Assembly (NCBI RefSeq): GCF_008365295.1
Contig: NZ_CP043505.1
Location: 372,001-436,000 of the forward strand
Origin: Agromyces intestinalis
Lineage (GTDB): Bacteria; Actinomycetota; Actinomycetes; Actinomycetales; Microbacteriaceae
Length of the DNA stretch: 64,000 nucleotides
Direction: 5' to 3'
Shown: piece by piece, positions 1 to 64,000 of the stretch
Position numbering within the stretch: the stretch's first letter is position 1
Layout of the letters: every line of letters begins with the position of its first letter
Position numbers and translations under genes: made by a program
The notes under the pieces: generated by a model
The model's database searches: none
Seen by the model: only the letters and a program-made list of their open reading frames with translations
What the model was told of the DNA's origin: nothing

Positions 1-653
1 ACCAGCTCTGGGCCGGCGAGCCGCGCGTCGGCGTCTCCGGCGCGCAGCTCGACGCCCACGACCGCGAGCTCGGTCGCGATCGAGCGCTCGAAGGCCGCCT
101 GCACCTCATCGGACTCGAACGGCGGTCGCCACGGCCGCGACTGCGCCACCGCCCAGACCGCCGGCCGGCGCAGCACGAACTCGCCGGGCGAGCCCGGGTC
201 GAGCACGACGAGGTCGGTGCCGTCGTCGGCGGCCGCCAGGGCGACGCGCACCCCGTCGGCGGGCACCGGCCGGGCAGCCGGATTCCAGCGCGACATCGCC
301 GCGACCGACGAGAAGACCGGCAGCACTCGCCGGCCGTCGGGGCCGGCGACCGTGACGATCGAGAGCTCCTGGCTCTTGTCGATGGCGAGACCGTGCGCAC
401 CGAGCTCGATTCCCCCGTCGCCGAGTTCGGCGAGCAGCGGGATCAGGAGCCGCGAGGCGCCGAACGCCTGCACGACATCGGCCTGCCCGCCGTCACCCGA
501 CCGGAAGCGGCCGACGGCTGCCGCGAGCAGCGGCGGTGCGCTGCCGTCGTCGGCCGCATGCGGGTTCTGCTCGAACGACCGCCCCGCCCAGGGGCGACCG
601 GCCGAATCGGCGTCGCCGCCCGGGGTATCCGGTCGCCCAGCGTCCGCGACCAT
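1..653 (-). CDS. SseB family protein, 3' part beyond the window edge
   Basis: The frame opens with ATG at 653-651 and stays open to the window edge, so about 217 residues are visible and the C-terminus is missing. The start overlaps the priA/hisA stop as TGATG, so the two are probably translationally coupled. The protein begins with a Gly/Asp/Ala-rich stretch. It continues into an alpha/beta domain with segments such as FGASRLLIPLLAEL and VLPVFSSVAAMSRWNP, which I recognise as SseB N-terminal type sequence. SseB-like genes commonly follow hisA in actinobacteria. The biochemical role is unknown. The family call is moderately sure and any function is not. Confidence 0.72.
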   Translation of the reverse strand, partial: MVADAGRPDTPGGDADSAGRPWAGRSFEQNPHAADDGSAPPLLAAAVGRFRSGDGGQADVVQAFGASRLLIPLLAELGDGGIELGAHGLAIDKSQELSIVTVAGPDGRRVLPVFSSVAAMSRWNPAARPVPADGVRVALAAADDGTDLVVLDPGSPGEFVLRRPAVWAVAQSRPWRPPFESDEVQAAFERSIATELAVVGVELRAGDADARLAGPEL

Positions 654-1399
654 CAGTGCGAAGCGACGTCCAGGGCTTCGGGCAGCGTGAACGCGCCCGC
701 GTACAGCGCCTTGCCCACGATCGCGCCCTCGAGGCCCTGGGGAACCAGCTCGCGGAGCGTCGCGATGTCGTCGAGGCTCGAGATGCCGCCCGACGCGACG
801 ACGGGGCGGCGTGTGCGCTCCATCACCTGACGAAGCAGGTCGACGTTCGGCCCCTGCAGGGTGCCGTCCTTGGTGACGTCGGTGACGACGTAGCGGGCAG
901 CGCCGGCGTCCTCGAGGCGGTCCATGACGGCCCACAGGTCGCCGCCGTCCTTCGTCCAGCCGCGTGCGGCGAGCGTCGTGCCGCGCACGTCGAGGCCGAC
1001 GGCGATCGCCTCGCCGTACTGCGCGATGACCGAGGCCGCCCACTCGGGGTTCTCGAGGGCCGCGGTGCCGAGGTTGATGCGCTTCGCGCCGATCTCGAGC
1101 GCGTGCTCGAGCGACGCGTCGTCGCGGATGCCGCCCGAGAGCTCGACGTTCACACCTCTGACCTGGCGGATGACCTTCTTCAGCACGCCGCCGTTGGATC
1201 CGCGACCGAATGCCGCGTCGAGGTCGACGAGGTGGATCCACTCGGCGCCCTGGTCGGCCCAGTCGACCGCCGCGTCGACCGGGTCGCCGTAGCTCGTCTC
1301 GGTGCCGGCCTCGCCCTTGGTCAGGCGGACCGCCTTGCCCCCCGCGACGTCGACCGCCGGAAGCAGTACCAGGCGGGGGGTCTTGTTGAACTCACTCAT
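653..1399 (-). CDS. priA: Phosphoribosyl isomerase A (bifunctional HisA/TrpF)
   Basis: A 248-residue (beta/alpha)8 barrel isomerase that converts ProFAR to PRFAR in histidine synthesis. In actinobacteria it usually also performs the TrpF step of tryptophan synthesis. Visible marks are the strand-1 catalytic Asp in LLPAVDV (about residue 17), the phosphate-binding [10 protein letters not shown] and VVASGGISS loops, and the strand-5 segment VTDVTKDGT with the second catalytic Asp. I chose ATG 1399 because GAGGA lies 5 nt upstream; an in-frame ATG at 1447 would add 16 poorly conserved residues. It lies 105 bp after hisH in the same direction. Dual activity is inferred from phylum, not from a diagnostic residue. 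Confidence 0.93.
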
Positions 1400-1504
1400 C
1401 ACTGTCCTCGAATCGGATGCCGCAAATTCGGCGTTCGGCACAGTCACAGCATCCTAGTCGCGTCGGAGCCCCGGCGTTGACCATCACTGAGGCCGGCTCA
1501 GTTC

Positions 1505-2143
1505 TCAGTCGAGCGATCGCAGCCAGTTCGCGAGCAGCTTGATGCCGGCCTCGGCCGATTTCTCGGGGTGGAACTGCGTCGCCGACAGCGGTCCGTTCTC
1601 GACGGCGGCAAGGAACCGGCCGCCGTGATCGGCCCACGTGAGGCTCGGCCGCGGGAACGGCGGCATGACGTCGAGTGACCACGACTGCGCGGCGAACGAA
1701 TGCACGAAGTAGAAGCGCTCGTCTTCGATGCCGTCGAACAGCACGCTGCCCTCGCCTGCGTCGACCGTGTTCCAGCCCATGTGCGGCAGCACTTCGGCGG
1801 GCAGTTCGGTCACCGAGCCCGGCCACTCGCCGAGGCCCTCGGTGTCGACGCCACGCTCGACGCCGTGCTCGAACATCACCTGCATGCCGACGCAGATGCC
1901 GAGCACCGGCCTGCCGCCGGCGAGTCGCCGGTCGACCACCTCGTCGCCGCGCACCGCGCGAAGCTGCTGCATGACCGCGGCGAACGCGCCGACGCCGGGA
2001 ACCACGAGCCCGTCGGCCTCGAGCGCCGCGGTGCGATCGGCGGTCAGCTCGACCTCGGCTCCGGCACGCTCGAGCGCCTTGGCAGCGGAGTGGACGTTGC
2101 CCGACCCGTAGTCGAGCAGCACCACCCGCTTCGGACGCGTCAC
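1505..2143 (-). CDS. hisH: Imidazole glycerol phosphate synthase, glutaminase subunit
   Basis: A 212-residue class I glutamine amidotransferase that feeds ammonia to HisF for formation of imidazole glycerol phosphate and AICAR. The nucleophile elbow GICVGMQ carries the catalytic Cys. The His-Glu pair of the triad is in QFHPEKS near the C-terminus, and the oxyanion strand PGVGAF is present. The length is normal for HisH. The GTG start shares a GTGA overlap with the hisB stop, so translation is coupled. The HisF partner is not in this window and is expected elsewhere in the genome. Confidence 0.95.
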
Positions 2144-2754
2144 AGGGCGCCCTTCGTCGAGGGGACGCCGCTGACCTGCGGGTCGAACGCCTTCGCCTGG
2201 CGGAACGCGCGCGCGAACGCCTTGAACTCGCTCTCGGCGATGTGGTGCGGGTCACGGCCCGCGAGGACGTTCACGTGCACGGTGAGCGCCGCGTTGTACG
2301 CGATCGCCTCGAACACGTGCCGCACCATCGAACCCGTGAAGTGACCGCCGATGAGGTGGAACTCGAAGCCCTCGGGCTCGCCGGTGTGCACCAGGTACGG
2401 CCGCCCCGAGATGTCGACGACGGCCTGCGTGAGTGCGTCGTCGAGCGGCACCAGCGCGTCGCCGTAGCGCGAGATGCCGCGCTTGTCGCCGAGCGACTCG
2501 CGGATCGCCTGCCCCAGCACGATGCCCACGTCCTCGACGGTGTGATGAACGTCGATGTGCACGTCGCCCGTCGCCCGAACGGTGAGGTCGGTCAGCGAGT
2601 GCTTCGCGAACGCGGTGAGCAGGTGGTCGTAGAACGGCACGCCCGTCTCGATGTCGCTGGTGCCGGTGCCGTCGAGGTCGACCGACAGGTCGATGCTCGA
2701 TTCGCTCGTCTCGCGCTGCACGCGGGCGATCCGCCGTGCGGTCGGGGTGGTCAT
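2140..2754 (-). CDS. hisB: Imidazoleglycerol-phosphate dehydratase
   Basis: A 204-residue manganese enzyme for the sixth step of histidine synthesis. Both repeats of the fold are visible with their metal-binding histidine motifs: [15 protein letters not shown] and the later [26 protein letters not shown] supplies the other typical block. It is the monofunctional actinobacterial form, without the phosphatase domain of E. coli HisB. A TAGGAT -10 hexamer lies 6 nt before ATG 2754, suggesting a leaderless transcript starting at hisB itself. A weaker AGGA also lies upstream, so a leadered mRNA from hisC remains possible. Confidence 0.95.
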
Positions 2755-2760
2755 ACGTCC

Positions 2761-2766
2761 ATCCTA
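2761..2766 (-). promoter_or_regulatory. -10 hexamer TAGGAT for hisB (leaderless type)
   Basis: TAGGAT on the minus strand is separated from the hisB ATG by 6 nt (2755-2760), placing the expected transcription start at or next to the start codon. This inference rests only on the hexamer and its spacing. Confidence 0.45.
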
Positions 2767-2828
2767 TTCGGGCCGATTCGGCACGTCTCGGCGCGCTTCG
2801 TATGCCCTTCGGGCAAGCGGTTCGGGCA

Positions 2829-3917
2829 CTACCCGTGGCGGTTCGGAGCGAACGCGGCGATCGCCTCGAGGAACGCGGTCGTCTCGATCTCGGTGCCGGC
2901 CGTGACGCGGAGGGTGTTGGGCAGGCCGATCTCGCGGATCAGGATGCCTCGGGCCAGCAGCGCCTCGAACACGGCGTGCGGGTCGTCGACGCCACCGAAG
3001 AGCACGAAGTTCGAGCCGCTGCGGTACGGGTGGAAGCCGAGCCGGGAGAGCTCGGCCGAGATGCGCTCACGCTGGCCGCGGATTTCGTCGACCATCCCGA
3101 GCATGAGGTCGCTGTGCGCGAGTGCCCCCAGCGCGGCCGCCTGAGTCAGCGCCGACAGGTGGTACGGCAGCCGTACGAGCCGCAGCGCGTCGACGACCGC
3201 CGGATCGGCGGCGAGGTAGCCGACCCGCGCGCCCGCGAACGCGAACGCCTTGCTCATCGTGCGCGAGACGACCAGGCGCGGGTGGTCGGGCAGCAGTTCG
3301 AGCGCGCTCGGCGTGCCGGGGTCGGCGAACTCGTGGTACGCCTCGTCGACGATCACGATGCCGTGCGCCGCGTCCGCGACCGCACGGATCGTCTCGAGCG
3401 ACAGCGGCGTGCCGGTGGGGTTGTTCGGCGCGCAGAGCAGCACCAGGTCGGGGTCGTGCTCGCGGATGGCACGCACCGCCGTGTCGGGCGAGAGCTCGAA
3501 CTCCTCGTCGCGAGGGGCGGCGATCCATGCGGTGCCGGTGCCCGACGCGAGCAACGAGTACATCGAGTACGTCGGCGCGAAGCCGAGGGCCGTGCGGCCC
3601 GGCCCGCCGAACGCCTGCAGCAGGTGCTGCAGCACCTCGTTCGAGCCGTTCGCCGCCCAGAGCTGCTCACGGACGAGCCCGTGCCCCAGGTAGGCGGCGA
3701 GCGCGTCGCGCAGTTCGGTGAACTCGCGGTCGGGGTATCGATTCAGCCCGATCACGGCGGCGGCGATTCGAGCGACGATGTCGTGGGCGACTGCCTCGGG
3801 GATCGGATGGGTGTTCTCGTTGACGTTGAGGGCGACGGGGACGACCTCCTGCGGAGCCCCGTAGGGCGACTTGCCGCGGAGGTCGTCTCGGATGGGGAGG
3901 TCGTCGAGGCTCGTCAC
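2829..3917 (-). CDS. hisC: Histidinol-phosphate aminotransferase
   Basis: A 362-residue fold-type I PLP enzyme that transaminates imidazole acetol phosphate. The PLP lysine lies in RTMSKAFAFAGARVGY, the Asp that pairs with the pyridine nitrogen in IVIVDEAYHEF, and the substrate-phosphate region in LWAANGSNEVLQH. NPTGTP and the C-terminal RVTAGTEIE complete the family signature. It starts with GTG 3917, preceded by TAGCAT at 6 nt, so a leaderless mRNA is likely. hisB follows 74 bp downstream. A hisD gene, often first in actinobacterial his operons, is not upstream; a LysM gene is there instead. Confidence 0.94.
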   Translation of the reverse strand: MTSLDDLPIRDDLRGKSPYGAPQEVVPVALNVNENTHPIPEAVAHDIVARIAAAVIGLNRYPDREFTELRDALAAYLGHGLVREQLWAANGSNEVLQHLLQAFGGPGRTALGFAPTYSMYSLLASGTGTAWIAAPRDEEFELSPDTAVRAIREHDPDLVLLCAPNNPTGTPLSLETIRAVADAAHGIVIVDEAYHEFADPGTPSALELLPDHPRLVVSRTMSKAFAFAGARVGYLAADPAVVDALRLVRLPYHLSALTQAAALGALAHSDLMLGMVDEIRGQRERISAELSRLGFHPYRSGSNFVLFGGVDDPHAVFEALLARGILIREIGLPNTLRVTAGTEIETTAFLEAIAAFAPNRHG

Positions 3918-3923
3918 CCGAAC

Positions 3924-3929
3924 ATGCTA
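3924..3929 (-). promoter_or_regulatory. -10 hexamer TAGCAT for hisC (leaderless type)
   Basis: TAGCAT lies 6 nt before GTG 3917, and no Shine-Dalgarno sequence sits between them. This is probably the main promoter of the his genes, since nothing in the his pathway lies upstream. Confidence 0.5.
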
Positions 3930-3981
3930 GCCGCGCCGTCGAACGCGAGCCCGCCGAGTGCGACGCCGTCGACGCGCGAGG

Positions 3982-4419
3982 TCACTCGAAGACGGGGAGC
4001 GCGAGTTGCTGACCGGGCTGGATCGCGTCGCGCAGCCCGTTGAGGCGCACGATCTCGTCGATGATCTCGCGCGGGTCTTCGCCGGGGGCGATCGATTCGG
4101 CGAGCTCCCAGAGCGTGTCGCCGGTCGCGACCGTCACGGTGCGGAACGACGTCGCGCCGCGGACGGGGTCGGTGTCGGCCGCCGCGGCACCGGCACCGAG
4201 CACGGCCATCGCCGTGAACAGTGCGATGGGGACGCCGGCGACAGCCGTCAGCACCACTCGCCCACGGCGGGTGAGGCGCAGCCGCGTGCGCGGCGCGAGC
4301 GGCGTGCCCGGGCCGGAGACCGGTGATGCCCCGGCCTGCGACGACGTGGCCGACGAGAGCACGGCGGGCGGCGGTGGTGCGTACCCGCCGATGGATCCGG
4401 TTGCGGCGAACGAGCTCAT
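3982..4419 (-). CDS. LysM-domain membrane-anchored protein
   Basis: A 145-residue protein with a Pro/Ser-rich cytoplasmic N-terminus, an RLRLTRRGR basic patch, and one hydrophobic membrane segment (about residues 55-80, TAVAGVPIALFTAMAVL). An outside C-terminal LysM-like domain follows, with VATGDTLWELAESIAPGEDPREIIDEI and NGLRDAIQPGQQLALP. LysM domains bind peptidoglycan glycans, so it probably sits at the cell surface. I chose ATG 4419 because GGAGGGG precedes it. The frame continues upstream to 4590 but that part has no family character. It is divergent from lexA, an arrangement common in Microbacteriaceae; the role is unknown. Confidence 0.85.
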   Translation of the reverse strand: MSSFAATGSIGGYAPPPPAVLSSATSSQAGASPVSGPGTPLAPRTRLRLTRRGRVVLTAVAGVPIALFTAMAVLGAGAAAADTDPVRGATSFRTVTVATGDTLWELAESIAPGEDPREIIDEIVRLNGLRDAIQPGQQLALPVFE

Positions 4420-4563
4420 GACCCCTCCGATTGCGTGGCGAGTCGTGTCGGGCGCTCGGCCGGGAGCGCCCGACACGAAACTCTGTTCCGAATGTATCTT
4501 CGAATGAACTGAAGCGCAACCACCCGGCGCCCGGGATTCTTCGCGCGCGCGTTCGCGACACGC

Positions 4564-4579
4564 TCGAACAGATGTTTGC
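4564..4579 (+). promoter_or_regulatory. SOS box (LexA operator) upstream of lexA
   Basis: TCGAACAGATGTTTGC fits the actinobacterial LexA consensus TCGAAC-N4-GTTCGA with two mismatches in the right half. It lies about 100 bp before the chosen lexA start and could serve both lexA and the divergent LysM gene. Autoregulation of lexA through such a box is established in related genera. Confidence 0.75.
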
Positions 4580-4677
4580 CGCATGCTCACCGCCCGGATA
4601 CAGTTTCGAATGTCGACACGAGTCGATCACCTACCACCGACATCGGCCCGGTGCGGCCGCAACGAGGGGCGGATCCC

Positions 4678-5367
4678 GTGACCAACCAGACCGAGGGCCA
4701 GCGCGACACCGGGCGGGTGCGCCGCCGGCGCAACCTCAGCCCGAAGCAGGTCTCGATCCTCGAGGTGATCCAGTCGTCGGTGGCCTCACGCGGGTACCCG
4801 CCGAGCATGCGCGAGATCGGCGACGCCGTCGGGCTCTCGTCGCTCTCGAGCGTCACGCACCAGCTCAACCAGCTCGAACTCGCCGGTTACCTCCGACGCG
4901 ACCCGAATCGGCCGCGTGCGCTCGAGGTGCTCATCGAGCTGCCCGGCTCCGAGGAGCGCACCGCCGAGTCGGGCTCGGCGGCCCCGGTGGGCGACGCCGC
5001 GATGGTGCCGCTCGTCGGTCGCATCGCGGCGGGCGTGCCGATCACGGCCGAGCAGCAGATCGAAGAGGTCTTCCCGCTCCCCCGCCAGCTCGTCGGCAAG
5101 GGCGAGCTGTTCATCCTGAAGGTCGTCGGCGAATCGATGATCGACGCCGCGATCTGCGACGGCGACTGGGTCGTCGTGCGCTCGCAGCCCACCGCCGAGA
5201 ACGGCGAGATCGTCGCGGCGATGCTCGACGGCGAGGCGACCGTGAAGGTGCTGCGCCAGCGCGACGGCCACACGTGGCTGCTGCCCCGCAACACCGCCTT
5301 CGAGCCGATTCTCGGCGACCACGCCGAGGTGCTCGGCAAGGTCGTCGCGGTGATGCGCGCGGTCTAG
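4678..5367 (+). CDS. lexA: LexA repressor
   Basis: A 229-residue SOS repressor with self-cleaving protease. The N-terminal winged helix (residues about 19-85) includes [15 protein letters not shown] and the recognition segment [12 protein letters not shown] linker follows, then the S24-type domain. The cleavage bond is A118-G119 in RIAAGVP, the nucleophile is S153 in GESM, and the general base is K190 in EATVKVL. GTG 4678 was chosen because GAGGGGCGG precedes it; upstream in-frame codons begin inside the SOS box. The last bases are shared with the convergent hydrolase gene: CTAG gives a stop on both strands. Confidence 0.96.
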
Positions 5368-6131
5368 CGAATCGACACCGGCACCGGCACCGGCACCGGC
5401 GCGACCGTCGGCGCGAGCGAGCCCAGCCAATCGGTCACGGTTCGCATGAACCCCGGGTGGTCGTCGCGGAACACGGTATGCCCGGTGCCGGGCAGGGTCT
5501 GCACCGTCATGCCGAGCAGGCGCAGCGAGGCGGCCGCCGCATCCGTGATGAGCAGGCTCTTCTCGGCGAGCACGACGAGGCTCGGCGCGACGAGGCGGGC
5601 GGGCGGCATGAGCGGGCGGGTGTCGGCGAAGCCGAGAATGGTGCGCTTGTCCCAGTCGCGCAGCGTCGCCAGCTCGATCTCGACGTCGGCCGGGTCCCAG
5701 CGGGGGTTCATTTTCACGAGGGCCGATCGTCGCGGGCGCGGCGCGACCGCGAAGAAGGCCTTGAAGAGCATGCCCCGGATGCCGCGGGGGAACGCGAACG
5801 CGGGGTCGACGTAGATCGCGGCGCGGGGAGCGAGCCGATCGGCGACGAGGCTCGCGACGAGGGCGCCGAGCGAGTGCCCCATGACCACGTCAGGCGCACC
5901 GTCGAGCATCGGTTCGAGGGTCTCGATGACGTCGTCGGCCCACGACGACGGCGAGTAGCTGCGAGAGCGCGGGCTGCGGCCGTGACCGGCGAGGTCGACG
6001 GCGATCACCCGGAAGCCGTGCTGCTCGAGTTCGGCGGTCACCCGGTGCCAGGCGCGCGAGTCGGACATGATGCCGTGGACGAGGATCGCGGTCCGGGGCC
6101 CCGCCCCCGACTCCTGCACTGCGAGCTGCAT
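5364..6131 (-). CDS. Alpha/beta-fold hydrolase
   Basis: A 255-residue serine hydrolase of unknown substrate. The oxyanion-hole motif [10 protein letters not shown] is near residue 20, the nucleophile elbow GHSLGA near 93, and the catalytic His lies in [24 protein letters not shown] is typical of the alpha/beta hydrolase core. The C-terminus is a Val-Pro repeat coded by four CACCGG hexamers (5376-5399), which may be length-variable. The gene converges on lexA with a 4-bp CTAG overlap of stop codons, and it lies downstream of metE behind a strong hairpin. It could be an esterase, lipase or peroxidase; nothing here decides. Confidence 0.82.
5376..5399. repeat. (CACCGG)4 hexanucleotide repeat
   Basis: Four perfect CACCGG units sit inside the 3' end of the hydrolase gene and encode its Pro-Val tail. 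Because the unit is a multiple of three, slippage would lengthen or shorten the tail without a frameshift. Confidence 0.85.
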
Positions 6132-6170
6132 GCCCAGAGCGTACGGCCGCCGGCTGTGCGTCGGCCCGGC

Positions 6171-6210
6171 CGCGGCTGAGCGGATGCTTCGAGTCATCCG
6201 CTCAGCCGCG
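6171..6210 (-). terminator. Hairpin terminator after metE
   Basis: Perfect 16-bp inverted arms (6171-6186 and 6195-6210) with an 8-nt loop lie between the metE stop and the hydrolase start. There is no clear U tract. The stem includes GCGGATG/CATCCGC, part of the frequent window motif. Confidence 0.7.
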
Positions 6211-6232
6211 CCGCCCGCGCGAACGGGCGGGC

Positions 6233-8560
6233 TCAGCCCGCCAACGCGGCGCGCACCTCCCGTGCCGCTTCGACGACGTGACGCAGCGAGGCGACCGTCT
6301 CGTCGTAACCTCGGGTCTTCAGGCCGCAGTCGGGGTTCACCCAGAGCCGAGTCGCCGGGATCTCGGCGACGGCGCGCTCGAGGAGCGATCGCACCTCCTC
6401 CGCGCTCGGCACCCGCGGCGAATGGATGTCGTAGACCCCCGGACCGATGCCGTGGTCGAACCCGCTCGAGGCGAGGTCGTCGACGACCTCCATCCGGCTG
6501 CGTGCGGCTTCGATGCTCGTGACATCCGCATCGAGCCCGCGGATCGCGTCGATGATCGCACCGAACTCGGAGTAGCAGAGGTGGGTGTGCACCTGCGTGT
6601 CGGGGGCCGCCCCGCCCGTGGCGAGCCGGAACGCTCCCACCGACCAGTCGAGGTAGGCGGGCTGGTCGGCCCGGCGCAGCGGCAGCAGTTCGCGAAGCGC
6701 GGGTTCGTCGACCTGGATGACCCGGATGCCCGCGCGCTCGAGATCGGCGACCTCGTCGCGCAGAGCCAGTGCGACCTGCGTCGCAGTATCGCCGAGCGGC
6801 TGGTCGTCGCGTACGAACGACCACGCGAGGATCGTGACGGGGCCCGTGAGCATGCCTTTCACCGGCTTCTCGGTGAGCGACTGCGCGTACGCCGACCACT
6901 CGACCGTCATCGGCGCGGGCCGCGACACGTCGCCCCACAGGATCGACGGCCGCGTGCACCGCGACCCGTACGACTGCACCCACCCGTGCTCGGTGACGGC
7001 GAACCCGTCGAGGAGCTCGGCGAAGTACTGCACCATGTCGTTGCGCTCGGGCTCGCCGTGCACGAGCACGTCGAGGCCCAGCTCCTCCTGGAGGCGGATG
7101 ACCCGTTCGATCTCACCGCGCATCGCGGCGCGGTAGCCGTCGTCGTCGAGCTCGCCGCCGGCGAGGTGCGCTCGCGCCCGGCGGATCTCGGAGGTCTGCG
7201 GGAAGGACCCGATCGTCGTGGTGGGCAACTCGGGCAGACCGAGCGACGCCTGCGCCTCGACTCGAGCGCCGTAGCCGACACGGGCGAAGTCGGCGCTGGA
7301 CAGCGCCGCCACCCGGGCGCGCACGGCCGGTTCCCGGACCCCGGGCGCGGCGGCTCGGTCGGCCAGCGCACGCGACGCGGCATCCAACTCGTCGGAGATG
7401 GCCGCGCGCCCTTCGGCCAGCCCACGAGCGAGCACCGCCACCTGCCCGACCTTCTGATCGGCGAAGGCGAGCCAGCTGCGCAGTCGAGCGTCGAGCGCGG
7501 TCTCGTCGTCGACGTCGTGCGGCACATGCTGCAGCGACGTCGACGTCGACACCGCCACGCTCGCCGACCGCGAGCGCAGCGCGTCAGCGCGATCGAAAGC
7601 GGCGGCGAGGTCGCCGCGCCAGATGTTGCGACCGTCGACGACGCCGGCGACGAGGGTCTTGGCGGCGAGCGCCTCCTCGGTCGCCGGGTCGAGCAGGTCG
7701 GGCACCGCGCCGCGCACGAGATCGAGGCCGATCGCCTCGGCGGGCGATGCCGCCAGCACCGCGAGCGCGTCGCCCAGCTCGCCGTACGGCGCGGCGACGA
7801 AGATCGCCGGGCGGTCGTCGGCCGCACCGAGCACGTCGTACGCCTCCGCGGCCGCAACGAGCGCCCGCTCGCGGGAGTCGGGCAGCGACTCGCTCACGAG
7901 CGCCGGCTCGTCGAGCTGCACCCACTCGGCACCCGCCGCTCGCAGATCGGCGAGCAGCCGGGCGTAGACGGGCAGCAGATCGCCGAGGCGGTCGATCGGC
8001 CGGAACCCGGCCGGGGCGCCGTCGGCAGGCTTGGCGAGCAGCAGCAGCGAGACCGGGCCCACGAGCACCGGCCGGGTGACGAACCCGGCGGCACGCGCCT
8101 CGACCACGTGCGCGACGAGGTCGTCGCTGCGTGCCGCGAACACCGTCTCGGGCGCGATCTCGGGCACGAGGTAGTGGTAGTTCGTGTCGAACCATTTCGT
8201 CATCTCGAGGGGTGCGTCGACGCCGTCGCCGCGTGCGAGGGTGAACGCGCCGTCGAGGTCGACTCCGCCGGCGCCGCGCAGGTGCTCGAATCGCGGCGGC
8301 ACCGCGCCGGTCGCCACGATCGCGTCGAGCACCTGGTCGTAGTGCGAGAAGGTCTCGGGGATCGACGAGTCGGTGCGACCGAGGCCGAGCTCGGCAAGTC
8401 GTTCGCGCGTCGCCGTGCGCAGGTCGGCCGCGCGGGCCGCGAGCTCGGCCGCGTCGATCGCGCCCGACCAGTACGCCTCGACGGCGCGCTTGAGTTCGCG
8501 GCGACGGCCGATGCGTGGGTACCCGAGCACGGTGCCGTGGGGGAAGGTTGCGGCGGTCAT
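6233..8560 (-). CDS. metE: Cobalamin-independent methionine synthase
   Basis: A 775-residue zinc enzyme that transfers the methyl group of methyl-tetrahydropteroyl-glutamate to homocysteine. The N-terminal folate half begins [15 protein letters not shown]. The C-terminal catalytic half starts around [10 protein letters not shown]. Zinc ligands are visible in HTHLCYSEF (His, Cys), in a downstream Glu region, and in [11 protein letters not shown] (Cys). [16 protein letters not shown] and [10 protein letters not shown] are further signatures. The start overlaps the metF stop as ATGA, so metF-metE is one coupled operon supplying methyl groups for methionine. The length is normal for the family. 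Confidence 0.97.
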
Positions 8561-9531
8561 CGTTCTGATGCGGTCCTCTCGTCGGTGATGCCGACCCGCT
8601 CGAGCACGTCGAGCACGGCCTCATGGCGGTTGAAGGTGTACAGGTGCACGCCGGGTGGGCTGCCCGCGAGGACGTCGCTGACGAGTCGGGCGGCGAACGC
8701 GACGCCGAGTTCGGTCTGCGCCTCGAGATCGGGCTCGACCTCGAGCCCGATCTCGAGCTCGGACGGCGGCACGACCCCGGTCAGCTCGGTCAGCCTCGCG
8801 AGTCGGGCGGGCGAGGTGACCGGCATGATTCCGGGGAGGATGGGGATCGTCACGCCGGCGGCGCGGGCACGCTCGACGAAGTCGAGGTAGTGCTCGGCAT
8901 GCCAGAAGAGCTGGGTGATCGCGAGATTCGCCCCGGCCACCTCTTTCGCGAGGAGCGCGTCGATGTCCTGGCTGAGGTTGCGCGAGCGCGGATGCCCCGT
9001 CGGGAATGCCGCGACCGCCACCCGCTCGGGCCGGGGGCGATCGGCGATGCGCGACGCGCCGGGCACGCCCGACATGGTCGCGGTGCCGAACGGCTCGCGC
9101 TCCTGCTGGACTCGATGGATGAGCTGCACGAGCTCGGCCGCAGTGCGCAGCTCGCCGAGACCGGCGTCGGGGTCGTGCGGGTCGACGCCGACGGGCGGGT
9201 CGCCGCGCAGTGCCAGGAAGCTCGTGATGCCCGCGTCGAGGAACTCGCGCACGAGCCGGTTGGCCTCCTCGTGCGTCGAGCCGACGCAGGTGAGATGGGC
9301 CATCGGTTCGACGTCGGTGTGTTCGAGGAGGTAGCGCAGCACCGTCAACGAGCGGTCGCGCGTCGACCCGCCGGCACCGAAGGTCACCGAGATGAACGCG
9401 GGTCGCGCCTCGGCGAGCCGGTCGATGGTGCGGCCGAGCGCGAGCGCCGCCGCGTCGGAACGGGGCGGGAAGAGCTCGAACGACACCGGCGGTCGGCCGG
9501 CGGTGTGGGAATCAGGCCCCTGCGCGGTCAT
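8557..9531 (-). CDS. metF: 5,10-Methylenetetrahydrofolate reductase
   Basis: A 324-residue flavoprotein that makes methyl-tetrahydrofolate for MetE. Typical blocks are [10 protein letters not shown] near the start, [34 protein letters not shown] and LAITQLFW. I place the start at ATG 9531 (MTAQGP) because CGAGG lies at proper spacing; an ATG two codons upstream lies too close to it. It is the first gene of the metF-metE operon. The 262 bp upstream, before hflX, shows no cobalamin or SAM riboswitch that I can recognise. Confidence 0.95.
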
Positions 9532-9793
9532 CTGCATCCTCGAGAGATGCCGTCACACGGGATGCGGCACGCCGCGCTCCCCGCGGGACGGCGGGTCTGC
9601 TCGCGGGCGGGTGCCGGGCTCGGCGGTCGCTCCTGGCGGCGGGCATCCGGCCCGTCGCCGACGATCATCTGCGACGATACGCCAGGTCGGGTCGCGTACG
9701 CGGGAAATGTGACCGAGGGTGACGGATGCCGCGAAGCCGCGTCGTCCGAAGCGGCTCAGTCGACCGGATCGGTCGCCGCGGCCGGTCGATCGA

Positions 9794-11320
9794 TCAGGCG
9801 AGCGCGCCGGCGCCGACGCGGAACGCGTCGAGCTGCCCTGCGAGTTCGGGCGAGACCAGCGCACGCACGCGTGTGCCATCGCCGACGTACTCGATCGACA
9901 GGACACGGGACGTCTCATGCAGGTTCGAGATCACCTCGCCGCGATCGTACGGCACCAGCAGATCGACCTCGACCGACGGGTCGGGCAGCATGCGCCCGAT
10001 CGCGTCGAGCACCTCGTCGACGCCCTCGCCGGTGCGAGCCGACGCGAACACGGCGTTCGGCTCGAGCCCGCGCAGCACGAGCCGCTCTTCCGGCGTGACG
10101 AGATCGGCTTTGTTGAACACCACGAGCTCGGGGAGGTCGCGCGCCCCGACCTCGCCGATCACGTCACGAACGGTCGCGATCTGCCCGGCGGGGTCGGGAT
10201 GCGCCGCGTCGACGACGTGCACGATGAGATCGGCGTCGCCGACCTCCTCGAGCGTCGAACGGAACGCCTCGACGAGCTGGTGGGGAAGGTTGCGCACGAA
10301 CCCGACCGTGTCGGCGATCGTGTACACCCGGCCGTCGGCGGTGGTGTTGCGACGCACGGTCGCGTCGAGGGTCGCGAACAGGGCGTTCTCGACGAGCACG
10401 CCCGCGCCCGTGATGCGGTTGAGCAGGCTCGACTTGCCGGCGTTCGTGTACCCGGCGATCGCGACCGACGGCACCGCATTGCGCTTGCGGTTCGCACGCT
10501 TGGCGTCTCGGGCCGGCTTCATGCCGGCGATCTGCCGACGCAGCTTGGCCATGCGGGTGTGGATGCGGCGACGATCGAGTTCGATCTTCGTCTCACCGGG
10601 GCCACGCGAACCCATGCCCGCTCCGGCGCCGCCGACCTGGCCACCGGCCTGACGGCTCATCGACTCGCCCCAGCCGCGCAGGCGCGGCAGCAGATACTCG
10701 AGCTGCGCGAGCTCGACCTGCGCCTTGCCCTCGCGGCTCTTGGCGTGCTGGCTGAAGATGTCGAGGATCACCGCGGTGCGGTCGATGACCTTCACCTTGA
10801 CCGCGTCCTCGAGGGCACGCCGCTGGCTCGGGGCGAGCTCGGTGTCGGCGACCACGGTGTCGGCGCCGAGGGCAGCGACGATGTGGCGCAGCTCTTCGAC
10901 CTTGCCGCGGCCCAGGTACGTGCTGGGGTCGGGGTGCGGCCGTCGCTGGAGGACGCCGTCGAGCACACGCGCGCCCGCGGTCTCGGCGAGCGCCGAGAGC
11001 TCGCGCAGCGAGTTCTCGGCTTCGTCGAGCGAGCCCTGCGAGTACACGCCGATGAGTACGACGTTCTCGAGACGCAGCTGCCGGTACTCGACCTCGGTGA
11101 CATCCTGCAGCTCGGTAGAGAGTCCGCTGACGCGCCGAAGCGCCGCGCGCTCGTCGCGGTCGAACTGCTCGCCGTCGGCCGAGGTGGCCGGCGAGGCATC
11201 CGTTCGCTGGATCGAGGTGGCGGTCGACGCGTCGAACCGAGTGACCTCGGCACGCTGCTCGACGCTGCGCAGCACGCGCTCGACGTCGTCGTCGTGGTGC
11301 TGGTGCGCGTCTTCGTTCAT
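9794..11320 (-). CDS. hflX: GTPase HflX, ribosome-associated
   Basis: A 508-residue GTPase that binds 50S subunits and rescues or splits stalled ribosomes. The N-terminal HflX domain contains DPSTYLGRGKVEEL and the GxGE(T/S)KIE-type segment SRGPGETKIELDRRRI. The G domain has the P-loop GYTNAGKSSLLN, switch element TADGRVYTIADTVGFV with DTVG, and base-recognition VFNKADL. ATG 11320 (MNEDAHQHHDD) was chosen since GTGGACAGG precedes it; the longer frame adds unconserved residues. The first 100 residues are acidic and poorly conserved. It is divergent from the RsmC-like gene. Confidence 0.95.
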   Translation of the reverse strand: MNEDAHQHHDDDVERVLRSVEQRAEVTRFDASTATSIQRTDASPATSADGEQFDRDERAALRRVSGLSTELQDVTEVEYRQLRLENVVLIGVYSQGSLDEAENSLRELSALAETAGARVLDGVLQRRPHPDPSTYLGRGKVEELRHIVAALGADTVVADTELAPSQRRALEDAVKVKVIDRTAVILDIFSQHAKSREGKAQVELAQLEYLLPRLRGWGESMSRQAGGQVGGAGAGMGSRGPGETKIELDRRRIHTRMAKLRRQIAGMKPARDAKRANRKRNAVPSVAIAGYTNAGKSSLLNRITGAGVLVENALFATLDATVRRNTTADGRVYTIADTVGFVRNLPHQLVEAFRSTLEEVGDADLIVHVVDAAHPDPAGQIATVRDVIGEVGARDLPELVVFNKADLVTPEERLVLRGLEPNAVFASARTGEGVDEVLDAIGRMLPDPSVEVDLLVPYDRGEVISNLHETSRVLSIEYVGDGTRVRALVSPELAGQLDAFRVGAGALA

Positions 11321-11365
11321 CCTGTCCACCCTACTTCGCTTTCCTGCGACCCGTCCCAGCTGGGA

Positions 11366-11371
11366 TAGGTT
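11366..11371 (+). promoter_or_regulatory. -10 hexamer TAGGTT, leaderless type
   Basis: TAGGTT lies 6 nt before ATG 11378 of the methyltransferase gene, with no Shine-Dalgarno sequence between. Confidence 0.5.
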
Positions 11372-11377
11372 CGCCGT

Positions 11378-11986
11378 ATGCCCCAGGAGCACTACTTCTC
11401 GCCGAGCCCCGCTGCGCCCGAATCGCTGCGCAGCATCCCGGTCCGGCTCGCGGGGCGCGACCTGGAGGTCGTCACCGCGCCCGCGGTGTTCAGCCCCGGC
11501 CACCTCGATGGCGGCACCGCGGTGCTACTCGACGAGGTTCCCGACCCGCCCGCGACCGGGCACCTGCTCGACCTCGGCTGCGGGTGGGGCGCGATCGCGA
11601 TGTCACTCGCGATCACCGCGCCCGAGGCGACGGTCTGGGCGGTCGACGTGAACGACCGGGCCCTCGACCTCGTGCGGCGCAACGCCGATCGTCACGGCCT
11701 GTCCAAGGTCAACGCGGTGCGACCCGACGGTGTTCCCGACGGCGTCGAGTTCGCGACAATCTGGTCGAACCCGCCGATCCGGGTCGGCAAGGCCGTCCTG
11801 CACGAGCTGATGCTCACCTGGCTGCCGCGCCTGCAGCGCGGTGGCACGGCGTGGCTCGTCGTGCAGAAGAACCTCGGCGCCGACTCGCTGCAGCGCTGGC
11901 TCGCCGAGCAGTTCGCCGACGGGTACGAGGTGTCGCGCGCGGCGACCTCGAAGGGGTTCCGGGTGCTGCGGGTCGACCGCGCGTGA
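11378..11986 (+). CDS. Class I SAM-dependent methyltransferase, RsmC-like
   Basis: A 202-residue Rossmann-fold methyltransferase. Motif I LLDLGCGWGAIAMSLA binds SAM, VWAVDVNDRALDLVRRNA is motif II, and SNPPIRVGKAVLHE is the motif IV N-P-P signature of amino-group N-methyltransferases acting on nucleic acids. It resembles the C-terminal catalytic half of RsmC/RlmG (16S or 23S rRNA m2G enzymes). The N-terminal pseudo-domain of E. coli RsmC is absent, as is usual in actinobacteria. rRNA guanine methylation is inferred and the target base is unknown. It is convergent with dapF, with 9 bp between stops. Confidence 0.86.
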   Translation: MPQEHYFSPSPAAPESLRSIPVRLAGRDLEVVTAPAVFSPGHLDGGTAVLLDEVPDPPATGHLLDLGCGWGAIAMSLAITAPEATVWAVDVNDRALDLVRRNADRHGLSKVNAVRPDGVPDGVEFATIWSNPPIRVGKAVLHELMLTWLPRLQRGGTAWLVVQKNLGADSLQRWLAEQFADGYEVSRAATSKGFRVLRVDRA

Positions 11987-11995
11987 GCGCGTCCG

Positions 11996-12886
11996 TCAGC
12001 CCAGCGCGAGCACGCCGTCGAACACGAGCTCAGCCGGGCCGCTCAGCCACACCCGCTCGCCCTCGTCCGAGGCGGTGACGCGCACGCCCAGTACGCCGCC
12101 CGGCACCTGCACGCGCCATTCATCTGGCGCGCCCGCGCCCGCCCAGTAGCGCACTGCGACGGCGGATGCCACGGCACCCGTGCCGCACGAGAGCGTCTCG
12201 CCCGACCCGCGCTCGTGGACCCGCATCCGGATCCGACCCACGCCGTCTTCGACGAGCGGATCGGCGGGCACCACGAACTCGACGTTCGCCCCGGCGAGCG
12301 GCGCGGGCTCGAGAACCGGCGCGTACCCGAGGTCGAGTCCGGCGAGCTCGTCATCATCGGCGAGGGCGACCACCACGTGCGGGTTGCCCACGTCGATGCC
12401 GAGCCCGGGCCGCGCGACGGGCAGTGACTTCGCACGCACGAGCGGCTCGGCCGCCTCGCCCTCGGCGAGTCGCCAGACGCCGAGGTCGGCCTCGAACCCG
12501 CCCGGAGCACGCCGCACGCGACGGACGCCGGCGCGAGTGCCGATCGCGATCGACTCGTCGTCGGCGAGTTCGACCAGCGCCTGGTCGATGAGGAACGCGG
12601 TGAACACGCGGATGCCGTTGCCGCACATCTCGGACACCGACCCGTCGGCGTTCCAGTAGTCCATGAACCACACCGCGCGGGGGTCGTCGGCCAGCGTCGC
12701 TGCGCCCTCGGGCAGGTGCCGCGAACGCACGGCGCGGATCAGCCCGTCGGCGCCCACCCCGAACCGCCGGTCGCAGATCGCGGCGATCTGGGTCGGGGTG
12801 AGATCGAGGTCGCCGTCGGGGTCGCTCACCAGCACGAAGTCGTTGCCGGTGCCCTGCCCCTTCGTGAACGCGAGGTCGAAGGACAT
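11996..12886 (-). CDS. dapF: Diaminopimelate epimerase
   Basis: A 296-residue PLP-independent racemase converting LL-DAP to meso-DAP for lysine and peptidoglycan. The two catalytic cysteines are visible in [10 protein letters not shown] and in [10 protein letters not shown], each from one symmetrical half. The start [14 protein letters not shown] is diagnostic. ATG 12886 has TAGACT 7 nt upstream, indicating a leaderless message. It stands last in the recA-recX-miaB-miaA-dapF chain but probably has its own promoter. dapA and dapB lie elsewhere in the same window, so lysine genes are scattered. Confidence 0.95.
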
Positions 12887-12893
12887 GCGGTTC

Positions 12894-12899
12894 AGTCTA
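12894..12899 (-). promoter_or_regulatory. -10 hexamer TAGACT for dapF (leaderless type)
   Basis: TAGACT lies 7 nt before ATG 12886 in the 66-bp gap behind miaA. Confidence 0.5.
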
Positions 12900-12952
12900 G
12901 GGGCGCGCTCGGGCCGCCTCCCCCGTCGGCCCGGCCGGCCAACGCACCACGG

Positions 12953-13873
12953 CTACCCGAGCGCGACCTGGCGGGCCAGCTCCGCCGCACGCGCGTCGCG
13001 ATCGTCGGGATCGACGACGTATGCCGCGACGTAGCGCTTGAACCAGCTCACCTGCCTGCGGGCATAGACCCGGGTGAGCTGCTGGGTCTCGGCAATCGCG
13101 TCGGCCTCGGTCATCGCACCGTCGAGCTGCGCGAGCGCCTGCTGGTAGCCGATTGCCCGCCGCGCGGTCGCACCGTGTTCGATGCCGAGCGACACGAGAC
13201 CGCGGACCTCGTCGACGATGCCGTCGCGCCACATGAGCTCGACGCGGCGGTCGAGGCGCTCGACGAGGGTCGCGCGGTCGGCGCGCAGGTGCACGATGCG
13301 GTGCGGCCGCCACGGAACGGGCTCATCGGGAAGTCGGGCCGCCTTGGGTTCGCCCGTGAGCTCGATGACCTCGAGCGCACGCACGATGCGACGCCCGTTC
13401 TGCGCGTCGACCGCGGCGGCGGTGTCGGCGTCGATGGCTCGCAGCCGCGCGTGCAGCAGGCCGGGGCCCTGCGCTGCGAGCTCGCGCTCGAGGCGCGCTC
13501 GGATCGTGGCGTCCGTGCCCGGGAACCGGAAATCGTGGATCACGCCCGAGACGTACAGACCCGACCCGCCGACCAGCAACGCGACCGCGCCACGGGCGGT
13601 GATCGCATCGATGGTGTCGCGTGCGGCGGGCTGATAGCGCGCCACCGACGCCTCCTCGGTCACGTCGAGCACGTCGAGCAGGTGGTGCGGGATACCGCGA
13701 CGCTCGTCGACCGCGAGCTTCGCGGTGCCGATGTCCATGCCGCGGTAGAGCTGCATCGCGTCGGCGTTCACGACCTCGGCCGGACGGCCGTCGCGGGCGA
13801 ACGCCTCGGCGAGATCGAGAGCGAACGCCGACTTGCCCGCGCCCGTGGCACCGACGATCGCGATGAGGGTCAC
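12953..13873 (-). CDS. miaA: tRNA dimethylallyltransferase
   Basis: A 306-residue enzyme that prenylates A37 of tRNAs reading U-starting codons. The P-loop is [36 protein letters not shown] is the substrate-binding signature, and HHLLDVLDV and [10 protein letters not shown] are further family blocks. The C-terminal part ([13 protein letters not shown]) contacts the anticodon. It starts with GTG 13873, 11 bp after miaB, which performs the next modification step on the same base. A functional operon with miaB is therefore likely. Confidence 0.95.
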
Positions 13874-13884
13874 GTCGGAGGCCG

Positions 13885-15504
13885 TCAGCGCTGCGAGTCG
13901 CTCGGGTCGTAGATCGGCATGGTGCCGACGCCGGGCGAGACGAGCGGCTCACGACCGATGCGCAACGACGGCAGGCCGAGCGACACGCGCCCGGTCACGG
14001 CCGCCTCGCTCGCGCCCGGGTCTGCGGGGACCCCGCAGCTCTCGGCCTGCGAACGATCCCACGCGTCGCCCGCACGGGTGCGACGGATCGCCAGCGGCGC
14101 CCCGTCGACCGAGTCGGCGATGAGATGGAACGGCGCCGCCTGCGTGACGACGACCGAGACGACATCGCCGGGCCGCGGCACCGCCGAGCCCTCGGGAACC
14201 TCGAAATGCACGAGCCGGCTGTCTTCGGCGCGCCCGCTCAGGCGGTGCGTCTCAGCGTCCTTCTTGCCCTCGCCCGTCGAGACGAGCACCTCGACCGCGC
14301 GGCCGACGACCCGCTGGTTCTCTTCCCAGCTGATGCGCTCTTGCAGAGCGATGAGTCGTTCGTAGCGCTCTTGCACGACCTCTTTCGGAACCTGCTCGTC
14401 CATCGTCGCGGCGGGCGTGCCCGGGCGGATCGAGTACTGGAAGGTGAACGCGCTCGCGAACCGCGCCTGCTCGACGACGCGCAGCGTCGCCTGGAAGTCC
14501 TCCTCGGTCTCGCCGGGGAACCCGACGATGATGTCGGTCGAGATCGCCGCGTGCGGGATCTTCGCGCGCACCCGATCGAGGATGCCGAGGAACTTCTCGG
14601 AGCGGTACGAACGGCGCATCGCCCTCAGGATGCGATCGGAGCCCGACTGCAGCGGCATGTGCAACTGCGGCATGACGTTGGGTGTCTCGGCCATCGCGTC
14701 GATGACGTCGTCGGTGAAGGCCGCCGGGTGCGGGCTCGTGAACCGGATGCGCTCGAGGCCGTCGATCTGGCCGACAGCGCGCAGCAGCTTGCCGAACGCC
14801 TGCCGGTCGCCGAACTCGACGCCGTAGGAGTTCACGTTCTGGCCGAGCAGTGTCACCTCGATCGCACCGTCGTCGACGAGCGCCTGCACCTCGGCGAGGA
14901 CGTCGCCGGGGCGGCGGTCTTTCTCCTTGCCGCGCAGCGACGGCACGATGCAGAACGTGCAGGTGTTGTTGCAGCCGACCGAGATCGAGACCCAGCCGCT
15001 GTAGGTGGAGTCGCGCTTGGTCGGCAGCGTCGAGGGGAACACCTCGAGCGCGTCGAGGATCTCGAGCTGCGCCTCGTCGTTGTGCCGGGCGCGCTCGAGC
15101 AGGCTCGGCAGCGAGCCCATATTGTGGGTGCCGAAGACGACGTCGACCCACGGCGCCTTCTCGAGGATGACGTTCTTGTCCTTCTGGGCGAGGCAGCCGC
15201 CGACGGCGATCTGCATGCCGGCGTGCCGACGCTTGACCCCGGCGAGGTGGCCGAGATTGCCGTAGAGCTTGTTGTCGGCGTTCTCGCGCACGGCGCACGT
15301 GTTGATGACGACCACGTCGGGCTCGACGCCGTTCGCCGGCACATACCCGGCGGCCTCGAGCGAGCCCGAGAGCCGCTCGGAGTCGTGCACGTTCATCTGG
15401 CAGCCGAAGGTGCGTACCTCGTAGGTGCGTGGGCTGCACTCGGCCTCCTCGGCGGGCGCGAAGTCGGCGGCCCCGGCGAGCGGAGCCTCTCGAAGGGTGC
15501 TCAT
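13885..15504 (-). CDS. miaB: tRNA-2-methylthio-N6-dimethylallyladenosine synthase
   Basis: A 539-residue radical-SAM methylthiotransferase acting on i6A37 made by MiaA. The N-terminal cluster domain has its three cysteines in [23 protein letters not shown] and VGGCLAQKD. The radical-SAM CxxxCxxC is in [18 protein letters not shown], and a C-terminal TRAM region follows. It is about 60 residues longer than E. coli MiaB because of a C-terminal tail after the TRAM domain, as in other actinobacteria. ATG 15504 lies 12 bp after recX. A TAGACT hexamer 9 nt upstream overlaps the recX stop and may be an extra promoter. Confidence 0.95.
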
Positions 15505-15516
15505 GATCGCACCAGT

Positions 15517-16245
15517 CTACGAGCGTTCGGCGGGCAGCACCTTCGCGACGGCGTCGCGCACGACGTCGGATGGATAGCCTCGCCGCTGGAGGAACGCCGA
15601 CAGCCGGCGGTGTGCCGTGGCGGGTTCGAGCCCACGCAGCTGCCGCGCACGCCGCTCGGCGACCTCGAACGCCTGCGCACGCTCGGCATCGGGGTCGAGC
15701 TCGTCGACCGCCGCTCGCGCGACCGCCGGGTCGAGGCCACGGCGGGTGAGCTCGGACAGGATGGCGCCGCTGCCGCGACCGCGCCGAGTCGCCTGGACGT
15801 GTACGAGCTGCTCGGCCAGCCGCGCGTCATCGAGATACCCGAGTCGCTCGTACCGCTCGATCCACTCGTCGACCTCGACGTCGTCGAGCCCGTGCTCGAC
15901 GAGCACGTCGCGCACCTCGGCTATGGACAGCGACGAACGCCGCAACCGTGACACGACCAGCCGGTCGATGCGCGCGTCTCGTTCGGCGCCGGTCTCGGGT
16001 TCGGAGTCGTTGCGCGGATCGCGTTCGGCGCCCTCGACGAGAGCGAGGCCGCGACGAGGTCGCGACCCGGCCGTGTCACCGCGCCGAAGCACCGGATGCC
16101 GCGCGTCGCGCGGCGCAGACGCCTCGAGTTCGCCGAGCGCGTCGGCGTCGTCGCGACCGGCGACGGCGCCGGGCCTCTCACCCGGCACCGCCCACGGCAG
16201 GTACGAGACCGAGGCGAGGTGCTCGTTCGACGACGCGTCGCTCAT
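15517..16245 (-). CDS. recX: RecX, regulator of RecA
   Basis: A 242-residue protein that inhibits RecA filament growth. The conserved helical repeats occupy the C-terminal two thirds: LRRSSLSIAEVRDVLVEHG, YERLGYLDDARLAEQ and FLQRRGYPSDVVRDAV. The first 80 residues are a variable Arg/Asp/Glu-rich extension, making it longer than the usual 150-170. ATG 16245 was preferred because GGAGAGG precedes it. A TTG at 16290 would overlap the recA stop but lacks a better site. It follows recA by about 40 bp and so shares its SOS promoter. Confidence 0.9.
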   Translation of the reverse strand: MSDASSNEHLASVSYLPWAVPGERPGAVAGRDDADALGELEASAPRDARHPVLRRGDTAGSRPRRGLALVEGAERDPRNDSEPETGAERDARIDRLVVSRLRRSSLSIAEVRDVLVEHGLDDVEVDEWIERYERLGYLDDARLAEQLVHVQATRRGRGSGAILSELTRRGLDPAVARAAVDELDPDAERAQAFEVAERRARQLRGLEPATAHRRLSAFLQRRGYPSDVVRDAVAKVLPAERS

Positions 16246-16286
16246 GCGGGCCTCTCCTCGGTCTCGTGTGGTGGTGCTGGTGTGCG

Positions 16287-17345
<1,059 letters not shown>

Positions 17346-17553
17346 CGGTGGGCTCCTTCATGCTCGGTGTGGCTGCCTTCAGACTGTCGATCCGTGCGCC
17401 GGGCCGTGACCCGGCACGTTTCTCGACAAGGCTTGGCGGATGGTTCCGACGTCTCCGACCGTATGGTCACCCTCCGACATTGGCCCGCATCGCTGCGTTG
17501 GATGTGGAGAGCGACGCCGGCGCCGCCCGCTGGGGAGGACATTACCGGGTTCA

Positions 17554-17569
17554 CCGAACGGATGTTCGA
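17554..17569 (-). promoter_or_regulatory. SOS box upstream of recA
   Basis: CCGAACGGATGTTCGA carries the palindrome CGAAC-N4-GTTCG of the actinobacterial LexA operator. It lies in the 261-bp gap between recA and the DUF3046 gene. The rest of that gap shows no open frame that I trust. Confidence 0.85.
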
Positions 17570-17606
17570 AGGACGCGCCGCGTGTCGAACACGCGTTCGG
17601 GCGCGC

Positions 17607-17834
17607 TCAGCGCCCGGGGCGCTCGCGATGCTCGGGTCCGTGCCGTCGCTCGACCGGGACATCCATCGCCGCGCACAGCGCCGCCCACACGTCGCGAGGC
17701 GCCGCGCCCGCCGCGAGCGCCTCGCGCGCGGTGCGCCCGCCGAAGGTCTCGAGCCCGACGTCGCCGATGACGACCGCGCCGTACGCGGCGCCGAACTCCT
17801 GATCGACGGCGAACTGGAACTCGCTCAGCTTCAC
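17607..17834 (-). CDS. DUF3046 family protein
   Basis: A 75-residue acidic protein of unknown function. VKLSEFQFAVDQEFG, LETFGGRTAREALAAG and APRDVWAALCAAMDVP are the conserved blocks of DUF3046, a family found next to recA in actinobacteria. GTG 17834 was chosen because GAGGGAG lies 8 nt upstream; the frame could begin three codons earlier but would touch that site. A perfect hairpin separates it from clgR, so it probably has its own transcription start. A link to DNA repair is suggested only by its place. Confidence 0.85.
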   Translation of the reverse strand: MKLSEFQFAVDQEFGAAYGAVVIGDVGLETFGGRTAREALAAGAAPRDVWAALCAAMDVPVERRHGPEHRERPGR

Positions 17835-17857
17835 GGCCGGCACTCCCTCGGAAACAG

Positions 17858-17889
17858 ACGATCGGCCGGTCGAAGGACCGGCCGATCGT
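17858..17889 (-). terminator. Intrinsic terminator after clgR
   Basis: Perfect 14-bp arms (17858-17871, 17876-17889) around a GAAG tetraloop, followed in the minus direction by CTGTTT. It stands between the clgR stop and the DUF3046 start and should stop clgR transcripts. Confidence 0.85.
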
Positions 17890-17904
17890 GGGACGACGTC
17901 TGCG

Positions 17905-18213
17905 TCAGCGAACCATCATGTCCGCGTCGAATTCCGCGACGAGCTCCTCGGGGAGGCTGTCGGGAACCTGAGTGAGGCCCTCGAGCACCGCGATGCGGTC
18001 GCCCACCTCGTGCATGATCACCGAGATGGGCGTGTCGAGCGCCTCGGCGACCGAGGCGAGGATCTCGCTCGAGGCCTCTTTCTGACCCCGCTCGACCTCG
18101 CTCAGGTAGCCGAGCGCGACACTGGCCTTGCTCGCCACCTGGCGGAGGGTGCGGCCCTTCTGCAACCGGAAGTCCCGCAGCACATCGCCGATCTCCTGTC
18201 GAACCAGAACCAT
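17905..18213 (-). CDS. clgR: ClgR-like XRE transcriptional regulator
   Basis: A 102-residue helix-turn-helix protein. The DNA-binding domain runs from about residue 8 to 65 (DVLRDFRLQKGRTLRQVASKA, then LGYLSEVERGQKEAS). This matches ClgR, the activator of clp protease genes in Corynebacterium, Streptomyces and Mycobacterium. ATG 18213 has a strong AAGGAGG. The C-terminal tail ends in hydrophobic residues (ADMMVR); ClgR turnover by ClpP is known in relatives. It sits at its usual place between cinA and recA. Its regulon here is inferred. Confidence 0.88.
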   Translation of the reverse strand: MVLVRQEIGDVLRDFRLQKGRTLRQVASKASVALGYLSEVERGQKEASSEILASVAEALDTPISVIMHEVGDRIAVLEGLTQVPDSLPEELVAEFDADMMVR

Positions 18214-18246
18214 CGGAACCTCCTTCGTCTCATCGAGCCGACTCGT

Positions 18247-18262
18247 GAGGGGCGTACCCCTC
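18247..18262. repeat. Short perfect palindrome upstream of clgR
   Basis: GAGGGG-CGTA-CCCCTC lies 34 bp before the clgR start, close to a TAGAGT hexamer. It could be an operator or an mRNA hairpin; nothing in the sequence decides. Confidence 0.4.
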
Positions 18263-18338
18263 GCGTCCTCGTACTCTAAGCCTTCCACACTGGAGTTTCC
18301 GTGTGAACCTGCGATGTGTAACAGGCTGTTCACGAAGG

Positions 18339-18929
18339 CTATTCCGCGACCCGATCGGGCAGCTTCTCGAGCGCAACGAGGCACGCTGCGACCGCCGCCC
18401 GCACCGTCGCCGCTCGGATCGCGGCACGGTCGCCGTCGAGGTGCAGCGCCGTCACCTCCACCTCGCCGCCGGCGAGTACGGCGATGAAGACGGTGCCGGG
18501 CGGTCGACCGTCTTGGGGATCGGGCCCGGCGACGCCCGTCGTCGCGATCGCGAGCTCGGCCGGGCGGCCCTCGACGGCGAGCACACGGGCCACGCCGAGC
18601 GCCATCTGGCTCGCGACCTCGGCGTGCACGGCGCCCTCGCGTGCGAGCAGCGCGCCGTCGACCCCGAGCACCGAGCGCTTGACGGCGGTGTCGTAGGCGA
18701 CCACGGCTCCCGACAGCGTCTTGGATGCCCCGGGGATCCGCACGAGCTCCGCGGCCAGCGCCCCACCGGTGAGCGACTCGGCGATCGCGATCCGAAGGCC
18801 TCGTCGGGTCGACTCGGCGACGAGGCGCGCGGTGGGGTCGACCGAGTCGCCCGCAGCCACGGCACCGGTGCGGCCTGCCGAGTCGCCCGCGGTCACGGCA
18901 CCGGTCGCCTCGCCTCGCGCTTCGCTCAC
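18339..18929 (-). CDS. pncC: Nicotinamide-nucleotide amidohydrolase (CinA C-terminal domain only)
   Basis: A 196-residue single-domain CinA protein that would deamidate NMN to nicotinic acid mononucleotide. The family core is IAIAESLTGGALAAEL, GAVVAYDTAVKRSVLGV, GVARVLAVEGRPAELAIATTGVAGPDPQDGRPPGTVFIA. The N-terminal CinA/COG1058 domain is absent, as is common in actinobacteria. Its first 35 residues contain a 12-codon tandem duplication (GAVTAGDS/GAVAAGDS). The start overlaps the pgsA stop as ATGA. Competence-linked roles of CinA should not be assumed here. Confidence 0.9.
   Translation of the reverse strand: MSEARGEATGAVTAGDSAGRTGAVAAGDSVDPTARLVAESTRRGLRIAIAESLTGGALAAELVRIPGASKTLSGAVVAYDTAVKRSVLGVDGALLAREGAVHAEVASQMALGVARVLAVEGRPAELAIATTGVAGPDPQDGRPPGTVFIAVLAGGEVEVTALHLDGDRAAIRAATVRAAVAACLVALEKLPDRVAE
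18844..18915. repeat. 36-bp imperfect tandem duplication in pncC
   Basis: Two 36-bp units begin with GAGTCGCCCGC at 18844 and 18880. They keep frame (12 codons) and encode the repeated start of PncC. The second unit is degraded near its end. Confidence 0.75.
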
Positions 18930-19528
18930 GCGTCCTCGCGCTCGGCGCGGGCGAGTCGCACCGCGTCGCGCACGTACAGCAGCCCCGACCAGACGGTGAG
19001 CACGAGCGCGATCGCCATGAGCACCACGTTGACCCAGGCGAACCAGTCGCCGAGCAGGGCCGGGAACGGCGCGAGCGCGAACGAGATCGCGACCGCTTGG
19101 GCGACCGTCTTCAGCTTGCCGCCCGAGGACGCCGGCACGACGGTGCCGCGGCCGAGCTCGACCAACCGCCAGACCGTGATGCCGACCTCACGCACGATGA
19201 TGAGGCCGGTGACCCACCACGGCACCTCGCCGAGAATCGAGAGGCAGACGAGCGCACCGCTGGTCAACAGCTTGTCGGCGATCGGGTCGAGGATCTTGCC
19301 GAGGTCGGTGACCAGGCCTCGGCTGCGCGCCAGGTATCCGTCGACCCAGTCGGTCGAGATCGCGATCACGAACAGCGCGGTGGCCGCCCAACGCAGGCCG
19401 CTGCCCTCGCCCGCGTCGGCGAGCAGCAGCCAGAAGAACACCGGCGCGAGCAGGATCCGCACGATCGTGATCGCGTTCGGGAGGTTCCAGTTCGACGAGC
19501 GCGCGGCACCGTCGGCGGGGGTCGTCAT
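18926..19528 (-). CDS. pgsA: CDP-diacylglycerol-glycerol-3-phosphate 3-phosphatidyltransferase
   Basis: A 200-residue integral membrane enzyme of the CDP-alcohol phosphotransferase family, making phosphatidylglycerol phosphate. The signature D-x2-D-G-x2-A-R-x8-G-x3-D-x3-D is fully present, from DWVDGYLARSRG on to ILDPIAD. About five or six hydrophobic segments are visible. ATG 19528 is preceded by TATCCT at 7 nt, so the mRNA is probably leaderless. It is coupled by a 4-bp overlap to pncC. Confidence 0.92.
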   Translation of the reverse strand: MTTPADGAARSSNWNLPNAITIVRILLAPVFFWLLLADAGEGSGLRWAATALFVIAISTDWVDGYLARSRGLVTDLGKILDPIADKLLTSGALVCLSILGEVPWWVTGLIIVREVGITVWRLVELGRGTVVPASSGGKLKTVAQAVAISFALAPFPALLGDWFAWVNVVLMAIALVLTVWSGLLYVRDAVRLARAEREDA

Positions 19529-19535
19529 GGTGCCA

Positions 19536-19541
19536 AGGATA
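19536..19541 (-). promoter_or_regulatory. -10 hexamer TATCCT for pgsA (leaderless type)
   Basis: TATCCT lies 7 nt before ATG 19528 in the 22-bp gap behind ftsK. Confidence 0.45.
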
Positions 19542-19550
19542 GCCGTCGGA

Positions 19551-22337
19551 TCAGTCGCGGCCGGTCAGCCCCCAGGCGTCCTCGTCGGAGGATGCCTCGA
19601 CCTCTTCACGCCCGTCGGCCATGCGCGCAACGGGGTCGTGGTCGTACCGGTCGTCGACGATCGGCTCGGTCTCGCCCGAGACGGATGCCTCAGGGCGCGC
19701 AGCGCTCGCGACGCCGCCCGCCGCGCCGCCGCCCGCCGGCTCGTCACCGCGGATGCGCGCGAGCACGCCCGGCAGCTGCTCGACCGTGACGAGCACGTCG
19801 CGCGCCTTCGACCCCTCGGACGGGCCGACGATCTCGCGCGACTCCAGGAGGTCCATGAGACGGCCCGCCTTCGCGAACCCGACCCGGAGCTTGCGCTGCA
19901 GCATCGACGTCGAGCCGAACTGCGTCGACACGACGAGCTCGGCGGCCGCCAGCAGCAGGTCGAGGTCGTCGCCGATGTCGGCGTCGATCTCTTTGCGTTC
20001 GACGACGGCCGCGACATCCTGTCGGTACTCGGGGCGCGCCTGGCGCGTGACGTGCTTGACGACCCGCTCGATCTCGCCCTCGCTCACCCACGCGCCCTGC
20101 ACGCGGATCGGCTTGGACGCACCCATCGGCAGGAACAGTGCGTCGCCCTGCCCGATCAGCTTGTCGGCGCCGGGCTGGTCGAGGATGACGCGCGAGTCGG
20201 TGACGCTCGTCACCGCGAACGCGAGCCGGCTCGGCACGTTCGCCTTGATGAGGCCCGTCACCACGTCGACGCTCGGGCGCTGGGTCGCGAGCACCAGGTG
20301 GATGCCCGACGCCCGGGCGAGCTGGGTGATGCGCACGATCGAGTCCTCGACGTCGCGCGGTGCGACCATCATCAGGTCGGCGAGCTCGTCGACGACGACG
20401 AGCAGATACGGGTAGGGCTTCAGCCGGCGTTCGCTGCCCGCCGGCAGCACGATCTCATCGTTCACCACGGCGCGGTTGAAGTCGTCGATGTGGCGGAACC
20501 CGAACGACGCGAGGTCGTCGTACCGCATATCCATCTCTTTCACGACCCACTGCAGCGCCTCGGCCGCCTTCTTCGGGTTCGTGATGATGGGTGTGATCAG
20601 ATGCGGAACTCCCGCGTACGGCGCCAGCTCGACGCGCTTGGGGTCGATGAGCACCATGCGCACCTCGCTCGGCTTCGCGCGCATGAGCAGGCTCGTGATC
20701 ATCGAGTTCACGAAGCTCGACTTGCCCGAGCCGGTCGAGCCGGCCACGAGCAGGTGCGGCATCTTCGCGAGGTTCGCCACGACGTACCCGCCGCCGACGT
20801 CCTTGCCGACGCCGATGGTCATCGGATGCTTCGCGTTCGTCGCCGTACCGGAGCGCAGCACGTCGCCCAGCGTCACGATCTCGCGGTCGGCGTTCGGGAT
20901 CTCGATGCCGATCGCGCTCTTGCCGGGAATGGGCGAGAGGATGCGCACCTCGTTGGACGCGACCGCGTACGCGAGGTTCTTCGAGAGCGCCGTGACCCGC
21001 TCGACCTTCACACCGGGGCCGAGCTCGATCTCGTACTGCGTGACCGTCGGCCCGCGCGAGAAGCCCGTGACCTTCGCATCGACCGAGAACTGGTCGAGCA
21101 CGCCGGTGATCTGGCGCACGACCTCGTCGTTGACCGCCGAGCGCTGCTTGGCCGGCGCGCCCGCGGCCAGCGTCGCCGCCGACGGCAGGTGGTAGGGCCG
21201 GTCGGGCTCGGGTTCGGCCTCGACCGCCGGCGCGGGCGGCGCGGCATCCGTCGCCCCGTCGGCGAGCAGCTCGGTGGCGCCGGTGGGGACCTCGCCCGTG
21301 AACCGCCCGACCGCCGCCTCGGCACGCGCCAACTCGTCGAGCACAGCCGCCCCGTACGCGTCGGCGGGCGCCTGCGCGCCCTCGAGCGCGGACTCGAAGC
21401 TGCCGTCGGCCGAGCCCGGACCGAACACCTCGGTGAGCCCCTCGGCGCCGGCCGCCTCGAATGCGGGATCTTCCTCACGGTTCGACGCGTTGCGCCGCCA
21501 CCACGGCAGGTGCGGAGCCGCTTCCTCGTCATCGATGCCGTCGAGCTCGACCTGCTCGGCGCGCTCCGCGCGGCGGCGCGAGGCGCGCGACACGGGTGCC
21601 GGCGCGACATCGGGCTCGGGGGCGCCGAACAACCATGCGTACAACTCGCGGAATCGCGTGCCGATGCGGTTCGGCGGGGTCTTGGTCATGATGAGCAGCG
21701 ACAACGCGACCAGCAGTGCGATCACCGCGGTCGCGCCGTACGGCGTGATCAGCAGGATGAGCGGCTGGGCGAGCATCCAGCCGAGGATGCCGCCGGCCCG
21801 CGCCAGCACCGGCATGCCCTCGCTCGGCGACGGCTGGCCGCCGAACACGTGGCACAGCGCGGCGATGCTCACCAGCAGCAGCACCAGCCCGATGCCGATG
21901 CGGGTGTTGTCGTGCACCGAGCTCGGGTGACGGAACAGCCAGATCGCGAACAACAGCAGCACCACGGGCAGCCCGAACGCGACCCGCCCGAGCAGACCGC
22001 CGAACGTCCACGCATCGAAACCGACCGCCAGCGGCTCGTCGATGTAGAACCACTCGACGACCGCACCGGCGATCGCCATCAGCACGATGAGGAACGGCAG
22101 GCCGTCGCGGCGCTCCTCCTTCGCGAGGGTCTCGGGGCCGAGCGCCCGCGCCGCCCCGCCGGTGAGGTGGGCCAGGCCCATCCAGGCGCGAACGAGCACG
22201 CTCGGCCGGTCGGTTGCGACCTTGGGTGCGCGAGCGGCCGGAAGCTTCTTGGTGGGGGCGGTCTTCGACGTCGAGCGCGAGGATCCGCGGGCGCCGGACG
22301 CGCCCGAGGCACGACCGTTCGACCTGGTGCTCGTTGC
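19551..22337 (-). CDS. ftsK: DNA translocase FtsK/SpoIIIE
   Basis: A 928-residue septal DNA pump. Four N-terminal membrane segments lie between residues about 55 and 200. A Pro/Ala/Glu-rich linker follows, then the motor with Walker [17 protein letters not shown] and Walker [15 protein letters not shown], and a C-terminal gamma winged helix ([19 protein letters not shown]). [19 protein letters not shown] is also typical. ATG 22337 follows GGAGCGC. A GTG 36 bp upstream lacks a ribosome site. It would work at division with XerCD, which is not in the window. Confidence 0.96.
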
Positions 22338-22414
22338 CATGCGCTCCACGCTAGCGGGAGCATCCGTCTTCACCGCGGAGGCGACGCGGAATGCCCGCGA
22401 ACGCGCTCACCCGC

Positions 22415-22903
22415 TCACCGCAGCCGACGCACCATCGTCTCGCGTCCGCCGCGGGCCTCGACGGTCACGAACCCCTCGGACCGATAGAGCGATCGCGCGA
22501 AATTGCCACGCTCGACGCTGAGCGTCATCCGGGCGAACCCGGCACGCCGCGCCTGCTCGGTCAGCTCGCGCATCAACGACCGACCCACCCCCTGCGCGCG
22601 CCACGGCGCCCGGACGCCGATGATGAGTTCGGGTACGCCGATCGCCACGAACCCGTGCGCGGCACGGTCAGCCTGGAACAGCCGATACCATGCGGCGCCG
22701 ATCGGCCGGTCCTCGTCGTCGGCGGCGACGACGCCGGCGTCGCCGGGACGCTGCCATCCGGCGATGTAGCTGCGGTAGACGGGGTCGTCGAGCACCGCGG
22801 GCCGTGGCCGGTGGCCGGAGTTCCAGTTGGCCGCCTCGACCACCATGTCGGCGAGGAAGGCCCCGTCGTCGGGAGTGGCCGGGCGGGTCGTGTACGCCGC
22901 CAT
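22415..22903 (-). CDS. GNAT family N-acetyltransferase
   Basis: A 162-residue acetyltransferase of unknown substrate. The acetyl-CoA pyrophosphate loop is RAPWRAQGVGRSLMREL (R/Q-x-x-G-x-G/A), and the C-terminal SVERGNFARSLYRSEGFV is the usual beta5-alpha4 region. The N-terminus TRPATPDDGAFLADMV fits the family. ATG 22903 has TAGCAT 6 nt upstream, so it is probably leaderless and separate from the ABC operon, which ends in a hairpin just before it. Confidence 0.85.
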   Translation of the reverse strand: MAAYTTRPATPDDGAFLADMVVEAANWNSGHRPRPAVLDDPVYRSYIAGWQRPGDAGVVAADDEDRPIGAAWYRLFQADRAAHGFVAIGVPELIIGVRAPWRAQGVGRSLMRELTEQARRAGFARMTLSVERGNFARSLYRSEGFVTVEARGGRETMVRRLR

Positions 22904-22909
22904 GATCGG

Positions 22910-22915
22910 ATGCTA
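22910..22915 (-). promoter_or_regulatory. -10 hexamer TAGCAT, leaderless type
   Basis: TAGCAT lies 6 nt before ATG 22903 of the acetyltransferase gene. Confidence 0.5.
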
Positions 22916-22934
22916 CGGCGAATGCGTTGCGTCG

Positions 22935-22964
22935 CCGTGACCGGGCGTTTCGACCCGGTTACGG
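22935..22964 (-). terminator. Hairpin terminator after the MacAB-like operon
   Basis: An 11-bp stem (22935-22945 with 22954-22964, one G-U pair) and 8-nt loop lie between the permease stop and the next gene start. No long U tract is seen. Confidence 0.65.
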
Positions 22965-23005
22965 ATGTCTCGACGCGTGCGGCGAGCGTGCGCGACCTCG
23001 AAACC

Positions 23006-24241
23006 TCAGAAGCGGATGGCGTCGATCACCCGCACCCGCACCGCCGTCAGCGCCGGCAGCAGGCCGGCCAGCGCGCCGACCGCGACCGCCGCGCCGATGC
23101 CGATCACGGCCGCCTCGATCGGGAACCCGGGCATGTCGTCGAGCTCGGACCCGAGCAGCATCGCCGGAAGCGGGCTGCGCAGCACCGCGATCGAGATGCC
23201 CACGCCGACGACGCCCGCGACGAAGGTACCGACCATGGTCTCCATCAGCACCGAGAAGAACACTCGGCCGGCCGTCGCGCCGAACGACCGGCGGATGCCG
23301 ATCTCGCGGATGCGGGTGCGCACGGTGACCAGGGCGATGGTGAGCAGCCCGAGCGCGCCGAGCAGCAGGATCACGACCGCGACGCCGGCGATGACGAGCT
23401 TCAGCGGAAGGTACGGGTCGCCGTCGTACGCCGCGTAGTCGGTGCGCCACGCCTCGACGGTCACGCCGCCGCCCAGCTCGGCGGCGAACGCCTGCTTCAG
23501 CGACTCGGTGAGGTCGTCGGCCTGCTCGGGCGGCAGCCACGCCTCGTAGGAGGGCTGGAACGCGCCCATCATCGGGTCGGGGGTCTCGGGCTGGAGCGCG
23601 AGGTAGGCGTCGGCGAGCAGGTACGCCTGCGGCGAGGTGTCCCATTCGCCGCGACTGGGGGTCACCCCGACGATCACGCCCGTCGTGGGCGTGCTGCCGA
23701 GCAGCGGCGTCGTCGGGTGCGTGTCGAGCGGAGGCCGCCCCAGGCGGCGCCAAAACGCCTCGTTCACCACCAGAGCGGGCGCGAGGCGACCGGCATCGCG
23801 CTCGCCGAACCATGCGCCCTCGGCGAGCTTCACCCGGTGCATCGCGCCGTAGTCGACGTCGACCACCGTGAGGTCGACGGGTACCACGCCGTCGGCGAAC
23901 TGCGCGTCGAGCCGGCCCCACCCGGCTCGGGTCGCGTAGCCGACGTGGTGCCGGTCGAGTGCGCGTTGCCACGCCGCCTCGACGGCGGCCGGATCGACGT
24001 CGCCGGGCACCATCGGCTGGAACTGCACGGTCGCCGGCCGCCCGCTCGAGCGCTCCTGCATCTCTCGGCCCGACTGCTCGGCGATGGCGCCGGCCGCGAC
24101 CACCGACGCGAGCGCGCAGACGGCCAGGGCGACGCCGATGAGCGAGAGCAGCACCCGACCGCGGTGAATGCGCAGCTCCTCCATCGCCTCGACCACCGTG
24201 GACACCAGGCCGGTCGCCACCCGACCCAGCCACGCGATCAC
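23006..24241 (-). CDS. ABC transporter permease, MacB/FtsX type
   Basis: A 411-residue permease with the MacB layout: one membrane segment near residue 30 (RVLLSLIGVALAVCALASVVA), a large outside MacB-PCD domain (about 50-265), and three C-terminal membrane segments. EIGIRRSFGATAGRVFFSVLMET is the typical cytoplasmic loop between them. The GTG start overlaps the ATPase stop as GTGA. With the ATPase and the adaptor upstream it forms a three-gene export system. The substrate could be a peptide, lipid or drug; nothing in the locus says which. Confidence 0.88.
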   Translation of the reverse strand: MIAWLGRVATGLVSTVVEAMEELRIHRGRVLLSLIGVALAVCALASVVAAGAIAEQSGREMQERSSGRPATVQFQPMVPGDVDPAAVEAAWQRALDRHHVGYATRAGWGRLDAQFADGVVPVDLTVVDVDYGAMHRVKLAEGAWFGERDAGRLAPALVVNEAFWRRLGRPPLDTHPTTPLLGSTPTTGVIVGVTPSRGEWDTSPQAYLLADAYLALQPETPDPMMGAFQPSYEAWLPPEQADDLTESLKQAFAAELGGGVTVEAWRTDYAAYDGDPYLPLKLVIAGVAVVILLLGALGLLTIALVTVRTRIREIGIRRSFGATAGRVFFSVLMETMVGTFVAGVVGVGISIAVLRSPLPAMLLGSELDDMPGFPIEAAVIGIGAAVAVGALAGLLPALTAVRVRVIDAIRF

Positions 24242-24999
24242 GCCGCGACTCCGTCGGCCGGCACGGCGGATTCGCCAGTGGCTGCGCGCTCCGTGGCATC
24301 CGACCGCTCGAGCGGCCCGTCGAGCGCGTGCAGCCGGCCGTCCGCCAGCCGGAAGTGGCGGTGCGCGCGCGCCGCGATCGCGGGGTCGTGCGTGATGGTG
24401 ACGAGAGCTGCGCCGGTCTCGTCGGCGACGGATTCGATCAGGGCCATGACGGATGCCCCGGTCTCGAGGTCGAGCGCACCCGTCGGCTCGTCAGCGAGGA
24501 TGAGCCGCGGCCGCCGCACGAGCGCTCGCGCGATCGCGACCCGCTGCTGCTCACCGCCCGACAGCCGCTCGGGCTTGGTGGTGAGCCGCTCCCCCAGCCC
24601 GACGCGCTCGAGCATCTCAGTCGCGATGCGCTCGCGACGCCAGAACTCGCGCCCGCTCGAGTACAGCAACGGCGTCTGCACGTTCTCGAGCGCGGTACGG
24701 CCCGGCAGCAGGTTGAACTGCTGGAAGACGAAGCCGATCTCACGCCCGCGCATCCGGTCGCGCCCGCCGCTGCCGAGTCGGCGCACATCGCGCCCGTCGA
24801 ACGCGAGCTCGCCCTCGTTCGGCGCGTCCAGCAGGCCGAGCACGTTCAGCAGCGTCGACTTGCCCGACCCCGACCGGCCCACGATCGAGACGCGATCGCC
24901 CTCGTCGACGATGAGATCGACGCCCGAGAGGATGGTGAGCGCGCGGTCGTCGGGCAGCCGAACCGTGCGGCCCACGCCGCGCGCCTCGACGAGCGACAT
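24238..24999 (-). CDS. ABC transporter ATP-binding protein, MacB/LolD type
   Basis: A 253-residue ATPase. Walker A is GRSGSGKSTLLNVLG, the Q-loop is VFQQFNLLPG, the signature is RLSGGEQQRVAIARALV, Walker B is LILADEPTGALDLETG, and the H-loop is VTITHDPAIAARA. FNLLPGRTALENVQTPLLY is typical of the LolD/MacB group. The ATG overlaps the adaptor stop as TGATG and its stop overlaps the permease start, so the three proteins are coupled. The C-terminal 30 residues are acidic and probably disordered. Confidence 0.92.
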   Translation of the reverse strand: MSLVEARGVGRTVRLPDDRALTILSGVDLIVDEGDRVSIVGRSGSGKSTLLNVLGLLDAPNEGELAFDGRDVRRLGSGGRDRMRGREIGFVFQQFNLLPGRTALENVQTPLLYSSGREFWRRERIATEMLERVGLGERLTTKPERLSGGEQQRVAIARALVRRPRLILADEPTGALDLETGASVMALIESVADETGAALVTITHDPAIAARAHRHFRLADGRLHALDGPLERSDATERAATGESAVPADGVAA

Positions 25000-26060
25000 C
25001 AGTGCACGACCCCGCAGATCATCGAGCCGTCGCCCGGATCGATGCAGCCCTCCTGGCCGGTCGCCGCGGCGCCGGGCACGAACTGCAGCACCGAGTCGCC
25101 CTCGGCCAACCCCTCGACGACCTCGACCTGCGTGCCGTCGCTCAGCCCGAGCCGCACCGCCTGCTCGGCGCGCTCGCCGTCGGGCTGCACCACCCAGACG
25201 GTGCCCGTCTCGGCGCCGCCCGCGACCGCCGTCGTCGGCACGACGAGCACGTCGTCGGCGACTCCGGCCGAGATCTTCACCTGCGCGCTGAGCCCGGCGA
25301 ACACCCGCACGTCGCCCGGCACCGCACACCGCACGGTCGTGCCGCCGGCGCCCTGGTCGACGCCGGCGCCCGCCCCCGCGTTCGCGCCGCCGCCTCCGGC
25401 GCCACCGGCACCGCCCGCGGTCGCCGCACCGGTCGAGATCGTCAGCCCGCCGCACGTGAACGGCGCAGGGCCCCCCGCAATGGTCACGACCGCCTCGGCC
25501 GGCGCGTCCGTCAACCGGTACTGCTGCTCGGGGCTCATCGTGGCGGTCACGTTGAAGCTCGGCGGCGCGACCTGGCCGGTCGACTCGCCGATCGCGACCT
25601 GCTGGCCCGGCAACACGTCGAGCGCCGCGAGCACGCCGGCGATCGGGGCGAGGACCGGCTCGAAGTGGAACGTCTGCTTCGGCATCGAGACCGTGGGCAC
25701 CCCATCGGGGCCTGTCGTCTCGACCGGCTCGATCTCGTCGGCGACCTTGATGTCGTATAGCTTCTGCCCGGCCGCGACCTGGGAGCCGACCGCGGCGAAG
25801 AGTTCGTCGACCGCGCCGGTGCCCGTCGCCTTCACCACGGCGGGCGAGTCGGCGTTCACCGTGCCCGTGAGCGTCAGGTCGTTCGCGACCGAGGCGCGCG
25901 CCACCGTGTACACCGGCTCGGACACGGTGCCGGTGGGCTGCAACGCGACGTCCTCGGCTGACCGGTCGGGAAAGAACGCGAGCTTGGCCAGGGCGACGGC
26001 GATCACCGCCACGAGCACGATGCGAACGGTCGGCAGGATCCATCGGCGCCAGATGCCCAC
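24999..26060 (-). CDS. Membrane-fusion-type adaptor (MacA/HlyD-like)
   Basis: A 353-residue protein with an N-terminal membrane anchor (residues 12-30). A split lipoyl/beta-barrel core follows (GAVDELFAAVGSQVAAGQKLY; LAPIAGVLAALDVLPGQQVAIGE), then a C-terminal beta-barrel region (VPTTAVAGGAETGTVWVVQPDGE). A Gly/Ala loop near residues 205-230 interrupts the barrel. Cys residues near 200, 240, 340 and 347 could form disulfides outside the cell. In a Gram-positive it probably connects the permease to the cell-wall zone instead of an outer-membrane duct. It is the first gene of the export operon. Confidence 0.85.
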   Translation of the reverse strand: MGIWRRWILPTVRIVLVAVIAVALAKLAFFPDRSAEDVALQPTGTVSEPVYTVARASVANDLTLTGTVNADSPAVVKATGTGAVDELFAAVGSQVAAGQKLYDIKVADEIEPVETTGPDGVPTVSMPKQTFHFEPVLAPIAGVLAALDVLPGQQVAIGESTGQVAPPSFNVTATMSPEQQYRLTDAPAEAVVTIAGGPAPFTCGGLTISTGAATAGGAGGAGGGGANAGAGAGVDQGAGGTTVRCAVPGDVRVFAGLSAQVKISAGVADDVLVVPTTAVAGGAETGTVWVVQPDGERAEQAVRLGLSDGTQVEVVEGLAEGDSVLQFVPGAAATGQEGCIDPGDGSMICGVVH

Positions 26061-26117
26061 GGCACTCCTTCGTCGGGTCGGGGGTTCCGCCCCGTGCAGG
26101 GCCGGGCGGCTCCCCTC

Positions 26118-26123
26118 ACCCTA
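26118..26123 (-). promoter_or_regulatory. Possible -10 (TAGGGT) for the export operon
   Basis: TAGGGT with TTCCCT 18 bp upstream lies about 58 bp before the adaptor start. This is weak evidence from consensus alone. Confidence 0.3.
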
Positions 26124-26162
26124 GGGGCGCGCATGCGTACGAGGGAATACCTCTCGGGGAGG

Positions 26163-26182
26163 ATTCCGGGATGTCCCGGAAT
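26163..26182 (-). terminator. Hairpin after RNase J gene
   Basis: Perfect 8-bp arms (ATTCCGGG/CCCGGAAT) around ATGT lie 22 bp past the rnj stop. They probably end rnj transcripts before the export operon. Confidence 0.6.
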
Positions 26183-26203
26183 GCGCTCGCCCGTGACATC
26201 CGA

Positions 26204-27880
26204 TCAGGCCTCGATGACCAGCGGAACCAGCATCGGCCGGCGACGCAGCCGCCGGTTCACCCAGGTGCCCAGGGTGCGACGCACGAGCTGCTGCAGCGCG
26301 TACGGGTCGCGTACGCCGTTGTGGGCGGCATCGGCCAGCGCCGCCACGATCTTCGGCTTCACGTCGTCGAACACCGAGTCGTCCTCGGCGAAACCACGGG
26401 CGTGGATCTCGGGGCCCGTCACGACCCGGCCGGTCTGTGCGTCGACCACGACGATGACCGAGATGAAGCCCTCTTCGCCGAGGATGCGGCGGTCCTTCAG
26501 GTCGGCGTCGGTGATCTCGCCGACCGTCGACCCGTCGACGTAGACGAACCCGAGGTCGAGCTGGCCCGCGACGCGCACCTCACCGTCCTTCAGGTCGAAC
26601 ACGGTGCCGTTCTCGCCGAGGAAGGTGCTCGCCTCGGGGATACCCGTGTCGCGCGCGAGCTTCGCGTTCGCGACCAGGTGGCGGTACTCGCCGTGAATCG
26701 GCAGCACGTTCTTCGGCTTCAGGATGTTGTAGCAGTAGAGCAGTTCGCCCGCCGCGGCGTGCCCCGAGACGTGCACCTTCGCGTTGCCCTTGTGCACCAC
26801 GTTCGCACCCAGCTTGGTCAGCCCGTCGATGACCCGGTACACGGCGTTCTCGTTGCCGGGGATGAGGCTCGACGCGAGGATCACCGTGTCGCCCTCGCCG
26901 ATCTCGACCTGGTGGTCGCGGCTCGCCATGCGGCTGAGCACCGCCATCGGCTCGCCCTGCGACCCGGTCGACATGAAGACGATGCGGTCGTCGGGGATGT
27001 CGCCGGCCTTCTTGTAGTCGATGAGCACGCCCTCGGGCACCTTCAGGTAGCCCAGGTCCTCGGCGATGGTCATGTTGCGCACCATGCTGCGCCCGAGCAG
27101 CGCCACCCGACGGCCGTTCGCGTGCGCGGCGTCGAGCACCTGCTGCACCCGGTGCACGTGGCTCGAGAAGCTCGCGACGACGACCTTCTTCGTCGCACGC
27201 GAGATCACCTGGTCGAGCACGGGACCGATCTCGCGCTCGAGCGGCGTGAAGCCCGGGACATCCGCGTTCGTGGAGTCGACCATGAACAGGTCGACGCCCT
27301 CTTCTCCCAGGCGCGCGAACTCGCGCAGGTCGGTGAGCCGACCGTCGAGCGGAAGCTGATCCATCTTGAAGTCGCCCGTCGCGAGCACCGTGCCGGCGCC
27401 CGTCTTGATCGCGACCGCGAGCGCGTCGGGGATGGAGTGGTTCACCGCGACGAACTCGAGCTCGAACGGGCCGAGCCGCTCGCGCTGCCCCTCGGCGACG
27501 GTCAGCGTGTACGGCGCGATGCGATGCTCTTTCAGCTTCGCCTCGACGAGCGCGAGCGTGAGCGTCGACCCGATGAGCGGGATGTCGGCGCGCCGCTTCA
27601 ACAGGTACGGCACAGCCCCGATGTGGTCTTCATGGCCGTGCGTGAGCACGACGCCCACGATGTCGTCGAGCCGGCTCTGCAGGAACCCGAAGTCGGGCAG
27701 GATCAGGTCGACGCCCGGCTGGTGCTCCTCGGGGAAGAGCACCCCGCAGTCGACGATGAGGATCTTGCCGTCGAGCTCGAAGCTCGTCATGTTGCGGCCG
27801 ACCTCGCCGAGGCCGCCGATGGGGATGATGCGCAGCGTTCCGGGCTCGAGTGCGGCCGGTTCGGCGACGACGTCGGGCAT
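26204..27880 (-). CDS. rnj: Ribonuclease J
   Basis: A 558-residue metallo-beta-lactamase/beta-CASP RNase with 5'-3' exo- and endonuclease activity. Metal ligands are in LTHGHEDHIGAVP and in VNHSIPDALAV, with the beta-CASP region near FSSHVHRVQQVLDAA. The motif HVSGHAAAGELLYCYNILKPKNVLPIHGEYRHL (given here only as a landmark around residues 365-400) carries further metal histidines. It lies 88 bp downstream of dapA in the same direction, as in many actinobacteria. It works with PNPase (also in this window) in mRNA decay and rRNA maturation. Confidence 0.95.
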   Translation of the reverse strand: MPDVVAEPAALEPGTLRIIPIGGLGEVGRNMTSFELDGKILIVDCGVLFPEEHQPGVDLILPDFGFLQSRLDDIVGVVLTHGHEDHIGAVPYLLKRRADIPLIGSTLTLALVEAKLKEHRIAPYTLTVAEGQRERLGPFELEFVAVNHSIPDALAVAIKTGAGTVLATGDFKMDQLPLDGRLTDLREFARLGEEGVDLFMVDSTNADVPGFTPLEREIGPVLDQVISRATKKVVVASFSSHVHRVQQVLDAAHANGRRVALLGRSMVRNMTIAEDLGYLKVPEGVLIDYKKAGDIPDDRIVFMSTGSQGEPMAVLSRMASRDHQVEIGEGDTVILASSLIPGNENAVYRVIDGLTKLGANVVHKGNAKVHVSGHAAAGELLYCYNILKPKNVLPIHGEYRHLVANAKLARDTGIPEASTFLGENGTVFDLKDGEVRVAGQLDLGFVYVDGSTVGEITDADLKDRRILGEEGFISVIVVVDAQTGRVVTGPEIHARGFAEDDSVFDDVKPKIVAALADAAHNGVRDPYALQQLVRRTLGTWVNRRLRRRPMLVPLVIEA

Positions 27881-27968
27881 GTGCCCTCCTTCGGTGGTGG
27901 TGTTCAGTTGGGTGCGGGCTCAGGGCTCCGCGGATGTCTCAGGCCGCACGTGGGCGCGGCGGGACGCG

Positions 27969-28943
27969 TCAGCGCGTGGTGCCGGCCACCTTCGGCAGCG
28001 CGCCGCCCGCTGCGGCATTGCGGTCGGGCCGGAAGTTGCGGAAGTCGACGCCGGGCACGCCCGTGACGTGGTCGATCTCGTCCTCGATGAGGGCGGCCTC
28101 CCACTCCTCGGGGCCGACGAGCGGCAGGCGTACACGCGGGCTGCCGATGCGGCCGAGGCCGTGCAGGATGTACTTCGCCGCGACGGTGCCGGGCACGTGC
28201 GTCATGACGGCGCGCACGAGCGGTTCGAGCTGCCGGTGCGCCGCAGTCGCCGCGGCGAGATCGCCGCGGTTCACCGCGTCGACGATCACGCGGTAGGGCG
28301 CCGGTGCGATGTTCGCGGTCACGCCGATGAGCCCCGTCGCGCCGATCGCGAGGTGCGGCAGGATGTTCTCGTCAGCGCCCGAGAAGTACATCAGGTCGGT
28401 CTGATTGAGCACCCGGCTGACCTCGCTGAAGTCGCCCTTCGCGTCCTTGATGGCGAGGATGTTCGGGTGCTTCGCGAGCCGCAGAATCGTCTCGTACGTG
28501 ATCGGCACGCCCGTGCGGCCGGGGATGTCGTACAGGATGACCGGCAGGTCGGTGGCGTCGGCGACGAGCCGGAAATGCGTGAGGATGCCCGCCTGGGTGG
28601 GCTTGTTGTAGTACGGCGTCACGATCATGATGCCGTCGGCGCCGACCTGCTCGGAGTGCTTGTACAGCTCGATGGCGTGCGCGGTCTCGTTCGAGCCGCC
28701 GCCCGTGATGATCTTCGCGCGGCCGGCCGCGACGTCTTTGCCGACCTCGACGAGGCGGATCTTCTCGGGATCGGTGAGGGTCGACGTCTCACCCGTGGTG
28801 CCCGTGACGACGATGCCGTCGGCGCCTGCCGAGATGACATCGTCGATGTGCTTCTCGACCCCGGGCCAATCGACCTCGCCGTCCGCCGTCATCGGCGTGA
28901 CGAGCGCGACGAGCACCTGTCCGAAGGGGTTGTCCTGAGTCAC
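27969..28943 (-). CDS. dapA: 4-Hydroxy-tetrahydrodipicolinate synthase
   Basis: A 324-residue class I aldolase-type barrel that condenses pyruvate with aspartate semialdehyde. The Schiff-base Lys is in ILAIKDAKGDF, the catalytic Tyr in VILYDIPGRTG, and the Thr-Thr pair in VTGTTGETSTL. It is about 25-30 residues longer than E. coli DapA, at the C-terminus. It starts with GTG 28943, preceded by TAGCCT at 7 nt, so the mRNA is probably leaderless. dapB and dapF are in this window but not adjacent. Confidence 0.94.
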   Translation of the reverse strand: MTQDNPFGQVLVALVTPMTADGEVDWPGVEKHIDDVISAGADGIVVTGTTGETSTLTDPEKIRLVEVGKDVAAGRAKIITGGGSNETAHAIELYKHSEQVGADGIMIVTPYYNKPTQAGILTHFRLVADATDLPVILYDIPGRTGVPITYETILRLAKHPNILAIKDAKGDFSEVSRVLNQTDLMYFSGADENILPHLAIGATGLIGVTANIAPAPYRVIVDAVNRGDLAAATAAHRQLEPLVRAVMTHVPGTVAAKYILHGLGRIGSPRVRLPLVGPEEWEAALIEDEIDHVTGVPGVDFRNFRPDRNAAAGGALPKVAGTTR

Positions 28944-28950
28944 GCCCTAC

Positions 28951-28956
28951 AGGCTA
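28951..28956 (-). promoter_or_regulatory. -10 hexamer TAGCCT for dapA (leaderless type)
   Basis: TAGCCT lies 7 nt before GTG 28943. A GTAGGGC between them is only a weak ribosome site and is too close to the start. Confidence 0.45.
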
Positions 28957-29012
28957 TCGGTATGGCGGGCGTCGACGCGCCGCGTGCCCGCCGTCGGCGC
29001 TGCGGCACCATG

Positions 29013-29096
29013 ACGTTCGCGCCGGAGGAGTTCCTCCCCGACACGCCGAATCCGATGCCCCTCGCGCGGTGTGTCGCGCGCGGAGTCCTACGCCGT
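29013..29096. repeat. Palindromic element, left copy (78 bp plus ACGTTC edge)
   Basis: Two 30-bp copies of one repeat, 29019-29048 direct and 29067-29096 inverted, are separated by 18 bp. They share the core GGAG/GTAGGA and the end CGACAC(G/A)CCG. The outer copy carries an extra ACGTTC (29013-29018). The element ends 1 bp before the stop codon of the DUF559 gene. Its partner at 30089-30172 has the same 30-18-30 layout. Confidence 0.8.
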
Positions 29097-29097
29097 G

Positions 29098-29964
29098 TCA
29101 TAGCCGGCCGAGGCCCCGCGAGAGGTGGAGGCCGCGATCGACCCGAGCGAGGATGGCCGCTTCGACGATCCCCCATTCGTGCACGACGAGCGCGTAATCG
29201 AACCGCAGGGTCTCGAACCCGAGCGCTGCCGCGAGCGCGTCGCGACGCAGGTCCTTGTGCCGGTGCTGCGGCGACTCGTGATTGGATCGACCGTCCACTT
29301 CGAGGATGAGCCGGTCGCCCACGACGAAGTCGACCCTTCCGACGCCCGGCACCTCCACCTGGCTCTGCACGTCGATGCCGTACCGCCGCAGCCGAAGCCG
29401 CAGCAGCGATTCGAGCCCGCTGTCGGCGTTCCACCTCGCGAACTCCGTGAGCCAGCGATGCTCGGCCGGCAGCCCCGAGCTCAGGCGGTCGAGGCCGCGC
29501 CGATCGATCAGCCGTCGGCGCATCGCCGACTCGAGGCAGACGAAGAACTCCTCTGCACCGAGGCATCCGAGCACCTGCCGGAGCGCGTCGACGATCGACA
29601 CGAGACCCGCCGACGAGGAGACGTCGTTCCAATGCTGCACGCAGCGGCATGCCGGGTGCGGGCGTCGACGGCCCGTCGGGCGCATCGCAACATGGGTCTC
29701 GGGATGCGCCCCGAGCACCCACACCCCGGCTAGGCGCAGCCGTGAGACGCACCCGACTGCGCCGCCGTGGAGCAGGGCGGTGACGAGGTCGGGTTCGGCC
29801 TCGGGCGTGACGTAGGTGCCGGGTCGGATGCGGACGAGGTCGCCGGTGCGCACCGCCCGAGCCAGCGAGCGACGATCGATGCCGAACGAATCGAGCTCGC
29901 GAGCCGAAACGACGCCGCCGAGGTCGGCGCAAGCCTGGTGCACGAGATGCGGTTCAACGGGCAT
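29098..29964 (-). CDS. wHTH-DUF559 (Vsr-like endonuclease fold) protein
   Basis: A 288-residue protein. The N-terminus (about 5-60) resembles the AbiEi-type winged helix (CADLGGVVSARELDSFGIDRRSLARAV, then RIRPGTYV). The C-terminus (about 200-280) carries a DUF559/Vsr-like nuclease signature: VDFVVGDRLILEVDG, a following His, HKDLRRDALAAALG and ETLRFDY. No toxin partner lies beside it, so an AbiE-type toxin-antitoxin pair is not supported. ATG 29964 was chosen; the frame continues to 30114 but that part runs into the right palindrome. It lacks a clear ribosome site or -10 box. It is framed exactly by two palindromic elements, which may point to mobility. Function unknown. Confidence 0.75.
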   Translation of the reverse strand: MPVEPHLVHQACADLGGVVSARELDSFGIDRRSLARAVRTGDLVRIRPGTYVTPEAEPDLVTALLHGGAVGCVSRLRLAGVWVLGAHPETHVAMRPTGRRRPHPACRCVQHWNDVSSSAGLVSIVDALRQVLGCLGAEEFFVCLESAMRRRLIDRRGLDRLSSGLPAEHRWLTEFARWNADSGLESLLRLRLRRYGIDVQSQVEVPGVGRVDFVVGDRLILEVDGRSNHESPQHRHKDLRRDALAAALGFETLRFDYALVVHEWGIVEAAILARVDRGLHLSRGLGRL

Positions 29965-30088
29965 GCGTCGACGGTGCCGCCGAGCGCCGGCCGTCACGGC
30001 CTCGGAGACGCGAACAGTGGCGCGGGGCCGACTGCAGCCGGGCTGTCGAGGAGGAGTCGCGCCGATCCGCCGCGAGAGGGTGTGGTGC

Positions 30089-30172
30089 GCGGCGTAGGAG
30101 ATTCGCCGGGACACGCCGACTCGGGTGGGCGCGTGGCGGCGTGTCGCCCGGGATCTCCTACACCGCGAACGT
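30089..30172. repeat. Palindromic element, right copy (78 bp plus ACGT edge)
   Basis: Two 30-bp repeat copies, 30089-30118 direct and 30137-30166 inverted, are 18 bp apart and agree at 24 of 30 positions. The outer copy continues as GAACGT (30167-30172), mirroring ACGTTC at the left element. Compared with the left element, copies agree at about 22 of 30 positions by hand alignment without gaps. Confidence 0.8.
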
Positions 30173-30229
30173 GGCGGGGGGGCGGGGTGGGGCGGGTGGG
30201 CGGGGGCGGGGCGGGTGGGTGGGTGGGGG
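30173..30229 (+). repeat. G-rich tract with G-quadruplex potential
   Basis: Eleven runs of three or more G, separated by single C or T, fill 57 bp ending at the base before the folA stop codon. For folA and thyA, transcribed leftwards, this is the template strand, so the folA transcript would end in a C-rich stretch. Confidence 0.85.
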
Positions 30230-31590
<1,361 letters not shown>

Positions 31591-31627
31591 GCCCGGTCAC
31601 ATTCGCGCGGCGTCGCGGCGGCCGTCC

Positions 31628-31633
31628 TAGCAT
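31628..31633 (+). promoter_or_regulatory. -10 hexamer TAGCAT, leaderless type
   Basis: TAGCAT lies 7 nt before ATG 31641 of the thioredoxin-like gene. Confidence 0.5.
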
Positions 31634-31640
31634 CCACGAC

Positions 31641-32111
31641 ATGGAATGGCCGGTCGCGCTCGCGGTCGCGGCAGCGCTCGTCGCGTTCGCGATGGGTCTC
31701 GGCCTGCTCGCGCGCCGCAGTTCGGGTCGGGTGCGCGTCGCCTCGAGCGGAGGGCCGGATGCCTCGGGCCGCGCGTCGGCGGCCGAGCTGCTCGGTCTCG
31801 GGCCCGACCGCCTCGGCTCGGCGGCGACGCTCGTGCAGTTCTCGACCGAGTACTGCAGCCGGTGCCCGGCGACCGCGCGGCAGCTCGCCGATCTCGCCGA
31901 CGGGTACGGCGCCGAGGGCGCGGTGCGCCACCTCGACATCGACCTGACCCGCGATGCTGCCACCGCCGACCGATTCGCCGTCACCCAGACCCCGACGGTG
32001 CTCGTGCTCGACGGCGCCGGCGCGTCGGTGGCGCGCATCGGCGGCCCGCCGCGCGCGACCGAACTCCGCGACCTGCTCGACACCCTCACGAGGAGTACCC
32101 ATGTCAGCTGA
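31641..32111 (+). CDS. Membrane-anchored thioredoxin-like protein
   Basis: A 156-residue protein with one N-terminal membrane segment (residues 4-24) and a thioredoxin fold. The active site is FSTEYCSRCPATARQL (CxxC with Ser-Arg instead of Gly-Pro). The cis-Pro loop is VTQTPTVLVLDG. The domain should face outside if the anchor is N-in. It overlaps the DUF4395 gene by 11 bp, and OsmC follows. The trio suggests a thiol-oxidation or sulfur-handling role, but no substrate is evident. Confidence 0.85.
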   Translation: MEWPVALAVAAALVAFAMGLGLLARRSSGRVRVASSGGPDASGRASAAELLGLGPDRLGSAATLVQFSTEYCSRCPATARQLADLADGYGAEGAVRHLDIDLTRDAATADRFAVTQTPTVLVLDGAGASVARIGGPPRATELRDLLDTLTRSTHVS

Positions 32112-32565
32112 ATCCGCCCGCCCCGCCGGCATCGACCCCCGCGGCCCGCGTTTCACGGCCGCGATCACCGCCGCCCTGCTGCTCGTCGTCGTCGTGCTCG
32201 GCGTCGCGGGCCTTGCGCTGGCGGCCTGGATCCTGCTCGCCGTCATCGCCGCCGTGTTCGCGTGGAGCGCCCTGGCCGGCGTCGCGCGCAACCCGTTCGG
32301 CGCGATCTTCCGACGCTTCGTGCGCCCGCGGCTCGCGCCCCCCGCCGAACTCGAGGATCCGCGCCCGCCGACCTTCGCGCAGGGCGTCGGTTTCGCGGTC
32401 ACCGTCGTCGGAGTCGTCCTCGGGGCGTTCGGGCTTTCGGCGGCCGTGCCGATCGCGGCCGGCCTGGCGTTCGTCGCCGCATTCTTGAACGCGGCGTTCG
32501 GCTACTGCCTCGGATGCCAGATCTACCTGCTGCTCGTTCGTGCCCGGGTGATCCGCGCCGCCTGA
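32101..32565 (+). CDS. DUF4395 membrane protein
   Basis: A 154-residue integral membrane protein with about four hydrophobic segments (two near residues 20-65, two near 95-150). GIDPRGPRFTAAITA, the cytoplasmic VARNPFGAIFRRFVRPRL and the terminal FGYCLGCQIYLL fit DUF4395. The CxxC inside or beside the last membrane segment could be redox active with the thioredoxin domain encoded just before. GAGGAG precedes ATG 32101, inside the end of the thioredoxin gene, so translation is coupled. Function unknown. Confidence 0.85.
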   Translation: MSAESARPAGIDPRGPRFTAAITAALLLVVVVLGVAGLALAAWILLAVIAAVFAWSALAGVARNPFGAIFRRFVRPRLAPPAELEDPRPPTFAQGVGFAVTVVGVVLGAFGLSAAVPIAAGLAFVAAFLNAAFGYCLGCQIYLLLVRARVIRAA

Positions 32566-32587
32566 CCTGCACGATGATCCGATCGGC

Positions 32588-32612
32588 CGGCAGGGCGAAA
32601 CCTGCCCTGCCG
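32588..32612 (+). terminator. Hairpin after the DUF4395 gene
   Basis: Perfect 9-bp arms (CGGCAGGGC/GCCCTGCCG) with a 7-nt loop lie 22 bp past the stop. They separate the thioredoxin-DUF4395 pair from osmC, which has its own TAGTCT -10 at 32631-32636. Confidence 0.65.
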
Positions 32613-32630
32613 CCGAGCGCCGCCCGCAGC

Positions 32631-32636
32631 TAGTCT
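32631..32636 (+). promoter_or_regulatory. Possible -10 (TAGTCT) for the OsmC gene
   Basis: TAGTCT lies 28 nt before ATG 32665, giving a short leader that includes GAGGAGG. Confidence 0.4.
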
Positions 32637-32664
32637 GGGGTTCCGGCTTCGACGAGGAGGATCC

Positions 32665-33090
32665 ATGGCCATCACGAGTGAATCGACCACCGTCTGGGCA
32701 GGCGGGCTGATCGACGGATCGGGCACCGTCGCGCTCGACTCGTCGGGGCAGGGCGAGTTCCCCGTGAACTGGAAGGCGCGCTCCGAGGGCGCCGCGTCGA
32801 CGACGACCCCCGAAGAGTTGCTCGCGGCCGCGCACTCCTCGTGCTTCTCGATGGCGCTGTCGTTCGCGCTCGCGAACGCGGGTCATGCCCCCGAGCGCAT
32901 TCAGACCACCGCGGCCGTGACCTTCGAGGCCGGCAAGGGCGTGCTCGGCAGCCACCTGCTCGTGAGCGCGCGCGTGCCGGGACTCAGCGAGGCCGAGTTC
33001 GAGGCGTTCGCCGACGACGCGAAGGCCAACTGCCCCATCTCGCAGGCGCTGGCCGGCATTCCGATCACGATCGAAGCCGAGCTCGCCTGA
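32665..33090 (+). CDS. OsmC/Ohr family peroxiredoxin
   Basis: A 141-residue thiol peroxidase of the OsmC group. ELLAAAHSSCFSMALSFAL contains the first reactive Cys, and AKANCPISQALAGIPI the second. The N-terminus AITSESTTVWAGGLIDGSG is typical of actinobacterial OsmC. It would reduce organic hydroperoxides in the cytoplasm, with the dithiol donor unknown. A GAGGAGG ribosome site precedes ATG 32665. The epimerase gene starts 1 bp after its stop. Confidence 0.92.
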   Translation: MAITSESTTVWAGGLIDGSGTVALDSSGQGEFPVNWKARSEGAASTTTPEELLAAAHSSCFSMALSFALANAGHAPERIQTTAAVTFEAGKGVLGSHLLVSARVPGLSEAEFEAFADDAKANCPISQALAGIPITIEAELA

Positions 33091-33091
33091 C

Positions 33092-33994
33092 GTGCGAGTG
33101 CTCGTCGCCGGGGCATCCGGCTTCATCGGCACCGCCCTCGTCGACCGGTTGCGCGCCGAGGGTCACGAGATCACCCGGCTGGTGCGCCGTCGCGCCGAGT
33201 CGGCCGACGAGGCGAGCTGGTCGCCCGCGTCGGGCATCATCGACTTCACCGTGATGGACCGGGCGGACGCCGTCGTCAACCTGTCGGGCGCCTCGCTCGC
33301 CCGCCTGCCGTGGACCAAACGCTGGCGCGGCGAGATCTTGTCGTCGCGCATCGGCGCGACCCGCACGCTCACCGACGCCATGCGCAAGGCTCGCACGCCA
33401 CCGGCGGTGTTCGTGAGCGGATCGGCGGTCGGGTATTACGGCGACCGGCCGGGCGAACTGCTCACCGAGGAGTCGCCGGGCGGCGACGGGTTCCTCGCCG
33501 AGGTCGTCGAACGGTGGGAGCGCGCAGCCCGGCTCGCACCCGCCGAGACGCGCACCGTCAGCATCCGGAGCGGCATCGTGGTCGGCGACGGCGGTGCGAT
33601 GAAGCGCATCGCGACGCTCACCGCGTTCGGGCTCGCCGGACGACTCGGCACCGGCGGGCAGCACTGGCCCTGGATCTCGCTCGAGGACGAGACGCGGGCG
33701 ATCGCGCACCTGCTCGACTCGTCGATCGAGGGGCCGGTCAACCTGGTCGGCCCGGTGCCGGCCACGGCCGACCGGGTGGTCACGGCGATGGCCGAGCGGA
33801 TGCATCGGCCGCACGCCGTGAACGTCTCCGAGCGGGTGCTCGAGGCGACCCTCGGGGTCGCGGCGGAGGAGCTGCTGCTCGCGAGTCAGAAGGTGCGGCC
33901 CGATCGCCTGCTCGCCGACGGTTTCGCATTCGAGCATCCGACCGTGGAGGACGCGATCGACGCCATGCTCAGCGCTCGGCGCGTTCGAGACTGA
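33092..33994 (+). CDS. TIGR01777-type epimerase/SDR
   Basis: A 300-residue extended short-chain dehydrogenase-like protein. The NAD(P) loop is VAGASGFIGTALVDRL. VVNLSGASLARLPWTKRW, SRIGATRTLTDAM, FVSGSAVGYYGDRP and the C-terminal DUF1731-like LGVAAEELLLASQKVRPDRLL define the YfcH/SulA group. The usual catalytic YxxxK is modified in this group, so the reaction is uncertain. It starts with GTG, 1 bp after osmC, and overlaps the convergent TPR gene by 26 bp. Confidence 0.88.
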   Translation: MRVLVAGASGFIGTALVDRLRAEGHEITRLVRRRAESADEASWSPASGIIDFTVMDRADAVVNLSGASLARLPWTKRWRGEILSSRIGATRTLTDAMRKARTPPAVFVSGSAVGYYGDRPGELLTEESPGGDGFLAEVVERWERAARLAPAETRTVSIRSGIVVGDGGAMKRIATLTAFGLAGRLGTGGQHWPWISLEDETRAIAHLLDSSIEGPVNLVGPVPATADRVVTAMAERMHRPHAVNVSERVLEATLGVAAEELLLASQKVRPDRLLADGFAFEHPTVEDAIDAMLSARRVRD

Positions 33995-34412
33995 TCGCCC
34001 GGCGCACCGCCGACCGCGCCCGGCGCCGGTCGCCGGCCGCATCATAGGCGAGGCCGAGGCGCAGCCATGCGCGCCACGAGTCGGGCTCGGACTCGACTGC
34101 TGCCCGGAACCCGTCGAACGCCGCGTCCGCGGCCGCGCGCTCGGGTCGACCGCTCGCCCGGGTCGGCACGCCCAGATCGATCGGGCCCGACTCCTGCTCG
34201 ACGCGGCGCACCAGCCGCTGCGATCGCGCGCCGAAGTCGAGTTCGCGCCAGAGCGCCCAGACGCCGATGAGCGGCAGCACGAGCAGCGCCACGCCGATGC
34301 CGACGGCCACGGGTTCGCCGGTGCCGATGAACTGCACCGCGCGCCATCCGACCAGTCCGAGGTAGACGACGAGCAGCGCCGCCATCACGAGCGCTCCGAT
34401 GCGCGTGCTCAC
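33969..34412 (-). CDS. Small TPR-containing membrane protein
   Basis: A 147-residue protein with two membrane segments (about 5-28 and 37-55), an Arg-rich cytoplasmic linker, and a single C-terminal TPR-like helix pair (ESEPDSWRAWLRLGLAYDAAGDRRRARSAV). It starts with GTG overlapping the dapB stop as GTGA, so it is translated with dapB. Its 3' end overlaps the convergent epimerase gene by 26 bp. The association with dapB is common in this family, but the role is unknown. Confidence 0.75.
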   Translation of the reverse strand: MSTRIGALVMAALLVVYLGLVGWRAVQFIGTGEPVAVGIGVALLVLPLIGVWALWRELDFGARSQRLVRRVEQESGPIDLGVPTRASGRPERAAADAAFDGFRAAVESEPDSWRAWLRLGLAYDAAGDRRRARSAVRRAISLERAER

Positions 34413-35161
34413 GACGCGTCGGCTCCGGGCATGGCGATGCCGAGCAGGGCGTCGAGCCCCACCACCACGCCCTCGGCCTCGGGTGCGCGGCGCAGGGCGA
34501 GCAGGATGCCCTGCTCGTACGCGGCCGGCGAGATCGTCGAGTGCGCGATGGTGAGCGTCTCGCCCTCGCCGCCGAGCACGACCCGCTGCTCGGCCGAGAG
34601 ACCGGCCAGCCGCAGGCTGTGCACGGGGATGCCGGCCACGAGCTGGCCGCGGGCGCGCTGGTCGGCGTGCGGTGCCACGACGGGCAGATCGCCGCGCGCG
34701 TCGGCGATCACCTCGGCGGTGCGCACCGCCGTGCCCGAGGGCGAGTCGACCTTGCCGGCGTGGTGCGCCTCGACGATCTCGATGGAGTCGAAGAACCGGG
34801 CGGCGTACGCGGCGAGCGCGGTGCCGAGCACACTGCCGACCGAGAAGTTCGGCACGAACACGACGGCACCGGGCGCTTCGAACTCGCGCCGGTACGCCTG
34901 GATGCCGGTGATGCGGTCGGCCGACCAGCCCGAGGTGCCGACGACCACCGGGATGCCCTGCGCGACGGCGTGGCGCACGATGCCCTCGCTCGCGGCCGGG
35001 TGCGTGACGTCGAGCACGACGTCGGCGCCGTCGAGGTCGGTGAGCGCCGACCTCGAGTCGAGCCCGGCGTGGAGGTCGAGATCGTCGGCCTCCTCCACCA
35101 GTCGGAGTGCCAGCCTGCCCATCCTGCCCGTGGCACCGGCCACGGCGACCCGAATCGTCAC
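34409..35161 (-). CDS. dapB: 4-Hydroxy-tetrahydrodipicolinate reductase
   Basis: A 250-residue NAD(P)H enzyme, second step of the DAP branch. The nucleotide loop is VAVAGATGRMGRLAL. VLDVTHPAA, VVVGTSGWS and the signature EAHHAGKVDSPSGTA with catalytic His and Lys are all present. GTG 35161 was chosen because TAGGTT lies 7 nt upstream (leaderless) and the protein then begins like other DapB. Its -10 stands 10 bp from the -10 of the divergent GNAT gene. Confidence 0.95.
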   Translation of the reverse strand: MTIRVAVAGATGRMGRLALRLVEEADDLDLHAGLDSRSALTDLDGADVVLDVTHPAASEGIVRHAVAQGIPVVVGTSGWSADRITGIQAYRREFEAPGAVVFVPNFSVGSVLGTALAAYAARFFDSIEIVEAHHAGKVDSPSGTAVRTAEVIADARGDLPVVAPHADQRARGQLVAGIPVHSLRLAGLSAEQRVVLGGEGETLTIAHSTISPAAYEQGILLALRRAPEAEGVVVGLDALLGIAMPGADAS

Positions 35162-35168
35162 GAGTTCC

Positions 35169-35174
35169 AACCTA
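35169..35174 (-). promoter_or_regulatory. -10 hexamer TAGGTT for dapB (leaderless type)
   Basis: TAGGTT is 7 nt from GTG 35161. It faces the divergent TAGGCT at 35185-35190, so the two promoters overlap in their -35 regions. Confidence 0.5.
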
Positions 35175-35184
35175 CCCGCCGCCG

Positions 35185-35190
35185 TAGGCT
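35185..35190 (+). promoter_or_regulatory. -10 hexamer TAGGCT, leaderless type
   Basis: TAGGCT lies 6 nt before GTG 35197 of the GNAT gene. Confidence 0.5.
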
Positions 35191-35196
35191 GGTCGG

Positions 35197-35688
35197 GTGC
35201 TGCAGTACCGCGAGGCCATGCCGACCGATCCCGACGCCCACGAGCTGCTCGTCGGCTACTTCGCCGAACGTGCGGCGGGGTTCCCCGCCGCCCAGGGCGA
35301 GTATCGGCCGACCTTCCCGGTCGATGCGGCATTCACTCCCCCGGCGGGCGTGTTCCTGCTCGTCGAGCAGACGGATGCCTCGGGCCCGGCGACGCCGGTC
35401 GGGTGCGGCGGCGTCCGCCGCATCGAACCCGGTCCCGACGGTGCGGTGCGGTACGAGGTGAAGCACCTCTGGCTGCGGCCCGCGGCGCGCGGCGGCGGCG
35501 AGGGTCGGCGGCTGCTCGTCGAGCTCGAGCGGCGCGCGGCGGGCTTCGGCGCCGACGAGATCGTGCTCGACACGAACGCGAGCCTCGAGGCCGCCGGCGG
35601 CCTCTACCGGTCGAGCGGGTACGTGTCGGTCGAGCCGTACAACGACAACCCCAACGCTGATCTCTGGTTACGAAAGCCGGTCGGCTGA
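35197..35688 (+). CDS. GNAT family N-acetyltransferase
   Basis: A 163-residue acetyltransferase. The acetyl-CoA loop is LRPAARGGGEGRRLLVELE, preceded by the strand VRYEVKHLW. The C-terminal region DTNASLEAAGGLYRSSGYVSVEPYNDNP is typical of a group that acetylates amino acids or small amines. The substrate is unknown. The start is GTG. The gene converges on the phosphatase gene, with 10 bp between stops. Confidence 0.87.
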   Translation: MLQYREAMPTDPDAHELLVGYFAERAAGFPAAQGEYRPTFPVDAAFTPPAGVFLLVEQTDASGPATPVGCGGVRRIEPGPDGAVRYEVKHLWLRPAARGGGEGRRLLVELERRAAGFGADEIVLDTNASLEAAGGLYRSSGYVSVEPYNDNPNADLWLRKPVG

Positions 35689-35698
35689 CGCCGCGGCC

Positions 35699-36301
35699 TC
35701 AGACGGCGTAGCCCTCGGGCAATCCGGTGCGCAGCTCGGCCGGCAGATGCGCGAGGTCGTTGTGGGTCACGAGGCTCCACGGACGGCCGGGCTTCTGGCT
35801 GAGCACCGTGAGCCCGCAGTTGGCCTGGTTGATCGACACCCACCGCCAGTCGGGGGCGCCCAGCACCTCGCGCACGAACCATCCGATCACGAAGTTGTGG
35901 GTGATGAGCAGCTCGTGCCGGTCTTCGCGGTACGAGCGCAGGAACTCGGCGACCGCGTCGGTCATCTGCGCTTTGCCGGCCTCGAACTCGGCCTCGGTGA
36001 AGGACTTGAAGAACGGGTCGTAGGCCGACGGCGTCTCGGGGGCGGGGCCCGACGGCACGCAGTCGAACAGCAACGACGACGGCTGGGGCTCGAGCGCCGG
36101 CATCTTCGCCGCGATGATCTTCGCCGTCTCGGTCGCCCGCTGCAGCGGCGAATGCCAGGCGGCGTCGAAGGGGATGCCGCCGAGTCGCTCGGCGACGAGC
36201 TCGGCCTGCCGACGCCCGCGCGGGGAGAGGGGCCCGTCGGCCACGCCGTGCTCGGCGTCGAGCTGCTCGCCGTGGCGGACGAGGTAGAGGTGGTGGGTCA
36301 C
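35699..36301 (-). CDS. Histidine phosphatase family protein
   Basis: A 200-residue phosphoglycerate-mutase-like enzyme. The phosphohistidine motif is YLVRHGEQLD, the second Arg is in SPRGRRQAE, the Glu region follows, and the C-terminal catalytic His is in LLITHNFVIGW. It could be a phosphatase or mutase; the substrate is unknown. It starts with GTG 36301, preceded by AAGGAA. The M16 peptidase gene lies upstream in the same direction, 39 bp away. Confidence 0.88.
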   Translation of the reverse strand: MTHHLYLVRHGEQLDAEHGVADGPLSPRGRRQAELVAERLGGIPFDAAWHSPLQRATETAKIIAAKMPALEPQPSSLLFDCVPSGPAPETPSAYDPFFKSFTEAEFEAGKAQMTDAVAEFLRSYREDRHELLITHNFVIGWFVREVLGAPDWRWVSINQANCGLTVLSQKPGRPWSLVTHNDLAHLPAELRTGLPEGYAV

Positions 36302-36340
36302 GGTGTTCGGTTCCTTGTATCGCAGGGGGAAGGGTGCCGC

Positions 36341-37726
36341 TCAGGCGACATCCGTGCTCGGTGGGGCCTCGTCGACCACACCGCGGAAGGCCGCCTCGTC
36401 GGTCGCGCCGACGGCGACCAGCGAGAACGGCCGCGACGCCAGGTCGGCCGCGAGCACGCGCACGTCGTCGACGGTGACGAGTGCGATGCGCCGCAGCGCT
36501 TCGTCGAGGTCGGCGAACTCGCCGAGCGTCAGCTCGGCGCGGCCGAGCCGCGACATCCTGGTGTCGGAGTCTTCGAGGGCGAGCGCGCTGGCGCCGCCCA
36601 GTTGGCCCGCGGCGCGCACGAGTTCCTCGTCGGTGACGCCGTCGGTCGCGACCCGCTCGAGCTCGGCGCGCATGAGCGCCGCCACGGCGGGCGCCTTCGC
36701 CGGCGCGCAGCCGGCGTACATGCCGAACAGTCCGGCGTCGGAGTAGCCGGGGGCGAACGAATAGACGGCGTACGCGAGGCCACGCCGCTCGCGGACCTGC
36801 TGGAACAGGCGGGAGCTCATGCCGGAGCCGAAGATCGCGTTCAGCATGCTGAGCGTCGCGCGCCGATCGTCGGTGGCGAGCATGCCGGGCACCCCCAGCA
36901 GCAGGTTGACCTGCTCGTTGGGGCGTTCGACGACCGTGAGGCGGCCCGTGCCGCCGAGCAGGGCGGGCACGGTCGCCCGGCGGTCGACGGGCGCGGCCGG
37001 GGTGTCGAGATCCCAGCCGCCCGCGACGAGGGCGCTGCCGAGGGCGTCGACGACCCGGTCGTGGTCGACCGCACCGGCGACGGTGACGACGAGGTCGCGG
37101 GGCCGGTAGTTGGCCAGGTAGTGCTGCCAGACCCCGTCACGGGTCGCCGCCCGGATGGTGTCGGCGTCGCCGCCGATCGGCCGGCCGAGCGGATGGTCGC
37201 CGAGCACGGCCTCGAAGAACCGCTCGTTCGCGACATCAGCCGGGTCGTCGCCGGCCATCGAGAGCTCCTCGAGGATGACGCCGCGCTCGTTCTCGAACTC
37301 GACCGGGTCGAGCAGCGACGACGTCAGCATGTCGGCGAGCACCTCGACCGCCATCGGGAGGTCTTTGTCTTGCACCTTCGCGTAGTAGCAGGTGTACTCC
37401 TTGGCGGTGAGCGCGTTGTGCTCGCCGCCGACCGCGTCGAACGACACCGCGATGTCGAGCGCGGTGCGGGTTCGCGTGCCCTTGAACAGCAGGTGCTCGA
37501 GGAAGTGGGTCGAACCGTACGTCGCCGGCAGTCCGGCCGAGGCGGGGTGTTCGTCGCGCGAGCCGACGGCGATCCAGAACCCGATGGTGGCGCTGCGGCT
37601 GCCCGGTACGCGCTCGGTGAGCACGCGCACGCCCGACGGCAGCACCGAGCGGCGCACCAGCGCGTCGCCCGACGCCTCGAAGGTCAGCTCGGCCGCACCG
37701 AGAGGAAGGTCGACCGCGCTGTTCAT
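36341..37726 (-). CDS. M16 family zinc metallopeptidase
   Basis: A 461-residue protein of the mitochondrial-processing-peptidase-like family. The inverted zinc motif HxxEH is in GSTHFLEHLLFKGT, with the distal Glu about 75 residues on (FENERGVILEE). The second, inactive half covers about 220-460. These proteins degrade peptides, possibly outside after unknown export. ATG 37726 was chosen because TAGGCT lies 7 nt upstream; a TTG 18 bp earlier falls inside that promoter. In many actinobacteria this gene follows pnp, but here it does not. Confidence 0.92.
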   Translation of the reverse strand: MNSAVDLPLGAAELTFEASGDALVRRSVLPSGVRVLTERVPGSRSATIGFWIAVGSRDEHPASAGLPATYGSTHFLEHLLFKGTRTRTALDIAVSFDAVGGEHNALTAKEYTCYYAKVQDKDLPMAVEVLADMLTSSLLDPVEFENERGVILEELSMAGDDPADVANERFFEAVLGDHPLGRPIGGDADTIRAATRDGVWQHYLANYRPRDLVVTVAGAVDHDRVVDALGSALVAGGWDLDTPAAPVDRRATVPALLGGTGRLTVVERPNEQVNLLLGVPGMLATDDRRATLSMLNAIFGSGMSSRLFQQVRERRGLAYAVYSFAPGYSDAGLFGMYAGCAPAKAPAVAALMRAELERVATDGVTDEELVRAAGQLGGASALALEDSDTRMSRLGRAELTLGEFADLDEALRRIALVTVDDVRVLAADLASRPFSLVAVGATDEAAFRGVVDEAPPSTDVA

Positions 37727-37733
37727 CCCGAAC

Positions 37734-37739
37734 AGCCTA
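37734..37739 (-). promoter_or_regulatory. -10 hexamer TAGGCT for the M16 peptidase (leaderless type)
   Basis: TAGGCT lies 7 nt before ATG 37726 and helps to decide that start. Confidence 0.5.
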
Positions 37740-37768
37740 CCCAACCCCGCGTCGGGCGGCCCGGGCGG

Positions 37769-38854
37769 TCACGCCGAGGCGCGGTCCAGTTCGACGATCT
37801 CGCTCCTGGCCAGCAGGATCGACGCGGCCGCCAGCACGGCGTCGACCTGCTCGGGTCGGCTCACCCCGACGATCGGCGCCACGACGGTGGGGCGCGCGAG
37901 CAGCCACGCCAGAGCGACGGTCGCGGGCTCGCATCCCCGCCGGAACGCGATGTCGTCGAGGGCTGCGAGCACCCGGTGGCCGCGCCGGCCGAGGTGGGTG
38001 AGCATGCGCGCCCCGCGGGCGTCGCGCGGCGCGTCCGACCGGCGCCGCACATTCCCGCCGAGGAACCCGTTCGCGAGCGCGAAGTACGGCAGCACCGCGA
38101 GCGCCTGCGCGTGCGCCACCAGCTCGGTTGCGCCCTCGAAGCCGCGCCGACGCATCAGGCTGTACTCGGTGGTGAGCGCCTGCAGTCGTGGCAGCCCGTT
38201 CGCGGCGAGAACGCGTGCCTCGATGAGACGCTCGGGCGAGAGGTCGGCCGCGCCGAGCGCGCGCACCTTGCCCGCCTCGATGAGTGCGCCGACCGCGCCG
38301 AGGCTCTCTTCCAGCGGGGTCGCCGGGTCTTCACCGTGGAGCATCAGCAGATCGATGCGGTCGGTGCGCAGACGTGCGAGCGACTCGTCGACGGCAGCGA
38401 CGATCGCGTCGGGGCGAAGGCCGGGGTGCTCGGGGCCGCGCCCGACCTTGGTCGTGATGATCACGCGATCGCGCGCGTGGCGCGAGGCCATCCACCGCCC
38501 GATGATCGACTCGCTGCGGCCGGCGGCGTAACTGTCGGCAGTGTCGACGAGGCTGCCGCCGCTGCCGACGAACCGGTCGAGCACGCGCTCGGAGTCCTCG
38601 GTGCCGAGGGTCCACCCGAACAGGCTGCCGCCGAGGCCCAACGGGTGCACCTCGGCGCCGGTGTCGCCGAGTGCGACCGGGCTGGGAACCGTGATCGGGC
38701 CCGACAGGAGGTTGGATTCGATGGATCGAGTGGCGGGTGTCCTCGTTTCGGAGGACACGGGCTCGGCCCGTTCGATCGAGGCCGCGCCTCGTTCGATGAA
38801 CGTCGTCTCGACGACGGTCGCGGCCTGGGTTCTCGAGCCCAGGTGCCGTGCCAC
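37769..38854 (-). CDS. Aldo/keto reductase
   Basis: A 361-residue NADPH-dependent reductase with the AKR barrel from about residue 65. LGLGGSLFGWTLG, the catalytic Asp/Tyr block VDTADSYAAGRSE, Lys in VIITTKVGRG and His in LLMLHGEDPATPLEE are visible. A 60-residue N-terminal extension without family similarity precedes the barrel. GTG 38854 has an excellent GGAGGAGG, which supports that extension being translated. It may be disordered. The substrate is unknown. Confidence 0.85.
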   Translation of the reverse strand: MARHLGSRTQAATVVETTFIERGAASIERAEPVSSETRTPATRSIESNLLSGPITVPSPVALGDTGAEVHPLGLGGSLFGWTLGTEDSERVLDRFVGSGGSLVDTADSYAAGRSESIIGRWMASRHARDRVIITTKVGRGPEHPGLRPDAIVAAVDESLARLRTDRIDLLMLHGEDPATPLEESLGAVGALIEAGKVRALGAADLSPERLIEARVLAANGLPRLQALTTEYSLMRRRGFEGATELVAHAQALAVLPYFALANGFLGGNVRRRSDAPRDARGARMLTHLGRRGHRVLAALDDIAFRRGCEPATVALAWLLARPTVVAPIVGVSRPEQVDAVLAAASILLARSEIVELDRASA

Positions 38855-38959
38855 TTCGATCCTCCTCCCCAGGATTGACACCGAGCGTACGTGGCCGCAT
38901 CGCGTCGAACCGGGAACGAAACGTGAACCGTTACCGAATCGTTGGCGGATCAGGCGGTC

Positions 38960-39772
38960 TCACGCCCCGCGCCGCACGATCGCCGTCGCCTGCCGCAGCA
39001 CCGGACCGTCGACCATGCCGCCGCGGAACGCGAACACGCCGGCCTCCGAACGCGCGGCGGCGAGCACGCCGTGCGCCCACTCGAGCTGCTCGGGTGTCGG
39101 CCGATAGGCCGCACGCACGACCTCGACCTGCGACGGGTGCACGCACGCCGTTGCGGCGAACCCCGACGCGGCGGCGTCCTCGGCCTCGGCCCGCAACCCG
39201 TCGAGGTCACCGAGGTCGAGGTGCACGGTGTCGATCGCGGCGGCGCCGTTCGCGGCCGCCGCGAGCAGCACGCGAGTGCGGGCATGCCGTGCGAGGTCGC
39301 GGTAGTCGCCATCGGGGAACCGGCTCGACGTGCCGCCGATCGAGGCGACGAGGTCTTCGGCCCCCCACATGAGCGCCATCACCTGGGGCACGCCGGCGAT
39401 CGCTTCGGCGGCGAGCACGCCGCGCGCGGTCTCGCACAGTGCGATGAGCTCGAGCCCGTCGAGCCCGACCAGGTCGGCGGTGCCCTCGCACTTGGCGAGC
39501 ATGACCGTGCGGTAGTCGGTGCGCGCGAGCGCGGCGAGGTCGGCCTCGCGGTGCGGGCTCGCGGCCGGGTTCAGCCGCACGATCACCCGCTCGGGATCGA
39601 GCGGGGTGTCCACGAGCGCCTGCCGAGCGGCATCCTTGTCGTCGTCGGCGACCGCGTCCTCGAGGTCGAGGATGACCGCGTCGGCCCGCTCGAGCGCCTT
39701 CTCGGAGCGGTCGGGCCGGTCGGCCGGGCAGAAGAGCAGCGCCGGGCCGAACCGGAACTCGGGTCGCGTCAT
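38960..39772 (-). CDS. HpcH/HpaI (CitE-like) beta-hydroxyacyl-CoA lyase
   Basis: A 270-residue TIM-barrel lyase. [34 protein letters not shown] (metal Glu/Asp), [10 protein letters not shown] and [12 protein letters not shown] (metal Glu) are the CitE family blocks; the citrate lyase alpha and gamma subunits are absent. It corresponds by neighbourhood to M. tuberculosis Rv2498c, reported as a lyase for (R)-3-hydroxy-3-methylglutaryl-CoA and citramalyl-CoA in leucine and itaconate breakdown. That role is inferred here from gene order. The ATG overlaps the maoC stop as ATGA. It is last in the accA-type operon. Confidence 0.87.
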
Positions 39773-40290
39773 CCGGCCGCCTCGCCCGAGTCGGCCGCAC
39801 CGCCCGCACCCAGTGCCCGCTCCCCCGCCTCGCGGCCCCACACCAGCATGGTGCGGCTCGCCGTGGCGACCTCGTCGCCGTGCTGGTTTCGCGCGACGTG
39901 CGCGAGCACGAGCACGCCCTGCCCGGGCCGCGACGACGACCACCGCTTCGAGACGACGGTCGACTCGCCGTAGAGCGTGTCCCCGACGAAGACGGGACGC
40001 GGGAACACGACCTCGCCGAAGCCGAGGTTCGCGACCAGTGTGCCGAGCGTGAGCTGCGCCACCGACTGCCCCACGAGCGTCGACAGCGTGAACAGCGAGT
40101 TCACGAGCGGCCGGCCGAACTCGGTCGTGGCCGACCACGCCGCGTCGAGGTGCAGCGGCTGCGGGTTCATCGTGAGCGTCGTGAACAGCACGTTGTCGGC
40201 CTCGGTGACCGTTCGACCGGGGCGATGCAGGTAGCGCACGCCCTCCTCGAACTCGTCGAACCAGAGCCCGCGCTGCACGATCTCGCGCAT
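39769..40290 (-). CDS. MaoC family dehydratase
   Basis: A 173-residue hot-dog fold hydratase. [36 protein letters not shown] contains the catalytic Asp/His region (landmark residues 15-50). [30 protein letters not shown] and [13 protein letters not shown] follow. In the homologous mycobacterial cluster it lies between the acyl-CoA dehydrogenase and CitE-like genes, so it may hydrate 3-methylglutaconyl-CoA. ATG 40290 is used; GTG 40299 is possible. It is coupled to the lyase gene. Confidence 0.87.
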
Positions 40291-40300
40291 GCCCGACACG

Positions 40301-41467
40301 CTACCCCGCGAGTCCCAGTTCGCGCGCGATGATCATGAGTTGCACCTCGGTCGTTCCCTCGCCGATCTCGAGGATCTTCGAGTCGCGGTAGTGGCGGGCG
40401 ACCGTGTTCTCGTTCATGAAGCCGTAGCCGCCGAAGATCTGCGTGGCGTCGCGCGCATTGTCCATCGCCGCCTCGCCGCACACCATCTTGGCCAGCGACG
40501 CCTCGAGCTTGAACGGGCGGCCGGCGTCCATCTTGCGGGCGGCGTCGTGCCAGACGAGGCGAGCCTGGTGCACGCGCGCCTGCATCCGCGCGATTTTGAA
40601 CGCGATGTGCTGGTTCTCGCCGATCGGTCGCCCGAACACGACACGGGTCTTCGCGTAGCGCAGCGCCTCCTCGAGGCAGCCCTGCGCGGCGCCCGTGCCG
40701 AGCGCGGCGAACGCGATGCGGCCCTCGTCGAGCGAGCGGAGGAAGTTCGCATAGCCGCGTCCGCGTTCGCCGAGCAGGTTCGCGGCGGGCACGCGCACGT
40801 CGGTGAAGCGCAGGGGGTGCGTGTCGGAGGTGTTCCAGCCGACCTTGTCGTAGTCGGGCAGCACCTCGAAGCCGGGTGTGCCGTTCGGCACGATGATGCT
40901 CGACAGCTCCTTGCGCACCGAGCCGTCGGCGCGGACCTCTTCGCCGGTGACCGCGGTCACCGTGACGAGCTTCGTGATCGGGGTGCCCGAGTTGGTGATG
41001 AACTGCTTCGACCCGTTGATGATCCACTCGTCGCCGTCGAGCACCGCGTTGGTCTGCGTGGCCCCGGCGTCGGAGCCGGCGCTCGCCTCGGTGAGCCCGA
41101 ATCCCGCGAGCGCGCGACCCGCGACCAGGTCGGGCAGGTACTCGTCTCGCTGGGCGTCGGTGCCGAACCGGTAGATCGGCATGATGCCGAGGCCGACGCC
41201 GGCCTCGAGCGTCACGCCGATCGACTGGTCGACGCGCCCGAGCGCCTCGACGGCGAGGCAGAACTCGAAGTAGCTGCGGCCCTGGCCGCCGACCTCCTCG
41301 GGGAACGGCAGCCCGAACAGGCCAAGCTCGCCCATCTGCGCGATGATCTCGAGCGGCAGGCGCCGCTTCGTGTCGTACTCGTAGGCGGCGGGCGCGACGA
41401 CGGTGTCGGCGAACTCGCAGACGGTGTCGTAGAGCTCCTGCTCGCGGGTGCGGAGTTCCTGGAACAT
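40301..41467 (-). CDS. Acyl-CoA dehydrogenase, isovaleryl-CoA type (FadE19-like)
   Basis: A 388-residue FAD enzyme. [20 protein letters not shown] is the FAD/substrate signature, and [26 protein letters not shown] the C-terminal family block around residues 340-365. The catalytic Glu is expected in that region ([12 protein letters not shown]). Context (3-methylcrotonyl-CoA carboxylase next to it) suggests isovaleryl-CoA or 2-methylacyl-CoA as substrate. ATG 41467 follows GGAAGTGAG. GTG 41476 would overlap the carboxylase stop by 4 bp and cannot be excluded. Confidence 0.92.
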
Positions 41468-41472
41468 CGGAC

Positions 41473-43605
41473 TCACTTCCTGATCGCCGCCTCGTGAGCG
41501 GGTTCTGATGCGGATGCCTCGGAGCGGGCGCCGTGGTCGGCGTGCGCCTCGATGCGCGCGACGGGGTGGTCGCGCACGACTCGGTCGCCGACCGCGACGG
41601 CGACGCGGGCGACGCCGTCGACGGGGGCGGTGATGCGGTGCTCCATCTTCATCGCCTCGACGGCGACGACGGCCTGCCCGGCGTGCACGGTGTCGCCGTC
41701 GGCGACGAGCACGGCGGTGACGGTGCCGGGCATGGGGGCGCGGAGCTCGGGATCGTGGGCGCCCGACCGACCGAGCCGGGCTCGGCGCGCGGCGAGCGCG
41801 GTCGCGCGGTCGACGCGGCGCACGGCCGCGGTGCGGCCGGCGACGTGCACCCAGACGGTGCCGTCGGGTGCGATCGCGGTGACTGCGGCGGATGCCCCGG
41901 CGGCTTCAGCTTCGGATGCCACTCGAGACGCTTCGAGACCGGATGCCGCGTCGGCGAGCCGTTCCGGCGCGACGATGCGCAGCGGACCCTCGCCGTCGAT
42001 ACCGGCGACCGGTTCGACGAGGTAGGCCGTCGGCACCCGTCCGCCCACGCGCCAGCCGCGTTCGCGCCGCCACGCTGCCGGGCCGTCGATGCGGCCCCGC
42101 GCGTCCTCGGCGTCGCGCTCGAGGAGCGCCTCGGCGGCGGCCTGCAGCAGGCTCGCGCCCGAGGCATCCGTGCTCGCGCCGTCGGCGCCGCCGGCGAGCC
42201 GCGCGACGAGCGCGTCGATGAGGCCGGTGTGCAGCGCGCCCGCGCGCACGTCGGGGTCGGCGAGCAGGCGCCGCAGGAATCCGGTGTTCGATTCGACCCC
42301 CAGCAGCACGGTGTCGGCGAGCGCCCCATCGAGCCGCCGCAGCGCCTCGCTTCGGGTCGCCCCGTGCGCGATGACCTTGGCGAGCATCGGGTCGTAATCG
42401 GCGGTGACGGTCGACCCGGTACGGATGCCGGCGTCGACGCGAACGCCGTCGCCCGTCGGCTCGCGCCAGGCGAGCACCTCGCCCGTCGCCGGCAGGAACC
42501 CGCGCTCGGGGCTCTCGGCGTACACGCGGGCCTCGATCGCGTGCCCGTCGAGCGGCACGTCGTGCTGGGCGAACGACAGGGGCTCACCCGCGGCGACGCG
42601 CAGCTGCTGCTCGACGAGGTCGACGCCGGTCACCAGCTCGGTCACGGGGTGCTCGACCTGCAGCCGAGTGTTCATCTCGATGAAGAAGAACTCGCCGGGC
42701 GCCGCGTCGGAGACCAGGAACTCGACGGTGCCGGCGCCGCGGTAGTCGACGCTGCGCGCGGCGTCGCACGCGGCCCGGCCGATGCGCTCGCGCGTCGCCT
42801 CGTCGAGCAGGGGCGACGGCGCCTCCTCGACGACCTTCTGATGGCGGCGCTGCAGCGAGCACTCGCGTTCGCCGAGGTGCACGACGGCGCCGTGGGCGTC
42901 GCCGAGCACCTGCACCTCGATGTGCCGGGGCCGCTCGATGAGCCGTTCGACGAGCAGCGTGTCATCGCCGAAGGCGGCTGCGGCGATGCGGCGGGCGGCG
43001 GGCACGGCTGAGCGCAGCTCGCCGGCGTCGCGGGCGACCTGCATGCCCTTGCCGCCGCCGCCGGCCGAGGGCTTCACGAGCACGGGGTAGCCGATGCGGG
43101 CGGCGGCCTCGACGAGACGTTCGTCGCGATCGCGATCGCGGTGGCGGTCGCCGGGGTCGGGGAGGTCGAGGTCGGAGACGCCCGGCACGATCGGCACGCC
43201 CGACGCGGCGACGTGCGCCTTCGCACGCACCTTGTCGCCCATGATCTCGAGCGCCTCCACGCCAGGGCCCACGAATACGATGCCGGCGTCGGCGCAGGCC
43301 CGGGCGAATCCGGCGTGTTCGGAGAGGAACCCGTAGCCGGGGTGCACGGCCTGCGCGCCGGTGGCGAGCGCGGCCTCGACGATGCGGGTGGGGTCGAGGT
43401 AGCTCTCGAGCGCGGGCGCGGGGCCGATGCGCACGGCCGAGTCGGCGAGCGCGACGTGCGGAGCGTCGCGGTCGGCGTCGGAGTACACGGCGACGGCGTG
43501 GATGCCGAGGCGTCGGAGCGTCCGGATGACCCGCACCGCGATCTCGCCGCGGTTGGCGACGAGCACGCGCTCGAACGGACGAGCGGTCGGCTCGAACTGC
43601 CCCAT
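41473..43605 (-). CDS. Acyl-CoA carboxylase alpha subunit (biotin carboxylase-BCCP), 3-methylcrotonyl-CoA type
   Basis: A 710-residue biotin enzyme. The biotin carboxylase part starts with VLVANRGEIAVRVIRTLRRLG. Its ATP-grasp loop is KPSAGGGGKGMQVARD, and FFFIEMNTRLQVEHPVTELV holds catalytic residues near 300. A linker domain follows, then BCCP with VEAMKMEH (biotin Lys 653) in the normal place, and an unusual 45-residue tail. It corresponds to AccA1 of mycobacteria, partner of AccD1. Its promoter carries two TetR-type palindromes. The beta subunit lies 1.6 kb away, beyond a TetR/MBL pair. Confidence 0.93.
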   Translation of the reverse strand: MGQFEPTARPFERVLVANRGEIAVRVIRTLRRLGIHAVAVYSDADRDAPHVALADSAVRIGPAPALESYLDPTRIVEAALATGAQAVHPGYGFLSEHAGFARACADAGIVFVGPGVEALEIMGDKVRAKAHVAASGVPIVPGVSDLDLPDPGDRHRDRDRDERLVEAAARIGYPVLVKPSAGGGGKGMQVARDAGELRSAVPAARRIAAAAFGDDTLLVERLIERPRHIEVQVLGDAHGAVVHLGERECSLQRRHQKVVEEAPSPLLDEATRERIGRAACDAARSVDYRGAGTVEFLVSDAAPGEFFFIEMNTRLQVEHPVTELVTGVDLVEQQLRVAAGEPLSFAQHDVPLDGHAIEARVYAESPERGFLPATGEVLAWREPTGDGVRVDAGIRTGSTVTADYDPMLAKVIAHGATRSEALRRLDGALADTVLLGVESNTGFLRRLLADPDVRAGALHTGLIDALVARLAGGADGASTDASGASLLQAAAEALLERDAEDARGRIDGPAAWRRERGWRVGGRVPTAYLVEPVAGIDGEGPLRIVAPERLADAASGLEASRVASEAEAAGASAAVTAIAPDGTVWVHVAGRTAAVRRVDRATALAARRARLGRSGAHDPELRAPMPGTVTAVLVADGDTVHAGQAVVAVEAMKMEHRITAPVDGVARVAVAVGDRVVRDHPVARIEAHADHGARSEASASEPAHEAAIRK

Positions 43606-43627
43606 CCGCGCCTCCTCGCGCCAATTC

Positions 43628-43645
43628 GGTGAGTGATCACTAACC
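43628..43645 (-). promoter_or_regulatory. TetR-type operator 1 before the carboxylase alpha gene
   Basis: GGTGAGTGATCACTAACC is a palindrome with one mismatched pair. It lies just after the expected transcription start (about 43646) and before the GAGGAGG ribosome site of the alpha subunit gene. Confidence 0.65.
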
Positions 43646-43652
43646 GGAACTC

Positions 43653-43681
43653 ATGTTAGTGACCATTAACCGAATCGACAA
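43653..43681 (-). promoter_or_regulatory. Promoter of the carboxylase alpha operon
   Basis: TTGTCG (43676-43681) and TAACAT (43653-43658), with a 17-bp spacer, are read on the minus strand. The -10 overlaps operator 2, which fits control by repression. Confidence 0.6.
43655..43670 (-). promoter_or_regulatory. TetR-type operator 2 before the carboxylase alpha gene
   Basis: GTTAGTGACCATTAAC has GTTA(G/A)TG arms in inverted order. It resembles operator 1 and the site at 46865-46882. Confidence 0.65.
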
Positions 43682-43682
43682 G

Positions 43683-44279
43683 TCACGCGAGCTCGGACGC
43701 GCGCACCGCTCCCCGCGCGAGCACGCCGATGCCGTACTCGTACGCCTCGTCGACACCCGGGCCGAGCCGGAACCGGCCGCCGAGCTCCATCGCCAGGAAC
43801 CCGCTCGCCCAGGCGGTGACCGTGCGCGCGAACGGCAGCGCGTCGTCGGGGCCGACGATCGCCTCGGCGACGTCGACCACGGCCCGGCTCGCGTCGCGCA
43901 GGGCGGCCTCGGAGCCGAGGTCGCGCTCGGGTTCGATGAACAGCAGCCCGAAGGCGGCCGGGTTCGCGGTCGCCCATTCGCGCAGCGCGCGGGCGAGCGT
44001 GGACAGACGGGCGCTCGGGTCGCCCTCGACCGCCTCGGGCTCGCCACGAACCGCAGCGGATGCCGCGGCCAGCCGCTGAGTGAGCTCGTGCGCCACGTCG
44101 TCGACGACGAGCCCGACGAGGTGCTCGCGATTGCGCACCCGCTTGTACAGCGACGGCGCGCGGACGCCGACCCGCGCAGCGACCGCCTGCATGGTGAGCG
44201 CGTCGACCCCGCCGTCGTCGACGAGCGCGCGGCCCGCGCGAACCATCCGGTCGAGCGAGGTGCGTTCGGGCGTCGGCAT
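43683..44279 (-). CDS. TetR/AcrR family regulator (of the MBL gene)
   Basis: A 198-residue repressor. The helix-turn-helix is MQAVAARVGVRAPSLYKRVRNREHLVGLV near residues 30-60. The ligand domain resembles TetR_C groups with a WATANPAAFGLLF segment. ATG 44279 has GGAGGT just upstream. It is divergent from the metallo-hydrolase gene, and the gap holds a nested palindrome array over the hydrolase promoter. It most likely controls that gene and itself. It sits between the carboxylase genes but is unlikely to be their main regulator, because their operators are of another type. Confidence 0.88.
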   Translation of the reverse strand: MPTPERTSLDRMVRAGRALVDDGGVDALTMQAVAARVGVRAPSLYKRVRNREHLVGLVVDDVAHELTQRLAAASAAVRGEPEAVEGDPSARLSTLARALREWATANPAAFGLLFIEPERDLGSEAALRDASRAVVDVAEAIVGPDDALPFARTVTAWASGFLAMELGGRFRLGPGVDEAYEYGIGVLARGAVRASELA

Positions 44280-44313
44280 ACGGACCTCCCTGATCGTTCC
44301 GCCATCGTGGGCG

Positions 44314-44359
44314 ATGGCTATTGACAGTAGCCATCATAGCTACGTATCGTAGCCATCAT
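44314..44359. promoter_or_regulatory. Operator array and promoter of the MBL gene
   Basis: ATGGCTA (44314) and TAGCCAT (44328) flank the -35 TTGACA at 44321-44326. GCTACG-TAT-CGTAGC (44339-44353) covers the -10 TATCGT at 44345-44350, with an 18-bp spacer. The direct repeat GTAGCCATCAT occurs at 44327 and 44349, 22 bp apart. This is a typical layout for a TetR dimer pair. Confidence 0.75.
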
Positions 44360-44392
44360 CAATCCCCTCTCTCGACAGCACTGGAGCACCCC

Positions 44393-45112
44393 ATGCGTCT
44401 CGCACCCGGCCTGCACCGCGTCGGCAACGATCTGGTGGCCGCCTACCTCGTCGTCGCCGGCGACGGCGTCACGCTCATCGATGCCGGAATCCCCGGCCAG
44501 TTCCGCGATCTCGAGCGCGAACTCGCCTCGATCGGGCGCTCGCCCCGAGACATCCGGGGCATCGTCCTCACGCATGGCGACAGCGACCACATCGGCTACG
44601 CCGAGCGGCTGCGCACCGAGTACGGCGTACCCGTGCACGCGCACGCTGCCGACGCGGCACGCGCTCGCGGCGAGGAGAAGACCTCGCCTTCCTGGGGGCG
44701 CATGCGTCTCGGGCCTGTGCTGCGGTTCCTCGGCTACGCCGGCACGCACGGCGGCCTCATGCCGAAGTACGTGGGCGAGGTCGTCGAGGTCGCCGACGGC
44801 GATGTGCTCGACCTGCCCGGCGCGCCGCGGGTGATCGGGCTGCCCGGGCACTCCCCCGGCAGCATCGCGGTGCACGTGCCCGCCGTCGACGCCGTGTTCG
44901 TCGGCGATGCGCTCACGACCCGGCACGTGCTCACCGGCGCGACCGGCCCCCAGCCGGCGCCGTTCACCGACGACCCCGCAGAAGCGCTCGCCTCGCTCGA
45001 CCGCATCGCCGACCTCGACGCGACCTGGGTGCTGCCGGGGCACGGCACGCCCTTCGACGGCGGGGTCGCCGAGGCGGTGCGGCACGTGCACGAGGCCGCC
45101 GCGGCATCCTGA
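44393..45112 (+). CDS. MBL-fold metallo-hydrolase
   Basis: A 239-residue metallo-beta-lactamase-fold protein. The metal motif HxHxDH appears as VLTHGDSDHIGYAERL, so the first His of the motif is retained and the third position is Asp/Ser-shifted. Further His are in VIGLPGHSPGSIAVH and WVLPGHGTPFDGG, and VFVGDALTTR holds the bridging Asp. Substrates may be lactones or thioesters; nothing decides. ATG 44393 follows CTGGAGC. It is divergent from its TetR and convergent with the carboxylase beta gene. It appears inserted between the carboxylase alpha and beta genes. Confidence 0.87.
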   Translation: MRLAPGLHRVGNDLVAAYLVVAGDGVTLIDAGIPGQFRDLERELASIGRSPRDIRGIVLTHGDSDHIGYAERLRTEYGVPVHAHAADAARARGEEKTSPSWGRMRLGPVLRFLGYAGTHGGLMPKYVGEVVEVADGDVLDLPGAPRVIGLPGHSPGSIAVHVPAVDAVFVGDALTTRHVLTGATGPQPAPFTDDPAEALASLDRIADLDATWVLPGHGTPFDGGVAEAVRHVHEAAAAS

Positions 45113-45120
45113 CCCGCCCC

Positions 45121-45145
45121 GCCCTGCCCTGCCCTGCCCTGCCCT
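45121..45145. repeat. (GCCCT)5 pentanucleotide repeat
   Basis: Five perfect GCCCT units lie 8 bp after the metallo-hydrolase stop, in the gap between two convergent genes. It is a candidate for slippage and strain typing. Confidence 0.9.
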
Positions 45146-45201
45146 CCACTGAGCCTCCGGAATGTCCGATGCCTGACGAGCGAGACGGCGGCGGGCCGAC
45201 T

Positions 45202-46809
45202 CTACATCCGGAACAGCCCGAACGCCGGCTCGGGCAGGGGCGTGCGACTCGCCAGCTCGAGCGCGAACGCCAGCACCGTGCGGGTGTCGGCGGGGTCGAT
45301 GATGCCGTCGTCCCAGAGCCGGGCGGTCGAGTGGTACGGGCTGCCCTGGCTCTCGTACTGCTCGCGGATCGGCGCGCGGAACGCCTGCTCCGAGGCATCC
45401 GACCAGTCCTCTCCGCGCGCCTCGAGTTGATCGCGCCTGACCGTCGCGAGCACCGACGCCGCCTGCTCGCCGCCCATCACCGAGATGCGCGCGTTCGGCC
45501 ACATCCAGAGGAACCGGGGCGAGTACGCCCGCCCGCACATCGAATAGTTGCCGGCGCCGAACGAGCCGCCGATCACGACCGTCAGCTTCGGCACGCGCGT
45601 GGTCGCGACCGCAGTGACCATCTTCGCGCCGTGCTTGGCGATGCCGCCGGCCTCGGCCTCGCGGCCGACCATGAAGCCCGAGATGTTCTGCAGGAACACG
45701 AGCGGGATGCCGCGCTGGTCGCAGAGCTCGATGAAGTGCGCGCCTTTCACCGCCGACTCGCTGAACAGCACGCCGTTGTTCGCGACGACGCCCACCGGGT
45801 GGCCGTCGATCCAGGCGAAACCGGTGACGAGCGTGTCGCCGTACTCGGGCTTGAACTCGGCGAACTCGCTGCCGTCGACGATCCGGGCGATGACCTCGTG
45901 CACGTCGTACGGGCGCTGCACATCGACCGGCACGGCGGCGGTCAGCGTCGCGAGGTCGACGAGGGGCTCGCGGGGCTCGCGCACCGCCCACGCGCGCCCG
46001 GGCGGCGGCGGCAGCGTCGCGATCGCGTCGCGCATGATCTCGAGCGCGTGCTCGTCATCGTCGGCGAGGTGGTCGACGACGCCCGACATGCGGGCGTGCA
46101 GTTCGCCGCCGCCCAGCGCTTCGGCGCTGACGACCTCGCCGATCGCGGCCTTCACGAGCGGCGGTCCGCCGAGGAAGATAGTGCCCTGCTCACGCACGAT
46201 CACCGACTCGTCGCTCATCGCGGGCACGTAGGCGCCGCCCGCGGTGCAGGAGCCGAGCACCGCGGCCAGCTGCGGGATGCGCTCGGCCGACATGCGCGCC
46301 TGATTGAAGAAGATGCGCCCGAAGTGCTCGCGGTCGGGGAACACCTCGTCCTGCAGCGGCAGGAACGCGCCGCCCGAGTCGACGAGGTACACGCACGGCA
46401 CGCGGTGCTCGAGGGCGACCTCCTGCGCGCGCAGGTGCTTCTTCACGGTCATCGGATGGTACGTGCCGCCCTTGACCGTCGCGTCGTTGCAGACCACCAT
46501 CACGGGCCGGTCGTGCACCAGCCCGACTCCGGCGATGAGCCCGGCGCCCGGCACGTCGTCGTCGTACATGCCCTCGGCGGCCAGCGGCGACAGCTCGAGG
46601 AACGGGCTGCCTTCGTCGAGCAGGCGGTCGACCCGGTCGCGCGGCAGCAGCTTGCCGCGCGCCACGTGACGCTGGCGGGATGCCTCGGGCCCGCCGAGTG
46701 CAGCGCGGGCGAGGCGTTCCCGCAGCTCGGCGACGAGTGCAGCGTGGCCCTCGGCATTCGCCCGGGACTCGGCGGCCGCCGGATCGATGCTGCTCCGGAG
46801 GATGGCCAT
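45202..46809 (-). CDS. Acyl-CoA carboxylase beta subunit, 3-methylcrotonyl-CoA type
   Basis: A 535-residue carboxyltransferase. [18 protein letters not shown] is the N-domain acyl-CoA region, and [19 protein letters not shown] is characteristic of methylcrotonyl-CoA carboxylase beta/AccD1. The C-domain has [25 protein letters not shown] and [22 protein letters not shown]. The partner is the alpha subunit at 41473-43605. It is divergent from a TetR gene with a perfect palindrome between them. In M. tuberculosis accD1 and accA1 are adjacent; here a TetR/MBL pair separates them. Confidence 0.94.
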
Positions 46810-46864
46810 GGGCGGTCTCCTGTCGTCGTCGACGGCGCGCCGCTTGAGCCGGTGGCCGAGTTTC

Positions 46865-46882
46865 AGTTAGTCTGCACTAACT
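46865..46882. promoter_or_regulatory. Palindromic operator between carboxylase beta and tetR
   Basis: AGTTAGT-CTGC-ACTAACT has perfect 7-bp arms. It lies midway in the 104-bp divergent gap and matches the two sites before the alpha subunit gene (GTTAGT...ACTAAC type). Confidence 0.8.
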
Positions 46883-46913
46883 CGATCCCCGATGCTAGCG
46901 AGCGTGCACCCAC

Positions 46914-47510
46914 ATGGCAATGACCACGACCGAGCGCAGCCGACGCAAGGCCGACCGACGCGAGGCGATCCTCCACGCGGCCGCCGGCCGGTTCGCCGAA
47001 CGCGGGTACGCGGGCGTCACGATCGAGGAGATCGGCCACGCCGCCGGTGTGTCGGGCCCGGCCGTCTACCGGCACTTCCCGGGCAAGGCCGGGGTGCTCG
47101 CCGCGATCCTGCTCGACGCCAGCCGGCGCCTGCTCGAGGGCGCCGAGCGCGTCGCGGGCTCCGCATCCGACCCGGCCGAGGTGCTCGGCGCGCTCATCGC
47201 GCACCACGTCGACTTCGCGCTGGCCGAGGCCGACGTCATCGTCGTGCAGGACCGCGAACTCGCCCACCTCGACCCGGGTGCGAGCCACGAGGTGCGCACC
47301 CTGCAGCGCCGCTATGTCGAGCACTGGGTGGCGACGCTCGGAGCACTGCGGCCCGGCGAGCCCGAGGCCGAGTTGCGGGTGCGCGCCCACGCCGCGTTCG
47401 GACTCATGAACTCCACGCCGCACAGCGCGCGCACCCCCGGCCGCCGCCCGAGCGCCGCCGTCGTGCGCGACCTGCTCGAGCGCATGGCGTGGGCGTCGCT
47501 GCTCGCTTGA
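46914..47510 (+). CDS. TetR family regulator of leucine/isovalerate catabolism (inferred)
   Basis: A 198-residue repressor. The helix-turn-helix is VTIEEIGHAAGVSGPAVYRHFPGKAGVLAAIL near residues 35-66; the N-terminus ERSRRKADRREAILHAAAGRF is typical of TetR. It is divergent from the carboxylase beta gene with one shared palindrome. By position it corresponds to BkaR-type regulators of mycobacteria. It probably controls both carboxylase halves, since the same palindrome recurs at 43628-43670. ATG 46914 is used; no good ribosome site is present and ATG 46920 is possible. Confidence 0.86.
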   Translation: MAMTTTERSRRKADRREAILHAAAGRFAERGYAGVTIEEIGHAAGVSGPAVYRHFPGKAGVLAAILLDASRRLLEGAERVAGSASDPAEVLGALIAHHVDFALAEADVIVVQDRELAHLDPGASHEVRTLQRRYVEHWVATLGALRPGEPEAELRVRAHAAFGLMNSTPHSARTPGRRPSAAVVRDLLERMAWASLLA

Positions 47511-47566
47511 ACCCGCCCTGCTGTACCCACGGTCGTCACCGCATGCGGCTCACGCCCCCGCGACCG

Positions 47567-47636
47567 CGGGAACACATTCGACGATTCGGAACACTTCTCC
47601 ACAGCAGCGTCCTCCCCATCCTCGAAAGTGTTCCCG
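47567..47636. repeat. Three GGAACAC half-sites in a convergent gap
   Basis: CGGGAACAC (47567), GGAACACTT (47588) and inverted AAGTGTTCCCG (47626) occur within 70 bp, giving two perfect 9-bp inverted pairs. The gap holds no gene. It may be a protein-binding array or a long-looped terminator for the two converging genes. Confidence 0.6.
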
Positions 47637-47693
47637 TTTGACGGGCGCGTGAGGTGGCGCAGGAGAACTCCGAGCGGCGGGTTCAGCCCGAGC

Positions 47694-47984
47694 TCAGTAC
47701 GCAGCGAGCTCCTCGATGCGTTCGGCGAGGCGCAGGTCGCGCGGCGTGACGCCGCCGACGTCGTGCGACCACAGCTCGAACGTGATGCGTCCGTAGCCGA
47801 GCCGTACGTCGGGGTGATGCTGCATGACCTCGGCGACCTCGGCCACCCGATCGAGCAGACGCACCGCACCGAGGAAGTCGCCCGTCTCGTACGTCGCGAC
47901 CAGGCGGTCGCCGTCGTGCGTGAACGCCGTTCCGGTCAGCACGTCGCGCGTGGCCGCCTCGTCGAGCACCTGCCGATCGTCCAT
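47694..47984 (-). CDS. 4a-Hydroxytetrahydrobiopterin dehydratase (PCD/DCoH)
   Basis: A 96-residue pterin carbinolamine dehydratase. The active-site motif appears as VMQHHPDVRLGYGRITFELWSHDVGGVTPRDLRLA, with the two adjacent His and the later His (landmark residues 56-90). ATG 47984 follows GGAAGGTGGGGGC. No aromatic amino acid hydroxylase is adjacent, so the role may be pterin recycling or an unknown moonlighting function. It stands alone between tetR and the bkd operon. Confidence 0.88.
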   Translation of the reverse strand: MDDRQVLDEAATRDVLTGTAFTHDGDRLVATYETGDFLGAVRLLDRVAEVAEVMQHHPDVRLGYGRITFELWSHDVGGVTPRDLRLAERIEELAAY

Positions 47985-48036
47985 GCCCCCACCTTCCGAT
48001 CGCCTGCATCGCACACCGCCCCCGCGGCATGCTCCC

Positions 48037-49422
48037 CTAGCTCATGGTGAGGGCTCGGCCGGGATCGCGCAAGATCGTGGCGACGTCGACGAGGAATCGT
48101 GAGCCCTGCTGGCCGTCGACGAGCCGGTGGTCGAACGACAGCGACAGCGTCATCACCTCACGCAGCGCGATCTCGCCGCGGAACTCCCACGGCTGGCGCC
48201 GCACCTGCCCGATCGCGAGGATCGCCGCCTCGCCGGGGTTGAGGATCGGCGTGCCCGCGTCGACGCCGAAGACACCGACGTTCGTGATCGAGATGGTGCC
48301 GCCCGTCATGTCGGCCGGCGACGTGCGCCCGGCCCGCGCGGTCTCGGCGAGCGCGGTGATCGCGTCGGCGAGCTCGGTGAGGGTCATGTCGTCGGCACCT
48401 GTGATGTTGGGCACGACGAGCCCGCGCTCGGTCGCCGCGGCGATGCCGAGGTTCACGTGGGCGTACCGCACGATCTCGCGGGCGTCCTCGTCCCAGTGCG
48501 AGTTCACCTCGGGGGTGCGGCGTGCCGCGATGCAGACCGCCTTCGCGACGAGCGCGAGCGGCGTGATGCGGTGCGCGGCGAACGCGCGGTCGTCGCGCAG
48601 GCTGCGCAGGAGGTCCATCGCGGCGGTCACGTCGACGGTGAGGAACTCGGTGACGTGCGGCGCGGTGAACGCGCTCTGCACCATCGCGGCCGCGGTGTGC
48701 TTGCGCACGCCCGCGATCGGGATGCGGGTTTCGGAAGCGAGCCGGCCGGATGCCTCGGGCACCTCGGTGGCGGCGGCCTCGACGTCGGCCCGGGTGATGA
48801 GTCCGCGTTCCCCGGTGCCGGCGAGGCGCTCGAGGTCGACGCCGAGGTCGCGTGCGAGCTTGCGCACCGGCGGGGTCGACCGCGGGCGTTCGGCGGTGCG
48901 CGTGCCGAGCCCGGTCGTCTCACCGGCGGGGCCCGGCACGCGTGGTGCACCACCGGATGGGACTGGTCCGGCGGCGACCCCCGCACGCCGCGAACGGCGC
49001 CGTGGGCCCGACTCGGCCGAGGCCCCGTAGCCGACGAGCGTCGGCTCGCGCGTCTCGGCGGGGGTCACGGGGCCGCCCACGACGCCGGGCTCGCCCGGTT
49101 CGCGCAGCGAGCCCGAGGCATCCGAGCCCGCGGCTCCCGAGGCATCCGAAGCATCCGAAGCATCCGAAGACGGCGCTGCGTCTTCCCCGGTATCGCACGA
49201 GAACAGCGGGGCACCGACGTCGACGGTCTGCCCGGGTTCGGCGTGCAGTGCCGTGATGACGCCCGCGAACGGCGACGGCAGCTCGACGACGGCCTTGGCG
49301 GTCTCGACGTCGGCGACGATCTGATTGAGCTCGACGCGGTCGCCGACCGCGACGCGCCAGGCGACGACCTCGCTCTCGGTGAGGCCCTCGCCGAGGTCGG
49401 GCAGCGGGAACTCGCGGATCAT
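48037..49422 (-). CDS. bkdC: Branched-chain alpha-keto acid dehydrogenase E2 component
   Basis: A 461-residue dihydrolipoamide acyltransferase. A single lipoyl domain (residues 1-78) has the lipoyl Lys in DVETAKAVVELPSP. A long Asp-Ala-Ser and Gly/Pro-rich linker follows, then the peripheral-subunit-binding domain (RKLARDLGVDLERLAGTG). The catalytic domain has SFDHRLVDGQQGSRFL (active His and Asp). The linker contains three tandem GCATCCGAA units. ATG 49422 lies 2 bp after the E1 beta stop. It is last in bkdABC. E3 is not in the window and is presumably shared. Confidence 0.93.
   Translation of the reverse strand: MIREFPLPDLGEGLTESEVVAWRVAVGDRVELNQIVADVETAKAVVELPSPFAGVITALHAEPGQTVDVGAPLFSCDTGEDAAPSSDASDASDASGAAGSDASGSLREPGEPGVVGGPVTPAETREPTLVGYGASAESGPRRRSRRAGVAAGPVPSGGAPRVPGPAGETTGLGTRTAERPRSTPPVRKLARDLGVDLERLAGTGERGLITRADVEAAATEVPEASGRLASETRIPIAGVRKHTAAAMVQSAFTAPHVTEFLTVDVTAAMDLLRSLRDDRAFAAHRITPLALVAKAVCIAARRTPEVNSHWDEDAREIVRYAHVNLGIAAATERGLVVPNITGADDMTLTELADAITALAETARAGRTSPADMTGGTISITNVGVFGVDAGTPILNPGEAAILAIGQVRRQPWEFRGEIALREVMTLSLSFDHRLVDGQQGSRFLVDVATILRDPGRALTMS
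49142..49168. repeat. (GCATCCGAA)3 in the E2 linker
   Basis: Three 9-bp units encode the Asp-Ala-Ser repeat of BkdC when read on the minus strand (units GATGCTTCG-like in register). It contains the frequent GCATCC motif of the window. Confidence 0.8.
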
Positions 49423-49424
49423 GC

Positions 49425-50435
49425 TCACGCCTCCACTCCGCTCAGCGAGTTGGGCCGGCCGAGGGCGCGGTCGACCCCGTCGAGGATGCGATCGAGGTCG
49501 GGCACGTGGTGCTGCTCGAGCTTGGCCGGCGGGTACGGGATGTCGTGCCCGGTGACCCGCACAGGTGCGGCCTCGAGGTACTCGAAGCAGCTCTCGGCGA
49601 CCCGGGCGACGAGTTCGGCGCCGACGCCGCCCTGCTCTCCCGCCTCGTGGGTGACGACCAGTCGGCCGGTACGGCGAACGCTCTGCTCGATGGTGCGCAC
49701 GTCCATCGGGGCGAGCGAACGCAGGTCGATGACCTCGATCGACACGCCCTCCTCCGCGGCGGCGGTCGCGGCATCGCGGGCGGTCTGCACGAGTGCGCCG
49801 TAGGTGACGAGGGTGACGTCGTCGCCCGGCATGGCGACGGTCGCGAGGCCCATCGGCTTCTGATCGGCGAGGCTCGCCTGCTCGTCGACCTCGCCCTTCA
49901 TGTGGTACCGGCGCTTCGGCTCGAAGAACAGCACGGGGTCGTCGCTCGCGATCGCCTGCTGGATCATCACGAACGCGTCCTGCGGGTTCGAGCACACCAC
50001 GACCCGCAGCCCAGCCGTGTGCGCGAAGTACGCCTCGGGCGACTCCGAGTGGTGCTCGGCCGCACCGATGCCGCCGCCGAACGGCACCCGAATGGTGATC
50101 GGCATCTTCACCGTGCCCCGCGTGCGGAAGTGCAGCTTCGCGACCTGCGCGACGATCTGGTCGAATCCCGGGTAGATGAATCCGTCGAACTGGATCTCGA
50201 CGACCGGGCGGAACCCGCGGTATGCGAGACCCACCGCGGTGCCGATGATGCCCGCCTCCGACAGCGGCGTGTCGACGACGCGGTTCGCCCCGAACTCGGC
50301 CTTCAGTCCGTCGGTGATGCGGAACACTCCGCCCAGATCGCCGATGTCCTCACCCATCAGCACGACGCGGTCGTCGGCGGCGAGTGCGCGGCGCAGGCCC
50401 GAGTTCAGGGCCTTGCCGAGGGTCATGGTGGTCAT
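49425..50435 (-). CDS. bkdB: Branched-chain alpha-keto acid dehydrogenase E1 beta
   Basis: A 336-residue transketolase-like subunit. VVLMGEDIGDLGGVFRITDGL, VVDTPLSEAGIIGTAVGLAYRGFRPVVEIQF, RVPFGGGIGAAEHHSESPEAYF and VVVTHEAGEQGGVGAELV-type segments are characteristic of bkd/pdh E1 beta. GAGGAGG precedes ATG 50435, and the start overlaps the E1 alpha stop as ATGA. It forms the alpha2beta2 E1 with bkdA. Confidence 0.94.
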   Translation of the reverse strand: MTTMTLGKALNSGLRRALAADDRVVLMGEDIGDLGGVFRITDGLKAEFGANRVVDTPLSEAGIIGTAVGLAYRGFRPVVEIQFDGFIYPGFDQIVAQVAKLHFRTRGTVKMPITIRVPFGGGIGAAEHHSESPEAYFAHTAGLRVVVCSNPQDAFVMIQQAIASDDPVLFFEPKRRYHMKGEVDEQASLADQKPMGLATVAMPGDDVTLVTYGALVQTARDAATAAAEEGVSIEVIDLRSLAPMDVRTIEQSVRRTGRLVVTHEAGEQGGVGAELVARVAESCFEYLEAAPVRVTGHDIPYPPAKLEQHHVPDLDRILDGVDRALGRPNSLSGVEA

Positions 50436-51583
50436 CGTGCGGCCTCCTCGCCCTGAGCGCCGGCGCCGTCGTCGAACATCGCGAGGTAGCGCGCGTAGCG
50501 ATCGCGCTGGCGCTCGAGGTGGCTGTTCGGCTCGGCGTAGATGTGGTCGAAGACGCTCATCGGCTCGGGCTGCGGGATGGCGCGGCAGGCCTCGCGCATC
50601 TCGGTCGTGGCCGCGTCGGCCACGACCTTCGCGTCGCGCTCGACGGCCTCGATGTCGGCGCCCAGCGCGCCGAGGTGTGCGAGCAGGCGCGCGAGCGGGT
50701 CGCGCTCCCGCCACGACTCGATCTCGTCGGCCGCGCGGTAGCGGGTCGGGTCGTCGGCCGTCGTGTGCGGGCCCATCCGGTAGGTGACCGCCTCGATGAA
50801 GGTCGGGCCGTCGCCGCGGCGGGCGCGGTCGAGGGCGCGACGGGTGACTGCCATGACGGCCAGCAGGTCGTTGCCGTCGACTCGGATGCCGGGCATGCCG
50901 AAGCCGTCGGCCCGGCGTGCCAGGGGCTGACGCGATTGCAGGGTGACCGGCTCGGAGATCGCCCAGTGGTTGTTCTGGCAGAAGAAGACGACCGGCGCCT
51001 GGAAGCTCGCGGCGAACACGAGTGCCTCGTTCACGTCGCCCTCGCTCGTCGCTCCGTCGCCGAAGTAGGCGATCGCGGCGGAGTCGGCGCCGTCCCAGGC
51101 GGCCCCCATGGCCCAGCCGGTCGCGTGCAGCGACTGCGCGCCGATGATGATCTGCGGCACCGCGAGGTTGTGCTCAGCGGGCACCCAACCGGATGCCGCG
51201 GCCCCGCGCCACTCGATCACCAGGCCCACGGGCGCGACGCCCCTGGCCCAGGCCACGCCCATCTCGCGATAGCTCGCGAACACGTAGTCGTCGGCGCGCA
51301 GGGCACGGGCGGAGCCGACCTGCGCGGCCTCCTGGCCGGTCAGCGGCGGCCAGAGCCCGACCTCGCCCTGCCGCTGCAGCGCGACGCCCTGGGCGTCGAG
51401 CGCCCGCACGACGGCGAGATCCGTGTAGAGCTCGGTGAGGCGCGAGACGTCGAGGTCGGCGATCCAGGGGTCGAGCTCGGCGTCGGCCCGGCGGGTGCCG
51501 TCGGGCTCGAGCATCCGCGTGAGGTCGTGTTCGTCGTCACGGGTCAGCAGCCCGGTACGCACAGGGTCGGTGGGGGTCATCAT
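50432..51583 (-). CDS. bkdA: Branched-chain alpha-keto acid dehydrogenase E1 alpha
   Basis: A 383-residue thiamine-diphosphate enzyme decarboxylating branched-chain 2-oxo acids. The ThDP motif is YFGDGATSEGDVNEALVFAAS ending at the conserved NNHWAIS region (about residues 190-220). The substrate region RMGPHTTADDPTRYR is also present. AGGAGG precedes ATG 51583. With bkdB and bkdC it makes isovaleryl-, isobutyryl- and 2-methylbutyryl-CoA, which feed the acyl-CoA dehydrogenase nearby and can serve as branched fatty-acid primers. Confidence 0.93.
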   Translation of the reverse strand: MMTPTDPVRTGLLTRDDEHDLTRMLEPDGTRRADAELDPWIADLDVSRLTELYTDLAVVRALDAQGVALQRQGEVGLWPPLTGQEAAQVGSARALRADDYVFASYREMGVAWARGVAPVGLVIEWRGAAASGWVPAEHNLAVPQIIIGAQSLHATGWAMGAAWDGADSAAIAYFGDGATSEGDVNEALVFAASFQAPVVFFCQNNHWAISEPVTLQSRQPLARRADGFGMPGIRVDGNDLLAVMAVTRRALDRARRGDGPTFIEAVTYRMGPHTTADDPTRYRAADEIESWRERDPLARLLAHLGALGADIEAVERDAKVVADAATTEMREACRAIPQPEPMSVFDHIYAEPNSHLERQRDRYARYLAMFDDGAGAQGEEAAR

Positions 51584-51676
51584 CGATCCTCCTGCTCGTC
51601 GGCCGCACCTTGTGGGCGCCGTGCCGAGGCCGGCCTCGTCGCCGGTTGGTGCGAGCGTAAGCCGATCGATCAGTCA

Positions 51677-51703
51677 GCTCAAGCATTCCGAATCGGCTTG
51701 AGC
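51677..51703. promoter_or_regulatory. Palindrome between bkdA and lrp
   Basis: GCTCAAGC (51677-51684) and GCTTGAGC (51696-51703) are perfect 8-bp arms, with ATTC-C-GAAT as a second palindrome inside. It is a likely Lrp-type operator controlling bkdABC. Confidence 0.7.
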
Positions 51704-51735
51704 ATGTCGCCCACACGTTGCGGAGGATCCGGTGC

Positions 51736-51741
51736 TAGATT
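51736..51741 (+). promoter_or_regulatory. -10 hexamer TAGATT for the lrp gene (leaderless type)
   Basis: TAGATT lies 7 nt before ATG 51749. Confidence 0.5.
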
Positions 51742-51748
51742 GCGCGTT

Positions 51749-52207
51749 ATGCGCGAACTCGATCGGATCGACCGCGACCTCCTCGCCGCCCTCGCCGATG
51801 ACCACCGCGCCACGGTCGTCGCCCTCGCCGACCGGCTCGGCCTCTCGCGCAACACAGTGCAGGCACGATTGGCGCGACTCGAGGCATCCGGCGCCTTCCT
51901 CCCCTTCGACCGCAGCATCGACCCTGGTGCGCTCGGGTTCCCGCTCGAGGCGTTCGTCTCGGTGCATCTGCAGCAGAAGCAGCTCGGCTCGGTCATCGAG
52001 CGCATCGCCGAGATCCCCGAGGTGGTGCAGGCGCACGGCCTTTCGGGCGCCGTCGACCTGCTGGTGCGGGTCGCCTGCCGCGACGTGCACGACCTGTTCC
52101 GCATCGACGGAGAGATCCTGGCGATCGAGGGCGTCGAGCGCACCGAGACGTCGCTCGCGATGGGCGAACTCATCCCGTACCGGCTTCGGCCGCTGCTCGT
52201 GCGCTGA
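51749..52207 (+). CDS. Lrp/AsnC family regulator
   Basis: A 152-residue feast-famine regulator. The N-terminal helix-turn-helix (ELDRIDRDLLAALADDHRATVVALADRLGLSRNTVQARLARLE; landmark residues 3-45) is followed by the RAM ligand domain (PLEAFVSVHLQQKQLGSVIE; VDLLVRVACRDVHDLF). It is divergent from bkdABC, with a palindrome between, as in Pseudomonas BkdR-bkd. It probably senses a branched-chain amino acid and activates or represses bkd. Confidence 0.9.
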   Translation: MRELDRIDRDLLAALADDHRATVVALADRLGLSRNTVQARLARLEASGAFLPFDRSIDPGALGFPLEAFVSVHLQQKQLGSVIERIAEIPEVVQAHGLSGAVDLLVRVACRDVHDLFRIDGEILAIEGVERTETSLAMGELIPYRLRPLLVR

Positions 52208-52229
52208 AGCACCCCCGGGTCGCTCGGGA

Positions 52230-52856
52230 TCAGAGCCAGCCGTTCTGCTCGGCGATGCGCGCCGCGTCGGCGCGGTTGCGACCGCCCGTCTTGCCGATCG
52301 CGTTCGAGAGGTGGTTGCGCACGGTGCCCTCCGACAGGTGCAGGATGCGCGCGATCTCGGCGTTCGACGCGCCCGTGCGCGCGACCGAGAGCACGTCCGT
52401 TTCGCGCTCGGTGAGCGGCGAGTCGCCCTGCGTGAGCGACTCCGCCGCGAGCCCGGGGTCCACCACCCGGAATCCGCCGTGCACTCGCCGCACCGCGTCG
52501 GCGAGTTGCGCCGCCGGCGTGTCCTTCACGACGAACCCGGATGCCCCGGCCTGCATCGCGCGTTTCAGGTAGCCCGGGCGGCCGAACGTGGTGACGATGA
52601 GCACGCGGCATCCGGGCAGTTCATCGCGCAGCTGCGCCGCTGCCTGGATGCCGTCGATTCCCGGCATCTCGATGTCGAGCAGCGCGACGTCGGCGCGCGC
52701 GTCGCGCGCCGCGGCGAGCACCTCGTCGCCGCGCCCCACCTCGGCGACCACCGCGATGTCGGGTTCGAGGCCGAGCAGGGCCGACAGCGCACCGCGCACG
52801 AGCGCCTGGTCGTCGGCGATGAGCAGGCGGATGCCTCGCCCGTCCGCCGCGTTCAC
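52230..52856 (-). CDS. LuxR/NarL-type response regulator
   Basis: A 208-residue regulator. The receiver has acidic DD at residues 15-16, phospho-acceptor D61 in VALLDIEMPGIDG, the Thr in VLIVTTFGRPGYL and Lys in GFVVKDTPA. The C-terminal LuxR helix-turn-helix is LTERETDVLSVARTGASNAEIARIL. It starts with GTG 52856, overlapping the kinase stop as GTGA. It is cotranscribed with its kinase and an ABC-2 exporter, a set often found for antibiotic or envelope stress response. Confidence 0.93.
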   Translation of the reverse strand: MNAADGRGIRLLIADDQALVRGALSALLGLEPDIAVVAEVGRGDEVLAAARDARADVALLDIEMPGIDGIQAAAQLRDELPGCRVLIVTTFGRPGYLKRAMQAGASGFVVKDTPAAQLADAVRRVHGGFRVVDPGLAAESLTQGDSPLTERETDVLSVARTGASNAEIARILHLSEGTVRNHLSNAIGKTGGRNRADAARIAEQNGWL

Positions 52857-54049
52857 CAGGCCACCCTCAGGCTGAAGCCGCCGAGGTCGCTGCGACCGAT
52901 GCTGAGGCGAGCCCCTGCCGACTCGACCCGCTCGCGCAGCCCGCGCAGGCCGTTCGAGGCGTTCGCGGTGTCGAACGCTGCACCCCCGGCACCCTCGGCG
53001 CCCGCCGACGGCCCGACGCCGTCGTCGGCGACCTCGATGCCGTGCGCATCGAGCCGAACCCGGCAGGTGCGTGCGCTCGCGTGGCGGATCACATTCGTGA
53101 CACCCTCGCGCACCACCCACCCGGCGAGCTCGCGGAACCCGGCCGGCACCTGCTCGGTCGACACCGGCAGGTCTGCCACGATGTCCGCCGCCTCGAGCGC
53201 GGTGCGCGCCCCAGCGAGCTCGCCGCTGACCGACACGCCGCGGAACCCCGCGACCGTCGCACGTACGTCGGCGAGCGCACCGCGAGCGAGGTCCTCGACC
53301 TCGCCGATCTCGCGACCGGCACGTTCGGCGTCGACCTCGACGAGCTTGCGCGCGAGCTCGGCCTTCACGGTGATGACGGTGAGCGAGTGGCCCAGGATGT
53401 CGTGGATGTCGCGGGCCACCCGGCCCCGCTCCTGCTCGACGGCCATCCGCTCGAGCTCGGCCTGGGCGGCGCGCAGCTGGTTCATCGAGGCGAGGTTGCG
53501 GGCGAACGCCGCCATCATCGCCGAGATCGACACCGTGATCGCCGGGGCGAAGAAGATGTCCTGCACCGGCCCGTAGGCGAGGTAGCCGGTGACGACCGCG
53601 AGCGCGCCGAGACCGAACACGAGCTTCCAGGTCAGTCGCCAGTCGAGCACGCAGACCCCGATCAGCACGCCGACGTAGGTCCAGGTGCCGCCGATCGCCC
53701 AGCCGACCCACGGGGTGAAGACGAAGGTGTACGCCCAGAGGCCGGCGACCACCAGCAGCCGACCGCGCACGGGCAGCGCCCACACGGTGGGCCCGGCGAC
53801 GAGGAAGGCGAGCCCGTACACGACCACGAGCGCGACGCCGATGGCCGCGCTCGCCGGGCCGCGGGATGCCCCGACGACGTCCTCGACGAGGGTCGCGAGC
53901 CAGAGCAGCGAGATGCCGGCGCCGACGTACCAGCTGACCGCGGCTCGCGAGCGGAGCGACGCGGCGACCGACGCGCGGCCGGTCGCGGCCATCGACGCCG
54001 GCAGGATCGGCCAGGTCGGGCCGCTTCGGATCACCGTCGCATCGGCCAT
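52853..54049 (-). CDS. Sensor histidine kinase, DesK/NarL partner type
   Basis: A 398-residue membrane kinase. Five or six membrane segments fill residues 35-165. The HisKA_3 motif is RGRVARDIHDILGHSLTVITVKAEL with the phospho-His. The ATPase lobe has REGVTNVIRHASA (N box), VADDGVG (G1) and NGLRGLRERVESAGA (G2). ATG 54049 follows GTGGAGGA. No separate sensor domain is seen, so it may sense the membrane or the ABC proteins. Confidence 0.92.
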   Translation of the reverse strand: MADATVIRSGPTWPILPASMAATGRASVAASLRSRAAVSWYVGAGISLLWLATLVEDVVGASRGPASAAIGVALVVVYGLAFLVAGPTVWALPVRGRLLVVAGLWAYTFVFTPWVGWAIGGTWTYVGVLIGVCVLDWRLTWKLVFGLGALAVVTGYLAYGPVQDIFFAPAITVSISAMMAAFARNLASMNQLRAAQAELERMAVEQERGRVARDIHDILGHSLTVITVKAELARKLVEVDAERAGREIGEVEDLARGALADVRATVAGFRGVSVSGELAGARTALEAADIVADLPVSTEQVPAGFRELAGWVVREGVTNVIRHASARTCRVRLDAHGIEVADDGVGPSAGAEGAGGAAFDTANASNGLRGLRERVESAGARLSIGRSDLGGFSLRVAW

Positions 54050-54096
54050 GGCGCGTCCTCCACTCACTCGCTCCACGATAGGGCCGACGGCCGGGC

Positions 54097-54930
54097 TCAG
54101 CCGCGCTTGGTGTCGCGACGGAACGCCCACACCGTGCCCGCGACGAAGATCGCGAGCCAGGCGATCGCGTTCGCGAGCCACAGCCAGTCGAGGTCGGTGC
54201 CGGTGATCGGGGCACGGGCGATCTGCCCGATGCCGGAGACCGGCGTGAAGGCGGCGACCTGCTGCAGCACGGGGGCCATCGAGTCGATCGGGTAGAACAG
54301 ACCGCCGATGAAGCTCAGGAACACCACGACGAGGTTCGTCACCTGCGCGGTGTTCTCACCGGGCACCAGGTAGCCGACCAGCAGACCGAGCGTCGTGAAC
54401 ACGGCGGCGCCCAGGAGCCACGCGGCGATGCCCGAGAGGATCCACTGCTCGGGCGCGAGCCGGATGCCCGTCGCCGCGCCGGCGATGAACGTCGCGACGA
54501 TCGCGAGCAGGCCGAGCAGCATGCCCGCGATCACCTTGGTCGCCACGCCTGCGAGCGGGTTGAGGGGCGTGAGCCGCAGCTGGCGCGTCCAGCCCTGGGC
54601 TCGTTCGACCGAGACGGCGCTGCCGGCGGCGGTGGCCGAGATGATCGTGCCGTACACCGCCATCGAGACCATGATGTATGCGGCGACCGAGACGCCGCCC
54701 TGCGCGACGGGCACGTCGCCGATCGACTCGTCGCGCAGCGGGTAGCCGATCAGCAGGTACATCGCGACCGGGAAGACGATCGTGAACAGCAGCGTGCGGC
54801 GGTTGCGGAGTTTGCGCTTCAGCTCGATGCCGAGGAATGTGAGGTTGAAGCCGCCGAACGGCGGCACGCGCCGGTCGAGGCTGACGCGGTCGGGAGCGGG
54901 TGCGGTGGTGGTGGTCGCGGCGGCGGTCAT
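54097..54930 (-). CDS. ABC-2 type transporter permease
   Basis: A 277-residue permease with about six membrane segments. The N-terminus before the first segment carries FLGIELKRKLRNRRTLLFTIVFPVAMYLLIG. A conserved amphipathic cytoplasmic region lies at SVERAQGWTRQLRLTPLNPLA, and GYLVPGENTAQVTNLVVVFLSFIGGLFYP is the ABC2 signature zone. The ATG overlaps the ATPase stop by 4 bp. The kinase gene follows after 47 bp. Export of a drug or lipid is inferred. Confidence 0.9.
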   Translation of the reverse strand: MTAAATTTTAPAPDRVSLDRRVPPFGGFNLTFLGIELKRKLRNRRTLLFTIVFPVAMYLLIGYPLRDESIGDVPVAQGGVSVAAYIMVSMAVYGTIISATAAGSAVSVERAQGWTRQLRLTPLNPLAGVATKVIAGMLLGLLAIVATFIAGAATGIRLAPEQWILSGIAAWLLGAAVFTTLGLLVGYLVPGENTAQVTNLVVVFLSFIGGLFYPIDSMAPVLQQVAAFTPVSGIGQIARAPITGTDLDWLWLANAIAWLAIFVAGTVWAFRRDTKRG

Positions 54931-55868
54931 CGGTCCTGTCCTTCCGAGGTGAGCGCGAGGAACGCGTTCTCGAGGTTCTGCCCGGTGATCTCGAGATCAC
55001 GGGCCGTGGTGGTGGTCAGCAGCGTTCGGGCGAGGGTGTCGGAGTCCTGGGTCGTGATGGCGAAGCGCTCGCCCCGCGCCTCGACCCGCTCGACGCCGGG
55101 AATCGCGGCGAGCGCCACGGGGTCGGCATCGGGGATGGTCGCGTGCACGACGCGGCCCGACGCGAGGTTGCGGATCTCGGCGGCGGTACCGTCGGCGACG
55201 ATGCGGCCCTGGCGGAGCAGCACGATGCGGTCGGCGTAGGCGTCGGCCTCATCGAGGTAGTGGGTCGCGAAGACGACGGTGCGGCCCCGGGCCGCGTCGG
55301 CGCGGATGGCGCTCCAGAAGTCGCGCCGGCCCTCGACGTCCATGCCGGTGGTCGGCTCGTCGAGGATGAGCAGGCCGGGGTCGCTGAGCAGCGCCATCGC
55401 GAATCGCAGACGCTGCTGCTGGCCGCCCGAGCACTTGCCGACCATGCGATCGCCGATCTCGCGGATTCCGGCGCGTTCGAGCACCTCGTCGACGGGTCGG
55501 GCGTCGGCGAAGACGCTCGCGGTCAGCTCGACCGTCTCGCGCACGGTGAGATCGTTCAGCAGACCCCCGGTCTGCAGCACCGCCGAGACGAAGCCCTGCG
55601 CGATCGCCGCGCGCGGCGAACGCCCGAAGACCGACACGCTGCCCGAGTCGGGCTTGGCGAGGCCGAGCAGCATGTCGATGGTGGTCGACTTGCCGGCGCC
55701 GTTCGGCCCCAGGAAGGCGACGATCTCGCCGCGCGCGATCTGCAGGTCGACGCCGGCGACCGCGGCGACCCTGCCGAACCGCTTGGTGATCCCGCGGGCG
55801 TCGACCGCGAGGAGCGGGCCTGTTTCGACGGCCGCGCGGCCGCTGATGGTGAGGGGTGCGTTGTCCAT
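54927..55868 (-). CDS. ABC transporter ATP-binding protein, DrrA/CcmA type
   Basis: A 313-residue ATPase. Walker A is FLGPNGAGKSTTIDMLLGL, the Q-loop region is VLQTGGLLNDLTVRE, the signature KCSGGQQQRLRFAMALL, Walker B LLILDEPTTGMD, and the H-loop VFATHYLDEADAYADRI. The C-terminal DUF4162-like extension is typical of drug exporters. It is the first gene of the four-gene operon with permease, kinase and regulator. Its start lies 147 bp from the divergent ArsR gene. Confidence 0.93.
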   Translation of the reverse strand: MDNAPLTISGRAAVETGPLLAVDARGITKRFGRVAAVAGVDLQIARGEIVAFLGPNGAGKSTTIDMLLGLAKPDSGSVSVFGRSPRAAIAQGFVSAVLQTGGLLNDLTVRETVELTASVFADARPVDEVLERAGIREIGDRMVGKCSGGQQQRLRFAMALLSDPGLLILDEPTTGMDVEGRRDFWSAIRADAARGRTVVFATHYLDEADAYADRIVLLRQGRIVADGTAAEIRNLASGRVVHATIPDADPVALAAIPGVERVEARGERFAITTQDSDTLARTLLTTTTARDLEITGQNLENAFLALTSEGQDR

Positions 55869-55967
55869 GGCTCCATGCTGTCGGGCGCGGCCACGCGCCT
55901 CCCCCGTACGGCGTCACGACCTGCCCGTGACATCTGTCATGGCGTCGGGCGTGGCATCGCGACGAGT

Positions 55968-56013
55968 TGCAAAGAAATAGTTGCAAATACTTCTTTGCAG
56001 CGATAGCTTTGCA
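55968..56013. promoter_or_regulatory. AT-rich inverted repeat operator before the ArsR gene
   Basis: TGCAAAGAA (55968-55976) and TTCTTTGCA (55991-55999) are perfect 9-bp arms. TTGCAAA lies between them, and another TTTGCA is at 56008-56013, next to the ArsR start. The A+T content is unusual for this window and fits an ArsR-type autoregulatory site. Confidence 0.75.
56004..56009 (+). promoter_or_regulatory. -10 hexamer TAGCTT for the ArsR gene (leaderless type)
   Basis: TAGCTT lies 6 nt before ATG 56016 and beside the TTTGCA half-site. Confidence 0.5.
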
Positions 56014-56015
56014 TC

Positions 56016-56687
56016 ATGGCGAACCACGAAGACCTCTCCCGCCGGCCGAGCAGCCCGAGGCATCCGGGCATCGACCACGTGCTGCCGAGCGCGAGCCTGA
56101 AGTCGCTGGCCCACCCGCTGCGGGTGCGCATCTACGACGAGCTCTCGGCGTACGGTCCGCTGACCGCCAGCGGGCTCGGCGAACGACTCGGCGAGTCGAG
56201 CGGCTCGACGAGCTATCACCTGCGCCAGCTCGAGAAGGCCGGGCTCGTGCGCGAGGACACCACTCGCGGCAAGGGCCGCGAGCGCTGGTGGGAGCGCACG
56301 CCGGGTTCGGTCGCGATCCCCGACGCGCGTTCGCTGCCGCCGGGCAGCGCCGAGCGGCTGGCGGTCAAGCTCGTCGAAGACGAGTGGTTCCGCGGGCGCG
56401 AGCAGAATTTCCGCGAGTTCGTCGCCGAGGGCGACCAGGTGTTCGGGCCCGAGTGGCTCGACATCGCCACGAGCGACACCATCAACCTGCGCCTCACGCC
56501 CGAGCAGCTGCACGCCCTGGTCGCCGACATCGATGCGGTGCTCATGACCTACATCGACGCGTACAAGCGAACGCCGACACCCGGGTCGCGACCCGTGCAG
56601 ATCCACCTCAACGCGTTCCCGCTCGTGCGCGGAACGCCGACCGAAGCATCCGAGACATCCGAGACATCCGAGGAGGAGCGATCATGA
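56016..56687 (+). CDS. ArsR/HTH_20-type transcriptional regulator
   Basis: A 223-residue winged-helix protein. The DNA-binding part is LKSLAHPLRVRIYDELSAYGPLTASGLGERLGESSGSTSYHLRQLEKAGLV (landmark residues 28-80). No metal Cys motif is present. The C-terminal half resembles activators or repressors controlling ABC drug exporters. The last residues (EASETSETSEEERS) come from a 9-bp tandem repeat. It overlaps the next small gene by ATGA and is divergent from the ABC/two-component operon. Confidence 0.88.
   Translation: MANHEDLSRRPSSPRHPGIDHVLPSASLKSLAHPLRVRIYDELSAYGPLTASGLGERLGESSGSTSYHLRQLEKAGLVREDTTRGKGRERWWERTPGSVAIPDARSLPPGSAERLAVKLVEDEWFRGREQNFREFVAEGDQVFGPEWLDIATSDTINLRLTPEQLHALVADIDAVLMTYIDAYKRTPTPGSRPVQIHLNAFPLVRGTPTEASETSETSEEERS
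56643..56669. repeat. Three 9-bp units at the end of the ArsR gene
   Basis: GAAGCATCC-GAGACATCC-GAGACATCC encodes the Glu-Ala/Thr-Ser tail. It is the same type of unit as in the BkdC linker. Confidence 0.8.
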
Positions 56688-56896
56688 CCACCGCACCCCT
56701 GAACCCCGGCTCCGGCGTCGTCGCCGGCTGGGCCGTTCGCAGCGGGCTGGGCCTCGCGACCTGGGGCATCCGCCGCGCGTCGCGTCGCACCGACCGCGAC
56801 CGCCAGCTCGATCGGCTGGCGGCCAGAGCGGCTGCCGAGGCCGCGCTCGTCGAGCGCGACGCGCTCCTGCGCAGCGCGCGGTTCACGGCCTTCTGA
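56684..56896 (+). CDS. Small hypothetical protein
   Basis: A 70-residue basic protein, unrecognised. It has a hydrophobic Gly/Ala/Val N-terminal part (PGSGVVAGWAVRSGLGLATWGIRRASR) that could touch a membrane, then an Arg/Asp/Ala helix. GAGGAGGAGC precedes ATG 56684, which overlaps the ArsR stop as ATGA, so it is surely meant to be translated with ArsR. A long hairpin follows. Confidence 0.65.
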   Translation: MTTAPLNPGSGVVAGWAVRSGLGLATWGIRRASRRTDRDRQLDRLAARAAAEAALVERDALLRSARFTAF

Positions 56897-56905
56897 GGCC
56901 ACGAT

Positions 56906-56947
56906 GACGGATGCCCCGCCCGAATCGCTTCGGGCGGGGCATCCGTC
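56906..56947. terminator. Bidirectional hairpin between the small gene and pnp
   Basis: Perfect 19-bp arms (56906-56924, 56929-56947) with a TCGC loop, the strongest hairpin in the window. It serves both the converging ArsR pair and pnp. The arms carry the GGATGCC/GGCATCC motif. Confidence 0.9.
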
Positions 56948-56965
56948 GTTCCGGATCAAACCGGA

Positions 56966-59269
56966 TCAGACCTCGACGTCGGCGCCCTCGGCGGGCGCGT
57001 CGGCGTGCTCGCCGGTCGCCTCGCGGGCCTCGGTGTCGGCCGGGTCGGCGACCACCGGGGCGAGCGAGAGCTTGCCGCGGTCGTCGATCTTCGTGATCTC
57101 GACGAGGATCTTCTGACCGACGCCCAGCACGTCCTCGACGTTCTCGACGCGCTTGCCGCCGGCGAGCTTGCGCACCTCGCTGATGTGCAGCAGGCCGTCC
57201 TTGCCGGGCAGGAGCGAGACGAACGCGCCGAAGGTCGCGATCTTCACGACCGTGCCGAGGAACTGCTCGCCGACCTCGGGGTTGGTCGGGTTGGCGATCG
57301 CGTTGACCCGGGCGCGGGCGGCCTCGGCCGACGGGCCGTCGGTCGCGCCGATGTAGACGGTGCCGTCCTCCTCGATCGAGATCTCGGCGCCGGTCTCGTC
57401 CTGGATGGAGTTGATCGTCTTGCCCTTGGGGCCGATCAGCTCGCCGATCTTGTCGACGGGGATCTGCACCGAGATCACGCGCGGCGCGGTCGGAGCCATC
57501 TCGTCGGGGCCGTCGATCGCGGCGTTCAGCACCTGGAGGATGGTGGTGCGCGCATCCTTCGCCTGCGTCAGCGCGCCGGCGAGCACCGAGGCGGGGATGC
57601 CGTCGAGCTTCGTGTCGAGCTGGATCGCGGTGACGAACTCCGAGGTACCGGCGACCTTGAAGTCCATGTCGCCGAGCGCGTCCTCGGCGCCCAGGATGTC
57701 GGTGAGCGCCGCGTAGCGGGTCTCACCGTCGACCGTGTCGGAGATGAGGCCCATCGCGATGCCGGCGACCGGCGCGCGCAGCGGCACGCCCGCGTTCAGC
57801 AGCGACAGCGTCGACGCGCAGACCGAGCCCATCGACGTCGAGCCGTTCGAGCCGAGCGCCTCGGACACCTGGCGGATCGCGTACGGGAACTCGTCGCGGC
57901 TCGGCAGCACCGGCACGAGCGCGCGCTCGGCGAGCGCGCCGTGGCCGATCTCGCGGCGCTTGGGCGAACCCACACGACCCGTCTCACCCGTCGAGTACGG
58001 CGGGAAGTTGTAGTTGTGCATGTAGCGCTTCTTGGTGACCGGGCTCAGCGAGTCGATCTGCTGCTCGAGCTTCAGCATGTTCAGCGTGGTGACGCCCAGG
58101 ATCTGGGTCTCGCCGCGCTGGAAGATGGCCGAGCCGTGCACGCGGGGCACGACCTGCACCTCGGCGTCGAGCGGACGGATGTCGGCCAGGCCGCGGCCGT
58201 CGATGCGCACGCCCTCCTCGAGCACGCGCGAGCGCACGACGAGCTTCGTGACCGACTTGTAGGCGGCCGACACCTCGCCGAGAGCCGACTCGGGCAGCTC
58301 GCCCGCCTCGACCTTCCGGGCGATGGCCTCTTTCACGCGCGCCTTCAGCGCGTCGTCGGCGTCCTGGCGCTCGACCTTGCCGGCGATCTGGTAGACGCCC
58401 TTGAGCTCCTCGTAGGCGAGCTCGGCGACGGCGTCATAGGTCGACGGCTGGTACGGCGGGAACGTGGGGTACTCGGCGGTCGGCTTGGCCGCGGTGGCCG
58501 CGACCTGCTGCTGCGCCTCGACGAGCTGCTTGATGAAGGGCTTGGATGCCTCGATGCCCTGCGCGATGATCTCTTCGTTCGGCTTGACGGCGCCGGCCTT
58601 GATCAGGTTCCACGCGTTGTCGGTGGCCTCGGCCTCGATCATCATGATCGCGACGTCCTGCGAGCCGTCGTTCTCGGTCACGACGCGACCGGCGACGACC
58701 ATACTGAACACGGCATCCTCGAGCTGCGAGTGCTTCGGGAAGGCGACCCACTGGCCGCTGCCCTGCTCACCCGGGATGAGCGCGACGCGCACGCCGGCGA
58801 CCGGGCCCGAGAACGGCAGGCCCGAGAGCTGCGTCGAGAGCGACGCGGCGTTGATGGCGAGCACGTCGTAGAGCTCGTCGGGCTCGATGGCCAGCACGGT
58901 GACGACGACCTGCACCTCGTTGCGCAGGCCCTCGACGAACGAGGGGCGCAGCGGGCGGTCGATCAGGCGGCAGGTGAGGATCGCCTCGGTGGACGGGCGG
59001 CCCTCGCGGCGGAAGAACGAGCCGGGGATGCGGCCCGCGGCGTACATGCGCTCTTCGACGTCGATGGTCAGGGGGAAGAAGTCGAACTGCTCCTTCGGCT
59101 GCTTCGAGACGCTCGTCGCCGACAGGAGCATGGTCTCCTCGTCGATGTACGCGACGGCCGAACCCTGCGCCTGCTGCGCGAGTCGGCCGGTCTCGAACCG
59201 GATGGTGCGGGTGCCGAATCGACCGTTGTCGATGACGGTCTCGGCGAACGTGATCTCAGGACCTTCCAA
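56966..59269 (-). CDS. pnp: Polyribonucleotide nucleotidyltransferase (PNPase)
   Basis: A 767-residue phosphorolytic 3'-5' RNase. Two RNase PH domains (about 10-150 and 340-560) flank a helical region. [25 protein letters not shown] and the second-core [27 protein letters not shown] are landmarks. A KH domain ([21 protein letters not shown]) and an S1 domain ([28 protein letters not shown]) follow. The start is TTG 59269 after AGGAGAGAG. rpsO, the usual upstream neighbour, is absent; a leader of about 220 nt precedes it. It partners RNase J in RNA turnover. Confidence 0.97.
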
Positions 59270-59498
59270 GAGGTCTCTCTCCTTTGTTTAACGTCGCGCC
59301 CGTGCGGGTACGACTCCTACAGAGGAGCAGGGGAAACAGGCAGTATGAGCGGGACAGGATGCCTCGCTCGCGCTGGCCACCAGTAGAAGTCCACCATTCG
59401 ACAGCGCGTTCGTACGTGCGATTGGTGATCCACCACAGGGGACCAGCTTCCTGCCGGCCTGCTCCGTGCGACGCCCGGAGAACCCGGGCGCCACATCG
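59270..59498 (-). ncRNA. Long pnp mRNA leader, possible Actino-pnp motif
   Basis: A leader of about 220-230 nt is implied by the TAGGAT at 59499-59504. It contains a GCGCCCGG/CCGGGCGT hairpin near its 5' end (about 59466-59490), several further pairings, and the AGGAGAGAG ribosome site. Rfam describes an Actino-pnp structured RNA in 5' UTRs of actinobacterial pnp genes, and this region is where it would lie. I could not check the fold. A 68-codon open frame here looks incidental. Together with the following bases up to the dodecin start this is the only gap over 300 bp. Confidence 0.45.
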
Positions 59499-59504
59499 AT
59501 CCTA
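59499..59504 (-). promoter_or_regulatory. -10 hexamer TAGGAT for pnp
   Basis: A good TAGGAT on the minus strand, about 230 bp before the pnp start. No convincing -35 was seen. Confidence 0.5.
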
Positions 59505-59610
59505 GCAGCCGGGCCCGGAATCGCGCCGATCGGGTGCCGTCAACCCCCTTTCCGCCGCCACCGGGCCGACGGAGGATGGCGGCGAAACCGACGATTCGAG
59601 GAGGTGCGAC

Positions 59611-59811
59611 ATGTCCGTCGCACGAGTCACCACCATCACCGCCCGCTCGGCGGACAGCTTCGAGGGAGCCATCCGAGAGGGCATCGAACGCGCGAGCGCG
59701 ACCCTCCGCAACGTGAGCGGCGCCTGGGTGAAGGATCAGACCGTCGAGATCGAGGACGGCGTCATCCGCACCTGGCAGGTCACGCTCGAGGTGACGTTCG
59801 TGCTCGAATAG
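59611..59811 (+). CDS. Dodecin family flavin-binding protein
   Basis: A 66-residue small protein. SVARVTTITARSADSFEGAIREGIERASATLRNVSGAWVKDQ (landmark residues 2-43) is the dodecin beta-alpha-beta fold. The conserved Trp of the flavin stack is in GAWVKDQTVEI, and a second Trp is in RTWQVTLEVTFVLE. Dodecins form 12-mers storing flavin or coenzyme A. GAGGAGG precedes ATG 59611. It is next to, and convergent with, a flavin-dependent enzyme pair. Confidence 0.92.
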   Translation: MSVARVTTITARSADSFEGAIREGIERASATLRNVSGAWVKDQTVEIEDGVIRTWQVTLEVTFVLE

Positions 59812-59824
59812 GCACGCTGCGCCG

Positions 59825-60469
59825 CTACTCCCCCGCGAGCCCGCCGATCAGGTGGCCCATCGGCCGGTCGAGCGCGAACGGGTCGTTCACGAGGTCGCGA
59901 CGGTCGGTGCGCTCGACGAGGTCGGCGAACTCCTTCGCGCCACGGAAGATGCGCTCGGGCAGCGACCGCACCCCGTCGCCGCCATCGCCCCAGTCGCTCG
60001 TCGCGGCGAACACACCCGTCGTCACCGGCGTCGCGTGCAGATAGGTGAACAGGGGCCGGATCGCGTAGTCGATCGCGAGCGAGTGCCGTGGCGTGCCGCC
60101 GGTCGCCCCGATCAGCACGGGCAGATCGGTGAGCGCCTGCGGGTCGATCACGTCGATGAACGACTTGAACAGCCCGGCGTAGCTGGTCGTGAAGATCGGC
60201 GTCACCGCGATGAGCCCGTCGGCCGAGGCGACCGCGTCGAGCGCGGCCTCGAGCTTCGGCGGGGCGAAGCCCATCAGCAGGTGGTTCGTGATGTCGTGCG
60301 CGAGGTCGCGCAGCTCGAATACCTGCACGTCGACGTCGTGCCCGCGCTCGCGGAGCTGGGCGACGGCGTCGCCCGCGAGCCGATCGGCGAGCTGGCGGGT
60401 GGAGCTCGGCGTCGACAGGCCCGACGAGACGACGACGATGCGCTTGGTGGCGGATGTCTCGGTGGTCAT
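59825..60469 (-). CDS. NADPH-dependent FMN reductase (CE1759/MsuE type)
   Basis: A 214-residue flavodoxin-fold reductase. The FMN phosphate loop is VVVSSGLSTPSSTRQLADRL; VTPIFTTSYAGLFKSFIDVID and VLIGATGGTPRHSLAIDYAIRP are the flavin and dimer segments. It would supply reduced FMN to the monooxygenase encoded just upstream. ATG 60469 follows GGAAGTGAG; GTG 60481 would overlap the preceding stop by 4 bp and is possible. Two-component flavin systems of this type oxidise sulfonates, alkanes or aromatic compounds. Confidence 0.9.
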   Translation of the reverse strand: MTTETSATKRIVVVSSGLSTPSSTRQLADRLAGDAVAQLRERGHDVDVQVFELRDLAHDITNHLLMGFAPPKLEAALDAVASADGLIAVTPIFTTSYAGLFKSFIDVIDPQALTDLPVLIGATGGTPRHSLAIDYAIRPLFTYLHATPVTTGVFAATSDWGDGGDGVRSLPERIFRGAKEFADLVERTDRRDLVNDPFALDRPMGHLIGGLAGE

Positions 60470-60477
60470 GTCGGTGC

Positions 60478-61704
60478 TCACTTCCGGGTGGCGGCGGGGC
60501 CGAAGGCCGAGCCGGTGCTGGTCGGGGCGGACTCGCGACGCGTGGCGCCCGGGTCCTGGTACGGCGAGCCGACGGTCAGGTTATCGCCGCGGTTCGCGTT
60601 CGGGGTGGCCTGCCGCGGCTCGTCGTCGCCGTAGACCGCCTTCACGAGCGAGGCGTGCGTCGGGGCATCCGGAACCTGCTCGGGCCGGTTCTTCGCGAAC
60701 TCGCGCCGCAGCACCGGAACGACCTCCTCGCCGAGCAGGTCGAGCTGCTCGAGCACCGTCTTCAGCGGCAGCCCGGCGTGGTCGAGCAGGAAGAGCTGGC
60801 GCTGGTAGTCGCCGACGTAGTCGCGGAACCCGAGCGTGCGGTCGATGACCTCCTGCGGGCTGCCGACGGTCAGCGGCGTCTGCTCGGTGAACTCCTCGAG
60901 GGTCGGGCCGTGGCCGTACACCGGCGCGTTGTCGAAGTACGGACGGAAATCGCGCACCGCGTCCTGCGAGTTCTTGCGCATGAAGACCTGGCCGCCGAGG
61001 CCGACGATCGCCTGCTCGGCGGTGCCGTGGCCGTGGTGCTCGTAGCGCTGACGGTAGAGGGCGATCATGCGCTTGGTGTGCGAGGCGGGCCAGAAGATGT
61101 GGTTCGCGAAGAACCCGTCGCCGTAGTAGGCCGCCTGCTCGGCGATCTCGGGCGTGCGGATCGAGCCGTGCCAGACGAACGGCGGCACGCCGTCGAGTGG
61201 GCGCGGCGTGGCGGTGAAGCCCTGCAGCGGGGTGCGGAACCTGCCCTCCCAGTCGACGACGTCCTCACGCCAGAGGCGGTGCAGCAGCTCGTAGCTCTCG
61301 ACCGCGATGGGCAGGCCCTGGCGGATGTCCTTGCCGAACCACGGGTAGACCGGACCGGTGTTGCCGCGGCCGATCATGAGGTCGACGCGCCCGCCCGACA
61401 CGTGCTGCAGCATCGCGTAGTCCTCGGCGATCTTCACCGGGTCGTTGGTGGTGATGAGGGTGGTCGCGGTCGACAGCTGCAGCCGCTCGGTCTGCCCGGC
61501 GATGTACGCGAGGGTCGTGGTCGGCGACGACGACCAGAACGGCGGGTTGTGGTGCTCGCCGAGCGCGAAGACGTCGAGACCGACCTCTTCGGCGTGCTTG
61601 GCGATGGTCAGGGTCGCCTGGATGCGCTCGGCCTCGCTCGGCGTGCGGCCGGTCGTCGGATCCTGCGTGATGTCGCTGACGGTGAAGATTCCGAACTGCA
61701 TCAT
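60478..61704 (-). CDS. LLM class flavin-dependent oxidoreductase (CE1758 type)
   Basis: A 408-residue luciferase-like (beta/alpha)8 protein. GIFTVSDITQDPTTGRTPSE, VGLDVFALGEHHNPPFWSSSP, HVSGGRVDLMIGRGNTGPVYPW and a conserved LTVGSPQEVIDR are typical of the CE1758 group. A 50-residue Ser/Thr/Pro-rich tail ends the protein. AGGAGGACGCC precedes ATG 61704. It forms a two-gene operon with the FMN reductase. The substrate is unknown. Confidence 0.92.
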   Translation of the reverse strand: MMQFGIFTVSDITQDPTTGRTPSEAERIQATLTIAKHAEEVGLDVFALGEHHNPPFWSSSPTTTLAYIAGQTERLQLSTATTLITTNDPVKIAEDYAMLQHVSGGRVDLMIGRGNTGPVYPWFGKDIRQGLPIAVESYELLHRLWREDVVDWEGRFRTPLQGFTATPRPLDGVPPFVWHGSIRTPEIAEQAAYYGDGFFANHIFWPASHTKRMIALYRQRYEHHGHGTAEQAIVGLGGQVFMRKNSQDAVRDFRPYFDNAPVYGHGPTLEEFTEQTPLTVGSPQEVIDRTLGFRDYVGDYQRQLFLLDHAGLPLKTVLEQLDLLGEEVVPVLRREFAKNRPEQVPDAPTHASLVKAVYGDDEPRQATPNANRGDNLTVGSPYQDPGATRRESAPTSTGSAFGPAATRK

Positions 61705-61826
61705 GGCGTCCTCCTGGGCTGTGCTGTGTGGTCGGTTGCTGTTCGATGCATTTGCATAGAACGCAGGAAGGTCGAGATTATTCCGCGATTCCTCGGGCGC
61801 ATCGGATGCCACGGATCGCCTCGCTC

Positions 61827-61832
61827 TAGACT
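61827..61832 (+). promoter_or_regulatory. -10 hexamer TAGACT for the glycosyltransferase (leaderless type)
   Basis: TAGACT lies 5 nt before ATG 61838 and 8 nt before the second ATG. Confidence 0.45.
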
Positions 61833-61837
61833 CCCAG

Positions 61838-62644
61838 ATGATGGCGAAGATCTCGGTGGTGATCCCGTGTCTCGACGACGCGGCGTTCCTCGCGGCGTGC
61901 CTCGACGCGCTCGCCGCGCAGACCCGCCCCGCCGACGAGGTGATCGTCGTCGACAACGGCTCGACCGACGACTCCGCCGCGATCGCGGTGGCCGCCGGCG
62001 CGACGCTGGTACGCGAGCCCCTGCGCGGCATCTGGCCGGCGACCGCCGCGGGATTCGACGCGGCATCCGGAGACCTGATCGCCCGGCTCGACGCCGACTC
62101 GATCCCGCCGCGCGACTGGATCGAGCGCATCGAGCGCCGCATGGCCGAACCCGACCGCCCGACGGTGCTCACCGGGCCGGGCGAGTTCTACGGCGGCGGC
62201 CGCTTCACCCGCTGGGCGGGGCGGCACGTCTACATCGCCGGCTACTTCTGGTTCATCGGGCTGCTGCTCGGGCATCCGCCGATCTTCGGCTCCAACTACG
62301 CGCTGCGGGCCGATGCCTGGGCGCAGCTGCGCACCATCGTGCACCGCGACCGACCCGACCTGCACGACGACTTCGACCTCGCCTGGTGGATGCAGCCCGG
62401 CATGACCGTCGTGCTCGACAAGACCCTGCTCGTCGGCGTGTCCGCACGCCCGTTCGACCACTGGCCCGGCTTCAGCCGGCGCATCCGGATGGCCTTCCAC
62501 ACCCTCGCGGTCGAGGTGCGCGCCTGGCCGCCGCTCGAACGACTGGAAGACCGCCGCTCCGGTCAGCCGGCCCGGCCGCCCGTCGCCGAGGACGACGACC
62601 CGGCGACGACCGATCCCGAGGCCGAGGGCCCGCGCTTCGCCTGA
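61838..62644 (+). CDS. Family 2 glycosyltransferase
   Basis: A 268-residue GT-A fold enzyme. ISVVIPCLDDAAFLAACLDAL and DEVIVVDNGSTDDS bind the nucleotide sugar. The DxD metal site is ARLDADSIPP, and HDDFDLAWWM holds the catalytic Asp region. One hydrophobic stretch near 130-145 (VYIAGYFWFIGLLLG) may touch the membrane. The tail is acidic. Donor and acceptor are unknown; cell-envelope sugars are the usual targets. Confidence 0.9.
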   Translation: MMAKISVVIPCLDDAAFLAACLDALAAQTRPADEVIVVDNGSTDDSAAIAVAAGATLVREPLRGIWPATAAGFDAASGDLIARLDADSIPPRDWIERIERRMAEPDRPTVLTGPGEFYGGGRFTRWAGRHVYIAGYFWFIGLLLGHPPIFGSNYALRADAWAQLRTIVHRDRPDLHDDFDLAWWMQPGMTVVLDKTLLVGVSARPFDHWPGFSRRIRMAFHTLAVEVRAWPPLERLEDRRSGQPARPPVAEDDDPATTDPEAEGPRFA

Positions 62645-62646
62645 GA

Positions 62647-62674
62647 GCCTGCGCGCCTGCGCGCCTGCGCGCCT
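62647..62674. repeat. (GCCTGCGC)3.5 tandem repeat
   Basis: Three and a half 8-bp units fill the gap between two converging stops and touch the hydrolase stop codon. Confidence 0.85.
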
Positions 62675-63654
62675 CACGACCGCGCGTACAGCGCGAGCAG
62701 GTCGCGCACGAGCTGGTGCGGCGCCGTCTCGCACGGCGAATGCCCGGTGGCGTAGACGGCGACCTGCGCCCCGATCTCTTCGGCGAACGCCTCGTGGCGC
62801 TCGAGCGGCCAGAGGTCGTGCGCCCCGACCGCGACGAGCTTCGGCACCGGCGACGCCGCGACCTCGGCGCGGACGTCGGGGGTGGCCATCATGAGCGCGA
62901 TGATGTCGTCGACGCTCTGGCGGTGGGTGAGCGCGAACCGTTCGCGCACGAACGCGAGCCGGCCCGGCGGCACCTTGTTGAGGTTGTTGCGGATGCCCCA
63001 GAGCATGAGTGCAGCGCCCTGGTGCGCGTTCGTGAGCGTCGAGAGCGGTCCGATGCGCTTGACCGTGCGGAACGCCTGGCCGACCTCGGGCGGGCAGCTC
63101 AGCAGCGCGAGGCTCGCGAACCGGTCGGGTCGGGCGGCGAGGGCGAGCTGGGCGAGCGTTCCCGCGAAGCTGTAGCCGAGCACGTGCGCGGCCGGCGACC
63201 CGGCGTCGAGCACGGCCAGCACGTCGTCGAGGAACAGCTGCTCGTCGTAACTCTCGCGCGGCGGGTCGAGTCGCCACGGCCCGGCCTCGCTCGACTCGTA
63301 CTGCCCGGCGAGGTCGAACGACTCGACCCGGTAGCCCGCGTCGGCCAGCAGCGGCAGCATGAGCACGAAGTCTTCCTTGGAGCCGGTCGCCCCGGGGATG
63401 AGCACCACCCGCTGCCCGTCGACCGGCCCCATCGCGATTCGCGCGAGCGGCCCGCTCGGAGCGTCGAACACGTCGCGTTCGGCCCCGTCGGGAAGCCGGC
63501 GCCAGTCGAGATCGGGAATCGCGGCGTCGAGGGCCTCGGCATCGAGCTGCCAGCCGGCCGGAGGCGGACCGACCACGCCTGCGGGCGTGGCGCGGAACGT
63601 GCCGTCGCCTGCGCGCCGGCGGAACACGCCGCGTCGATCGTCAACTCCCGTCAC
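62674..63654 (-). CDS. Alpha/beta hydrolase
   Basis: A 326-residue protein with a 70-residue N-terminal region and an alpha/beta-hydrolase core. VVLIPGATGSKEDFVLMLPLLADAGYRV is the oxyanion region and GYSFAGTLAQLAL the nucleophile elbow (Ser). LVAVGAHDLWPLERHEAF holds the acid, and YATGHSPCETAPHQL the His. GTG 63654 was chosen because TATCGT lies 7 nt upstream (leaderless); GTG 63663 falls inside that promoter. The substrate is unknown. Confidence 0.84.
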   Translation of the reverse strand: MTGVDDRRGVFRRRAGDGTFRATPAGVVGPPPAGWQLDAEALDAAIPDLDWRRLPDGAERDVFDAPSGPLARIAMGPVDGQRVVLIPGATGSKEDFVLMLPLLADAGYRVESFDLAGQYESSEAGPWRLDPPRESYDEQLFLDDVLAVLDAGSPAAHVLGYSFAGTLAQLALAARPDRFASLALLSCPPEVGQAFRTVKRIGPLSTLTNAHQGAALMLWGIRNNLNKVPPGRLAFVRERFALTHRQSVDDIIALMMATPDVRAEVAASPVPKLVAVGAHDLWPLERHEAFAEEIGAQVAVYATGHSPCETAPHQLVRDLLALYARS

Positions 63655-63661
63655 GGCTCTC

Positions 63662-63667
63662 ACGATA
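63662..63667 (-). promoter_or_regulatory. -10 hexamer TATCGT for the hydrolase (leaderless type)
   Basis: TATCGT lies 7 nt before GTG 63654 and decides between two in-frame GTG starts. Confidence 0.45.
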
Positions 63668-63723
63668 GCCCGCCCACCGACGGCCCACAGCGAACACGAG
63701 GCGTGCTCACGGCAACGAGTCGT

Positions 63724-63729
63724 ACGCTA
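63724..63729 (+). promoter_or_regulatory. -10 hexamer TACGCT for the thioredoxin gene (leaderless type)
   Basis: TACGCT lies 6 nt before ATG 63736. Confidence 0.45.
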
Positions 63730-63735
63730 CTGGGA

Positions 63736-64000
63736 TGGCCACGCTTCCCCTCACCTTGGACACCTTCGAGCAGACGATCCTCGAGGGCGGCACCGTGTTC
63801 GTCGACTTCTGGGCCGCTTGGTGCGGACCCTGCCGCCAGTTCGCCCCCCACTTCGAGGCGGCGAGCGAGGCCAACCCCGACCTCGTGTTCGCGAAGGTCG
63901 ACACCGACGCCGAGCAGCAGCTCGCGGCGGCCATGAACATCACCTCGATCCCGACGATCATGGCCTTCAAGGACGGGATCGGCGTGTTCGCCCAGGCCGG
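63736..64000 (+). CDS. Thioredoxin, cut by the window end
   Basis: The first 88 residues of a thioredoxin. The active site WAAWCGPCRQFAPHF follows strand TVFVDFW. KVDTDAEQQLAAAMNITSIPTIMAFKDG gives the cis-Pro loop; the C-terminal 20-40 residues lie beyond the edge. It is a cytoplasmic dithiol reductase and, unlike the membrane protein at 31641, has the classical CGPC motif. ATG 63736 has TACGCT at 6 nt and no ribosome site. Confidence 0.93.

Follow-up and report, generated by a model that had tools for sequence, protein, structure and literature searches.

Within the 64-kb window, the whole stretch of DNA analysed here, a single gene on the minus strand (29098–29964, start codon ATG at 29964–29962) lies between two palindromes of about 86 bp each. 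It encodes a 288-residue protein with a wHTH (AbiEi-like) half and a DUF559/Vsr-type nuclease half. The whole unit sits in the dapA-dfrA interval (28944–30229), whose neighbouring genes encode DHDPS and DHFR according to Pfam. The palindromes, both of hairpin family W, occupy 29015–29099 and 30085–30170, and the left one covers two bases of the nuclease gene's stop codon. Outside the right palindrome there is a G-rich, low-complexity tract on the plus strand (30173–30232, GC skew +0.74), of the kind also seen beside the filled sites described below.

An earlier note on this DNA had described each side as a 30-bp repeat followed by the same repeat inverted, and all four arms are found where it had placed them. 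Compared in pairs, the arms match at 20, 23, 22, 20, 22 and 24 of 30 positions, where the earlier note gave about 22–24. Its 36-bp terminal inverted repeats (29013–29048 and 30137–30172) proved 78% complementary when recomputed, that is at 28 of 36 positions, and its left 78-bp element does end at 29096, one base short of the TGA at 29100–29098. The right palindrome has 39-nt arms that are 77% complementary. The arm of family W contains CGTAGG inside, and judged by eye most of the other families shown are without it.

The window protein matches the Pfam families AbiEi_4 and DUF559, with no match to Y1_Tnp. Its wHTH half has an AbiEi-like fold, and its nuclease half a Vsr-like fold with conserved acidic and histidine residues; Glu185, Asp212, Asp224, His229 and Asp238 are invariant across 40 aligned sequences, and the top structural match of this half is the homing endonuclease I-Bth0305I. 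The other searches added little: NCBIfam gave no match for three proteins, two proteins matched PHROGs families of unknown function weakly and nothing else there, and a search of PDB sequences returned weak matches only (best 3hrl, E 0.08). In the source annotations, members of this protein family are called "DUF559", "very-short-patch-repair endonuclease" or "AbiEi antitoxin". The best explanation is a protein composed of an AbiEi-like two-domain half, predicted to bind DNA, and a Vsr/I-Bth0305I-like PD-(D/E)XK half. It differs from the AbiEi antitoxins of type IV toxin-antitoxin systems in that the AbiEi-like part is fused to a nuclease, and the locus differs from AbiE toxin-antitoxin loci in that, by Pfam, the window gene adjoins the DHDPS (dapA) and DHFR (dfrA) genes and not an AbiEii toxin gene. 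Unlike Vsr and I-Bth0305I (EDxHD) endonucleases, it is encoded by a free-standing gene between dapA and dfrA that is linked to dispersed hairpins. In PMC7319586, AbiEi and Rv2827c are reported to bind inverted repeats of 23 bp that lie within the promoters of their own genes.

Taken on their own, the two window flanks show a modest likeness: their score of 19.5 is above the 95% point for mismatched pairs (17.5) and below the 99% point (22). A covariance model, R1, brought both elements out. It was trained on six palindromes from other parts of the genome, neither of the window copies being among them, and ranked the two at the top over the 64-kb window (left, 50.4 bits, E 5e-10; right, 63.7 bits, E 2.5e-13), the next site reaching 24.7 bits (E 1e-3). 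Used as a BLAST query, the right palindrome found 6 further sites in the genome at E ≤ 3e-4; the left element was not recovered by that search at E ≤ 10. Between 28900 and 30300 there was no Rfam match at E ≤ 1, and no promoter- or terminator-like site was found there. Weak palindromic matches to the family-W model at 18758–18830 and 44145–44222 (E ~1e-3) may be other hairpin families or terminators.

The source genome, a single 3.8-Mb contig, carries four further wHTH-DUF559 genes with 31–34% identity to the window protein, and all four have their own, differing repeats on both sides; the pair at C1:737374 scores 86.0 and that at C1:1411882 is weak (19.0). Searches for solo copies covered three of the five families and found them for all three, with 13 further sites at E ≤ 1e-9 for the hairpin of the C1:3457645 gene and 4 at E ≤ 2e-7 for that of the C1:913172 gene, in addition to the window family. 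The palindromes are thus present both at other DUF559 loci and in the rest of the genome, the two places in which the earlier note would have counted their absence against its reading. One of the 13 sites lies in the window itself, at 47567–47636, a solo hairpin of a second family with GGGAACACATTCGAGGAT-type arms; the same hairpin brackets the DUF559 paralog C1:3457645-3458496, so that its cognate gene is about 3 Mb off in contig coordinates. An L033-type hairpin pair at C1:1314373 and 1315508 was considered as the frame of a DUF559 gene and rejected, since it encloses a different ORF.

A profile of the five proteins had matches in 38 of the 41 genomes of the genus sample, 121 in all with fragments included, and 94 of these were taken (those left out were 5 full-length and 22 fragmentary or weak matches). 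For the 93 genes with long enough flanks, the best local match between the 5' and 3' flank was judged against mismatched flanks taken from other genomes, and a cut-off score of ≥22 was applied. In Agromyces, 52 of the 93 genes have a repeat common to both flanks at this cut-off, against 0 of 59 outer control pairs, whose maximum was 19; 50 of the 93 reach the 1% level, where about one would be expected. Among the 52 passing pairs, 45 score ≥17 in both orientations and are therefore palindromic. For other genera, 80 loci were kept out of 134 confirmed relatives; 65 of them, mostly from Microbacterium, were non-Agromyces loci and 63 were usable, the Microbacteriaceae MAG locus L224 being left out. 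Here 42 of 63 loci reach a score of ≥22, against 0 of 58 controls. These counts demonstrate the association of the genes with flanking palindromes; 41 of the 93 genus genes and 21 of the 63 from other genera stay below 22, and neither of the two mycobacterial loci included (L285 and L288) has a flank pair. Some individual pairs call for caution: that of G038_L090 may be ordinary, looking like a shared hairpin of the terminator type, the pair at L257 is of low complexity, and the score of L248 may be inflated by a masked N run that it contains. The elements are roughly 70–95 bp long, and the 5' palindrome commonly ends about 75–215 bp ahead of the matched part of the gene. By eye, the arms vary from locus to locus, and many loci have in common an inner block resembling GACACGCCG.

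The hairpins are also found as multicopy solo elements. We searched 12 elements against their 11 source genomes and three genomes without the gene. Element e4 has at least 54 sites in genome G016 and e5 at least 21 in G037, two in each case being those beside the gene. The listed matches that fall outside an element's source genome are those of e8, at 4 sites of G033, and a single fragment of e10 in G002. Among the matches listed, none is in the three gene-less genomes, which is a weak control because most hairpin families are confined to few lineages. Of 39 solo copies put through a crude ORF test, 32 are extragenic and 7 fall within an ORF called with confidence; 13 lie between convergent genes and 1 between divergent ones. 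Copies of e12 keep their outer arms, and their inner part varies by copy yet still folds. At L208 and L207 in G016, e4 hairpins occur in clusters of three to five, spaced about 170–220 bp apart with similar intervening sequence, and these clusters look like tandem duplication.

The genes behave differently from the hairpins. Over 90 within-genome enzyme pairs drawn from the 94 genes, median identity is 35% and the maximum 63%. Single hairpins multiply, and the gene together with its two palindromes does not. A transposon bounded by terminal inverted repeats was accordingly rejected, because the genes are not multicopy, and in this the gene-bearing unit differs from an insertion sequence or transposon. 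The mobile unit envisaged in the earlier note needs correcting in this respect: the single dispersed palindromes are multiplied, and the gene with both of them is not.

Hairpin family and enzyme type go together in the families tested. The e8 hairpin occurs at E ≤ 1e-6 in 13 of 60 genus genomes, namely in all 7 with an enzyme that shares at least 60% identity with that of e8 and in 6 of the 53 others (Fisher P = 4e-6, a value that is no exact probability, since the genomes are related). The others divide into 0 of 1 genome at 59% identity, 2 of 18 at 51–56% and 4 of 34 with no enzyme match at E ≤ 1e-75. Of the six genomes that carry e8 and no enzyme at least 60% identical, G033 has old sites in common with G017, and its e8 hairpins may be relics. 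Over 86 elements, similar proteins show only a weak overall tendency to have similar hairpins (rho 0.14; Mantel, 1 of 500), and the relation becomes clear only above about 60% protein identity. The comparison drawn in the earlier note with a RAYT/REP-like system served by a different enzyme is supported by the palindromes at other DUF559 loci, by the solo copies, by this tracking of the enzyme and by relatives in which the cognate enzyme and the hairpins at corresponding sites are both missing.

The dapA-dfrA interval lacks such a gene, by eye, in six relatives (G022, G027, G040, G036, G030 and G003). When G024 is compared with G003 and G030, the left edge of its unit lies, by eye, within about 10 bp of the outer edge of the palindrome, and the right edge is less clear. 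In four of the five closest pairs of dapA-dfrA units, dapA is about 96% identical in DNA while the enzymes are only 52–59% identical, a discrepancy that suggests, from sequence comparison, that whole units have been exchanged at this interval. At L193, L182, L181, L168 and L169, dapA-dfrA loci of close relatives, enzyme and hairpin differ strongly despite flanks that are about 96% identical. Fragments of DUF559 genes beside dapA in G029, G014, G025 and G009 (L170, L176, L184 and L188) are decayed units.

Solo hairpins, too, are present or absent at orthologous sites along with the enzyme. Genomes G030 and G024 have e12 enzymes that are 92% identical, and G024 has a hairpin at four of the five G030 sites, the fifth matching on one side only. 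Around dapA, genome G003 shares 95% identity with G030. It carries a single enzyme, 39% identical, and none of e12, and the e12 arms are missing there at all five sites; two of these are clean joins (S198 is gapless), and in the remaining three the interval is taken up by 453, 198 and 1113 bp of different sequence. Likewise, the best enzyme match in G036 is 37%, none being of e8 type, and the e8 arms are absent from all 8 of the G017 sites, where 6–93 bp separate the flanks. Of these eight sites, G033 has four in common with G017, as well as a further 2.7-kb interval with a single arm-like match, and G020 has two. At two solo sites, 1.1-kb stretches present in G003 and G020 have, by eye, the look of unrelated genes. 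In G020, L327 (G020:C7:309175-310275), at a position corresponding to a G017 solo hairpin site, has by eye tandem repeats with a GGTTGAGCCTGTCGAAACCC-type core beside a dehydrogenase-like gene. The difference between filled and empty sites is often the hairpin plus tens of base pairs. In these alignments, whose flanks have diverged, no movement event was seen and no target-site duplication was found by eye.

The filled sites have a distinctive composition. Over 60 bp on either side of 40 solo copies, the left flank is C-rich (mean skew -0.31) and the right flank G-rich (+0.23), a pattern present in 38 of the 40 (Wilcoxon, P = 8e-11) and, outside gene units, in 46 of 52. By contrast, 14 empty alleles, taken from ten sites of e8 or e12 hairpins, have skews of 0.02 and 0.02, with the pattern in 7 of 14. 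By family, it is strong in four, weak in W, some copies of which have little or no flank skew, and absent from the two e5 copies examined. The window unit has the G-rich tract on its right outer side; on its left the skew is +0.04 and there is no C-rich tract. A Ku gene is present in 12 of 12 genomes tested, and together with the tracts beside filled sites this would fit error-prone end joining.

Taken together, these results probably reflect a two-part system resembling REP sequences and their RAYT transposases, with an AbiEi-Vsr nuclease in place of the HUH transposase. We infer that the enzyme binds and cuts its hairpin, that the hairpin is copied and that end joining completes the insertion. 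The AbiEi-like half would bind the inverted arms of the cognate hairpin (inverted repeats, of 23 bp, are also what AbiEi itself binds), and the nuclease half would cut DNA at the hairpin. A hairpin copy would then enter a new, mostly intergenic site during the repair of a break, error-prone end joining completing the insertion, and the enzyme would in this way maintain a REP-like hairpin population as a RAYT does, by other chemistry.

The parallels with REP/REPIN and RAYT (TnpA-REP) systems are close: the enzyme gene is flanked by its own palindromes, these are dispersed, mostly extragenic and present in many copies per genome, two inverted arms surround a spacer, and the pairing is family-specific. 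The enzyme, however, is an AbiEi-like wHTH joined to a PD-(D/E)XK nuclease, whereas RAYT is an HUH tyrosine (Y1) transposase (PF01797), a family with no match in the 12 genomes tested; the system is not a member of REP/RAYT, because the defining HUH transposase is absent. REP repeats are 20–40 bp long and end in GTAG or CGTC, in contrast to the elements of about 70–95 bp here, whose arms by eye depend on the family, and the C-rich and G-rich tracts beside insertions are a further difference. CGTC-tagged REPs, described in PMC3733652 as dispersed palindromes without a known transposase, likewise lack a Y1 partner, but are short tagged repeats in other bacteria. In the open-licence PMC literature to 5 August 2026, taken as titles and the starts of abstracts, with subscription journals largely and bioRxiv wholly outside that set, no palindromes were tied to DUF559 genes.

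A bolder version of this reading, which we regard as possible but doubtful, is that the hairpins form a new class of mobile DNA, replicated not by a transposase, a recombinase or a reverse transcriptase but by a sequence-specific AbiEi-Vsr nuclease, and inserted with the help of Ku, with enzyme and hairpin changing specificity together. The nuclease would excise or nick the hairpin, and Ku-type joining at breaks would leave the C-rich and G-rich filler. Were enzyme and hairpin to shift in specificity jointly, several orthogonal pairs per genome would be possible.

The hairpins might instead be MITE-like palindromes moved in trans by an unrelated transposase, with the DUF559 genes as passengers caught between two copies. 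Short, non-coding solo hairpins that are present or absent among relatives, and inverted repeats that bound the gene units, are what such elements would look like. We consider this unlikely, since a single genome has different repeat families around its five paralogs of the enzyme, the enzyme is the common factor across families and genera, the e8 hairpin and its enzyme occur together in 7 of 7 genomes, and a Y1 transposase gene is found in 0 of 12, in an enzyme screen that comprised Y1_Tnp and Ku.

Somewhat less probable still is that the hairpins are operators, bound by the AbiEi-like half to control its own gene, with the dispersed copies as the sites of a regulon. The promoter binding of AbiEi and Rv2827c reported in PMC7319586 and the usual place of the 5' palindrome ahead of the gene agree with this; a palindrome is also found at the 3' end of the gene, however, and solo copies are present or absent as insertions and often lie at convergent, rarely at divergent, gene pairs (13 versus 1 among 39). 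Least probable is a homing-type selfish nuclease that cuts dapA-dfrA alleles without the unit and spreads by gene conversion, the solo hairpins being decayed or off-target by-products: the structural match to I-Bth0305I, the recurrence of units at an interval that is empty in relatives and their apparent exchange there speak for it, but homing into one allelic site does not account for a hairpin that occupies at least 54 sites of a single genome, and the source genome has its four other such genes elsewhere.

In summary, the two-part reading would mean that an unrelated nuclease of the restriction fold takes the place of the HUH transposase, with several enzyme-hairpin pairs in one genome. To our knowledge, REP-type hairpins have been tied to one enzyme class only, the HUH tyrosine transposases. 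In Agromyces-related soil actinobacteria, nuclease and hairpin together look like a small mobile DNA system of an undescribed kind. If this is true, a gene family that is common in actinobacteria would acquire a function, its members would provide a natural set of co-varying DNA-recognition pairs, and one could ask whether a mobile element can be sustained by a nuclease that has no joining activity.
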